Of a stretch of DNA of 40,785 nucleotides, positions 1 to 40,785 are shown piece after piece. The stretch's first letter is position 1; each line of letters begins with the position of its first letter. The stretch is taken from contig CALGTK010000450.1 in the NCBI GenBank assembly GCA_937904325.1, positions 1-40,785 of the forward strand. The letters are read 5' to 3'. Made by a program: the position numbers and the translations under genes. The notes beneath the pieces are model-generated. The model was not told the origin of the DNA. It did no database searches and saw only the letters and a program-made list of their open reading frames with translations. The DNA is from an uncultured Planctomyces sp. GTDB taxonomy: Bacteria > Planctomycetota > Planctomycetia > Planctomycetales > Planctomycetaceae.

Positions 1-105
1 GTTCACATCGGCGGATTTGTCGTCGGATTTGTGCTGACCTGGGTTCTCGGCAGAAAGCGAAAGCTCAAACCAAAAGTCGACCGAGTTCACGCGAAGCTGA
101 GCTAA
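1..105 (+). CDS. C-terminal end of a rhomboid-like intramembrane protease (partial)
   Basis: The frame is open from base 1 and ends at TAA 103-105, giving the last 34 residues of a protein that starts outside the window. It begins VHIGGFVVGFVLTWVL, a hydrophobic segment followed by a basic tail (GRKRKLKPK). A His-x-x-Gly-Phe pattern at the start of the last membrane helix is typical of the catalytic-His helix of rhomboid serine proteases, which cleave membrane proteins within the bilayer. The catalytic Ser helix is not visible, so the call rests on this single helix. The gene converges with ddl; the 141 bp between them shows no clear terminator hairpin. Confidence 0.55.
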   Translation, partial: VHIGGFVVGFVLTWVLGRKRKLKPKVDRVHAKLS

Positions 106-246
106 CTCGATTGGCTATTAAAGAAATAGACGGGCTGGAGCCTCAGTGGCTTCCGCCCATTTCTGGGGCATTTCGGGCAGCGTGCAGGATGAGCACTGTC
201 CGCCAGCGAATCCGAAAAGTGCAGAGCGGTGGCGCCCTGCACAGTC

Positions 247-1233
247 TTATGAGGCACGTCGTATATTTTGACGGTCGGCTTGCAATGCTCGTTCAAGAAC
301 GACTTCGCAGAACTGGCCCAAGTCGAGCCCAATGTTCGCTGCGGCTTTGGGGACGAGGCTGTGGTCGGTCATGCCGGGGATCGTGTTGACCTCCAGAATC
401 CACGGCTGTCGGGCTTCGTCGACCATGATGTCGACCCGGGCGACACCTATCGTCCCGAGCGTTCTGCAGGCCAGGATTCCAATTTCGGTCAAGCTGTTTC
501 GTAGCTCGGTCGAGATGGGTTCGTCGAAGTTATACTCGGTGTCGTCATCGTTGTATTTGGCTTCGAAGTCGAAGAATTGGCGGTCAGTTCCGATTCTGAT
601 AAGCGGCAGGGGATCACCGTCGATCACGCCGAGCGTCCACTCCGAACCGAAGATCGCTTTCTCCAGCAGGCAGAAGGTGTCCAGTTCGAAGCTTGCCGTG
701 ACCGCTGCAGCCAGTTCAGGTTTGTTCCCAACGATCTGGACACCAAGGCTGGAACCCTGGCAATCGGGCTTTACCACCAGCGGGAAGCCAATCAATTCTG
801 CTTTTTGAACGACCTGCTCGGTCGGATCATCTTTGTGAATCAGTGCGTATTCGGGAGTCTTGATTCCGGACAGCGAAAACTGCTCTTTCGCTGCTGACTT
901 GCTGAACGCAAGCTTTGAGGCTTCGGAGTTGCTTCCCGTATAGACGATTCCCTTAGCATCCAGAATCTGCTGGACGCTTCCGTCCTCACCAAAGGTTCCG
1001 TGCAACGCGAGAAACACAACGTCAACGTTGTTCCAGCCGTAGGTGTCGAGCGACGTGATGGAAGGGTCGACAGTGACGACCTCGTGGCCGCGGGCGGCAA
1101 GAGCGTTAGCGACGGCAGTGCCACTTTTCAGGCTGACCGACCGCTCAGCAGAGTCGCCACCAGCAAGGATGGCAATACGCAGTGAGCTTAGCGGAGAATG
1201 AAGAATGCCCTCCATGGCCAACTTCCAATCCAT
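247..1233 (-). CDS. ddl: D-alanine--D-alanine ligase
   Basis: This cytosolic ATP-grasp enzyme joins two D-alanines to make the dipeptide that MurF adds to the peptidoglycan stem. The 328-residue length fits the family. Visible hallmarks are the N-terminal LRIAILAGGDSAERSVSLKSG segment (AERSVSL contacts substrate), the ALHGTFGEDG loop, VVKPDCQGSSLGV (ATP-grasp lysine and omega-loop region), and the C-terminal metal site ARVDIMVDE followed by ILEVNTIPGMT. It is the last gene of murC-murB-ddl, 67 bp after murB, and probably shares their transcript. The start could be Met1 (1233) or Met7 (1215); no Shine-Dalgarno site separates the two. Downstream there is no ftsQ, which normally follows ddl in dcw clusters. 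Confidence 0.95.
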   Translation of the reverse strand: MDWKLAMEGILHSPLSSLRIAILAGGDSAERSVSLKSGTAVANALAARGHEVVTVDPSITSLDTYGWNNVDVVFLALHGTFGEDGSVQQILDAKGIVYTGSNSEASKLAFSKSAAKEQFSLSGIKTPEYALIHKDDPTEQVVQKAELIGFPLVVKPDCQGSSLGVQIVGNKPELAAAVTASFELDTFCLLEKAIFGSEWTLGVIDGDPLPLIRIGTDRQFFDFEAKYNDDDTEYNFDEPISTELRNSLTEIGILACRTLGTIGVARVDIMVDEARQPWILEVNTIPGMTDHSLVPKAAANIGLDLGQFCEVVLERALQADRQNIRRAS

Positions 1234-1300
1234 TGTTAGAAACGGGGCGTTGTTCAGCCGTGAACTTCGCTCACCCGTGTGTTCTCGAAGAAGTGAGTTA

Positions 1301-2185
1301 TTACCAGACTTGAATCTCCAGTTCCAGCTCTACGCCGAACTGCTCTGAAACTTTTGACTGAATCAAATCAATCAGCCTTAACACATCTGAAGATGTTGCC
1401 TCAGGATGAGTGATGACGAAGTTGGCGTGCCGGTTGCTGACTTCCGCGCCCCCGACGCGAGTTCCCTTCAAACCGGCTTGTTCGATCAGGGCTCCGGAGC
1501 TAAGCCCCCGAGGATTGCGGAAGATGCACCCGGCTGACTGCGATGCCAGAGGCTGAGTGGCCTTCTTCATGATCCATAATTTTTTCATGCGGCGAGTGAT
1601 CTCTTCGGCAGAATCTTCCTGCAGTTGAAATTCGCCCTCCAGGATCACCAGCTCGTTGATACTGCTTTGTCTGTACGAAAATGAAATCTCATCTTCACGT
1701 CTGGTGAACTTTTCGCCTTTGGCTGTCAAAACGGTTACGGCCGAAACGAACTGCCCGATGTCGCCACTCTTGCCGCCAGCGTTGCCCTTCAACGCGCCAC
1801 CAATCGTGCCAGGAATTCCGACCAGAGTTTCAAGCCCTGCCAGCCCGGCTGTGACTGTTTCTGAAATCGCGTGCGAAAGCAGAGCTGTCGCGCCGACCCG
1901 GACGGTTGTTCCATCGATTTCGACATTACCGAACGCGGAATCAGTCAGTCGCAGCACGACGCCGCTGACCCCATCGTCGCTGACCAATACGTTCGAACCG
2001 CCACCAAGCACGTGAATAGGCGTTTCGTTTTCGTGGCACCACACGACGACCTTCTGCAGCTCATCCTGACTACGAGGGGTCACGATGTACTGGGCCACTC
2101 CCCCGGTTTTCATCCAGGTCAGAGGTGCGAGAGGCTCATCGGCCTGTATAATTTCGCTGAACTGTTCGAGCAAACTCATGCGCAA
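1301..2185 (-). CDS. murB: UDP-N-acetylenolpyruvoylglucosamine reductase
   Basis: MurB uses FAD and NADPH to reduce UDP-GlcNAc-enolpyruvate to UDP-MurNAc, the second committed step of peptidoglycan synthesis. The 294-residue protein shows the FAD-binding LGGGSNVLVSDDGV segment, the GIPGTIGGALKGNAG loop, and FSYRQSS, which with the compact length fits the type II MurB class. The proton-donor motif reads SAGCIFRNP, with Cys where E. coli has Ser; I recall Cys in other type II enzymes, so activity is expected. Start choices are Met1 (2185) or Met3 (2179), both inside the end of murC. The next Met lies within the conserved LTWMKTGG, so an overlap of 44-50 nt with murC seems genuine and suggests translational coupling. 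Confidence 0.95.
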   Translation of the reverse strand: MRMSLLEQFSEIIQADEPLAPLTWMKTGGVAQYIVTPRSQDELQKVVVWCHENETPIHVLGGGSNVLVSDDGVSGVVLRLTDSAFGNVEIDGTTVRVGATALLSHAISETVTAGLAGLETLVGIPGTIGGALKGNAGGKSGDIGQFVSAVTVLTAKGEKFTRREDEISFSYRQSSINELVILEGEFQLQEDSAEEITRRMKKLWIMKKATQPLASQSAGCIFRNPRGLSSGALIEQAGLKGTRVGGAEVSNRHANFVITHPEATSSDVLRLIDLIQSKVSEQFGVELELEIQVW

Positions 2186-3674
2186 TCCGATTAATGTTTC
2201 CAGCTCCCAGGGTCAGCCAAACGTCCCCCGATTGGGCCGAATCCTCCAAAGTTGCTCGAAGCTGGTCAAGCGACGACAACACCTCGACAGAACTTCCGGC
2301 CAGATTGATGCCAGACGCGAGTTCCTGAAGCGTACTTCCGGCGACGTCGGTGTTTTCTCTCGCGGCGTAAATCGGCACAAGCAGCACTTCGTCGGCATCG
2401 ACGAACGAGCGTGTGAATTCTCCCATTAGTTGCTGAGTTCGTGAAACCTGGTGTGGCTGAAAAGCCGCGACAATACGCCTGCCTGGAAATTTCTTTCGAG
2501 CAGCTGCAAGAGTTGCTCGGACTGCCGTTGGGTGGTGGGCATAATCATCGACCAGAGTCACACCGCTGACGGTCGCAATTTCTTCGAACCTGCGTCGAAC
2601 CCCCTGGAATCGGCATGCTGCGTTACACGCGGCGTCTGCTGAGACGCCGGCGGCGTGAGCGACGGCGATTGCCGCCAGCGCGTTTTCGGCGTTGTGGCGG
2701 CCCGGCTGTGACAATTCCACCGTACCGAAAGTGCGGCCTCTACGGACGACATCAAAGACCGTTCGTTCGGATTCTTCACGCAGGCTTGAAACGGCCCAGT
2801 GTGCCTGAGCGGCGGCGTTGTGACGGAGTGCTGATGCGTTGCTGACGGGAAGGAATGTTTCGATTCTGGTCTGGCACTCGTCCTTCAGACGAGCTATCAG
2901 CGGGGAGTCCGCTCGAATTATCAACGTGCCGTCTGAGTGCACCTGGGCAGCGAATTCGGCGAATGCGTCGTTTGTCGCGTCGATCGATTGGAAACAGTCA
3001 AAATGATCGGCTTCGATATTCAAAATCGCGGCAATCTGAGGGCGGAAACTGAGAAAATGCCGGCGATACTCACAGGCCTCAACAACCAGCAACGAATCCG
3101 AATTGTCAGCGGCCGGACTGGCAATGGGCCCCCAGCCACTCCTGCCGTACTGAATGACTTCGCCACCGATTACAGCTGAACTGAATCGATCAGCTTCGCG
3201 AAGGATCGACGCAGTCATCGCTGAAGTTGTCGTTTTTCCATGTGTACCGGCAATGCAGATAGCTGTGCTTTGGTTGATCAGCTCGCTGAGAAACTCAACG
3301 TACGAGACGGTTGGAATTTTCAACTGCCGCGCGGCGATCAATTCAGGATTGTCCGCCGCAATCGCCGGGCTGAAGACAACCAGCTCAGACGTCGTCGGGA
3401 GATTAGCTGAATCATGACCCGCGTGAATCTTTAGGATTCTCTCAGGCTGTGCCGCGGACATCGAGAGGGTAAGATCGGTGCTGACCACGTTCAGGTCCGA
3501 GCCGCTCAACATCCAACCGAAGTCTGTGAGAATTTCTGACAGTGCGGTCATTCCGGCGCCGCCGGCTCCGACCAGGTGAACTTGAGGCGGCGACTCGTTC
3601 CTGCCGCTTCGCGACGCCCCCGCGCACAACTGCTGCTCAAGCAGTCGCTGCAGCGTGGACGGGTCGGGTGACAT
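2136..3674 (-). CDS. murC: UDP-N-acetylmuramate--L-alanine ligase
   Basis: MurC is the ATP-dependent Mur ligase that adds L-Ala to UDP-MurNAc in the cytoplasm. The 512 residues carry the N-terminal Rossmann motif GAGGAGM (36-42), the Mur-ligase P-loop GTHGKTTT (143-150), the EACEYRRHFL metal/substrate segment, NIEADHFDCF, and the C-terminal DDYAHHPTAV and FQPHQVSRT motifs that distinguish MurC from MurD/E/F. About 30 residues precede the Rossmann fold, slightly longer than E. coli MurC. It heads murC-murB-ddl and is divergent from the PQQ-repeat gene across 279 bp, which should hold both promoters. No Shine-Dalgarno site precedes the ATG. Confidence 0.95.
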   Translation of the reverse strand: MSPDPSTLQRLLEQQLCAGASRSGRNESPPQVHLVGAGGAGMTALSEILTDFGWMLSGSDLNVVSTDLTLSMSAAQPERILKIHAGHDSANLPTTSELVVFSPAIAADNPELIAARQLKIPTVSYVEFLSELINQSTAICIAGTHGKTTTSAMTASILREADRFSSAVIGGEVIQYGRSGWGPIASPAADNSDSLLVVEACEYRRHFLSFRPQIAAILNIEADHFDCFQSIDATNDAFAEFAAQVHSDGTLIIRADSPLIARLKDECQTRIETFLPVSNASALRHNAAAQAHWAVSSLREESERTVFDVVRRGRTFGTVELSQPGRHNAENALAAIAVAHAAGVSADAACNAACRFQGVRRRFEEIATVSGVTLVDDYAHHPTAVRATLAAARKKFPGRRIVAAFQPHQVSRTQQLMGEFTRSFVDADEVLLVPIYAARENTDVAGSTLQELASGINLAGSSVEVLSSLDQLRATLEDSAQSGDVWLTLGAGNINRIAHEFARTVQRNYTGR

Positions 3675-3953
3675 GCGCGTTCGTACTTTCTCGTTGGTGA
3701 ATTACGTGTGTGGCTTTGGATCGTCGATCAACCTTCAGCGAGAACCTGTAAACCGTATCGGGAATTAGTCAAATTCAGGAAGGTCAGATGCATTTCTTTG
3801 AGTCTGGATTTGCATAAATCGTTGCGACTACATGGGTTGTCCGCTGAGCTGTCAGGCTTTGTGACTGTCGGTTATCGGCTGGCTGCGGTAGATTGAAACG
3901 CTTCCGGAGCTGCCGGTGGGCAGTCGCTGAATCTGGTTGGGATTTCTTTTGAA

Positions 3954-6900
3954 ATGATCAGAACATCGCATATTCCTGGTCCGTGCCGGCAATGGCCCGT
4001 GATAATTCAAGTGGGAGTGCTTTGCAGGGTTGTTGCGAGCGTGGTCGGTGTAGCGGGATGCACCACCTGCTTAGCTGCTTCTGGAGATTCAGTTAATGAA
4101 TCCGGTACTGACAACGACTCTGCGATGAGCCATTCGGCAGTTCCACTTCGGGATCGAGTCCTGCAGGAGCAACTTCGACGAGTTGAAGACATGATCGCTC
4201 AACGCGAGTTCTCGTCGGCAGTTGCAGAACTCCGACAGGCTGCTGGAAGTCCAGCAGGGTCGCAAATTCTGGTGAATCAGGTGGCGGGTGACTGGCAGGA
4301 ATATCACGATAGCCGCTCCGAAGTAAAACGCCTTCTCGGTTTGTTGCCTGCCGACTCGTTGAGTTCTTACCGCCGACAGGCTGAACCGCTGGCCCGGTTG
4401 CAACTCCTGAAAGCTGTTCGAGATTCGGATTTCGAAAAAATCCGCAACTTGCCTGGGCACTTTCCGGCGACGGACGCAGCTCGAGATTCATTACGGTATC
4501 TTGCCGCCTGGCATCTCGATCGACGAGAGTTTATCGCCGCGGAAGCAGTGGCGCGACGCCTGATCAGGCAGCCAAATCTTGCTGGGGCACACCGCGAAGC
4601 TGCTCTGCAGTTCATGGCGCAAAGTGCAGCTTTTGCAGAGGGAGCCGCTCATCAGACTGGACAGGAGACGGGCGAGGCACAAGTTGGACCTGTGGGCGGA
4701 CCAGGTTTTCGAGGAACTGGTGCTTCAAAAATTAAAGCGGCAACGACGCGTCTTCAAGAAGCGGTTGTGCGGGCAAACCTGTTTCCGTCCTTGAGTCAGC
4801 CCGACTGGCAAGTCGATTCAGGCCTGGCCGACGAGACCGCGGCCCTCACTCGGCATGCGCTGCACGAGCACTTTGAACAGTCGATTCCGATTCTTCCCAG
4901 AGCCCAGCCGCTGGTTATTGACGGTGTTGTTGTCCGGCGATCACTGAATCAGGTTTCGGCGTACGATCTGGCTTCTGGCCGGCAGCTTTGGGCGAGCGAA
5001 TCTATGTCTGGGGCAGGGCAAAGTGCCTCGCGACTAACGATGAACCTGTCACTTCAGGAATTGATGGCTCAGAAACTTGCCCAGGGGCTGCAGGTCGATT
5101 CGTTGCAGTCTCGACTCTCAACTGACGGAGAACACGTTTTTACAGTGGAGTCCGGTTCGGCGGTGTTGGCTGGTCCGTTTTCCGGATCATCCCGATTGAG
5201 GAAGCAAGGGAAGTATCAAAGTCAGACACAGAACAGCATTGTCGCAAGATACCTGCGAACTGGAGAGTTTGCGTGGGACCTGACTGCTGACGTCGTTCTC
5301 GCCTGGCTTCAGGAATCGAGATCTGACAGGAATGACGAGAGGATCACTCAGCCGCCTGCCGTCGAAGATTCAGTTCTTGAAGGTATGCAGAATTCTCATG
5401 AGAGAAAGGGGAACAGTCTTGCGGACATTTATTTCTGCGGACTGCCGACGCCGGTTGATCAACAAATAATTGGTCTCGTTCAGATCGATGACCTGTTGCG
5501 TCTCTATGCTGCGGACAGTGCTACCGGAAGAATCGAATGGTCCTTAAACATTGCCGAGGCGCCGCGCCGCTCGTCTGCAGACTCGGACTGGCGAAGTCTG
5601 GACTGCCGCATCACTCTGATTGATGGCGTGCTTGTCTGTCCAACAGGAGCGGGTTTGATTGTCGGTGTGGATCCTGGAACCCGGTCTGTGCTCTGGAGTC
5701 GACGAACTTCTCGCGCGGATATGCCGTTGGAAGTCACTCGACTGCCATTCGCGCCCCCTCGCCCACATCGACCGTGGTGGCAAGGATGGCGAGACAACAA
5801 AATTATGGGAGCGCCTGCGGCTGCATCCAATTTAACTGCCGGGGACGTAGTGACGAATGTGCCCAATTCGATTCTGATCGTCGCCGGACCGGATACCAAA
5901 GAGCTCGTTGCTCTGGATCCTCAATGTGGCAGACGGGTTTGGGCTCTGAGTGTTGAGTCGCCCGTTGATTTTGTTCCGGTCGAAGATCGGATCGTCGTCC
6001 TCAGCCGACATACGATTACAGCCGTCGATGCCGCATCGGGAGAAATTCTTTGGAAGGTTCCCTGTCGCGAGCCGGTCGGAACGGGGTACTCGGTTCGCCT
6101 GGCAGCGGAGCATGGGCAGAAGAGTACAAAGATGTATTACGTCTTCCCGGCGCGAGGTGGCTTGCTGATTGCAGTGAACTGTGACGACGGAAGCGCCATA
6201 GAAAGTGTTGATCGTCTGCAGTCAATATCTGGATGTCTCGTTTTGGCGGGTGATCGACTGGTAATGCAGAATCCAGATCGGGTCAGCACGTGGACAATGT
6301 TGTCGGCTGTTTCAGATCAACGATGGGCTGACGATGCAACGTTACCCGTTCCGGAGAAGAATCTGTCGATCGACCGTGCTATCGATCAGGCTGTTTTCGA
6401 ACGCTCAGCAGGACTCTTCGAAGAAGCGGATGCTCGCCTGACACGATTGACTTCGGTTTCAGATTCTACCCGAGTCAAACGCGAGCACGCAAAGACGTTG
6501 CTTGCCTGGATCAACTCAGGCACGCTTAACTCGCAACGTCTTCAGCAAGTGGAGTCTAAAGCCGAAGAACTCGCCGAAAGCTCATCGATTGCAGAAGTGA
6601 TTGAACTTCGACATGCAGCGGCGCGTGCTGCCGTAGTGTCCGGTGATCCCGTTTTAGGGTTTAAGTTTTATGTAGAACTGCAATCGCTCAATCCGTCGGG
6701 TGAGCCTCGGTTTCTGAAGCCTGAACCGTTACGAAGCGTTCGTCATGATCGCCTCATTCAGGGCGAAGTTCTTGACTTGTTGATCGGTGATGGCGAAGCT
6801 GTGGCAGAACGGTTGGCTCAGTCAATTAATGATCTGGCCGATAACGCTTTCAGAAGCCGTGACCCGTTCGCCTTGCAGCGTTTCACCCGACAATGGCAGC

Positions 6901-8579
6901 ACCTGCCGATGGTCGCTGCGTACTCTCTTAATGAGCGATCTCGGATCGGTCTGCGGTACGGGCAGAAGCAGTTGTCGCTGTTGACGCTGGCAGATTCATC
7001 TGGCATCGAAGCTTCTCGTCAGGCATCGCTGAAGCTGATAAAGCTCTACGAGTCTCGTAGTTATCATCGAGACGCTGCCGCGATCTGGAGAAAGTTTCAG
7101 CCGCAAGGCGTCGACTATGAATCAGCTCCTGAGGGAAGACGAGTCGGATCACCGTGGAACACTGGTTCAGTCACTGTAAGTGAGCATTCCGAGCAGAATC
7201 TCGACACGTCATTCATTCCGGTTCCTGTTGAATGTTCGCCTGGGGCTCTGTTCGATCGGTTGAATGTGGCGATCAATCCAAGGTCTTCGCGTAACGACAC
7301 AGTTCTTCGGTTCTACGGGGACGGATTCTCGGGTTCCTGGCAGACCGTTCTTGCGACGTCGCCTTCGCCGTTGAACTCCGTAGGCCGCATGTATCGTGGT
7401 TGGGGAGTCGGTCATTTTCTTGTGTTGCAACTTGGTGCCGAACTATTTGGGATTTCACCGTTCGACGGCAGCGGCGAGCCGCGGATCCAAAGGCTCTGGT
7501 CTGTCGACATGGCCGACGGAAACCGGCAGGATGATCACGAGTACGCTCCTGTCGTGCCAGGATTTTCTGAGGAACAGCTAACGATGCTTGACGCGTTCGG
7601 CCGGCCGATCGTAAAGGTTGGGCCTGTTCACGCCGGATATTTGTGCTTTCAGACGCGAGGCAAACTGGTGTGTCTCGACACAGCCACTGGTCAGCGGCTG
7701 TGGCAAAGATATGAGTTGCCTCGGCAGGCAATCTGCAGCGGTGATGGGGAGAGTGTCTTTCTCACTGAGCCGAATCGAGATCGGGTGACGGTCCTGCGAG
7801 CTGTCGACGGAGCGATGGTGTCTTGGTTTTCGTTGTCCGGCCCCGTTGGGTTTCGGGGCACAATACTGCAGGCAACCGGATGCCGCGTGCTGATCGGCGA
7901 GAGACTACCTGACTCAGATCAGTCCTCGGGCACGCTTCGGATATCAAGAGTTACGTCGGTCAATCTGCTGTCGGCAAGTGTCCAATGGAGCACGGATATC
8001 GATTCAGAATCAACCGTCTTTGCTATTGGCTCGGGCTGGTTGGGAGTTCTCAGTCTGTCCGGGCAACTTCGAATCATCAGCTCAAGTACGGGTCTTCAGA
8101 TTTCGACCCTGAGTGTGCAACGGCCGGACGTCGTTCAAGCGATTCATGTGTCGTCCGATAGCTCCACACATTTGATCGCTCTTTCGAGCGTCGCTGAGTC
8201 TGAGTATCTGAATGGTCGAGGAACGCGTAACCAAAGCAGAAATCCTTCTGTCACCGGACAGCTTTTGGCGGTTGATTCTCAAAACGCAGAGCTGAAGTGG
8301 CAGCGATCTGTCGAGCGAATTCGGTTCCTGATCGATCAACCCAGGAATACACCGTGTGTCGTGCTGAGCTATCGCCGGTCTCGAAGTGCCGGGACTGACG
8401 CAACGGAGTCTGTGCTGCATGTAATCCACCGTGAAACTGGTGAAGACATTTTGATGCGTCGAGGTGCCAGTTCAGCTTCGAACTTTACGTTCGAGCCTCA
8501 CGCCGACCAGAACCGCCTGTCGATTCGAATGGCTCGCCAATCAGTTCGCCTGACATTTGCTTCACGGGATGAACCGTAG
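3954..8579 (+). CDS. giant secreted PQQ-type beta-propeller protein
   Basis: This 1541-residue protein begins with a basic stretch and a hydrophobic segment ending near VAGCTTCLAAS, so it is probably exported, either as a lipoprotein (GVAGC) or after signal peptidase I cleavage. Residues about 65-260 are helical and TPR-like. Repeats of the PQQ/YWTD type follow: YDLASGRQLW near 335, DSATGRIEW near 520, VDPGTRSVLW near 572, LDPQCGRRVW near 652, VDAASGEILW near 690. A second helical block lies about 790-1060, then more blades (LDTATGQRLW near 1240, VDSQNAELKW near 1440). I infer two propellers separated by helical repeats. Such proteins usually serve as binding scaffolds in the cell envelope (compare BamB); no enzymatic residues are evident. 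It is divergent from murC and followed by a lipoprotein gene. Confidence 0.8.
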   Translation: MIRTSHIPGPCRQWPVIIQVGVLCRVVASVVGVAGCTTCLAASGDSVNESGTDNDSAMSHSAVPLRDRVLQEQLRRVEDMIAQREFSSAVAELRQAAGSPAGSQILVNQVAGDWQEYHDSRSEVKRLLGLLPADSLSSYRRQAEPLARLQLLKAVRDSDFEKIRNLPGHFPATDAARDSLRYLAAWHLDRREFIAAEAVARRLIRQPNLAGAHREAALQFMAQSAAFAEGAAHQTGQETGEAQVGPVGGPGFRGTGASKIKAATTRLQEAVVRANLFPSLSQPDWQVDSGLADETAALTRHALHEHFEQSIPILPRAQPLVIDGVVVRRSLNQVSAYDLASGRQLWASESMSGAGQSASRLTMNLSLQELMAQKLAQGLQVDSLQSRLSTDGEHVFTVESGSAVLAGPFSGSSRLRKQGKYQSQTQNSIVARYLRTGEFAWDLTADVVLAWLQESRSDRNDERITQPPAVEDSVLEGMQNSHERKGNSLADIYFCGLPTPVDQQIIGLVQIDDLLRLYAADSATGRIEWSLNIAEAPRRSSADSDWRSLDCRITLIDGVLVCPTGAGLIVGVDPGTRSVLWSRRTSRADMPLEVTRLPFAPPRPHRPWWQGWRDNKIMGAPAAASNLTAGDVVTNVPNSILIVAGPDTKELVALDPQCGRRVWALSVESPVDFVPVEDRIVVLSRHTITAVDAASGEILWKVPCREPVGTGYSVRLAAEHGQKSTKMYYVFPARGGLLIAVNCDDGSAIESVDRLQSISGCLVLAGDRLVMQNPDRVSTWTMLSAVSDQRWADDATLPVPEKNLSIDRAIDQAVFERSAGLFEEADARLTRLTSVSDSTRVKREHAKTLLAWINSGTLNSQRLQQVESKAEELAESSSIAEVIELRHAAARAAVVSGDPVLGFKFYVELQSLNPSGEPRFLKPEPLRSVRHDRLIQGEVLDLLIGDGEAVAERLAQSINDLADNAFRSRDPFALQRFTRQWQHLPMVAAYSLNERSRIGLRYGQKQLSLLTLADSSGIEASRQASLKLIKLYESRSYHRDAAAIWRKFQPQGVDYESAPEGRRVGSPWNTGSVTVSEHSEQNLDTSFIPVPVECSPGALFDRLNVAINPRSSRNDTVLRFYGDGFSGSWQTVLATSPSPLNSVGRMYRGWGVGHFLVLQLGAELFGISPFDGSGEPRIQRLWSVDMADGNRQDDHEYAPVVPGFSEEQLTMLDAFGRPIVKVGPVHAGYLCFQTRGKLVCLDTATGQRLWQRYELPRQAICSGDGESVFLTEPNRDRVTVLRAVDGAMVSWFSLSGPVGFRGTILQATGCRVLIGERLPDSDQSSGTLRISRVTSVNLLSASVQWSTDIDSESTVFAIGSGWLGVLSLSGQLRIISSSTGLQISTLSVQRPDVVQAIHVSSDSSTHLIALSSVAESEYLNGRGTRNQSRNPSVTGQLLAVDSQNAELKWQRSVERIRFLIDQPRNTPCVVLSYRRSRSAGTDATESVLHVIHRETGEDILMRRGASSASNFTFEPHADQNRLSIRMARQSVRLTFASRDEP

Positions 8580-8926
8580 GTCGTCGTACCGCTTACGCCA
8601 GTCCTCGAATCACGATGCTGATGCCACTGCGGTGAAACTCTGAAGTAGTGAAGGGTTTTCCTCCGTCCGTGATGCGCGATGACGCTGATTTCGCCTTGTG
8701 GACGAAAAAGACTTAGCCAATCGAATTGCCGAGATGTTCTTCCAGCAAATTGGCCGACCGACGGCATTACGTGAGCTAAATCATTTTGATGGTTTCTGTG
8801 CAGTAGTTGGAGAGCCGAAGGCGTCGATACGTTGTTGGACCTTCTGCAGGACATCAAAACTGGTTTGGAAATTACTCCTTGGTCGTGCATGTTGGCTGGC
8901 TTTAGAGTTTTCGAAAGTGTGCTGTG
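8580..8926 (+). other. intergenic region without a supported gene
   Basis: About 350 bp separate the PQQ-repeat gene from the lipoprotein gene. A GTG-initiated frame from 8698 runs into the lipoprotein gene in another frame, but its codon use is not gene-like and its later half is Trp/Cys-rich. I see no clear promoter, terminator or RNA. The region probably holds the promoter of the lipoprotein gene if that gene is not read through from upstream. Confidence 0.5.
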
Positions 8927-9754
8927 ATGGCTGGTTCTTCAAAACTCCGAAAAGTGTTGGTGGCCGTTTGCGCGGCTTCGACGATTCTGTCAGGTTGCGG
9001 TGACGCGACGTTGACATTCACTGAGGTTAAGCGGGTAAGTCAGGAAGTTTCTCCCGGTGAATTAAGAACGTTCTTCGAGATTGTCGAGCATTTTCCTGAA
9101 AAGAAACTGCCGCCTTTTCCCGATCTTTATCTACCGTTGCCAAATTGGAATGCCGAAAGAACGCTACCGATCAGCGATCTGGTTGATGCTGAGCAGGTTA
9201 CGCTGGTCGAGCGATGGGGGACAAAACGGCTTGTTGATTCTTTGCCGCAAAGCCGTCGTCTGGATCGTTGGCTCTTGCGGAAACGGATCACCCGTGAGCA
9301 GTTCGTCGGACTCACACTGGCGATTGGCGCTGCGCTTTCACGAAGCACAATACGTGCGAATCAGGATCTCTCAGGGATCATGAACAAGGGTGAAAAAGTC
9401 GTCTCAAGGCTTCGATCGAAGAGTGAACCGTTCAACACTCTCTCGTCGGAAGCAATGCATGCCGTACTCCATGAAGCAGCGTGGATTACCCGGCACGATC
9501 GAGCTCGACGCCTGCTCTCGGTTCCTGAGAAGAATGTCGAGCTGGTTCTGAAGAATGTCGATGATCTTGTCAAACTGTTTCCCGCTGAGTTGACTCAAAA
9601 TCCGTTTGACGGGATTGCTGACCGGCTTGAAGAGCAGGGCATTCCATTCGAGGAACTTCCGGGCAACGACTCTTATGATTCGTTGAGCTGGAATCCGGAA
9701 GACGCCATCGTCGGTCGCGATGATCCACTCGACGCACAGGCAGGACGCCAATGA
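8927..9754 (+). CDS. predicted lipoprotein of unknown function
   Basis: The frame opens at GTG 8924 directly followed by ATG 8927; I take the ATG. The N-terminus (MAGSSKLRKVLVAVCAASTI) is a basic n-region and hydrophobic core ending in the lipobox LSGC, so lipid attachment at that Cys is predicted. The mature part of about 250 residues is rich in charged helices, with a Pro-rich stretch (KLPPFPDLYLPLP) near residue 60 and an acidic C-terminus. I do not recognise a domain. It is codirectional with the giant PQQ protein but 347 bp away, and it converges on the helicase gene with only 37 bp between stops. A role alongside the envelope PQQ protein is a guess from position only. Confidence 0.75.
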   Translation: MAGSSKLRKVLVAVCAASTILSGCGDATLTFTEVKRVSQEVSPGELRTFFEIVEHFPEKKLPPFPDLYLPLPNWNAERTLPISDLVDAEQVTLVERWGTKRLVDSLPQSRRLDRWLLRKRITREQFVGLTLAIGAALSRSTIRANQDLSGIMNKGEKVVSRLRSKSEPFNTLSSEAMHAVLHEAAWITRHDRARRLLSVPEKNVELVLKNVDDLVKLFPAELTQNPFDGIADRLEEQGIPFEELPGNDSYDSLSWNPEDAIVGRDDPLDAQAGRQ

Positions 9755-9791
9755 GTTCAAAATCGCATACTGAAATCCGTCGTTGGTATAA

Positions 9792-11924
9792 TCAGTCCCA
9801 CATTGATCGTGCTTGATCGCGAGCGTTGAATAGCGGTTTGATTTCAGGCCTGACTGGATCTTCGGTGGGCAACGTTGAGACCACATCATCGCTGTCAGGC
9901 AGTCGCCAGTCGAAGCACGCGCGAGCTGTGGGCGTCAGAAACCGAGTCAGTTGCGAGAAGCTGTAGTCGTCGCGGTAGGACCTTCGTTCAGAACGGTAAA
10001 ATCGCTGCGGGTGGAGCACGTAGAGATTGTCTTTGGCTCGCGACAACGCGACGTAAAACAGGCGACGTTCTTCCTCGATCTGCTTCTCATCCTTAGTCGA
10101 CATGTCTGAGGGTATGTTGCCGTCGGCTGCGTGCAGGACGAAAACGGAGTCCCATTCCAGGCCCTTTGCCGAATGAATCGTGCTGAGGATCAGGTAGTCC
10201 TCGTCCAAAACCGGATCGGCGGCCAGATCCTGAGTGGAAGACGGCGGGTCGAGCGTGATTGCTGTTAGAAACTCTGTCCGGTTTGGATACCTTGCCGAAA
10301 TATGCACGACCTGTTCGAGGTCGAGTAGTCGTTCTCTCGCGTTGGGATATTTTTCTTCGACGATCGGTGCAAAGAACTTGCGTACAGTGTCGAGTTCGGT
10401 TGGAACTGACGACTCACCCTTTCGGCTGGACTTCAGCTCGGCAAGGTGTTTCAGCAACCCGACAAACTGTGGCCAGACTTCTTTCGTCGCCGAAGGCGTC
10501 GACCACGTTTCCCACTTCTCGAAGTTGCCATCAGCTTCGTAGAGTCCATCGGTCAGATCCAACGCTCGTTTGCGGCCGATTCCTGGAAGCAGCATCAAAA
10601 TTCGCATGGCAGACACCATGTCGAACGGGTTATCAGCCAGCCGAAGAAACGCCAGGAAGTCCTTGATGTGCGCCGCTTCGACGAACTTCAGACCACCAAA
10701 CTTGTGAAACGGAATGTTCTGATCAGCCAGCATCAGTTCAAGATTCAGGCTGTGGTGCGAAGCCCGAAACAGGACGGCCTGATGCTTTAGCGGAATTCCC
10801 TTGTCGCGATGATGCAGAAGTTCTCGAACGACGAAATCCGATTGCTCATCTTCGTCGCGGCAGCTCACGACTTGCGGCCGAGTTCCAGTTGATCGCGCTG
10901 TCCACAGCTCCTTGTGGTGCCGCTCCCTGGCTTCGGCGATCACCATGTTCGCAGCATCGAGCACCGGCTGCGTGCTTCGGTAGTTCTCTTCGAGCAACAC
11001 AGTTGTCGTACCAGGAAATTGTTTCGGAAAGTCAAGGATGTTGCGGACCGTTGCGGCGCGGAACGAGTAAATCGATTGCGCATCGTCACCGACGACAGTC
11101 AAACCCGTTCCATCCGGGCAAAGATGCTGAAGGATCTCAGATTGCAGCAGGTTGGTGTCCTGGTACTCGTCGACAAGGACACAATCAAACTGCTTTCGAA
11201 TCGCCCGTGCTCCGGATTCGTCGGAAACCAGCGCGTTCCAGAAGAGCAAGAGGTCGTCGTAGTCCAGGCAGTTCAATCGGTCTTTGCGTTCGACGTACCC
11301 TTTGAAGAGTTGCTTCAGTTCTTCTTCAAAGTCGACACACCAGGGAAAGACCTCTTCCAGAATAATCTGCAGCTTCGCTCGTGAGTTTATGCACCGGCTG
11401 TAGATGCTCAGGCAAGTCTGCTTCAGCGGAAACCGGCGTCGTTCGGTCGACAACTTCAGTTCGGCTCTAACAACGTCGAGCAGATCTTCAGAGTCACTCC
11501 GGTCGAGGACGGTAAAGTCGGGTTCCAACCCGATCAATTTCCCATGTTGCCGGAGCAGTCGTGAGGCCATCGCGTGGAAAGTTCCGCCCCAGATCGCGTT
11601 GGACAGCGAACCTGCGCCTTGCGTACTTGATGCTGCTGCCTGTTTCTGCATGCGTTGCAGGCAGCTTGAAACCCGCGACAGCATCTCCGCGGCCGAACGC
11701 CTGGTGAATGTAAGCAACAGGATTCGACGAGGGTCTGTTCCGTTGTGGATGAGCCACGCAACCCGGTGTGTGAGCGTGGTCGTTTTTCCCGTGCCTGCTC
11801 CAGCGACAATGAGCAGTGGGCCTGATCCATGAGCAGCAGCAACCTTCTGTTGCTCATTCAGATCCTTAAGCAGCGACTGCGCAGCATCGTCCATCGACGG
11901 CGGGATGTATGTCTGATCCTGCAT
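9792..11924 (-). CDS. UvrD/PcrA/Rep-type ATP-dependent DNA helicase
   Basis: This superfamily 1 helicase unwinds DNA in repair or replication restart. All key motifs are present: Q-motif region LNEQQKVAAAHG, Walker A AGAGTGKTTT, motif II VLVDEYQDTN, motif III GDDAQSIYSFRAA, motif IV LEENYRST, motif V TIHSAKGLEWD and motif VI RRLFYVALSRAKDNLYV. I chose the Met at 11924 because it places the Q-motif about 24 residues in, as in UvrD/PcrA; the frame stays open to 12017, but the 31 extra residues are not helicase-like. The product is about 710 residues, the usual UvrD length. It follows nqrF by about 115 bp on the same strand and may be read through from the nqr operon. Which subtype it is (UvrD, PcrA or Rep) cannot be decided here. 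Confidence 0.92.
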   Translation of the reverse strand: MQDQTYIPPSMDDAAQSLLKDLNEQQKVAAAHGSGPLLIVAGAGTGKTTTLTHRVAWLIHNGTDPRRILLLTFTRRSAAEMLSRVSSCLQRMQKQAAASSTQGAGSLSNAIWGGTFHAMASRLLRQHGKLIGLEPDFTVLDRSDSEDLLDVVRAELKLSTERRRFPLKQTCLSIYSRCINSRAKLQIILEEVFPWCVDFEEELKQLFKGYVERKDRLNCLDYDDLLLFWNALVSDESGARAIRKQFDCVLVDEYQDTNLLQSEILQHLCPDGTGLTVVGDDAQSIYSFRAATVRNILDFPKQFPGTTTVLLEENYRSTQPVLDAANMVIAEARERHHKELWTARSTGTRPQVVSCRDEDEQSDFVVRELLHHRDKGIPLKHQAVLFRASHHSLNLELMLADQNIPFHKFGGLKFVEAAHIKDFLAFLRLADNPFDMVSAMRILMLLPGIGRKRALDLTDGLYEADGNFEKWETWSTPSATKEVWPQFVGLLKHLAELKSSRKGESSVPTELDTVRKFFAPIVEEKYPNARERLLDLEQVVHISARYPNRTEFLTAITLDPPSSTQDLAADPVLDEDYLILSTIHSAKGLEWDSVFVLHAADGNIPSDMSTKDEKQIEEERRLFYVALSRAKDNLYVLHPQRFYRSERRSYRDDYSFSQLTRFLTPTARACFDWRLPDSDDVVSTLPTEDPVRPEIKPLFNARDQARSMWD

Positions 11925-12038
11925 GAGTTGCTCGTCACTGCAGAAGGCGACTGGCGAGATTCGGAGAGCCTGCTCAAGGAACGACCAGGAGCGACTGACG
12001 AACCCCAAGTGTAGCACTGCTGCCTCACAAGACGAGTA

Positions 12039-13256
12039 TCAGCCGAAATCGTCGAAGCGAATATTGTCTGGCTCGACACCGAGATCGTCCAGCATCTTGA
12101 AAACTGCTGAATTCATCATCGGCGGGCCGCAGATGTAGTACTCGATGTCTTCCGGAGCTGTGTGGTCTTTCAGGGCATTATCAAGAACGATCTGATGAAT
12201 GAAGCCGGTGTAACCCGTCCAGTTATCTTCTGGTAGAGGATCGGAAAGAGCGATGTGAAACTTGAAGTTAGGAAATTCTTCTTCGATCGCTCGGAAGTGA
12301 TCGATGTAGAACAATTCTCGCAAACTGCGACCGCCGTACCAGTAGGTGACTTTTCGGCCGGTCTTCAGATTCTTGAACAGTTCAAAAATGTGACTACGCA
12401 GCGGAGCCATACCAGCTCCCCCACCGATGTAGACCATTTCAGAATCGCTGTCGTTGATGAAGAATTCTCCGTATGGGCCAGAGATCGTCACGTCATCACC
12501 TGGTTTAAGGCTAAAGATGTACGAAGACATTTTGCCTGGAGGCGTGTTTTCATGAGACCGCGGTGGTGGCGATGCTACGCGGACGTTGAGCATGATGATG
12601 CCCTTTTCACCCGGGTAGTTCGCCATCGAGTAGGCTCGCACGACCGGTTCTTCAACTTTTGAAACGTATTGCCAGATGTTGAAGCGGTCCCAATCTTCGT
12701 GGTACTCCTTTTCAATGTCGAAATCTTTGTAGTGAATTTCGTGCGGTGGGGCTTCGATTTGGACATAGCCACCAGCTCTGAAGTCAACCTGCTCGCCTTC
12801 AGGAAGTTCAAGTATGAATTCTTTAATGAAGGTGGCAACGTTGCGGTTCGATTTGACTTTGCAACGCCACTTTTTCGTCTCGAAGACTTCCGGAGGTACT
12901 TCGATCTTCATGTCCTGCTTAATGGCGACCTGGCAGGACAGGCGACAGCCCTCGCGAGCATCCTTCTTATTGATGTGAGTTTCTTCGGTAGCAAGGATTT
13001 CTCCGCCGCCTGCAAGGACATTCACTTTGCACTGAGCGCAGGTTCCGCCTCCGCCGCAGGCAGATGAGACAAAAATACCTTGTGATGAAAGAGCGTTAAG
13101 AAGTTTTCCGCCGGCTGGAACTTCCAAAGTCTTCTGGTCGTTGACTGTGATTTTTACATTGCCGCTGGGCACGAGAAAACTGCGTGCCTGGAGGATCACT
13201 ACGACGAGTGCCAGGACAATTCCGGTAAACATGAAAACGCCGAGAAAGATTTCCAT
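12039..13256 (-). CDS. nqrF: Na+-translocating NADH:quinone reductase subunit F
   Basis: NqrF is the electron entry subunit: it oxidises NADH through FAD and passes electrons to a [2Fe-2S] centre. The 405-residue protein has one N-terminal membrane helix (residues about 4-24), a plant-type ferredoxin domain with Cys67, Cys73, Cys76 ([10 protein letters not shown]) and Cys108, and a ferredoxin-reductase module with the flavin motif RAYSMANYP, the nucleotide-binding [12 protein letters not shown] and the C-terminal YICGPPMMN. The length matches Vibrio NqrF (about 408). It ends the nqrA-F cluster, 87 bp after nqrE. A helicase gene follows on the same strand. Confidence 0.97.
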
Positions 13257-13343
13257 CGTTCGTCTGCGTACTTTTTGATAAGAGGTTAGCTAACGAAGCG
13301 TTGAGCCAGGCGACTCATAGTGCTGGACGAAAGCTGTTTGAAA

Positions 13344-13958
13344 TCAGAGTTGGATTCCACCGAGGGCCATAAAGGCCATCGCCATTAATCCGACCGTAAT
13401 AAAAGTGATGCCCAGACCACGCAGGCCTTCAGGGACGTCGCTGTATTTCATCTTCTCACGAATTCCGGCGAGAGCTGTGATTGCTAAGGCCCAGCCAACG
13501 CCAGACCCCACACCAAACACAACACTTTCCGGGAAGTTGTAGTCACGCTCGACCATGAACAGGGTGCCGCCGAGGATGGCACAGTTTACAGTAATCAGAG
13601 GCAGGAAAATTCCGAGCGAGTTGTAGAGAGCAGGGAAGTAGCGATCGAGCGTCATTTCAAGGATCTGGACCATAGCGGCGATCGTTCCGATGTAGCTGAT
13701 CAGTCCGACGAAAGTCAGATCAACGTCATTGAAGCTTGACGATAACCAGCTCAACCCACCTTCCTTCAGCAGGTGCTGAAAGATCAGATTGTTCATCGGT
13801 ACGGTAATCACCTGAATGACGATTACGGCGATGCCAAGCATGAATGCTGTTTTTACGTTCTTGGAAACAGCCAGAAAGGTGCACATCCCGAGAAAGAAGG
13901 CGAGCGCCAGATTCTCGACAAAGCAGGCTTTCAAAAAGAGGCTCAGATAGTGTTCCAC
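13344..13958 (-). CDS. nqrE: Na+-translocating NADH:quinone reductase subunit E
   Basis: NqrE is a six-helix membrane subunit that, with its paralogue NqrD, forms the sodium path. The 204 residues are almost wholly hydrophobic helices. Cys26 (LGMCTF) and Cys126 (TVNCAILGG) match the conserved half-channel cysteines that, paired with two in NqrD, hold an intramembrane iron-sulfur centre. The start is GTG 13958, preceded by GAGGA at a proper distance. Neighbours are nqrD (72 bp upstream) and nqrF. Confidence 0.97.
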
Positions 13959-14030
13959 CTGATTGTCCTCAAAACGGTATGAGTGAGACGTTTGAAAATT
14001 GTGTGCTGCCTGGATTGACGTTCAGAGTGA

Positions 14031-14660
14031 TCAGGCGGCTTCGACCTGATCTTTGTTGAAGGTCCGGATCGCCCAGATGATCAGGCCGATCAGGAAGAAA
14101 GCACTCGGTGGAAGCAGCATCAGTCCGTTGGAAACGTAGCCTTCGGCGACGAGTCCTTCAGGGCCAAGAATCTTGTTGCCAAGAAGTTCGCCTTTGCCGA
14201 GCAGTTCTCGGAAAGTGGCGACGACAATCAGGATGAAGCTGTATCCCAGACCGTTGCCGACACCGTCAAAGAAACTCATCGAAGGGCTGTTCTTCATGGC
14301 GAAAGCTTCGGCACGCCCCATCACGATACAGTTCGTGATGATCAGCCCGACGAAGACGGACATCTGCTTGCTGATGCCGTAGAAATAAGCCTTCAGGAAC
14401 TGGTCAACCAGAATGACGAGCATCGCGATGATCGTCATTTGAACGATGATGCGAATGCTGTTTGGAATGTAGTTTCGAATCAGTGAAACAGAAGCGCTCG
14501 CAAGTCCAGTCACAAGGACGACGGCGACCGACATTGCCAGTGCTGTTTCCAGTTTTGTCGTCACTGCGAGTGCGGAACAGATTCCGAGAATCTGCAAGGC
14601 AATCGGGTTGCTTTTCACGACTGGATCAAACAGAACGTCTTTAGTCGTTGGTTCAGCCAT
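14031..14660 (-). CDS. nqrD: Na+-translocating NADH:quinone reductase subunit D
   Basis: NqrD is the membrane partner of NqrE. I start at ATG 14660 ([20 protein letters not shown]), which gives the usual length of about 209 residues. The frame is open further upstream to 14804, but that extension only shadows the end of nqrC. Cys28 (LGICSAL) and Cys111 ([11 protein letters not shown]) are in the positions expected for iron-sulfur ligation with NqrE. A purine-rich GGGAGAG lies just before the ATG, inside nqrC, and the start overlaps the nqrC stop by 8 nt, so the two are probably translationally coupled. Confidence 0.96.
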
Positions 14661-15519
14661 TGTTCTCTCCCTCAGCCACAGCGGACGTTGGGGTGGATTC
14701 AGCCTGTTCGGAACGGATCTGTTGCAGGTATGAGCCGAACGCGTCGGGGCCAAGCCAGTATCTGACAAAAGAGGTGACACCGTTTGAGGTGATCGTTGCG
14801 CCACTCAACCCATCAACTTTGAACTCGGCTTGGGGTGTGTTGGCTGTAACCTCGCCCTTGGCGACCTTAACGGTTGGTGTGGGCAGATGATCAAACGATG
14901 CAGCCGCGATGTCCGAAGCCGCGAATGCACTCTTGCCCGTCCAGACAGCTTTCCAGACGGGGTTGTCAACTTCGCCACCGAGGCCCGGGGTCTCACCGTG
15001 CTCGTAGAACGTGATGCCGCGGATTGTTTGCCCGTCAGCGTCAACTGCGATGAAGCCGTAAAGTGTTGACCACAGCCCCTTGCCGTAAATGGGAAGGATC
15101 ACCTGATCGAGATTTCCGTCTACTTTTCTGATCTCATAAGCGATCGTGTAAATTTCGCGACGGGCGATCTGAGGCAAGGATCCTGGTGGATTGACCTCGA
15201 CGCTGTCATGCTCCTTCTTGGCCGCCTTCCTGGGGTCGTACGTTTTGAGGTTGATGCCTTCTTCTGAAGGATCGGTGATTCGTGGTCGTTTTCCTGCGAG
15301 TTCAATCAGAACTGGTTCGACGACTTTGAACTGTGAGTCTACCTTTAGGGTCTTATCGTAAATGCCGGCGACTTTCAGGATGTTCTTCTGGATGTCGAGC
15401 ATTTTTTGAATCTGCTGTGCCGGTCGGAGAACGACGGCTGCAGTTGAGACCATTACCGAGCACACCAGACAAAGGCACGTCGCCACAATCAGCGTTTGCT
15501 TGTTGGATTCAGTCTGCAT
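14653..15519 (-). CDS. nqrC: Na+-translocating NADH:quinone reductase subunit C
   Basis: NqrC carries a covalently bound FMN on the outer face of the membrane. I chose ATG 15519 ([10 protein letters not shown]), preceded by GGAGA, rather than the upstream ATG 15555, because it places the single N-terminal membrane helix (about residues 8-30) at the usual position. The product is 288 residues. The flavinylation motif SGAT is present at residues 239-242, so Thr242 is the predicted FMN-bearing residue (Thr225 in Vibrio cholerae). The gene overlaps nqrB by 11 nt and nqrD by 8 nt. A flavin transferase (ApbE), needed to attach FMN, is not in this window. Confidence 0.96.
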
Positions 15520-16732
15520 TGCGGGCGAGTCTCCGTTTAATGTTGCCCTGTACAACGACGTAGTCGATCACCGGGGCAAAGACGTTACCAAACAGAATTG
15601 CCAGCATGATGCCTTCTGGATACGCGGGATTAATGACTCGAATCAGGATAGTCAGAGCGCCAATCAACGCTCCGTAGAACCACTTACCGCGTTCGGTCAT
15701 GGCTGCGGATACTGGATCGGTTGCCATGAACACTGTGCCGAATGCAAAGCCACCGACGCACAGATGCCAGTGCCACGGCATGGCAAACATCGGGTTGGTC
15801 TCGCTGCCGACTGAGTTCAGGAAGATCGAGAAGATCACAGCTCCGAATACGACTCCCGCCATGATTCGCCATGAACCAATCCGAGTAGCGATCAGAATAA
15901 AGGCACCGATTAAACAGGCGAGTGTTGAGGTCTCACCCATCGACCCCTGCATTGTTCCGAAGAATGCCTGGCTGAGTGATTCTGAAACGGCTCCCATTCC
16001 GACAGCGACATCGGCAGTTGCGAGTGCTCCCAGCGGAGTGGCACCAGAGAACCCGTCGCAGGCAGTCCAGACGGCATCACCGACGATGGTCGTTGGGTAG
16101 GCGAAGTAGAGAAACGCTCGAGCGGTCAGAGCCGGGTTCAGGAAGTTTCGTCCCGTGCCACCGAAGACTTCTTTGCCGATGACGACTCCGAAGCTGATTC
16201 CAACGGCGACTTGCCACAGAGGAATACTTGGCGGAAGTGTCAGTGGAAACAGGAAGCCGGTAACGAGGAAGCCTTCGTTAACTTCGTGCTTGCGGATGGT
16301 CGAGAAGATGACTTCCCAGGTTCCGCCGACGATGTTGGTCACGAGGTAGGCCGGTATGAAGTAAAGAGCTCCGTGGAGCAGGTTGGCGACAATATTGGCG
16401 GAGTCGTATCCGATTCCCAGAGCGTCGATAATCGAGTATCGCCAGTTAGCCGCTCCGTCCGTCGTAATGCCCAGAGCAGCGATTGCCTGGTTTGCCTGGT
16501 GGCCGGTATTCCACATGGCCATGACGATGCACGGCAGCAGGGCAACGACGACCGTCGACATCATCCGTTTCAGATCGATGCCGTCACGAATGTGCGAAGG
16601 TCCCGACGTGACCTGCCCCGGCGTGTACAGAAACGTGTCTAACGCTTCGTACAACGGGTACGCCATCCGCAGTTTACCCTCTTTCGAGAAGTGCGGTTCA
16701 ACGGCGTCGAGTAACCGTCTGAGCGGCTTCAT
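15509..16732 (-). CDS. nqrB: Na+-translocating NADH:quinone reductase subunit B
   Basis: NqrB is the largest membrane subunit. It holds a covalent FMN and riboflavin and takes part in sodium translocation. The 407 residues contain about ten hydrophobic helices. The motif GFSGATPLG puts the FMN-bearing threonine at residue 232, close to Thr236 of V. cholerae Nqr[21 protein letters not shown] is the conserved segment before it. It overlaps nqrC by 11 nt and lies 130 bp after nqrA, the widest gap in the operon; that gap holds no ORF. Confidence 0.97.
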
Positions 16733-16862
16733 GTCTGTCTTTCACAATACAAACGTCGTTTGCCGAACTGTTTCGGCGTTGTTCTTAAAGCGTGTTTTCA
16801 GAACGCAAATTACGTCGACTGTTTGCGGTCGGGGCGGCTTCGATGCATTCTGAACTGTAGAG

Positions 16863-18209
16863 CTATCCTTCGCTTTCGATGAGCGAAAGATTCTTCCGCA
16901 GCATCGTTCCGTATTCGTACTTGCCTGGACACACAAAGGTGCAGAGGGCGAGGTCTTCTTCATCAAGCTCCAAGGCCCCCAGAGCGGTCGCCTGGTCTGT
17001 ATCTTCAATAATCAATGAGCGGAGCAGGAATGTCGGGATGATATCGAGAGGCATTACGTCTTCGTACATGCCAATCGGAACCATCGCTCGCTTACTGCCG
17101 CCGGTTGAGGTCGTGAATTTAAATGTCTGATTTGGAGTCAGGGCAGAAGCAAATATCTTTCGCAGCGAGAACTTATCCGTGCCGGGTTTCTGCCAGCCGA
17201 GAAACTCTCGCTCGCGACCTTCGACCACGGCCGAAACCTGCAGGTGATATCGCGACAGAAATTCGAGCGGCCCATTGCTGACTGCTCGGCCAGACAGGAC
17301 GGAACCCGAGATCACTCGGACATCATCTTCGGCAAGCTCGCCGTAGGTCAGTTCTTTGATCGATGCTCCGAGCCGCGTTCGAACAAGTCGAGGCTTGTAA
17401 ACAGCAGGTCCTGCCACAGAGACAATCCGGCGGGCGTCAAGTTCGCCGGTCAGAAACAAGTGGCCGATCGCCATGACGTCCTGATAGTTGATGTGCCAGA
17501 CGTTTTTCTTTTCGTTAACCGGGTCCAGAAAGTGGATGTGAGTTCCGACCAGGCCGGCGGGATGAGGCCCGTCGAACTCGACATCATCGACGTCTGCCAG
17601 TTCCTCGCCGGGAAGCGTTACGCCCGGGCAACTGACGAGGAATACTTTTCCGTCAGTCAGATGCTGGATGACCTGTATGCCGAAGCGGAAATCCTGCTCA
17701 CGCTCCAGAATGATGACTTCCGGCTTTGCACACAGCGGGTTTGTGTCGGTCGCAGTAATGAAGATTGAGTTCGGGCTGGAATTGATGGCCGGGACTTTGC
17801 TGTACGGTCTTTGCCGCAGCGATGTCCACAGACCAGAGTCAACAAGATTCTCAACAACATCGTCGCGGCTGAGCGATTTAACGTCAGCATTGCCAGCGGT
17901 TTTGAACTTTTCGGCGTCATCGCCATCGACGTCAATCACGATGGACTGGAAAGCTCGTTTATCGCCGCGGTTAACCGATTTCACGGTTCCGGCGGCGGGC
18001 GACGTGAATTTCACGCCCGCATTTTTTTTGTCTGTAAACAGAAGTGTCCCGCGTTTGACGGTATCACCTTCCGCGACGGCCATCGTTGGTTTCATGCCGA
18101 GATAATCAGTGCCAACCACGGCGACGGTCCGAATCTCCGGCCCGTCGTAAATCTTTTGCTCCGGCGGATTAGCGATCGGGACATCCAGACCTTTGTTGAT
18201 CCGCTTCAT
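16863..18209 (-). CDS. nqrA: Na+-translocating NADH:quinone reductase subunit A
   Basis: NqrA is the peripheral cytoplasmic subunit of the sodium pump and is structurally related to RnfC. I start at ATG 18209 ([18 protein letters not shown]), which matches the conserved NqrA N-terminus and gives 448 residues. The frame continues to 18317, but that extension looks like a spurious signal peptide. Family features include [19 protein letters not shown], the lipoyl-like [16 protein letters not shown], and the [14 protein letters not shown] region. It is the first gene of nqrABCDEF, so the promoter should lie in 18210-18965. Confidence 0.96.
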
Positions 18210-18932
18210 GGCAGCCGAAGATCCCTGAAAAAGTAACAACAACATCAAACCAGACACCGTAAATCTGGCACGAAGTTTACCGAGCGCGGGCGGAATTGGT
18301 AGCGACCATCGATTCATACGAATTGCCGTTCCCGAGGATGAGAACCGTTACTCCAGGTCGCAGCTACGCTGGCAAATTCCTGGTTTGTCACGCTCTCCCG
18401 GTTCGGTCAGTCGTCTGGATACTCGACCTGCTGCGGGGGTCTGTCGGAAGTGACAATCTGGGTGAAACTGACGGGTGATCAGGACAAATTCAGAGACTTT
18501 TCCGACGGCTTGAGTTGATCCTAATTGCGTGGTTAGAGTCAAACCGGAAGTTTGCCAGTCTCCAGGCACCCGGACACTTTGAGCATTAATCATCCTTTGG
18601 AACCTCCAGGATGAGAATTCTGCCCCGAACTGTCGCTGTTGCGTATTTCAGCTGGCTATGCTGAACTTGCCAGGTGAAATCGCCACGGTCGATGACTGCT
18701 GCGCCGACAGCTCTGGAAATAGAGGTCAAATCGGTGTCTGCGATGGGACCGACCGGTACAGCTTGATACTTGAGATTAGGTCAGTGATTTCAGGTCGCGA
18801 TTTATGAAAGTGTCCGACGCGACTTCTCAGCAGCAGACTGACGTTTTTAAACGTTTCTCAGCGTTTAGCTCTGGCATCCGAAACAAGACGACACAGGCGG
18901 GCGGAAAGGTCGTCCCGACATTTACCGACAAT
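18210..18932 (-). other. intergenic region upstream of nqrA with a possible gene fragment
   Basis: About 720 bp lie between nqrA and the palindrome downstream of pepT. The region should contain the nqr promoter, but I cannot point to confident -35/-10 boxes. On the minus strand, 18586-18780 is open and reads like protein (for example GAAVIDRGDFTWQVQHS and RGRILILEVPKDD before the stop at 18586-18588), but it has no ATG and is preceded by stops. The only candidate start is TTG 18729. I treat it as a possible remnant. An ATG frame that overlaps its stop (18593 to 18348) is not convincingly coding. Confidence 0.35.
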
Positions 18933-18950
18933 GGTGCGTCGAGACGCACC
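18933..18950. repeat. dispersed palindrome, single copy (site A)
   Basis: GGTGCGTCGAGACGCACC is an 8-bp perfect inverted repeat around GA. It lies 15 bp beyond the pepT stop. It is the same unit found, mostly in pairs, at 20242-20289, 25700-25764, 34982-35037 and 36902-36950. Confidence 0.85.
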
Positions 18951-18965
18951 CCGACTTTGGCGGAC

Positions 18966-20201
18966 TCATTCTCTTTCGCTGCCCCAGGCCCTGGCGAGTT
19001 CGACGAGAACGTTGACGGCCGTTTCGAGTTCTTCCTTACTCGTCCATTCGAGGGGTGAGTGCGGGTTGTGTTCGCCGGTGGAGAGATTGGGGGTTGGGAG
19101 ACCTCGCTCGGTGAGGATAGAGCCATCGGTGCCGCCGCGGATGATCGTCAGTGCTGGTTCCATACCGACGGCTTTCATTGCCTGCTCGGCTTTCGGAATT
19201 GCTCGCGGCTCGGACTTCAAGCCGTCGGCGAGATTTCGGTATTGCTCTTTGATGTCGACGGTGATCGTTGCTTTTGGATAGGCGGCTCGCAGATCTGCGG
19301 CGATTGATTCCAGCATGGCTGCCTGTTCGGCGAGTTTGGCTGTGTCGAAGTCTCGCAGAATGATCTTCGCCATTGCTTTGGCGACGCCACCCTCGACAAC
19401 ATACGGGTGGATGAATCCGTCTCGGCCATCGGTTGTTTCCGGGCTGAGGTGGTCTTCGGGCAGCCTCGCGATGAAGTGCGCAAGAATACGCAGTGAGTTC
19501 ACCATCTTCCCCTTGCCTTCGGAAGGGTGAGTGTTGATTCCTTCGACGGTGACGGTTGCTCCGTCGGCGGAGAAGGTTTCGTAGTCGATCAGCCCTCGAC
19601 CTTCGCCGTCGAGTGTGTATCCACAAACGGCGTTCAGACCGTCGATATCCAACTTGTCGATGCCTCGACCAATCTCTTCATCGCAAGTAAAGCAAAGCCG
19701 GATCGGGCCGTGAGGGATCTCCGGATGATTCATCAGCCAGTCTGCAGCAGCCATGATTGCGGCAACTCCAGCTTTGTCGTCAGCGCCGAGCAGCGTCGTT
19801 CCGTCGGTCGTGACGATCGTTGCACCGATCAGTGATTTCAAGGCGGGATTCTCTTCGACTTTGATAACTCGCGAAGTGTCGCCAGGCAGAACGACGTCAC
19901 CACCATCGTAGTTTTCGTGCAGGACAGGCTTCACGTCTTTCCCAGAGAACTCCGGAGAAGTATCGACGTGAGCGATCCAGGCAATGGCCGGCGTATTCTG
20001 GTCGACGTTCCCTGGTACCGTAGCTGTGACGATGCCGAATTCGGAGAGTGTTACATTGGCCAGTCCGATCTCGTGGCACTCGTCAGCAAGCTTGCGTGAA
20101 AGATCGAGCTGTTTGACTGTGCTCGGATAGCTGTTGGAATCGTCGTCAGACTGAGTATCGACTTTGACGTAACGCAGAAATCGATCAAGCACGCTTTCCA
20201 T
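18966..20201 (-). CDS. pepT: peptidase T (tripeptide aminopeptidase)
   Basis: PepT is a cytosolic dizinc M20B aminopeptidase that removes the N-terminal residue from tripeptides. The 411-residue length matches E. coli PepT (408). Metal and catalytic residues are visible: His78 and Asp80 in AWIAHVDTSPE, Asp141 in LLGADDKAGVA, Glu174/Glu175 in CDEEIGRG, Asp197 in TLDGEGRG, and the C-terminal His in STGEHNPHSPLEW (378 or 381). AGAAGGG lies just upstream of the ATG. The gene stands alone and is bracketed by copies of the GGTGCGTC palindrome on both sides (18933-18950 and 20242-20289). Confidence 0.96.
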   Translation of the reverse strand: MESVLDRFLRYVKVDTQSDDDSNSYPSTVKQLDLSRKLADECHEIGLANVTLSEFGIVTATVPGNVDQNTPAIAWIAHVDTSPEFSGKDVKPVLHENYDGGDVVLPGDTSRVIKVEENPALKSLIGATIVTTDGTTLLGADDKAGVAAIMAAADWLMNHPEIPHGPIRLCFTCDEEIGRGIDKLDIDGLNAVCGYTLDGEGRGLIDYETFSADGATVTVEGINTHPSEGKGKMVNSLRILAHFIARLPEDHLSPETTDGRDGFIHPYVVEGGVAKAMAKIILRDFDTAKLAEQAAMLESIAADLRAAYPKATITVDIKEQYRNLADGLKSEPRAIPKAEQAMKAVGMEPALTIIRGGTDGSILTERGLPTPNLSTGEHNPHSPLEWTSKEELETAVNVLVELARAWGSERE

Positions 20202-20241
20202 TACAGAACCCTTCTGCTGAGATCATTCTTTATATGGTCAG

Positions 20242-20289
20242 GCCGCGTCTTGACGCACCGTTTCAATTGATGGTGTGTCGTGACGCACT
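20242..20289. repeat. dispersed palindrome pair (site B)
   Basis: Two units lie 12 bp apart: GCCGCGTCTTGACGCACC at 20242-20259 and GGTGTGTCGTGACGCACT at 20272-20289. Each is an imperfect copy of GGTGCGTCnnGACGCACC. The pair sits between the small membrane-protein gene and pepT, about 40 bp upstream of the pepT start. Confidence 0.75.
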
Positions 20290-20343
20290 CTACTGCAGAT
20301 TTCGCGACATCGAAGCCCGAGGCAGAAGCCGTCTGAACGTTGA

Positions 20344-20553
20344 TCAAAGATTCGCAGACAGCAGCCACAGGATCACAAACACACCAGCCATGAAACCGGT
20401 AATCGTGAGAAACAGTCTGGCAGCGCGTTTGAGAATCCGTTCGGTCAATTCGTAGCGGCTGGCGCTGTAGACAAGGCTGATGGCTCCGGCCAAAGGGAGC
20501 ACATACCAGGTAGTATTTTGAGCGGCCGCAAGAAGCAGAAATGACGAAATCAT
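20344..20553 (-). CDS. small two-helix membrane protein of unknown function
   Basis: This 69-residue protein has two hydrophobic segments, one near residues 14-31 (TTWYVLPLAGAISLVYSAS) and one near 47-66 (FLTITGFMAGVFVILWLLSA), separated by a charged loop (RYELTERILKRAAR). Its ATG overlaps the stop of the upstream gene by 4 nt (ATGA), good evidence that it is real and coupled to that gene. I do not recognise a family. The pair probably acts together in the membrane. Confidence 0.7.
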   Translation of the reverse strand: MISSFLLLAAAQNTTWYVLPLAGAISLVYSASRYELTERILKRAARLFLTITGFMAGVFVILWLLSANL

Positions 20554-21530
20554 GAACTGGCTCCTGCTTTGGCAGTGTCGGCTTCAGGGGTATCAGCATT
20601 TACTGACTCGGCTTTTTCAGACGACTGCTCTTTGGAGTCTTCATCCGGTTCTTCGTCACCGTATCCGTAGGCAGGGCCCTGAAGAGCGTCCCACACAGCG
20701 AGGATGTTCAACAGGCCGGCAATCCACGTGTAAACCAGGGCAAGCTCATACTGCTTCCCGAGTTTCCCATTTAGATACTGCAGCGACTCATCGTCGAGAG
20801 GTGCCAGATAGTGGTTGTGGAACGGCCGGGAAATCGTCCCTTCGATCATGCCGAGGTCTTCGGTTTGGTTGACGACTCGAACAAAGAAACGCCGGCGATC
20901 TCCAGCAAATTCGAGTTCCTGTTGTTCGAGAACGAGTTCACTCATTGTCACATTGTCGAGGCCGGTGATTCGGTCGCCAATCTGCAGCGAACCGGAATTC
21001 CTTGAGCCAAGCAAGTCGAATTGCAGCGGATTTCCGTCGGTCGTTTGTCCGATGAATGTGCCCTCAAATTCAGTCCCGTATCCATAATCACCGACTCTGG
21101 TGACGCCGGTAACCTGCCCGATGATTTCCGGGTGTCCCAACTCCACGTGGTTGAGTCGGCCGGTGAATTCGGAGTTGATCTCTTCCAGAACCTCACCGGG
21201 CTGCTGATCAGAGTCTGCAGCGTCACGCTGGTCGGTATGACGAAGCTGCTGAGCGACGGCAGGCAGCGCAGGGAGACCGACTCCAACCTGTGCCAGGTAG
21301 CCGAATGTTCGTTGCCGCGACTGGCCTTCCTCGGCACGTTCGTCCCAGCGGAAATGCACGGCCTTGGCCTCACCAAGCGAGCATCCCCAGAAGTAAATTC
21401 CCAGCACGCAAACACTGTAGATCGCGGCTTTGAAATACCTTCGCTGATACGCGTGCCCGGCTCCAGGAAACAGGAAGGCGAGCACTGCGGCCAGCACAGG
21501 ATTTCGTAATTCGATTCTCGGATCGGTCAT
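20550..21530 (-). CDS. membrane protein of unknown function, planctomycete-type
   Basis: The 326 residues start with PVLAAVLAFLFPGAGHAYQ and a following hydrophobic helix (AAIYSVCVLGIYFWG), a layout like that of TM2-type membrane proteins. A soluble region of about 200 residues follows, with beta-rich sequence (TGVTRVGDYGYGTEFEGTF). Another hydrophobic stretch (ALVYTWIAGLLNILAVWDAL) and a Glu/Ala-rich tail close the protein. It is coupled through ATGA to the 69-residue membrane protein. I recall similar proteins of unknown function in planctomycetes but cannot assign a role. A 14-bp palindrome (21597-21610) lies 67 bp upstream of the start. Confidence 0.75.
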   Translation of the reverse strand: MTDPRIELRNPVLAAVLAFLFPGAGHAYQRRYFKAAIYSVCVLGIYFWGCSLGEAKAVHFRWDERAEEGQSRQRTFGYLAQVGVGLPALPAVAQQLRHTDQRDAADSDQQPGEVLEEINSEFTGRLNHVELGHPEIIGQVTGVTRVGDYGYGTEFEGTFIGQTTDGNPLQFDLLGSRNSGSLQIGDRITGLDNVTMSELVLEQQELEFAGDRRRFFVRVVNQTEDLGMIEGTISRPFHNHYLAPLDDESLQYLNGKLGKQYELALVYTWIAGLLNILAVWDALQGPAYGYGDEEPDEDSKEQSSEKAESVNADTPEADTAKAGASS

Positions 21531-21596
21531 CAGTCTTCAATGCACCGGTTGAGTTGTTAATTGTTTGTCTGCGGCAAAGCCTGGAAATTCGAGATC

Positions 21597-21610
21597 AATT
21601 CGATCGAATT
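21597..21610. promoter_or_regulatory. 14-bp perfect palindrome upstream of the membrane-protein pair
   Basis: AATTCGATCGAATT is fully self-complementary and lies 67 bp upstream of the start at 21530, in the 215-bp gap after moxR. It could be an operator, but a palindrome alone is weak evidence and no second copy was noticed in the window. Confidence 0.25.
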
Positions 21611-21745
21611 CAGGCGATGATTGTAGCGCTGCCAGGGAGAGAAAGACCACCCCTGCTCGATTCTGTAGTTTCTGGCACTTACGGCGTCAATACCCGCTAC
21701 CGTAACGAAAGTTGCATCGCCAACGATTTTCTCCGATTGCAGATG

Positions 21746-22684
21746 TCACGTTGGGACGCGTGTGCTGTCGAGAATCTGGCGGATGACGCTGCGGGCGCGT
21801 TCTCGCTGTCCTTCTCGAACAAGGCCTTTGCAGGCGACTCGGTGAGCGAGGACGGATACTGCCAGTTGCTTAACGTCGTCAGGCGTGACGAAGTCGCGGT
21901 TGTCGATGACTGCCTGAGCCTGGGCGGCTCGATAAAGCGTCAACGCTCCTCGCGTACTGACCCCGAGTGTCAATTCCGGATGTTCGCGCGTGGCCGTTAC
22001 GATGGCCAGTAGGTAGTCGCCGATCGAATCTTCAACCTGCACGTCACGAGCTGCCTGTTGCAGACTTTCGAGTTGCGAAGGCTCGAGCACCGGCTGTAGC
22101 TGATCGACTGGCTGGCCGCTGCGGTGCAGTTTGAGAATGTCCCGCTCGACGCTGAGTTCCGGGTAACCGATCGAAATGCAAAGCATGAATCGGTCGAGCT
22201 GGTTTTCCGGCAGGGGAAACGTTCCTTCGAACTCGAACGGATTCTGCGTGGCGAGTACGAAGAACGGCGGAGCAAGGGGGTGAGTGGTCCCCTCGATCGA
22301 AACCTGGCCCTCGTTCATTGCTTCCAGTAAGGCGCTCTGAGTTCTCGGTGTCGTCCGGTTGATTTCGTCGGCGAGCAGGACGTTTGTGAAGATCGGCCCG
22401 CGGCGAAACTCAAACTCGCCCTTGTTCGGCAGAAACACGCTCGAACCGAGGATATCACTCGGCAGCATGTCAGGCGTGAACTGCAACCGCGTAAAGCCGC
22501 TGTTGATACTTTTGGCAATCGCCTTGGCCAGGGACGTCTTGCCGACTCCCGGAGCGTCTTCGATCAGGAGATGCCCTTCTCCAATCAATGCGACCAGTGC
22601 CAGACGAACTGCCTCCGGCTTCCCGATGATGGCCGACTCAATGTTTTCTGCAAGCTTTTCAACAAGCGGGTTTACCTCAGACAC
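21746..22684 (-). CDS. MoxR-family AAA+ ATPase
   Basis: MoxR ATPases are cytosolic chaperone-like AAA+ proteins that usually work with DUF58 and von Willebrand A proteins. The 312 residues contain Walker A GVGKTS (46-51), the LPSDILGSSVF insert typical of MoxR, Walker B VLLADE (102-107), sensor 1 ATQNP (145-149), and LPENQLDRFML. The start is GTG 22684, with GAAAGAGG upstream. No DUF58, VWA or transglutaminase gene follows; the next gene is an unrelated membrane-protein pair 215 bp away. Its partners are therefore encoded elsewhere. It lies 45 bp downstream of a disrupted ACP-like gene on the same strand. Confidence 0.92.
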   Translation of the reverse strand: MSEVNPLVEKLAENIESAIIGKPEAVRLALVALIGEGHLLIEDAPGVGKTSLAKAIAKSINSGFTRLQFTPDMLPSDILGSSVFLPNKGEFEFRRGPIFTNVLLADEINRTTPRTQSALLEAMNEGQVSIEGTTHPLAPPFFVLATQNPFEFEGTFPLPENQLDRFMLCISIGYPELSVERDILKLHRSGQPVDQLQPVLEPSQLESLQQAARDVQVEDSIGDYLLAIVTATREHPELTLGVSTRGALTLYRAAQAQAVIDNRDFVTPDDVKQLAVSVLAHRVACKGLVREGQRERARSVIRQILDSTRVPT

Positions 22685-22729
22685 ATCGCCTCTTTCGTAA
22701 CGTGGGCACTAATTCTGAAAATATGCAAA

Positions 22730-23063
22730 TCACATATTCGCTTGCATCAATTTCGCGAGACACAACACCGTGATCGCTTCCCAGTCATTTTCGCCACCAG
22801 GGGACGTGAACTCTTTGTTGCTGATACTGACAAAGAATGTCTCTCCTCCATCTGTATGACCAGTTCCATAATGTCCAGTTCGTCAAAGTTAAGCTCGCCA
22901 AAAGTTGCGGCAGTTTTTGCGGCATCGTAGGAGACACTGATTTGCCGCGAAACAATCTGTCACATTGTGGTGGTCGTGTCATCGTGACGGAATGACAAAA
23001 CAGCAATCCGCCAATGACGACAAATAAAGGCCCGTAGATGACGCAGCGAATCACTGACGGCAT
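22730..23063 (-). pseudogene. frameshifted acyl-carrier-protein-like gene with N-terminal hydrophobic segment
   Basis: The three minus-strand frames each carry one piece of an apparent single protein. From ATG 23063 the first frame gives a membrane or signal segment (IYGPLFVVIGGLLFCHS). From about 22959 a second frame gives DAAKTAATFGELNFDELDIM then ELVIQMEERHSLSVS, which closely follows helices I-II of acyl carrier proteins. From about 22834 the third frame gives ISNKEFTSPGGENDWEAITV then LCLAKLMQANM and a stop at 22730-22732, which fits the last ACP helix. Two frame changes are needed, near 22955-22970 and 22821-22835. The expected DSL motif, whose Ser carries phosphopantetheine, reads DEL. 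I call it a pseudogene; sequencing indels are the main alternative. Confidence 0.6.
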
Positions 23064-23298
23064 CTACTGGTTTCTGAACGAAAAACCACAGCGTCCTTCA
23101 ACGGGATATGTCTCGCGAAAATGTATGGAGCAACGACGGTCACAAAAGCCTCGCGTTAGTTTAGCCCGAGACTGAAATTCCAATGCCGCGATTCTAGACA
23201 GAATTCACTGGCATTGTCGCGTCGCAAGTCATGGTGGCTGTTCGCCAGCTATTTCGTGTCCGTCAAAGTTCAACACTCGCTGCCCGTTCCTGATGTAT

Positions 23299-23571
23299 TC
23301 AGGACTCGGGTTGTTGAATCCGTACCCCTGCTTTCAGAGCAGGTCCTGGTGGGATTCCTTCGGACTTGATGCGCCGCCTGACGGCAGAAATATCGTCAAC
23401 GCGAGGAGCAACCGGACGGCGTGTCTCATTCAGGACTCGCTTTTCAAGGGCCCGAGTTTGTCGTGCATCCGAGAATACAGTAGTTCAGGCCGCTGAAAAG
23501 GAGTTACCGGGCATCGGTCGAGGCAACTGTTCATGCCGATCAATCGAAACATTGACAACTGTCGCCGTCAA
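23299..23571 (-). pseudogene. open frame with an in-frame stop, possible gene remnant
   Basis: On the minus strand a frame from about 23592 to TGA 23299-23301 reads like coding sequence, interrupted by a single TGA at 23484-23486. Before the stop it reads VNVSIDRHEQLPRPMPG, and after it TRALEKRVLNETRRPVAPRV and IKSEGIPPGPALKAGV. The interrupted codon could be a mutated TGG. The frame overlaps the last codons of the secreted-protein gene and has only a TTG (23571) as a start near its beginning, plus an ATG at 23514. I do not recognise the family. It sits beside the frameshifted ACP-like gene, so this stretch seems to be decaying. The remaining 23064-23298 shows nothing supportable. Confidence 0.35.
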
Positions 23572-24230
23572 TTCAACGTAGCGCTGATAGCATCAACCGT
23601 GGCGCTAAGCGTATTCAGTTCCCGCCGCAGTGCGTCTGCTTCGTCATTGGCTTCTGCCGCTTCAGAAATACCAATTGTGCCAAGTGTGATGCCTGCCAGA
23701 CCGACTCCGATAGAAAACAAAGTTCCATTATCGAATGCCGCCAGCATTCCTTCTTCAGACTGGCCGCGAATTGCAAGGGCTCGTTTGATCACAAGAAGTC
23801 GCGATTCTGCAACTGGTGGGGCAATTCCGGGAGCCCAGACGCGATACCGCTTGGATTGCGAACCGACAGTTATACTCCAGATGCCGCCTTTCAGACCGGT
23901 CAATTGGAATGTCCCTGCGCCATTGGTAATTGCCTTCCGGGTTTTCGTTTTCCCTTGCCGGGCAATCACCTGGGTTCCAGGCAGCGGCAGGCCGAGTTGA
24001 TCGACAAAGCTGCCGTGCAGGATTCCACGATCGTCCAGCGCAACATCGTTAACCTCAGTCATCCGCCCGATGGATGAATAGATTTCTTCCTTCCTCTGCG
24101 AAGGCTCAACCTCAGTGCGATTCAGACGTGAAATCGGAAAATCGTCACCAAAGAGTGGCGTATTTGCCGTGAGCATTGACGTCAGGGCCAGACCGCTGAG
24201 AACAGATTTCAGGAAATGACGCATGCTCAT
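23568..24230 (-). CDS. secreted protein with a carboxypeptidase-regulatory-like domain
   Basis: A good ribosome site (AAGGA) precedes ATG 24230. The first 28 residues form a signal peptide (FLKSVLSGLALTSMLTANTP). Residues about 65-120 look like a carboxypeptidase-regulatory or SpaA-like beta-sandwich: GSFVDQLGLPLPGTQVIA, then TNGAGTFQLTGLKGGIWSI. A hydrophobic Gly-rich segment follows (IGVGLAGITLGTIGISEA), then a heptad-like tail (ADALRRELNTLSATVDAI) that may form a short coiled coil. The protein is 220 residues, and I know no specific function. Its last bases overlap the decayed frame at 23299-23592. Confidence 0.7.
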   Translation of the reverse strand: MSMRHFLKSVLSGLALTSMLTANTPLFGDDFPISRLNRTEVEPSQRKEEIYSSIGRMTEVNDVALDDRGILHGSFVDQLGLPLPGTQVIARQGKTKTRKAITNGAGTFQLTGLKGGIWSITVGSQSKRYRVWAPGIAPPVAESRLLVIKRALAIRGQSEEGMLAAFDNGTLFSIGVGLAGITLGTIGISEAAEANDEADALRRELNTLSATVDAISATLN

Positions 24231-24773
24231 TGTGAGTTCCTTTCAGACGAACTCGGAGACCGAGAAATGGCTGCTCGCGAAGAAAGTGATTAATTCAGGG
24301 AAGGTCGTGAACGTGAGATGTCGATTGGGGAAACTGACTATATGCCCGGAGTGTTGTGCAGCCCGGATTCGCCAGCGATTCGGGCAGAACGCCCTACGGT
24401 GAGAAAGCAGAGTGTGCCGAATTCGAAAAAACAGGTCAATATCCGAATTTGCACGTATATCGCGGAGCATTTGCGATCACGATTGTCATCGTTCTAATGC
24501 TCTTCGGAGTGTCGTTGTCTGTGTAATCGTTAAAATAGCTGGTTTCCCGCTGAGCAGTGTTTGCCGAATCGCCGTACTTCAGCGGCACGGTCGGAATTCG
24601 ACTTCGGGTATGTCACAACGGATGGATCGAAGTGTCATGACACGTTGCGATTAGCAGGTTACGTTCTTATGGCCGCAGACGGTTCATCCTGCAGACGGTG
24701 ATTTCGTAGAACGACAAATAAGCAAATTTAATGGCGGTAGCTGCAAGTTTAAGCGGCTCGGGAGTTTTCAAAG
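24231..24773 (+). other. divergent intergenic region with a 12-bp palindrome
   Basis: About 540 bp separate the secreted-protein gene and purU, which are divergently transcribed, so promoters for both are expected here. No gene-like frame was found. The perfect palindrome GTGTCATGACAC at 24632-24643, about 130 bp before purU, is a possible operator but unproven. Confidence 0.35.
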
Positions 24774-25649
24774 ATGCAGGTCACCATTACGGCCGTCGGA
24801 CCGGACAATCGAGGACTCGCCGATCCGATCGTTCATTTCGTGACGTCTCACGGTGCGAACATTCACGAGATTCAGATGTACGACCGCGACAATGAACGCG
24901 TCTTCGCAATGCTGTTGAGAATCGAATGGCCCGGCGAGAACTCGTCCGTCTCAGAACTTCGTGACGAGATGAATCGAATCGGCGAAGAAACTGGCCTCGA
25001 GATTCGAACCTGGTCGCGTGACGCGTCTGACCGTCCACCAAAAGTAGCCATCTGCACGACCTACCGACCAGAACCGGCTCTCGCCGTCTTGCGAGCAATT
25101 CGCGACAAGCGACTCAACGCCGAAGCCGCCGTGATGATCGGCAATCGGCCATCGTGCCGTGGAGTCGCCGAGCAGTTCGACGTCGACTGGCGCGACATCG
25201 GCGATGAAAATGGCAAGCCAGATAACGACCGGATGGTCGAACTGTTCGACGAGTTCGATGTCGATTATGTCGTACTGGCTCGATACATGAGGATGGTTCC
25301 GGCGAGCACCTGCTGGCGTTACGCCGGAGGTCGAATCATCAATCTGCATCACGGCATACTGCCGTCGTTCCCAGGCCCAAGACCCTATGAAGACGCCTAC
25401 AGCCACCACATGCTGACGTACGGTGCAACCGCGCATTTTATCGTGCCGGAACTCGATGCCGGCAACCAGATCATCAACCAGAGCTCGTTCACCGTTTTTC
25501 CTGGAACGCCTCTGGAAGAGGTCAAGCGGATGGGTGAGGAAGACAACGAGCCGGAGTGCATTGTTGAAGGCTTACGCCGGGTGATCGAACGGGTCGTCGA
25601 ACTGCATTTTCATCGTATCGCTTGCGTCGATTCCCCACGCGGACGGTAG
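24774..25649 (+). CDS. purU: formyltetrahydrofolate deformylase
   Basis: PurU hydrolyses 10-formyl-THF to formate and THF, balancing one-carbon pools and feeding formate to PurT. Residues 1-85 form an ACT domain (TAVGPDNRGLADPIVHFVTS), the regulatory part that distinguishes PurU from PurN. Residues about 88-291 form the formyltransferase fold, with NLHHGILPSFPGPRPYEDAY, GATAHFI and the conserved Asp in PELDAGNQII. The 291 residues compare with 280 in E. coli. GGGAG lies 9 nt before the ATG. It stands alone, with no purine genes nearby. Confidence 0.93.
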   Translation: MQVTITAVGPDNRGLADPIVHFVTSHGANIHEIQMYDRDNERVFAMLLRIEWPGENSSVSELRDEMNRIGEETGLEIRTWSRDASDRPPKVAICTTYRPEPALAVLRAIRDKRLNAEAAVMIGNRPSCRGVAEQFDVDWRDIGDENGKPDNDRMVELFDEFDVDYVVLARYMRMVPASTCWRYAGGRIINLHHGILPSFPGPRPYEDAYSHHMLTYGATAHFIVPELDAGNQIINQSSFTVFPGTPLEEVKRMGEEDNEPECIVEGLRRVIERVVELHFHRIACVDSPRGR

Positions 25650-25699
25650 TGATATGTAGGCCGATTCAGGCTTCACGCCGTTTCGGGAAAGTGAGTAAG

Positions 25700-25764
25700 G
25701 GGGCGTCAAGACGCACCAATTCAAAAGGCTGAGCTTGATTCGGTGCGTCAAGAGCACGCTACGG
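25700..25764. repeat. dispersed palindrome pair (site C)
   Basis: GGGGCGTCAAGACGCACC (25700-25717) and a decayed unit GGTGCGTCAAGAGCACGC (25742-25759) followed by TACGG lie between the convergent purU and GH57 genes, 3 bp from the GH57 stop. The outer ends resemble site D, where GTAGGGTGC opens the pair. A half-copy of another motif (GTAGGCCG) lies near 25658. Confidence 0.75.
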
Positions 25765-25766
25765 AA

Positions 25767-28010
25767 TTATGCATCGTCGATGTGGACGGCTCGTGGCTCG
25801 ACGGTCTTGCACAGTTCTCGTGCCTGGGCGGCTGATGTGTCTATTCCGAGTGTTAGTTCGAACGACCAGCGGCCATCTTCAGGGACGACGAATTCCCAGT
25901 GGGGGACGACGCAGCAGGCCTGTTGGACGGTCTCGAAACCACCTTCTGACTGACTGACTGTTTCGATTGGGAAGGCCCAGCAGCTGCATGGCATCGGGAA
26001 TTCCAGCGAGACATCAACGCCGAGCCACTCATCGACCAGGCCGATGCGTTCACAGTGTGGCTGGTTCAGTGTTTCGTCGAGTCGCCCTTGACGCTGGCCG
26101 GTGTGGTCGTAGTAGTAACGATCGTCCGCGCCGCCAGGTAAACCGGCGAGGTTGAACTCGACGGCAAAGTGAATCGGCATTCCCACAGGCAGGTCTTCCA
26201 GGTCGTAGCGAATCTGCAGTGACGCTCCCTTGGCAGTTTCGAGCGAGACAGATTTTGTGATCTGAACCGAGTACGAAGCGAGTGGTGCTCGACGCGCGAA
26301 GCAGGCTTCAACTCGTTCTCGCGAACGTTTCAGGAGCGACTGGTACACGCCAGAGTGAAAATCGCTGACGTGCCCCTTGCCAGCCTGGAAGTCTTCCAGC
26401 GAAAGTCCCGGTTGCAGGAAGTGATCGACCAGCGCTTTGCGAGGCCAGTTATCGTAAGCAATCTTCTGGTCCAGGTTTTCCTGTTTGCACTTGATCTCGC
26501 CCTGAATGTTCGCGGCGTTGAGGTCGTCGCCGTTGCTATCGGGTTTGGCGGCCTGCCGGATGGCTTCGTGGTAGATTTCCGGGCGGCGGTTAAGCGTCGC
26601 GAGCAGGTTGTGGCGAATGGCTCGGATGTCGAGTTCGTAAAGATGTCCGCCGACTGCCGGGCTGAAGTACGCAGCCAGTCGATCACCAGCGACTCGGACT
26701 TCCGGACGGGCGTCGAGGTTGAAATCTTTCGATTCAACTTCCACCCAGCGGTCAGGCGATGCTCCGACAACTCCGTTTGTTGATGACTTCATCGATCGCT
26801 CGACTTTTTCGAGGATCGTGTCAGCGGCGATGAAGTGCGTGTAAACGGCGTGTCGAAGATGTGGCAGGTAGAGTCCTCCGAACGCTCCGTGCCAGTATGA
26901 ACAGTTGCATTGCCCGCGGTAGAGAGCCGTCCGAGCTTCCGACAATTGATCGGCGTATTCACGGTCGATGCTGGCGTTGGTCAGTTTCTCGAGACGTTCG
27001 CTGATGCCGAGCATCCGAGCGTACATTTCGTTGGCTTCCGGATACTTGTTGCGGAAGTTTCGCCAGCAGCCGCCTCGGACGAAGTTGGAAAGTTCCGGCC
27101 AGTCCGGGTCATTTTTCTCTTTGTCCTTGCGGAGTGACAGCAGCACTTTCTGGCGATCGGCTGGCAGGACCCATTCTGTCATTTCTCGATAGCTGCTGTC
27201 GGGAAGGTACGTCCGACCTGCGGGCATCAGGTTCTCGACGCACTCGGCCATCGTGGCAACTTTCAACCATTCGCCGCTGTCTTCCAGAAGCTGGAAGAAG
27301 TTTCTCAGCCAGCCTTCTTCGAATACGGCTTCTTTCGTACCAGGCCATGTGCCGAACTTTTCACCATCGTCTCCGAAGACCGCGACGGAGCTTGGATTCC
27401 GCTCGAACTGCTCGTGCAGGATTTCGATCGACTTGTGGACATCGTCAAACGGGATGGCGTACCGCAGTGGCTCTGAGACCGGGAAGATTTGCAACAGCCG
27501 ACCTTCGTCTTCGGTCAGGAAGTACGACGTCAGTTCGTCAGGAGTGTGCCCCGCACTGCGGAAGTGCGCATCGTCGAGGACCGTGTATTCGATGCCGGCG
27601 TCGACGATGTCTCGCGCGAAGGATTGTTCCCAGACGCGTTCGGGAACCCACATGCCTCGCACTGGCTGGCCGAAGAGGTTTTCGAGATACTTTGAATACT
27701 GCTGGATCTGCCCGATGCGGTCCCGCTGCGGAATGCTGGCGAGAATCGGTTCGTAGAACGGACCGCCGATGATTTCAATCTGTCCGCGGTCCGCGAGTTC
27801 CCGGATCTGGTCGAGGTATTCCGGCCGGTGCTCGACGAGCCATTCCAGGAGGCTGCCGGAATTGTGCAGCGTGATGGCCAGACTGGGGAATTCGGCCAGC
27901 AGATCCAGAAACGGCTTGTAGCTGTCCTGGTAAGCCTGTTCGAAGATGTTGTCGAAGTTGCCAATAGGTTGGTGATTGTGAATCACCAGGGCCAGTCGAA
28001 GCTGAGACAC
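25767..28010 (-). CDS. GH57 glycoside hydrolase (4-alpha-glucanotransferase / alpha-amylase type)
   Basis: GH57 enzymes cleave or transfer alpha-1,4-glucan chains, here probably in glycogen or maltodextrin metabolism in the cytosol, as no signal peptide is present. The conserved regions appear in order: HNHQP (11-15), GQIEIIGGPFYEP, MWVPERVWEQ with the catalytic Glu nucleophile, and VFGDDGEKFGTW with the catalytic Asp. The C-terminal half (VDHFLQPGLSLEDF, ITKSVSLETAKGASLQIRY) matches the beta-rich domain found after the barrel in GH57 glucanotransferases. The length is 747 residues. The start is GTG 28010 with AAGGA upstream. Amylase versus transferase activity cannot be settled from sequence alone. 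Confidence 0.9.
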   Translation of the reverse strand: MSQLRLALVIHNHQPIGNFDNIFEQAYQDSYKPFLDLLAEFPSLAITLHNSGSLLEWLVEHRPEYLDQIRELADRGQIEIIGGPFYEPILASIPQRDRIGQIQQYSKYLENLFGQPVRGMWVPERVWEQSFARDIVDAGIEYTVLDDAHFRSAGHTPDELTSYFLTEDEGRLLQIFPVSEPLRYAIPFDDVHKSIEILHEQFERNPSSVAVFGDDGEKFGTWPGTKEAVFEEGWLRNFFQLLEDSGEWLKVATMAECVENLMPAGRTYLPDSSYREMTEWVLPADRQKVLLSLRKDKEKNDPDWPELSNFVRGGCWRNFRNKYPEANEMYARMLGISERLEKLTNASIDREYADQLSEARTALYRGQCNCSYWHGAFGGLYLPHLRHAVYTHFIAADTILEKVERSMKSSTNGVVGASPDRWVEVESKDFNLDARPEVRVAGDRLAAYFSPAVGGHLYELDIRAIRHNLLATLNRRPEIYHEAIRQAAKPDSNGDDLNAANIQGEIKCKQENLDQKIAYDNWPRKALVDHFLQPGLSLEDFQAGKGHVSDFHSGVYQSLLKRSRERVEACFARRAPLASYSVQITKSVSLETAKGASLQIRYDLEDLPVGMPIHFAVEFNLAGLPGGADDRYYYDHTGQRQGRLDETLNQPHCERIGLVDEWLGVDVSLEFPMPCSCWAFPIETVSQSEGGFETVQQACCVVPHWEFVVPEDGRWSFELTLGIDTSAAQARELCKTVEPRAVHIDDA

Positions 28011-28278
28011 TGCTCGATCCTTCTTGGTATGTCAGTCAGTCTGACGGGCAGATGCGGACGTCTGAGCCGATTCATCACTTGTTTTGCGAGGCGGATTTGG
28101 CCGCCAGGTTCGCGATGATTGCGAAAATTCAACCTGCCCACCAGGCACAGTATGCACTACCGGGCGATCATCGTCAGCATCTCAGACCTGACTTTCGAGA
28201 CAAACCTGACAATTCAGCCTCATGGCCTCGTCCATATCTAACCCGTTTTCGCAGATTTCCTGACCGTTTCGGACGGAC

Positions 28279-28518
28279 CTACAGGTCGCCCCAGGGTTTT
28301 GGGTCGTCGCTGGCGACGTTCCAACTGTTCCAGACTTTCCAGAAGTCGGGCAGATCGTTTCCCCATGACTTGACGGCGAGTTCGTAAGCGTCGCCCAGTC
28401 GGATGCCGACGAATTCGGCCTCGTCTTTGCCGGTTTTTGCAGCCAGTTCGGCGATCGCTGTTTTCAAGGCGGGTGAAGCTGACTTTAGGTTGAATTCGTG
28501 ATCGGCTGTTGAATCCAT
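28279..28518 (-). CDS. small hypothetical protein downstream of hisG
   Basis: I start at ATG 28518, where GGGAG sits 6 nt upstream; the frame is open to 28557, but that start would read through the inverted repeat between the genes. The product is 79 residues with a helical core (ALKTAIAELAAKTGKDEAEF) and a Trp-rich C-terminus (KSWGNDLPDFWKVWNSWN). No signal peptide or membrane segment is present. It lies 68 bp after hisG on the same strand. I do not recognise a family; the good ribosome site and composition suggest a real gene. The 268 bp beyond it, up to the GH57 start, show no further gene. Confidence 0.6.
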   Translation of the reverse strand: MDSTADHEFNLKSASPALKTAIAELAAKTGKDEAEFVGIRLGDAYELAVKSWGNDLPDFWKVWNSWNVASDDPKPWGDL

Positions 28519-28544
28519 GAATCGCTCCCAGGTCGGATTTGATC

Positions 28545-28580
28545 GTAGGCCGTACAAGGCTCCTCGCCGCTCCGGCCTAC
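28545..28580. repeat. REP-like inverted repeat between hisG and the small gene
   Basis: GTAGGCCG (28545-28552) pairs with CGGCCTAC (28573-28580) across a 20-nt loop. The hairpin starts 6 bp after the hisG stop and could act as an mRNA stabiliser or terminator between hisG and the downstream small gene. Confidence 0.7.
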
Positions 28581-28586
28581 CTGAAA

Positions 28587-29462
28587 TCAGTCGATCAGCT
28601 TGGTGATCGAGTATTCGACGATGCCCTTGGCGCCGGCGGATTTCAAGGCGGGGACGATGCTGCGGACGGTGGCTTCGTCGACGATTGTGTTGACGTCAAC
28701 CCAGTCCGGATCGGACAGGGATGAAATGGTTGGTGTTTGCAGCGCTGGCAACTGGCCGAGGAGTGATTCCAAGTCAGTCCGGCGGACATTCATCATAAGG
28801 CCGACTTTGCCTTCGGCGTTCAGACATGACTGCAGCATCAGCGCGATGTTTTCGAGCTTTGTTTTCTTCCAGTTGTCCTGCCATGTATTCTGGTTGGCAA
28901 TCAGGCGAGTTGTGCTCTCGATAACGACGTCGACGATCCGCAGGTTGTTCGCTCGAAGCGAACTGCCGGTTTCGGTGACTTCGACGATCGCGTCAGCCAG
29001 TCGTGGTGGCTTGACTTCAGTCGCTCCCCAGGAGAATTCGACGTTGGCGGTGACGCCATGTTTTGCCAGGTAGGCTTTGGTGAGACCGATGGCTTCGGTC
29101 GCGATGCTCTTTCCTTCGAGATCCTTGACCGACAGAACTGGCGAATTTTCCGGTACGCACAGCACCCATTTGACGGGGCGGCGACTGACTTTCGAGAAGA
29201 CGAGTTCGCAGACTTCGTGAACGTCGGCCTGAGTTTCCTGCACCCAGTCGTGCCCGGTGATGCCTGCGTCGAGAATACCCTGCTCAACATAGCGTGCCAT
29301 TTCCTGAGCACGAATGAGCAGACACTCGATCTCTTCGTCGTCAATCGATGGGTAGTAGGAACGAGAGGAGAACTTGATGTTGTAACCCGCCCGCTGAAAC
29401 AAAGCTGCCGTGGCATCTTTCAGGCTACCGGCCGGGATACCCAGCTTCAGAACGTTCGACAT
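28587..29462 (-). CDS. hisG: ATP phosphoribosyltransferase, long form
   Basis: HisG condenses ATP with PRPP in the first step of histidine synthesis and is feedback-inhibited by histidine. The 291 residues correspond to the long HisG form with a C-terminal regulatory domain (from about residue 215, [19 protein letters not shown] onward), so HisZ should not be needed. Recognisable segments are [13 protein letters not shown], the DAGITGHDW substrate region, and the PRPP-binding [19 protein letters not shown] lies 4 nt upstream of the ATG. No other his genes are nearby. Confidence 0.95.
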
Positions 29463-29604
29463 CGGACCTCAGAAACCTCAAATCGGAGAACATGGATGGA
29501 CGACCGGAATGCGATCGACCGCTGACTTTTGGGTATCGTACGAAACGGAAGGAACATCGAACAGCGAACGTTCAACGCTCAACATCGAACGGATGAAATC
29601 GCAG

Positions 29605-29621
29605 GTCAGGCCCGGCCTGAC
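29605..29621. repeat. short perfect palindrome in the hisG-sigma gap
   Basis: GTCAGGCCCGGCCTGAC has 8-bp arms around one base. Just before it, AACATCGAAC occurs twice (29553-29562 and 29581-29590) in a stretch rich in CGAAC/TCAAC. The gap from 29463 to 29734 has no gene and seems built from such short repeats. Confidence 0.6.
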
Positions 29622-29734
29622 GGACGTTCTACTCCGGATTAACCACGGAAACTGTGAGACTCTTTCCTTGTAATTCCGTGGTCCAGGATTCTGCACCTTC
29701 AAGCTGAGAGAGACTTCGTCGGGCATAGCCTGAC

Positions 29735-30379
29735 CTACGGGGCATAGTCGGTGAAGCCGGGAATCGCCGTCAGAACGTGGCGGAGGCGGCTTAGGGCTCG
29801 GACGTAACGAGCGCTGGCTGCCTGTTCGGTCATGTCCAGAACCTGAGCTGTCTCGCTGTTGGTCAACTCTTCGAAGTGCCGCATTGCGAGGACTTCGCGG
29901 TCGATGTCGCTCATCGTGGTGAGGGCTGTTTCGAGCTGCGATGACAGTTCTGCTCGGATAGCCGCGTTGCTGGGCGACGATAAATGCCCCAGCAGATGCC
30001 GAGCAAGCGATACCGAAGTCGACTGGCTGCTCCATCCGCCGTGGATGGAGATTTCCTTCGCGGCGCTGCGTTTCTGGGCTCCGACGTGTCGGCGGTGCAG
30101 GTCGACCATCGTCTGGGTCACGATCATGCGGAACCAGATGAATGTTGATCGAGACGCGTCGACGAGGAAGGAATCGATGCGATCGATGGCTCGCATCCAG
30201 GCTTCCTGGAGGATGTCGTCAGCGTCGATCCGACCAGCGAGTCGCGGGTCCATCCGGAAATTCACCATCCGCCAAAGTCGAGCGCGGTGCACGGCGAACA
30301 GTTCTGATAGCGCATCGGTGTCGCCTCGGATAACCCGATTGACGAGTTCAGGAGTTTCACTCGGCAGGCGGTCGTTCAC
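29735..30379 (-). CDS. ECF-type RNA polymerase sigma factor (downstream of the kinase)
   Basis: The protein carries region 2 (DPRLAGRIDADDILQEAWMR, with WFRMIVTQTMVDLHRRHVGA) and region 4 (DREVLAMRHFEELTNSETA, then a helix-turn-helix before the stop). The LHRRH-GAQKR linker is shared with the second sigma factor at 34181. The frame runs back to 30538, but that part overlaps the kinase tail. I prefer GTG 30379, which overlaps the kinase stop by 23 nt and aligns the N-terminus with the other sigma factor; GTG 30394 is the alternative. It is likely cotranscribed with the kinase. No anti-sigma gene is adjacent, so control through the kinase is likely but inferred. Confidence 0.85.
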   Translation of the reverse strand: MNDRLPSETPELVNRVIRGDTDALSELFAVHRARLWRMVNFRMDPRLAGRIDADDILQEAWMRAIDRIDSFLVDASRSTFIWFRMIVTQTMVDLHRRHVGAQKRSAAKEISIHGGWSSQSTSVSLARHLLGHLSSPSNAAIRAELSSQLETALTTMSDIDREVLAMRHFEELTNSETAQVLDMTEQAASARYVRALSRLRHVLTAIPGFTDYAP

Positions 30380-33300
30380 GCTTCTGTTGATCACTTTCTG
30401 TGGACTGTAGATCGTTCGGAAGTCGATCCGAACGTTCGTTGTCAGGCCGGGCTTGCCCCGTTGACTTTTGTGGAGGACGCTTGTTTGGGGGTGGCCCTTT
30501 TGGTTGAGGATACCTTTCAGAACCGCCGGGTCGACCATAATTACGATTCTGGCCGCGATCGTCCGAATTTGGACCGCCCGGACCTTTCGTCATCCACGGA
30601 GCCAGCTCGACCGCCAGCTCCCACGCCTCTTTCGCCTCGGCATCCTGCCCCGACCGGATGAAATACTCCGCACGACCTCGATGAATCATAGACAGCATGG
30701 CCGGAACAAATACCGGCTCTTCCTCAAATGACTCGAAGCCGTCAAACACCGCCACCGCTTCATCGAGACGTTGAAGAATGAAATCCGACCGTTTCGTGCG
30801 CCTTCCCAGCATAGCCGACTGGTGCAGGACACGGGCAAGCGACAACCGGTAAATCATGTGTCCCGGCCAGACTTCGGTGAGCCTTTGCAGGATCGACACC
30901 GCCTCGTCGACCGACGCCTGCGAGCTTTCAAGATCGTTCTGATCGTTCTGCAACCCAGATAAATGTCGCAAAGAATTCGCGAGCAGAATGTCGTATTCCG
31001 GAGCGTTGGGGAACTGTTTCTGAAGCTTGCGGGCGATTTCGATCGAACGTGTAATACGCTTTGCCGTCTGCTCGGCAGATTCAAATCGGTGAGTATCAGG
31101 AGACGACAAGGCCAAAGCATCGGCCAGTTGAAACTGGTAGTCCGGGTTGCCGGGATAGTCCAGGGTGAGCTGCTCAAGAATGCCGATTGCCCGGTTCAGA
31201 TCAGACATCGGGTTTTCTACGCCGTAATCCTGGCCTCGGAAACTGACGGAAGCGAGCAACAACCTGGCCAGTTCCAATTGATAGTCGGGTTGCTGACTGT
31301 CCTCATTAGTTAACTCTTCGAGCAATCTCCGAGCGTCCTGCCGGTGAGCATTCAGGGTCTCATCCATTCCCTTCGGTGGACCGTGACCTCGACTTGGACC
31401 GTGACCACCACCGCCGGGATGACCGAACCCACCTCGGTCGGCACTTGGAAGCCGCCTGTCGAATCGACTGTCCCGATCATCTTCGCGGTCGGGTCTGCCA
31501 CCGGGTCTGCGATTGTTCGCCAGAAATTCTCTCGCTGCTTCATTGTCCGGTCTACTCTTTCCTGAGTCGCCGCTGCCTGGTCCACCGTCTCGAGAATCGA
31601 AATCACGACGTCCGAATTCGCCTCCGCGACCGCCGCGAGACCTGCCACCACTCGGGTCACGTCTGGAATCACGCGAACCACCGGGACCACCGCGTCCGAA
31701 TCCACCGGGATCGAACCCGCCCATCTTTCCGCCGAATCGGCTTGGCAATGAAGCGAAGGCCGTCTTTGTCTGAGCCAGCAGGAAGCGAGTTTCCGGAAGC
31801 TTTGTGACTTCTGACGGTAGATTGGATAGATAGTCGATCGACGACTTGTAGGATTCGTTAGTCGTCCTGAAATCTCCGACCTGACCGGCCGCTTCGCCGA
31901 TCTGGTTCGATATCGCAGCCACAGTCAGGGTCGCGTTGTACGTCACTGGAGCGTCTGGTCGGTCCAGAATTTCTTCAAGACTCGGCTCCAGTTCGCTCAG
32001 ACTAAGCACCTGATACTGGCTGCGGGCATTTTCATAGGCAGCGATTGATTCTTCGTGCCGCCCCAGTCGCTGATAAATGTCTCCGACGCGGCGTTGTGCT
32101 TTCGCCGTTTGAGAAGCGACTTCGGGCGAGGCTTCGTTTCGGCTGGCAAAGTCGATGTAAAATTGAAGGAGCCGGTTGAGCAGTTCAGCGTCGGCTTCGG
32201 TAATGACCGGCGTCAGATTGGCGACCGGTTGAGCCGCGTCGCCGTTCTCAGTTTCGATGTCGGCGTTCAGGTCCGACTGAACCGACTGCGGGATGCCTCG
32301 CTGCGAGATCCCATCGACGATTTCTTCGAACGCCTGAAGTGCCATTCGCAGGTTGTCTTCCGCTCGCTCTGCTTCAATTCGGGTGCGGCCGCGTTCTTCG
32401 GTCAGATCCAGGTTGGCATTGCGCGCAGCTACGAGTCCCCAGGTGGAAAGTGTGGCCACAGTCACCAGCAAAATTGCCGTGGTCGCAGTCGTCCAGGCCA
32501 AAGCCTGATTTCGACGGCTCCAGCGTAAGAGTTGTTCAGTGACGCTGAAACGTCGAGCCTGGATCGGAAAACCGCCACAGAATCGCTGCAGGTCTTCAGT
32601 CATTTCCTTCGCTGATTGATATCGATCCTTCGCGTCGTGGGCGGTCGCTTTCAGAATGATCGTCTCAAGATCCTGCGGGATGCCCGGGTTGATCTGTCGC
32701 GGAGATCTTGGACTCGCTTCGCTGATCTGTTCGACAATCCGAGAACGGATCGACGCATCGTGAGCCGGTCGGAAAGTCAGCAGCTCATAAAGTGTCAGAC
32801 CAAGACTGTAGACATCACTGCGGTGATCGAACTCGCCAACCACTTGTTCGGGGGACATGTACCGCAGCGTGCCGAGCAGATCGCCGGTCTGAGTCAGTTC
32901 GCTGTCATCCGCCATCCGCGCCAGACCGAAATCAACCAGCCACACCGTTCCTGACTGATCAATCAGCAGATTCGACGGTTTGATATCCCGATGCCAGACA
33001 TCGTGTGCATGTGCGTAGTCCAAAGCTCGAGCGACTTGGATGCCGATCTCCGCGACGGAGCTCCAATAGGCGTTTGTGTTGAGCTGTGCCGACAGCCGTT
33101 CTGTCGCTGGGAGAAGTTCTTCACCTCGCGGTCGATGAGCTGAGTCCGAATCGTCTGATTCCGAAACCACTTCTGTGGCTTCTGTAGTTGCCCTGACCTT
33201 ATCGATGTTGTCCGCAAGTTCCTCGTCGGAGAGTTTTGCCGGTTCCTCACGACTTGGCCGGACCGTAGTTGCGAATTCGTTGTCGCTTTCGTGCCCTTGC

Positions 33301-34052
33301 TGAGAATTGATCGACGATTTGACTACTACCTCCGCGGAAGCAGTTGCCGAATTCGTGAGCCGCACGGCACGAGCCGCGGGTTCAGTATTGATTGAAGCTA
33401 AGTCGAGTGAACCGCGGGCTAACGCGTTGCCGCTCAGGTCAAGTTGCACCTCGGAGTCGGTTCGCTGTCCCTTCGATTGGTTTCGCAGTCCAGTAATGAC
33501 GTCGTTCAGCGGTTGCCCATCGATGAGCTGCATGACGTAATAGTGCAACCCATTCTCGTCGCCGACTCCGAACACCGGAACAATATTTGAGTGATGGAGT
33601 CGCGCGACGGTCTCGGCTTCGCGGCGGAACCGCCGGATCGATTGGGGAGAATCAAACGTCGTGGGCGAGAGCACTTTCAATGCAACCTGGCGACCGAGTG
33701 ATTCCTGCTCAGCTTCGTAGACTACTCCCATTCCGCCGTGGCCGATTTCTCGGATGATGCGGAAGTCGCCCAACTGCTGGAGGCCGCTGATGACCGACTG
33801 CTGCTCGAAAGAATCGATCCGTGATTCTTCCTTCTGCTTGAGCTGTTCCATCATCGCGACGGCAGGCAGCAGTTCCTTGAGTTCCTCGGCCAGGTCGGGG
33901 AAACGATCGACGTATTCAGTGACGGAAGGGTACTCGCCGTTTCGGTAGCGGTCTGCGAATTCGTCAGCGGCGACGTCAACCGGGTCGCGGTCATCGTTAA
34001 TGGCCGTCGGAACTTCGATATCTACTGATGCGGCAGGTCGTTCGTCAGTCAT
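30357..34052 (-). CDS. membrane Ser/Thr protein kinase with TPR-like C-terminal half
   Basis: The 1231-residue protein has an N-terminal helical region (about 25-95), then a Hanks-type kinase domain: glycine loop GHGGMGVVYE (104-113), Lys126, HRDIKPSN (354-361), DFG (374-376) and GTLRYMSPEQ. A Ser/Thr/Glu-rich insertion of about 140 residues (185-328) splits the domain at the hinge. One membrane helix (about 517-540) is followed by helical TPR-like repeats, interrupted at about 772-895 by a Gly/Arg/Asp/Pro-rich segment. The kinase should face the cytoplasm, with the repeats outside or in the periplasm. A strong GGGGAGG precedes the ATG. It is flanked by two ECF sigma genes and probably acts in the same signalling path. 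Confidence 0.93.
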   Translation of the reverse strand: MTDERPAASVDIEVPTAINDDRDPVDVAADEFADRYRNGEYPSVTEYVDRFPDLAEELKELLPAVAMMEQLKQKEESRIDSFEQQSVISGLQQLGDFRIIREIGHGGMGVVYEAEQESLGRQVALKVLSPTTFDSPQSIRRFRREAETVARLHHSNIVPVFGVGDENGLHYYVMQLIDGQPLNDVITGLRNQSKGQRTDSEVQLDLSGNALARGSLDLASINTEPAARAVRLTNSATASAEVVVKSSINSQQGHESDNEFATTVRPSREEPAKLSDEELADNIDKVRATTEATEVVSESDDSDSAHRPRGEELLPATERLSAQLNTNAYWSSVAEIGIQVARALDYAHAHDVWHRDIKPSNLLIDQSGTVWLVDFGLARMADDSELTQTGDLLGTLRYMSPEQVVGEFDHRSDVYSLGLTLYELLTFRPAHDASIRSRIVEQISEASPRSPRQINPGIPQDLETIILKATAHDAKDRYQSAKEMTEDLQRFCGGFPIQARRFSVTEQLLRWSRRNQALAWTTATTAILLVTVATLSTWGLVAARNANLDLTEERGRTRIEAERAEDNLRMALQAFEEIVDGISQRGIPQSVQSDLNADIETENGDAAQPVANLTPVITEADAELLNRLLQFYIDFASRNEASPEVASQTAKAQRRVGDIYQRLGRHEESIAAYENARSQYQVLSLSELEPSLEEILDRPDAPVTYNATLTVAAISNQIGEAAGQVGDFRTTNESYKSSIDYLSNLPSEVTKLPETRFLLAQTKTAFASLPSRFGGKMGGFDPGGFGRGGPGGSRDSRRDPSGGRSRGGRGGEFGRRDFDSRDGGPGSGDSGKSRPDNEAAREFLANNRRPGGRPDREDDRDSRFDRRLPSADRGGFGHPGGGGHGPSRGHGPPKGMDETLNAHRQDARRLLEELTNEDSQQPDYQLELARLLLASVSFRGQDYGVENPMSDLNRAIGILEQLTLDYPGNPDYQFQLADALALSSPDTHRFESAEQTAKRITRSIEIARKLQKQFPNAPEYDILLANSLRHLSGLQNDQNDLESSQASVDEAVSILQRLTEVWPGHMIYRLSLARVLHQSAMLGRRTKRSDFILQRLDEAVAVFDGFESFEEEPVFVPAMLSMIHRGRAEYFIRSGQDAEAKEAWELAVELAPWMTKGPGGPNSDDRGQNRNYGRPGGSERYPQPKGPPPNKRPPQKSTGQARPDNERSDRLPNDLQSTESDQQKRERPPAE

Positions 34053-34122
34053 AAAGTGCCTCCCCGCCTCAGTCTGCTGCTAACTTCGATCAAGCCGCCT
34101 CTGCCGCAAATACACTGTGATT

Positions 34123-34160
34123 CGCAAAGGTTTTCTTTGCGGTCTTTTGCGACTTTGCGT
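34123..34160. repeat. CTTTGCG-type short repeats with hairpin between sigma and kinase genes
   Basis: CGCAAAG (34123-34129) and CTTTGCG (34135-34141) form a 7-bp hairpin with a GTTTT loop. Two further imperfect CTTTTGCGA/CTTTGCGTC units follow at about 9-bp spacing. This lies in the 128-bp gap between the upstream sigma gene and the kinase and could attenuate or stabilise a shared transcript. Confidence 0.5.
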
Positions 34161-34180
34161 CAGCTTTCAAACTCTTCACC

Positions 34181-34795
34181 CTACTCCGCGAACTCGACCG
34201 CCTCAGAATCCGCATCCAGAACCTGCTTCAAACGTTTGAGAGCCCTGACGTATCGATTGCTCGCGGCCGTCTTCTGAATGCCCAGAATTTCCGCGACTTC
34301 GTTGTTGCTGAGTTCTTCGAAATGTCGCAGCGCGAGAACTTCGCGGTCGATCTCGTCCATACTGTCCAGGGCTTCTCGCAGACTTCCGAGTCGTTCTTTC
34401 CGGATGGCTGCATGACTCGGCGATGTGAGACTTCCCACGAGCTGAGCGGCGATCGAGATCGACGTGTCGCAGTTCGATTTCGCGATAGAAACTTCCTGAG
34501 AGACGTTCCGCTTCTGAGCCCCCAGGTGCCGCCGATGCAGGTCGATGATGATCTGATAGGCGATCTGCCGAACCCACACGAAGAACGGCACGGCCGGATT
34601 GCTGGTGTAATCTTCAATCCTTCGCGATGTTTCCAGCCAGACATCCTGCAGCACGTCAGCGGTGTCGACTCGTCCGTACAGGCGGCGGTCGAGCCGGAAA
34701 CGCACCATCCGCTGCAGCTTGTCGCGATGTTGCGAGAAGACTTCAGCGATCGAGTCGGCGTTTCCCGACTTTAGTATTTCCAGTTCGTCCGACAT
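34181..34795 (-). CDS. ECF-type RNA polymerase sigma factor (upstream of the kinase)
   Basis: This 204-residue protein has sigma region 2 (DRRLYGRVDTADVLQDVWLE, then VRQIAYQIIIDLHRRHLGAQ) and region 4 (DREVLALRHFEELSNNEVAE followed by ILGIQKTAASNRYVRAL). It lacks regions 1 and 3, as expected for the extracytoplasmic-function group. It is clearly a paralogue of the sigma factor downstream of the kinase, sharing the LHRRH-GAQKR linker and the HFEELSN/HFEELTN segment. The kinase follows after 128 bp on the same strand. Sigma factors of this planctomycete-enriched type are known to be encoded next to Ser/Thr kinases, so phosphorylation control is plausible. Confidence 0.93.
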   Translation of the reverse strand: MSDELEILKSGNADSIAEVFSQHRDKLQRMVRFRLDRRLYGRVDTADVLQDVWLETSRRIEDYTSNPAVPFFVWVRQIAYQIIIDLHRRHLGAQKRNVSQEVSIAKSNCDTSISIAAQLVGSLTSPSHAAIRKERLGSLREALDSMDEIDREVLALRHFEELSNNEVAEILGIQKTAASNRYVRALKRLKQVLDADSEAVEFAE

Positions 34796-35197
34796 TCAAC
34801 CGTCCCAGTTCGTGGTGAGAATCCGCTGCCGCTTCGCCTGACGTCAGACGAAGCGGCCAGTTTGACACTCGAAGGTATGAACCGAATTGCCAGCTTGACT
34901 GTCCACACTTCAGGATCAAGTCAATTGCGAGAGGCCAGTAGTGATTTCACTGAACCCGAGTCAGGGGCAGTATTTGCGTAGGGTGCATCTCGACGCACCG
35001 GCGAAGAGAATCGAGTATTGGTGCGTCGAGACGCACGCTGCAATCATGTCTGGCCGAACCTCCGCGGCGATACACAAGACGATGCGTTTTCTGTTTGGTA
35101 CTATCCGGGACAAGTCGCAAGTGTGGCCGATTTATTGCGTGATAATTCAGTGGCGAAAGCGGCCTTTCCTCTTGAGTAAGTTCAGAAGAGTCAGACG
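34796..35197 (+). other. divergent intergenic region between sigma gene and panD
   Basis: About 400 bp separate the divergent sigma and panD genes; it should contain both promoters. It holds the paired palindrome at 34982-35037 and no convincing gene. An open frame from 34941 to 35201 runs straight through the repeat and is judged spurious. Confidence 0.45.
34982..35037. repeat. dispersed palindrome pair (site D)
   Basis: GGTGCATCTCGACGCACC (34982-34999) and GGTGCGTCGAGACGCACG (35020-35037) are separated by 20 bp. This is the best preserved pair. The left unit is preceded by CGTAG and the right one followed by CTGC, so the whole element reads as an approximate inverted repeat of about 65 bp. 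Confidence 0.85.
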
Positions 35198-35569
35198 ATG
35201 AGGGAATTCGTCGGTGCCAAACTTCACGGTCTTCGAGTTACAGGCAAGAGCCTGGAGTACGAAGGATCCGCGTCGCTGGCCACAAGCCTGATGGAAGCAG
35301 CAGGCATCAGCCCTTACGAAAGGGTTTACCTCGTTAATAAGTCAACCGGATCGCGTTGGGACACTTATGCAATCCCCGGCCGCGAGGGCGAATTCACGCT
35401 CAACGGAGCCGCTGCAAGACTCGGCGAAGTCGGCGACGAAATCCTGCTCTGGACCTTCCGCCAGGAAGAACAGTTTACCGGAGCCAACGTCGTCTTCCTC
35501 AACGAATTCAACAAAATCGAACGCCGGAAGACCTACCCAGCAGACGAGCCGTCCGCGGTTGAGTTCTGA
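35198..35569 (+). CDS. panD: aspartate 1-decarboxylase
   Basis: PanD makes beta-alanine from aspartate for pantothenate and CoA synthesis. It is a self-processing pyruvoyl enzyme. The 123 residues show the cleavage site YEGSAS, with Gly23-Ser24 expected to give the pyruvoyl group, a Lys8 near the N-terminus, the conserved Tyr in TYAIPGREGEF and Asn in TLNGAAARLGEVGD. The length is close to E. coli PanD (126). GAAGAG precedes the ATG. No panB or panC is next to it. The upstream region carries the paired palindrome. Confidence 0.95.
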   Translation: MREFVGAKLHGLRVTGKSLEYEGSASLATSLMEAAGISPYERVYLVNKSTGSRWDTYAIPGREGEFTLNGAAARLGEVGDEILLWTFRQEEQFTGANVVFLNEFNKIERRKTYPADEPSAVEF

Positions 35570-35896
35570 CGAATAAATACGTCACTGAAATATTCACGAA
35601 GCCAAGCCGCAAGGTGATTCATTGGCTGATTCTGAGAATCACGACATCCAACGTTTGACGCTTCGGATGTTCGGATTCTGAATTTTGTGGATGCGGTGTG
35701 CGTACGACCTCTACTTTTCGCAATATTACGGTACGTTGCCAGAGATTATAACTGCCGTTATGAAGTGCAATATCGGTATTCGTTCGATTACGAGGGACAG
35801 CCCGGAATTCACTTTCGACCGCTCGACAAGAGAAACTACGAAGTGATTGCAGGCGGAATTTCACCACGACTTCGACACAGATCTATTGATGGGTGG
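35570..35896 (+). other. intergenic region without a supported gene
   Basis: The stretch between panD and the hairpin pair at 35897 has a GTG-initiated plus-strand frame (from 35687) with uneven codon use that ends in the hairpins. I do not consider it a gene, and I see no RNA or promoter that I can support. Confidence 0.35.
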
Positions 35897-35928
35897 CACA
35901 GCCACAATGGCTGTGTCGCGAAGCGACA
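35897..35928. repeat. two adjacent overlapping hairpins
   Basis: CACAGCCA-CAA-TGGCTGTG (35897-35915) is followed at once by TGTCGC-GAA-GCGACA (35914-35928); both have 3-nt loops and they share two bases. Only one can form fully at a time, or they stack. Such double hairpins resemble REP-type elements. Confidence 0.7.
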
Positions 35929-35938
35929 AGATGCTTCA

Positions 35939-36175
35939 TCATGCGATTTGATTTAGCTTGAAGCCTTCAGTCAGCATCGATCGATTGTCGTGATCACCCG
36001 CCTGCCAGCGAATAACCGCAGGAAGTACTGAATCTTTTGTGCGAAGCATTGGCACTCGAATTCTTGGGCGCGCGCTGAACGACTTGACCGATACAAGTCC
36101 TTGCAGGAACTGAATCTTCACCTTTTGACCGTTCCTGAAGATGATGATTTGTAAGACTTTCTTCCTTAAACCCAC
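35939..36175 (-). CDS. doubtful small open reading frame
   Basis: A 78-residue minus-strand frame starts at ATG 36175, 17 bp from the divergent methyltransferase start, and stops just before the double hairpin. It reads MGLRKKVLQIIIFRNGQKVK and later LPAVIRWQAGDHDNRS. Composition is reasonable for a small basic protein, but there is no ribosome site or recognised family. I list it as possible only. Confidence 0.25.
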   Translation of the reverse strand: MGLRKKVLQIIIFRNGQKVKIQFLQGLVSVKSFSARPRIRVPMLRTKDSVLPAVIRWQAGDHDNRSMLTEGFKLNQIA

Positions 36176-36192
36176 GGCCTGAAGACTCAGAC

Positions 36193-36888
36193 ATGTTGCC
36201 TCGAACGCTCGAACCCGAAGTCATGGATACGGCGGCGGAAGCTGTGGATTATGACTCGATGGATCATTCGTCGGTCAATCGGCTGTTCGTTGACGATCTG
36301 CTGAGTGCGGCGAATGCCGCGGAGTTTGGTGACCGGCTTACATCTCGGAATGACCGATTGCGGGTTCTGGACGTGGGGACGGGGACGGCTCAGATTCCCA
36401 TCGAGTTCTGCCAGCGGCAGGTCAGCGTCGATATGGTGGCGATTGATCTCGCCGTTGAGATGCTGCTGCTGGCTGAGCAGAACATTCGTGACGCCGGGCT
36501 GCACGGCAGTATTCTGCTGGAGCATGTCGATGCGAAGGAGCTTCCGTTCGACGACGGCGAGTTCAACTGGGTGATTTCAAACAGTATCGTCCATCACATT
36601 CCCGACCCAATTGACTGCCTCCGCGAGATGCAGCGGATTCTCAAACCCGGCGGTTTTCTGTTTGTACGCGATCTTCTGCGTCCGGAGTCGCCAGAACAGG
36701 TTGAAGAAATTGTGCAAGCCTACGCAGGAAACGACAACGAAGAACAGCGGCAACTGTTCCGCCAGTCGCTTCATGCCGCGTTGAGCCCAGCAGAAATGGT
36801 GGAGCTGATGCAGTCTCTTGGCTGGCCAGCCAGCACGGTCGAGCAGACCAGCGATCGGCATTGGACGGTGACTGCGACTGGTCAGTAA
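36193..36888 (+). CDS. class I SAM-dependent methyltransferase
   Basis: The 231 residues contain the Rossmann-type SAM site: motif I VLDVGTGTAQIPIEF (58-72), an acidic end of strand 2 (VAIDLAVEML), DAKELPFDDGEFNWVISNSI (motif II/III), and the post-motif HIPDPIDCLREMQRILKPGG typical of the Methyltransf_11/25 group. The substrate cannot be read from the sequence; small-molecule or quinone-like substrates are common in this group. It stands alone, 51 bp after nothing transcribed on its own strand, and is followed by a palindrome pair. Confidence 0.88.
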   Translation: MLPRTLEPEVMDTAAEAVDYDSMDHSSVNRLFVDDLLSAANAAEFGDRLTSRNDRLRVLDVGTGTAQIPIEFCQRQVSVDMVAIDLAVEMLLLAEQNIRDAGLHGSILLEHVDAKELPFDDGEFNWVISNSIVHHIPDPIDCLREMQRILKPGGFLFVRDLLRPESPEQVEEIVQAYAGNDNEEQRQLFRQSLHAALSPAEMVELMQSLGWPASTVEQTSDRHWTVTATGQ

Positions 36889-36901
36889 CTTACCGACGCA
36901 G

Positions 36902-36950
36902 GGTGCGTTTTGACGCACCACTTTGCCTGATCGGTGCGTCGAGACACATC
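36902..36950. repeat. dispersed palindrome pair (site E)
   Basis: GGTGCGTTTTGACGCACC (36902-36919) and GGTGCGTCGAGACACATC (36933-36950) lie 13 bp apart, starting 13 bp after the methyltransferase stop. The flanks CGCAG and CTGCG are complementary, extending the outer inverted repeat. Confidence 0.8.
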
Positions 36951-37411
36951 CTGCGACAATCCAATCTGCTACAGTCACGCCGTAGCGGTTGTTCGTTTTG
37001 CGCCTTCTTCGGAACCGGCAATCTTAACCAGTGTTCTCATCTTGTCCTATTCTCTGCAGAGTTACATCGGCAATCGCCGATCAAACAGGTGTCAGATTGA
37101 AAGACGGCTGGCTCCTTCGGTTGTCTCATCAATCCAGAATTTACTCCCGTGTGAACAGCAAATTCGGTCGAGCCTGCAATCACCGTAATGCCTTACACGG
37201 AATTCGGCAGAGTCACGAGGAAACAGCTCGCCCTGCGAGTCCCGCCTGAAGCTCTTGAAGTCACCCCTCAACTTCCTCTGCTCGAGAAGTTCTGGTCGAA
37301 ACGGTCGTCCGGAGATTTTCCGTTACGACAAAAACTGATTTGACCTTCTACCCAGCATTGAATTCATCCCGATTTTACATCATTCAGAATCATCGTCGAC
37401 CGGAGTCACCA
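36951..37411 (+). other. intergenic region without a supported gene
   Basis: This stretch of about 460 bp has only short overlapping frames with poor codon character. It may hold the promoter of the small gene at 37412. I see no RNA gene or repeat. Confidence 0.4.
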
Positions 37412-37681
37412 ATGCGGAATCTGCGAATCGCCGACCCGGATCTCGAGGCACAAACCATCAGCCGTCTGGGAGATTGCCTCATGCGGCTTGATACCGAACA
37501 CGAGACTAAACCCGCCGAACATCTCAACCGGTCGCTCACCGCCTGGCAGGAGCGGTGGTCAGCCGGCAGCGAGCAGATTTCATCGCGGCTCACGCTGATC
37601 GAAGCCGAACTTGACCGCCTGGCCGCCGACGGCCCTGAGCAGCCGCTGCTGTCGGTGTTCGATTCGGAAGTGGACTCTTGA
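37412..37681 (+). CDS. small helical protein of unknown function
   Basis: I start at ATG 37412 because GGAG lies 7 nt upstream; an earlier ATG at 37340 is in frame but lacks such a site. The 89 residues are mostly helical and acidic (LEAQTISRLGDCLMRLDTEH; SAGSEQISSRLTLIEAELDR). There is no signal peptide or membrane segment. Heptad-like spacing in the second half suggests a coiled coil. It precedes ileS by 350 bp on the same strand. I do not recognise a family. Confidence 0.55.
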   Translation: MRNLRIADPDLEAQTISRLGDCLMRLDTEHETKPAEHLNRSLTAWQERWSAGSEQISSRLTLIEAELDRLAADGPEQPLLSVFDSEVDS

Positions 37682-37897
37682 CTGGAAGTGGACTCCTGCT
37701 GAACGGTTGGTCCATGCTGCCAGTAAAGTAAGCTGAATCAATAGCAGCGCCGCTCCGGCAATCCGGAATTCACAGTAAATTACAAATGCCGGAACATCGT
37801 CGCTTTGCTCCTCGGTCCGGTCTGCAGCGACTCGCAGATCACCGCCGAATTCCATCGGCCCGCCCGATTCGATAAAACTTCGCTCTCAAACGACCCT

Positions 37898-37993
37898 CGA
37901 CACCGCGCACCAAACCGGGTGCAGCGGTGTCGCGTCGTTGTGTATTGCTTTTTCAGCCCGCCTGATTCTCCTTCAATTGATTTGCGGCGGGCT
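37898..37993 (+). promoter_or_regulatory. two strong stem-loops upstream of ileS
   Basis: Stem 1 pairs CGACACCGC-GCACC (37898-37911) with GGTGC-A-GCGGTGTCG (37918-37932): 14 bp with one bulged A and a 6-nt loop, followed 16 nt later by TTTTT. Stem 2 pairs AGCCCGCC (37955-37962) with GGCGGGCT (37986-37993), followed by TTCTCCC. Stem 2 ends 38 bp before the ileS ATG. They could terminate the upstream transcript or form an attenuating leader. The conserved T-box sequence was not found. Confidence 0.55.
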
Positions 37994-38031
37994 TTCTCCC
38001 AGACATCCGAAACAGACTCGGTCCGACAAAA

Positions 38032-40785
38032 ATGTTCCAGGAAGTTAAAGACGCCGATTTCGTCCGCGGTGAGCACTTCGTTCTGAAATTCTGGCAAGAT
38101 AATTCGATTTTCCGGAAGTTGCGTGAGCAGAATGCTGGCAAGAAACGCTGGAGCTTTCTTGACGGTCCGATCACGGCCAACAATCCGATGGGCGTCCACC
38201 ACGCCTGGGGCCGCACCTACAAAGACACCTATCAGCGATTCTTCGCGATGATGGGTTACGACCAGCGATATCAGAACGGGTTCGACTGCCAGGGTCTGTG
38301 GGTCGAAGTCGAGGTCGAAAAGCAGCTCGGCCTGGGAACGAAGACGGCCGTCAACGAGTACGGCATCGACAACTTCGTGAACGAGTGTAAACGCCGAGTG
38401 CTCCAGTTCGCCGCGCGGCAGACGGAGCAATCAGTCCGACTTGGATACTGGATGGACTGGGATGATCCCGATCAGTTGCGACTGCTCGCTCGAAAAATGG
38501 GCAGTGACGACGAAGTCGAGTTCACCGCTCCGTCGGGCAAGCAGGAGAAAGGCAAGTCGCATCAGTTGGTCGAACGGCTTGGCAACCCGGAATGGGGCGG
38601 CAGCTACTTCACGTTCTCAACCGAGAACAATGAGACCATCTGGATGTTCCTCAAGAAATGCTTCGAGCGAGGCAAGATCTACCAGGGCCACGACGTCATG
38701 CCCTGGTCCGGTCGAGGCGGCAGTGCCTACTCGCAAATGGAGATCGCCGAAGGCCGCAAGCTGACGACTCACAAGTCGATCTTCGTCAGGTTCCCACTGC
38801 GTGACCGCGAAAACGAGTACCTGCTGGTCTGGACGACGACTCCGTGGACACTGACCAGCAACGTCGCCGCGGCGGTGAACCGGGATCTTGACTACGTTCA
38901 GCTTAAAGCCGAACGCGACGGAGCTGTTTACTACTTTGCGAAAGATAACCTGAATTTCAAACGCCTGGCGAGAGAATTCAAAGAAGGATTCGGCCGCCCG
39001 GAATGGCAGTGGCCGAAGAATGTTCCAAAGTTGAAAACGCTGGCTCAGATCTTCAAAGAGAACGGCGGCTTCGAAGAAATCGGGACGATCAAAGGTGTTG
39101 AGATGGTCGGCTGGGAATACGACGGCCCGTTCGACGACCTGCCCGTCCAGCAACAGGCTGGCGGCTACCCTGTTGATGAAAAGCTCGAAGACCGCTGCGG
39201 CAAGACATGTCACCGAGTCATCGATGGTGGGCGCGATTCCCGCGGAGCAGCTCATGTGGTGGCCGGTGAGGGAACGGGCATCGTCCACATCGCGCCAGGC
39301 TGCGGTGACATCGACCATAAAATGGGAGCCGAGCACGGCCTAGTCGCCATCGCCCCGCTGAAAGAAGACGGCACCTACGGCGAGGGATTCGGAGACTTCA
39401 CCGGTCGGGAAGCCATCACGAAGGAAACGGCCGAACTCGTCTTTGAAAAGCTCAAAGCAAAAGGTCTGCTGGTCAACGTCGAAACTTACCCGCACATCTA
39501 TCCGCATTGCTGGCGGACGGGTGATGAACTTGTCTTCCGCCTGGTCGATGAGTGGTTCATCAATATGGACTGGCGGGAAGAAATTAAAGACGTCACGCGG
39601 CAGATAGAGTGGCTGCCGGAAAGCATCGATGGGCAGGAACGCGAGTGCGAATGGCTCAGCAATATGAGCGACTGGATGGTCTCGAAGAAACGCTTCTGGG
39701 GTCTGGCGCTACCGATCTGGGTGGACGAAGAAACCGGCGACTTCGAAGTTATGGGTTCGCTGGCTGAGCTGAAAGAGCGAGCGGTCGAAGGCTGGGACGG
39801 TTTCGAAGGCCACACGCCTCACCGACCATGGATCGATGGCGTCAGGATTCAGAATCCGAAGACCGGCAACCTGATGACTCGCATCGAAGACGTCGGCAAC
39901 CCGTGGCTCGACGCGGGCATCGTTCCATTTTCAACCATGCACTACAACCACGATCATGACGACTGGCAGAAGTGGTACCCGGCGGACCTTGTCACCGAGT
40001 GCTTCCCAGGCCAGTTCCGCAACTGGTTCTACTCGATGCTTTCTCTGTCGACGATGATGCGTTACGACGAGACCGACGACCCGATCGAAAAGCGGCCATT
40101 CAAAACACTGCTTGGTCATCGTCTGGTCATGGACGAAAAAGGCCAGCCGATGCACAAATCGGATGGCACGGCAATCTGGTTCGAAGAGGCCGCCGAACAG
40201 CTCGGAGTGGATACGATTCGATGGATGTACCTCGCGCAGAATCCGGCGTCCGACCTGCGATTCGGAACACGACATCCGGATGAGCAGGTCACACTCCAAA
40301 CTCCCGAAGGAGAGCTTCGCGAGACCAAAGAAGGACTGCCCTGTTGCAAAGTTACCAGCCAGCCAGCCGACGAAACTCGACGCAGCGTAATGATTCCACT
40401 GTGGAATTCGTACGCCTTCTTCGTGAACTACGCGCGGCTCGACGAGTTCGATCCGATGGCCGAAACGATCCCCTTCGCCGACCGTCCTGAGATTGATCGC
40501 TGGATCCTCTCCAACCTGCAATCAGTCCTGCAGGTCGCTCAGGAAGAGATGCCGAAATACAACGTCGCCGGATTCTGCAAGGCCGCGGAAAACTTTCTCG
40601 ACGACCTCACCAACTGGTACATCCGCCGCAACCGCCGTCGCTTCTGGAGGTCTAAAGACGCGTCGGATACCGACAAGATCGCTGCCTACCAGACGCTGTA
40701 CGAAGTGCTGGTCACGCTGTGTAAAGCGATGGCTCCGACGATCCCGTTCATGGCCGAGCGGATGTATCAGAACCTGGTCGGAGGG
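38032..40785 (+). CDS. ileS: isoleucyl-tRNA synthetase, divergent type (partial, 3' end outside window)
   Basis: The frame opens at ATG 38032 and stays open to the last base, giving 918 residues without a stop. Family features: [20 protein letters not shown] at the catalytic site, the CP1 editing segment [34 protein letters not shown], and the anticodon-domain start [14 protein letters not shown]. The HIGH signature is replaced by HHAW (residues 56-59) and KMSKS by MHKS (707-710, in QPMHKSDGT). Both are unlike canonical IleRS, though I recall a bacterial group with similar motifs. No ribosome site precedes the ATG. A eukaryote-like or alternative IleRS clade is the likely identity; Leu- or Val-RS is less likely. 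Confidence 0.85.

Follow-up and report, generated by a model that had tools for sequence, protein, structure and literature searches.

In the planctomycete contig G000:C450, of which a stretch of 40,785 nt, hereafter the window, was analysed, positions 22730 to 23063 (minus strand) carry a pseudogene (probability approximately 0.93), the remnant of a gene for a small exported lipoprotein that, once mature, consisted of an acyl carrier protein (ACP)-fold domain without the phosphopantetheine serine. This assignment rests on homology, lesions and synteny. The best overall explanation, which we regard as probable, combines this pseudogene with a family of exported, Ser-less proteins in which the ACP fold acts as a docking module. 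The window gene itself no longer makes such a protein. An earlier note, made from the sequence, had described an ACP-like gene split over three minus-strand frames, and the pieces are indeed present and join into one ACP-like protein with an N-terminal export signal (Table 1). The hydrophobic N-terminus, read in that note as a membrane or signal anchor, is signal-peptide-like, and the replacement of the phosphopantetheine Ser by Glu was likewise borne out, the codon being GAA.

Table 1 Features of the broken ACP-like gene and its neighbours in the window
Feature	Positions	Strand	Basis or remark
MoxR-type AAA ATPase gene, intact, downstream of the broken gene	21746-22684	-	context
C-terminal piece FVSISNKEFTSPGGENDWEAITVLCLAKLMQANM, then stop (22732-22730)	22730-22834	-	profile match and frame reading
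Second frame change	22835-22836	-	profile match and frame reading
ACP-like domain, helices I-II, DDTTTTM*QIVSRQ...FDELDIMELVIQMEERH	22837-22983	-	profile and single-relative matches
GAA (Glu) at phosphopantetheine-Ser position, FD-E-LD	22879-22881	-	frame reading and alignment of relatives
In-frame TGA	22960-22962	-	Arg/Lys at same site in G078/G159
First frame change	22984-22994	-	11 nt between Cys codon and DDTT codons; 12 nt in G078
Signal-peptide-like N-terminus MPSVIRCVIYGPLFVVIGGLLFC	22995-23063	-	exact reading of frames
Second broken gene, small lipoprotein with KQGYGFNN motif	23232-23429	-	comparison with congeners
220-aa exported protein gene, intact, upstream; weak CarboxypepD_reg match	23568-24230	-	conserved in G003 and G005

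Relative to intact homologues the gene has three inactivating lesions, two frame changes and one stop codon, in agreement with the suggestion that this copy was lost or frameshifted. In the alignment the Cys codon at 22997-22995 falls on the Cys of the lipobox in intact relatives (compare MLTGGC in G078), and the window lipobox, LLFC, is off consensus ([LVI][ASTVI][GAS]C) with Phe before the Cys. The second reading frame (22986-22837) reads HDDTTTTM*QIVSRQISVSYDAAKTAATFGELNFDELDIMELVIQMEERH. The intact G078 protein reads ...MLTGGCGVSRDDTTAATRQIIADQLGFAYDAVKPTTTLGELGCDELDLVEIIMSLEEQFEIYIPDAELDALSGQAGWSGITVLELANLARSKR. From the match at DDTT it follows that the domain frame reaches upstream of the TGA, which makes this codon an internal stop and places the first frame change in the short interval following the Cys codon. 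A break had been expected at 22955-22970; a lesion does lie there, but it is the stop codon, and the frame change is further upstream. The other expected break, near 22821-22835, coincides with the second frame change. Beyond it, the C-terminal piece ends as G078 and G159 do, with the family-specific pattern W....(I/V)T...L..L. An inverted repeat flanking the gene (22748-22773/23098-23123) was judged a likely chance match.

Homology was established with a profile of 13 intact relatives, the window left out, searched against all six frames. The middle frame scored 41.5 bits (E 3.6e-14) and the third, C-terminal frame matched the next profile positions collinearly (E 0.008); none of the other window frames scored. 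With the G078 protein as sole query and the pieces left unjoined, the window was recovered at E 4e-10. Conversely, a search of 98 related genomes with the joined pieces, as the earlier note had proposed, returned G078 (Planctomycetaceae bacterium DLM2.Bin10) at E 1e-12 and matched none of the others; this intact homologue has a lipobox followed by an ACP domain with CDELD. The joined piece had no Pfam match, and its weak matches to ACP families in NCBIfam were below every ACP cut-off of that collection. The open frames are each short, as they would be if the resemblance had arisen by chance in non-coding DNA, but this explanation is refuted by the profile and single-relative searches and we assign it a negligible probability.

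We favour genuine pseudogenes over sequencing errors. The assembly is a draft of 488 contigs, and the gene could in principle be intact in the organism and broken by assembly or sequencing errors. This is very unlikely in view of three distinct lesions that include a stop codon, a window lipobox that is also off consensus, and independent damage to the adjoining small lipoprotein gene, with the moxR and 220-aa genes on either side remaining open. The lesions in the small lipoprotein gene are a TGA at 23336-23334, where congeners have TGG, and a change of the lipobox Cys to Gly; the gene, recognisable by its YGFNN motif, is intact in G003 and G005. A stretch with 82% conservation (23277-23381), considered as a possible RNA, proved to be this broken gene, and no Rfam match was found in the slot. 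The interval upstream of moxR in congeners holds other small genes, encoding 123 aa in G003 and 134 aa in G005 and G004 (L167, L168, L169), which are orphans with no convincing family match. The slot before moxR is thus variable and, in the window's genome, decaying. With a cut-off of E 1e-60, 14 MoxR-type ATPase genes were counted in this genome.

The search for intact homologues yielded about 15 related exported proteins, mostly from Planctomycetia and one from Akkermansiaceae. The survey, which is not exhaustive, covered 397 genomes of the class, with the Akkermansiaceae member coming from one scan of named genomes. The position of the attachment Ser is occupied in these proteins by Glu, Asp, Gln or Gly and never by Ser, and D-x-L-D-x-V is kept: ADELD in G006, G350, G163 and G192, ADDLD in G406, G165, G113 and the Akkermansiaceae lipoprotein, ADGLD in G084 and G132, and CDELD, CDEQD, ADQLD, MDELD and GDDLD in G078, G159, G073, G115 and G367, respectively. 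The G159 gene is also broken, with one TAA inside, and G006 is from the same taxonomic family as the window. Alignment of the 13 intact domains revealed invariant D, L, D and V and a later E, columns that we take to be D35, L37, D38, V40 and E47 of Escherichia coli AcpP; the Ser site was E, D, Q or G, and no Ser, Cys or Lys was invariant within the domain. Read by eye, the lipobox is at or near consensus in most relatives (LAGC, FAGC, IAGC, LTGC), with a membrane stretch in its place in G115 and G192, and the family members are predicted to be exported and lipidated. No exported member with Ser was seen among the AcpP matches opened in this non-exhaustive survey; a phylum-wide search with one relative as query returned mostly AcpP, and five apparent exported carriers (G391, G214, G090, G353 and G237) proved to be ordinary Ser-bearing AcpP with apparent long N-termini due to upstream read-through.

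Six of the proteins (G078, G165, G406, G006, G115 and the Akkermansiaceae protein) are above the gathering score of Pfam PP-binding PF00550 (32-45 bits), and because they clear this cut-off the present annotation of such proteins is probably that of ordinary acyl carrier proteins. An AlphaFold2 model of the G078 domain (pLDDT 93.7) had only ACPs as best PDB matches (TM about 0.8), suggesting that this homologue of the broken window copy adopts the ACP four-helix fold. Of three intact pairs, one had dN 0.29 against a saturated dS, and the other two had dN 0.37 with dS 2.7 and dN 0.60 with dS 2.4. Since intact domains pass Pfam, model as an ACP fold and have dN well below dS, decay alone does not explain the missing Ser, and selection appears to maintain the intact genes. 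We found nothing relevant on exported or Ser-less ACPs in the literature searched, which left most subscription journals outside.

The family resembles AcpP (PF00550, TIGR00517) in the modelled four-helix fold, in the D-x-L-D-x-V motif near the start of helix II and in the Pfam scores of its intact members, and differs in the substituted attachment Ser, the N-terminal lipobox or membrane anchor, and a C-terminal part peculiar to the family, in which an insertion precedes the last helix. The AcpP of the window's own genome (G000:C429, L005), which adjoins FabF by sequence reading, belongs to the same fold family and matched the window query weakly (E 0.08), but is cytoplasmic, has ADSLD with Ser and is encoded by an open gene. 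Non-exported Ser-less domains with DDLD or DELD for DSLD were found in Bacteroidales (L133), Deltaproteobacteria (L134), Acidimicrobiaceae (L135) and Gammaproteobacteria (L136), none with a recognisable lipobox; L133, L134 and L136 group with AcpP and so probably represent separate losses of Ser. L136, from Gammaproteobacteria bacterium MO_103.B15, is a large predicted membrane protein with its Ser-less ACP-like domain (ADELD) near the C-terminus. In two further proteins, L045 (G318) and L050 (G077), a Ser-bearing ACP domain (CDSLD) is fused to a putative domain that has the appearance of the formylglycine-generating-enzyme type. The pseudo-ACP lipoproteins are a variant of a known fold family.

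What the ACP fold is known to do relies on an arm attached to Ser and takes place in the cytoplasm. The earlier note had suggested a non-canonical carrier. Such a carrier might hold its cargo at another residue or non-covalently. Retention of the ACP fold, the D-x-L-D-x-V motif and the acidic helix under purifying selection would suit such a role. However, the conserved D-S-L Ser for 4'-phosphopantetheine that a functional carrier requires is absent from the window gene and from all its exported relatives, the domain has no invariant Ser, Cys or Lys, biosynthetic genes were not recognised beside any family member, and there is no indication that a relative bears an acyl group. The signal or lipobox motifs speak against residence in the cytoplasm, and the predicted export would separate the proteins from CoA, acyl-ACP synthetase and AcpS. 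Lacking the attachment Ser, and predicted to be exported to where the phosphopantetheinyl transferase of the cytoplasm would not reach them, the proteins lend no support to the carrier reading, which we consider improbable.

A docking module is likelier than a carrier, and we propose it tentatively for the intact members, at somewhat less than even odds. The protein would be exported and held at the membrane by its lipidated Cys, and its ACP fold would provide a docking module without catalytic activity. The Ser site, where Asp or Glu is frequent, could not take an acyl arm, and the retained acidic recognition helix II (D-x-L-D-x-V-E...E) would bind a partner. Against this proposal, no conserved gene neighbourhood pointing to a partner was found between divergent family members, the export and lipidation motifs are those read by eye, and in G115 and G192 a membrane stretch replaces the lipobox. 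If the proposal is true, a selected, horizontally moving, extracytoplasmic and Ser-less family would use the ACP fold purely as an interaction module.

Phylogenetic analysis grouped the window with G078 and G159, from another family in the class (support 96/88), and not with G006 of its own family, which fits lateral transfer within the little resolution that about 90 columns provide. Support in these protein trees was generally weak and the exported group did not form one clade; placing the exported set on the tree takes three changes, a result that does not establish a single origin. Integron cassette arrays were observed in the planctomycetes G367, G165 and G159 (L043, L049, L037). Repeats resembling attC form an array around the G367 gene, and an integron integrase lies at a distance of about 5 kb from that gene. 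A covariance model (R1) built from these repeats, with the G165 and G159 sites not included, identified more than 20 sites across 17 kb of the G367 sequence; it replaced a simple R''/R' scan with folding that was too noisy. Such sites flank the G367 and G165 genes on both sides, as in integron gene cassettes, and one directly follows the G159 gene, whereas no attC site was found at the window locus by the covariance-model search. The family is sparse and laterally moving, mainly within Planctomycetia, and some members, as demonstrated for G367 and G165, are carried as integron gene cassettes. Several full-length integron integrases are encoded by G367. In the window's own genome assembly no integron integrase exceeded the cut-off, and attC-like arrays were present on contigs C194, C44, C40 and C36.

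The patchy distribution, the integron cassettes, the slot that congeners fill with other small orphan genes and the rapid decay also accord with immunity or competition proteins, that is, exchangeable small envelope proteins neutralising a toxin or phage component. A C-terminal module in G406, G367 and G165 points the same way, being elsewhere a separate protein or a DUF2314 fusion. No toxin gene was identified adjoining any family member, however, and a cassette location alone says nothing on function, leaving this alternative rather doubtful. Similarly speculative is a broader scenario in which a mobile, lipid-anchored and exported ACP-fold family abandoned the carrier arm, took on a role in envelope competition or defence, spread in the form of integron cassettes and was exchanged in variable slots. 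The docking module remains the reading we prefer. The C-terminal module comprises about 80 residues (VPVFxPxL...EVxxIRDxA...), has no Pfam or NCBIfam match, and occurs fused to the pseudo-ACP (L040, L043, L049), free-standing or DUF2314-fused (L170-L176), thereby linking the pseudo-ACP family to further proteins of unassigned function. In the cassette neighbouring the G165 gene, a separate small lipoprotein carries the first part of this module.
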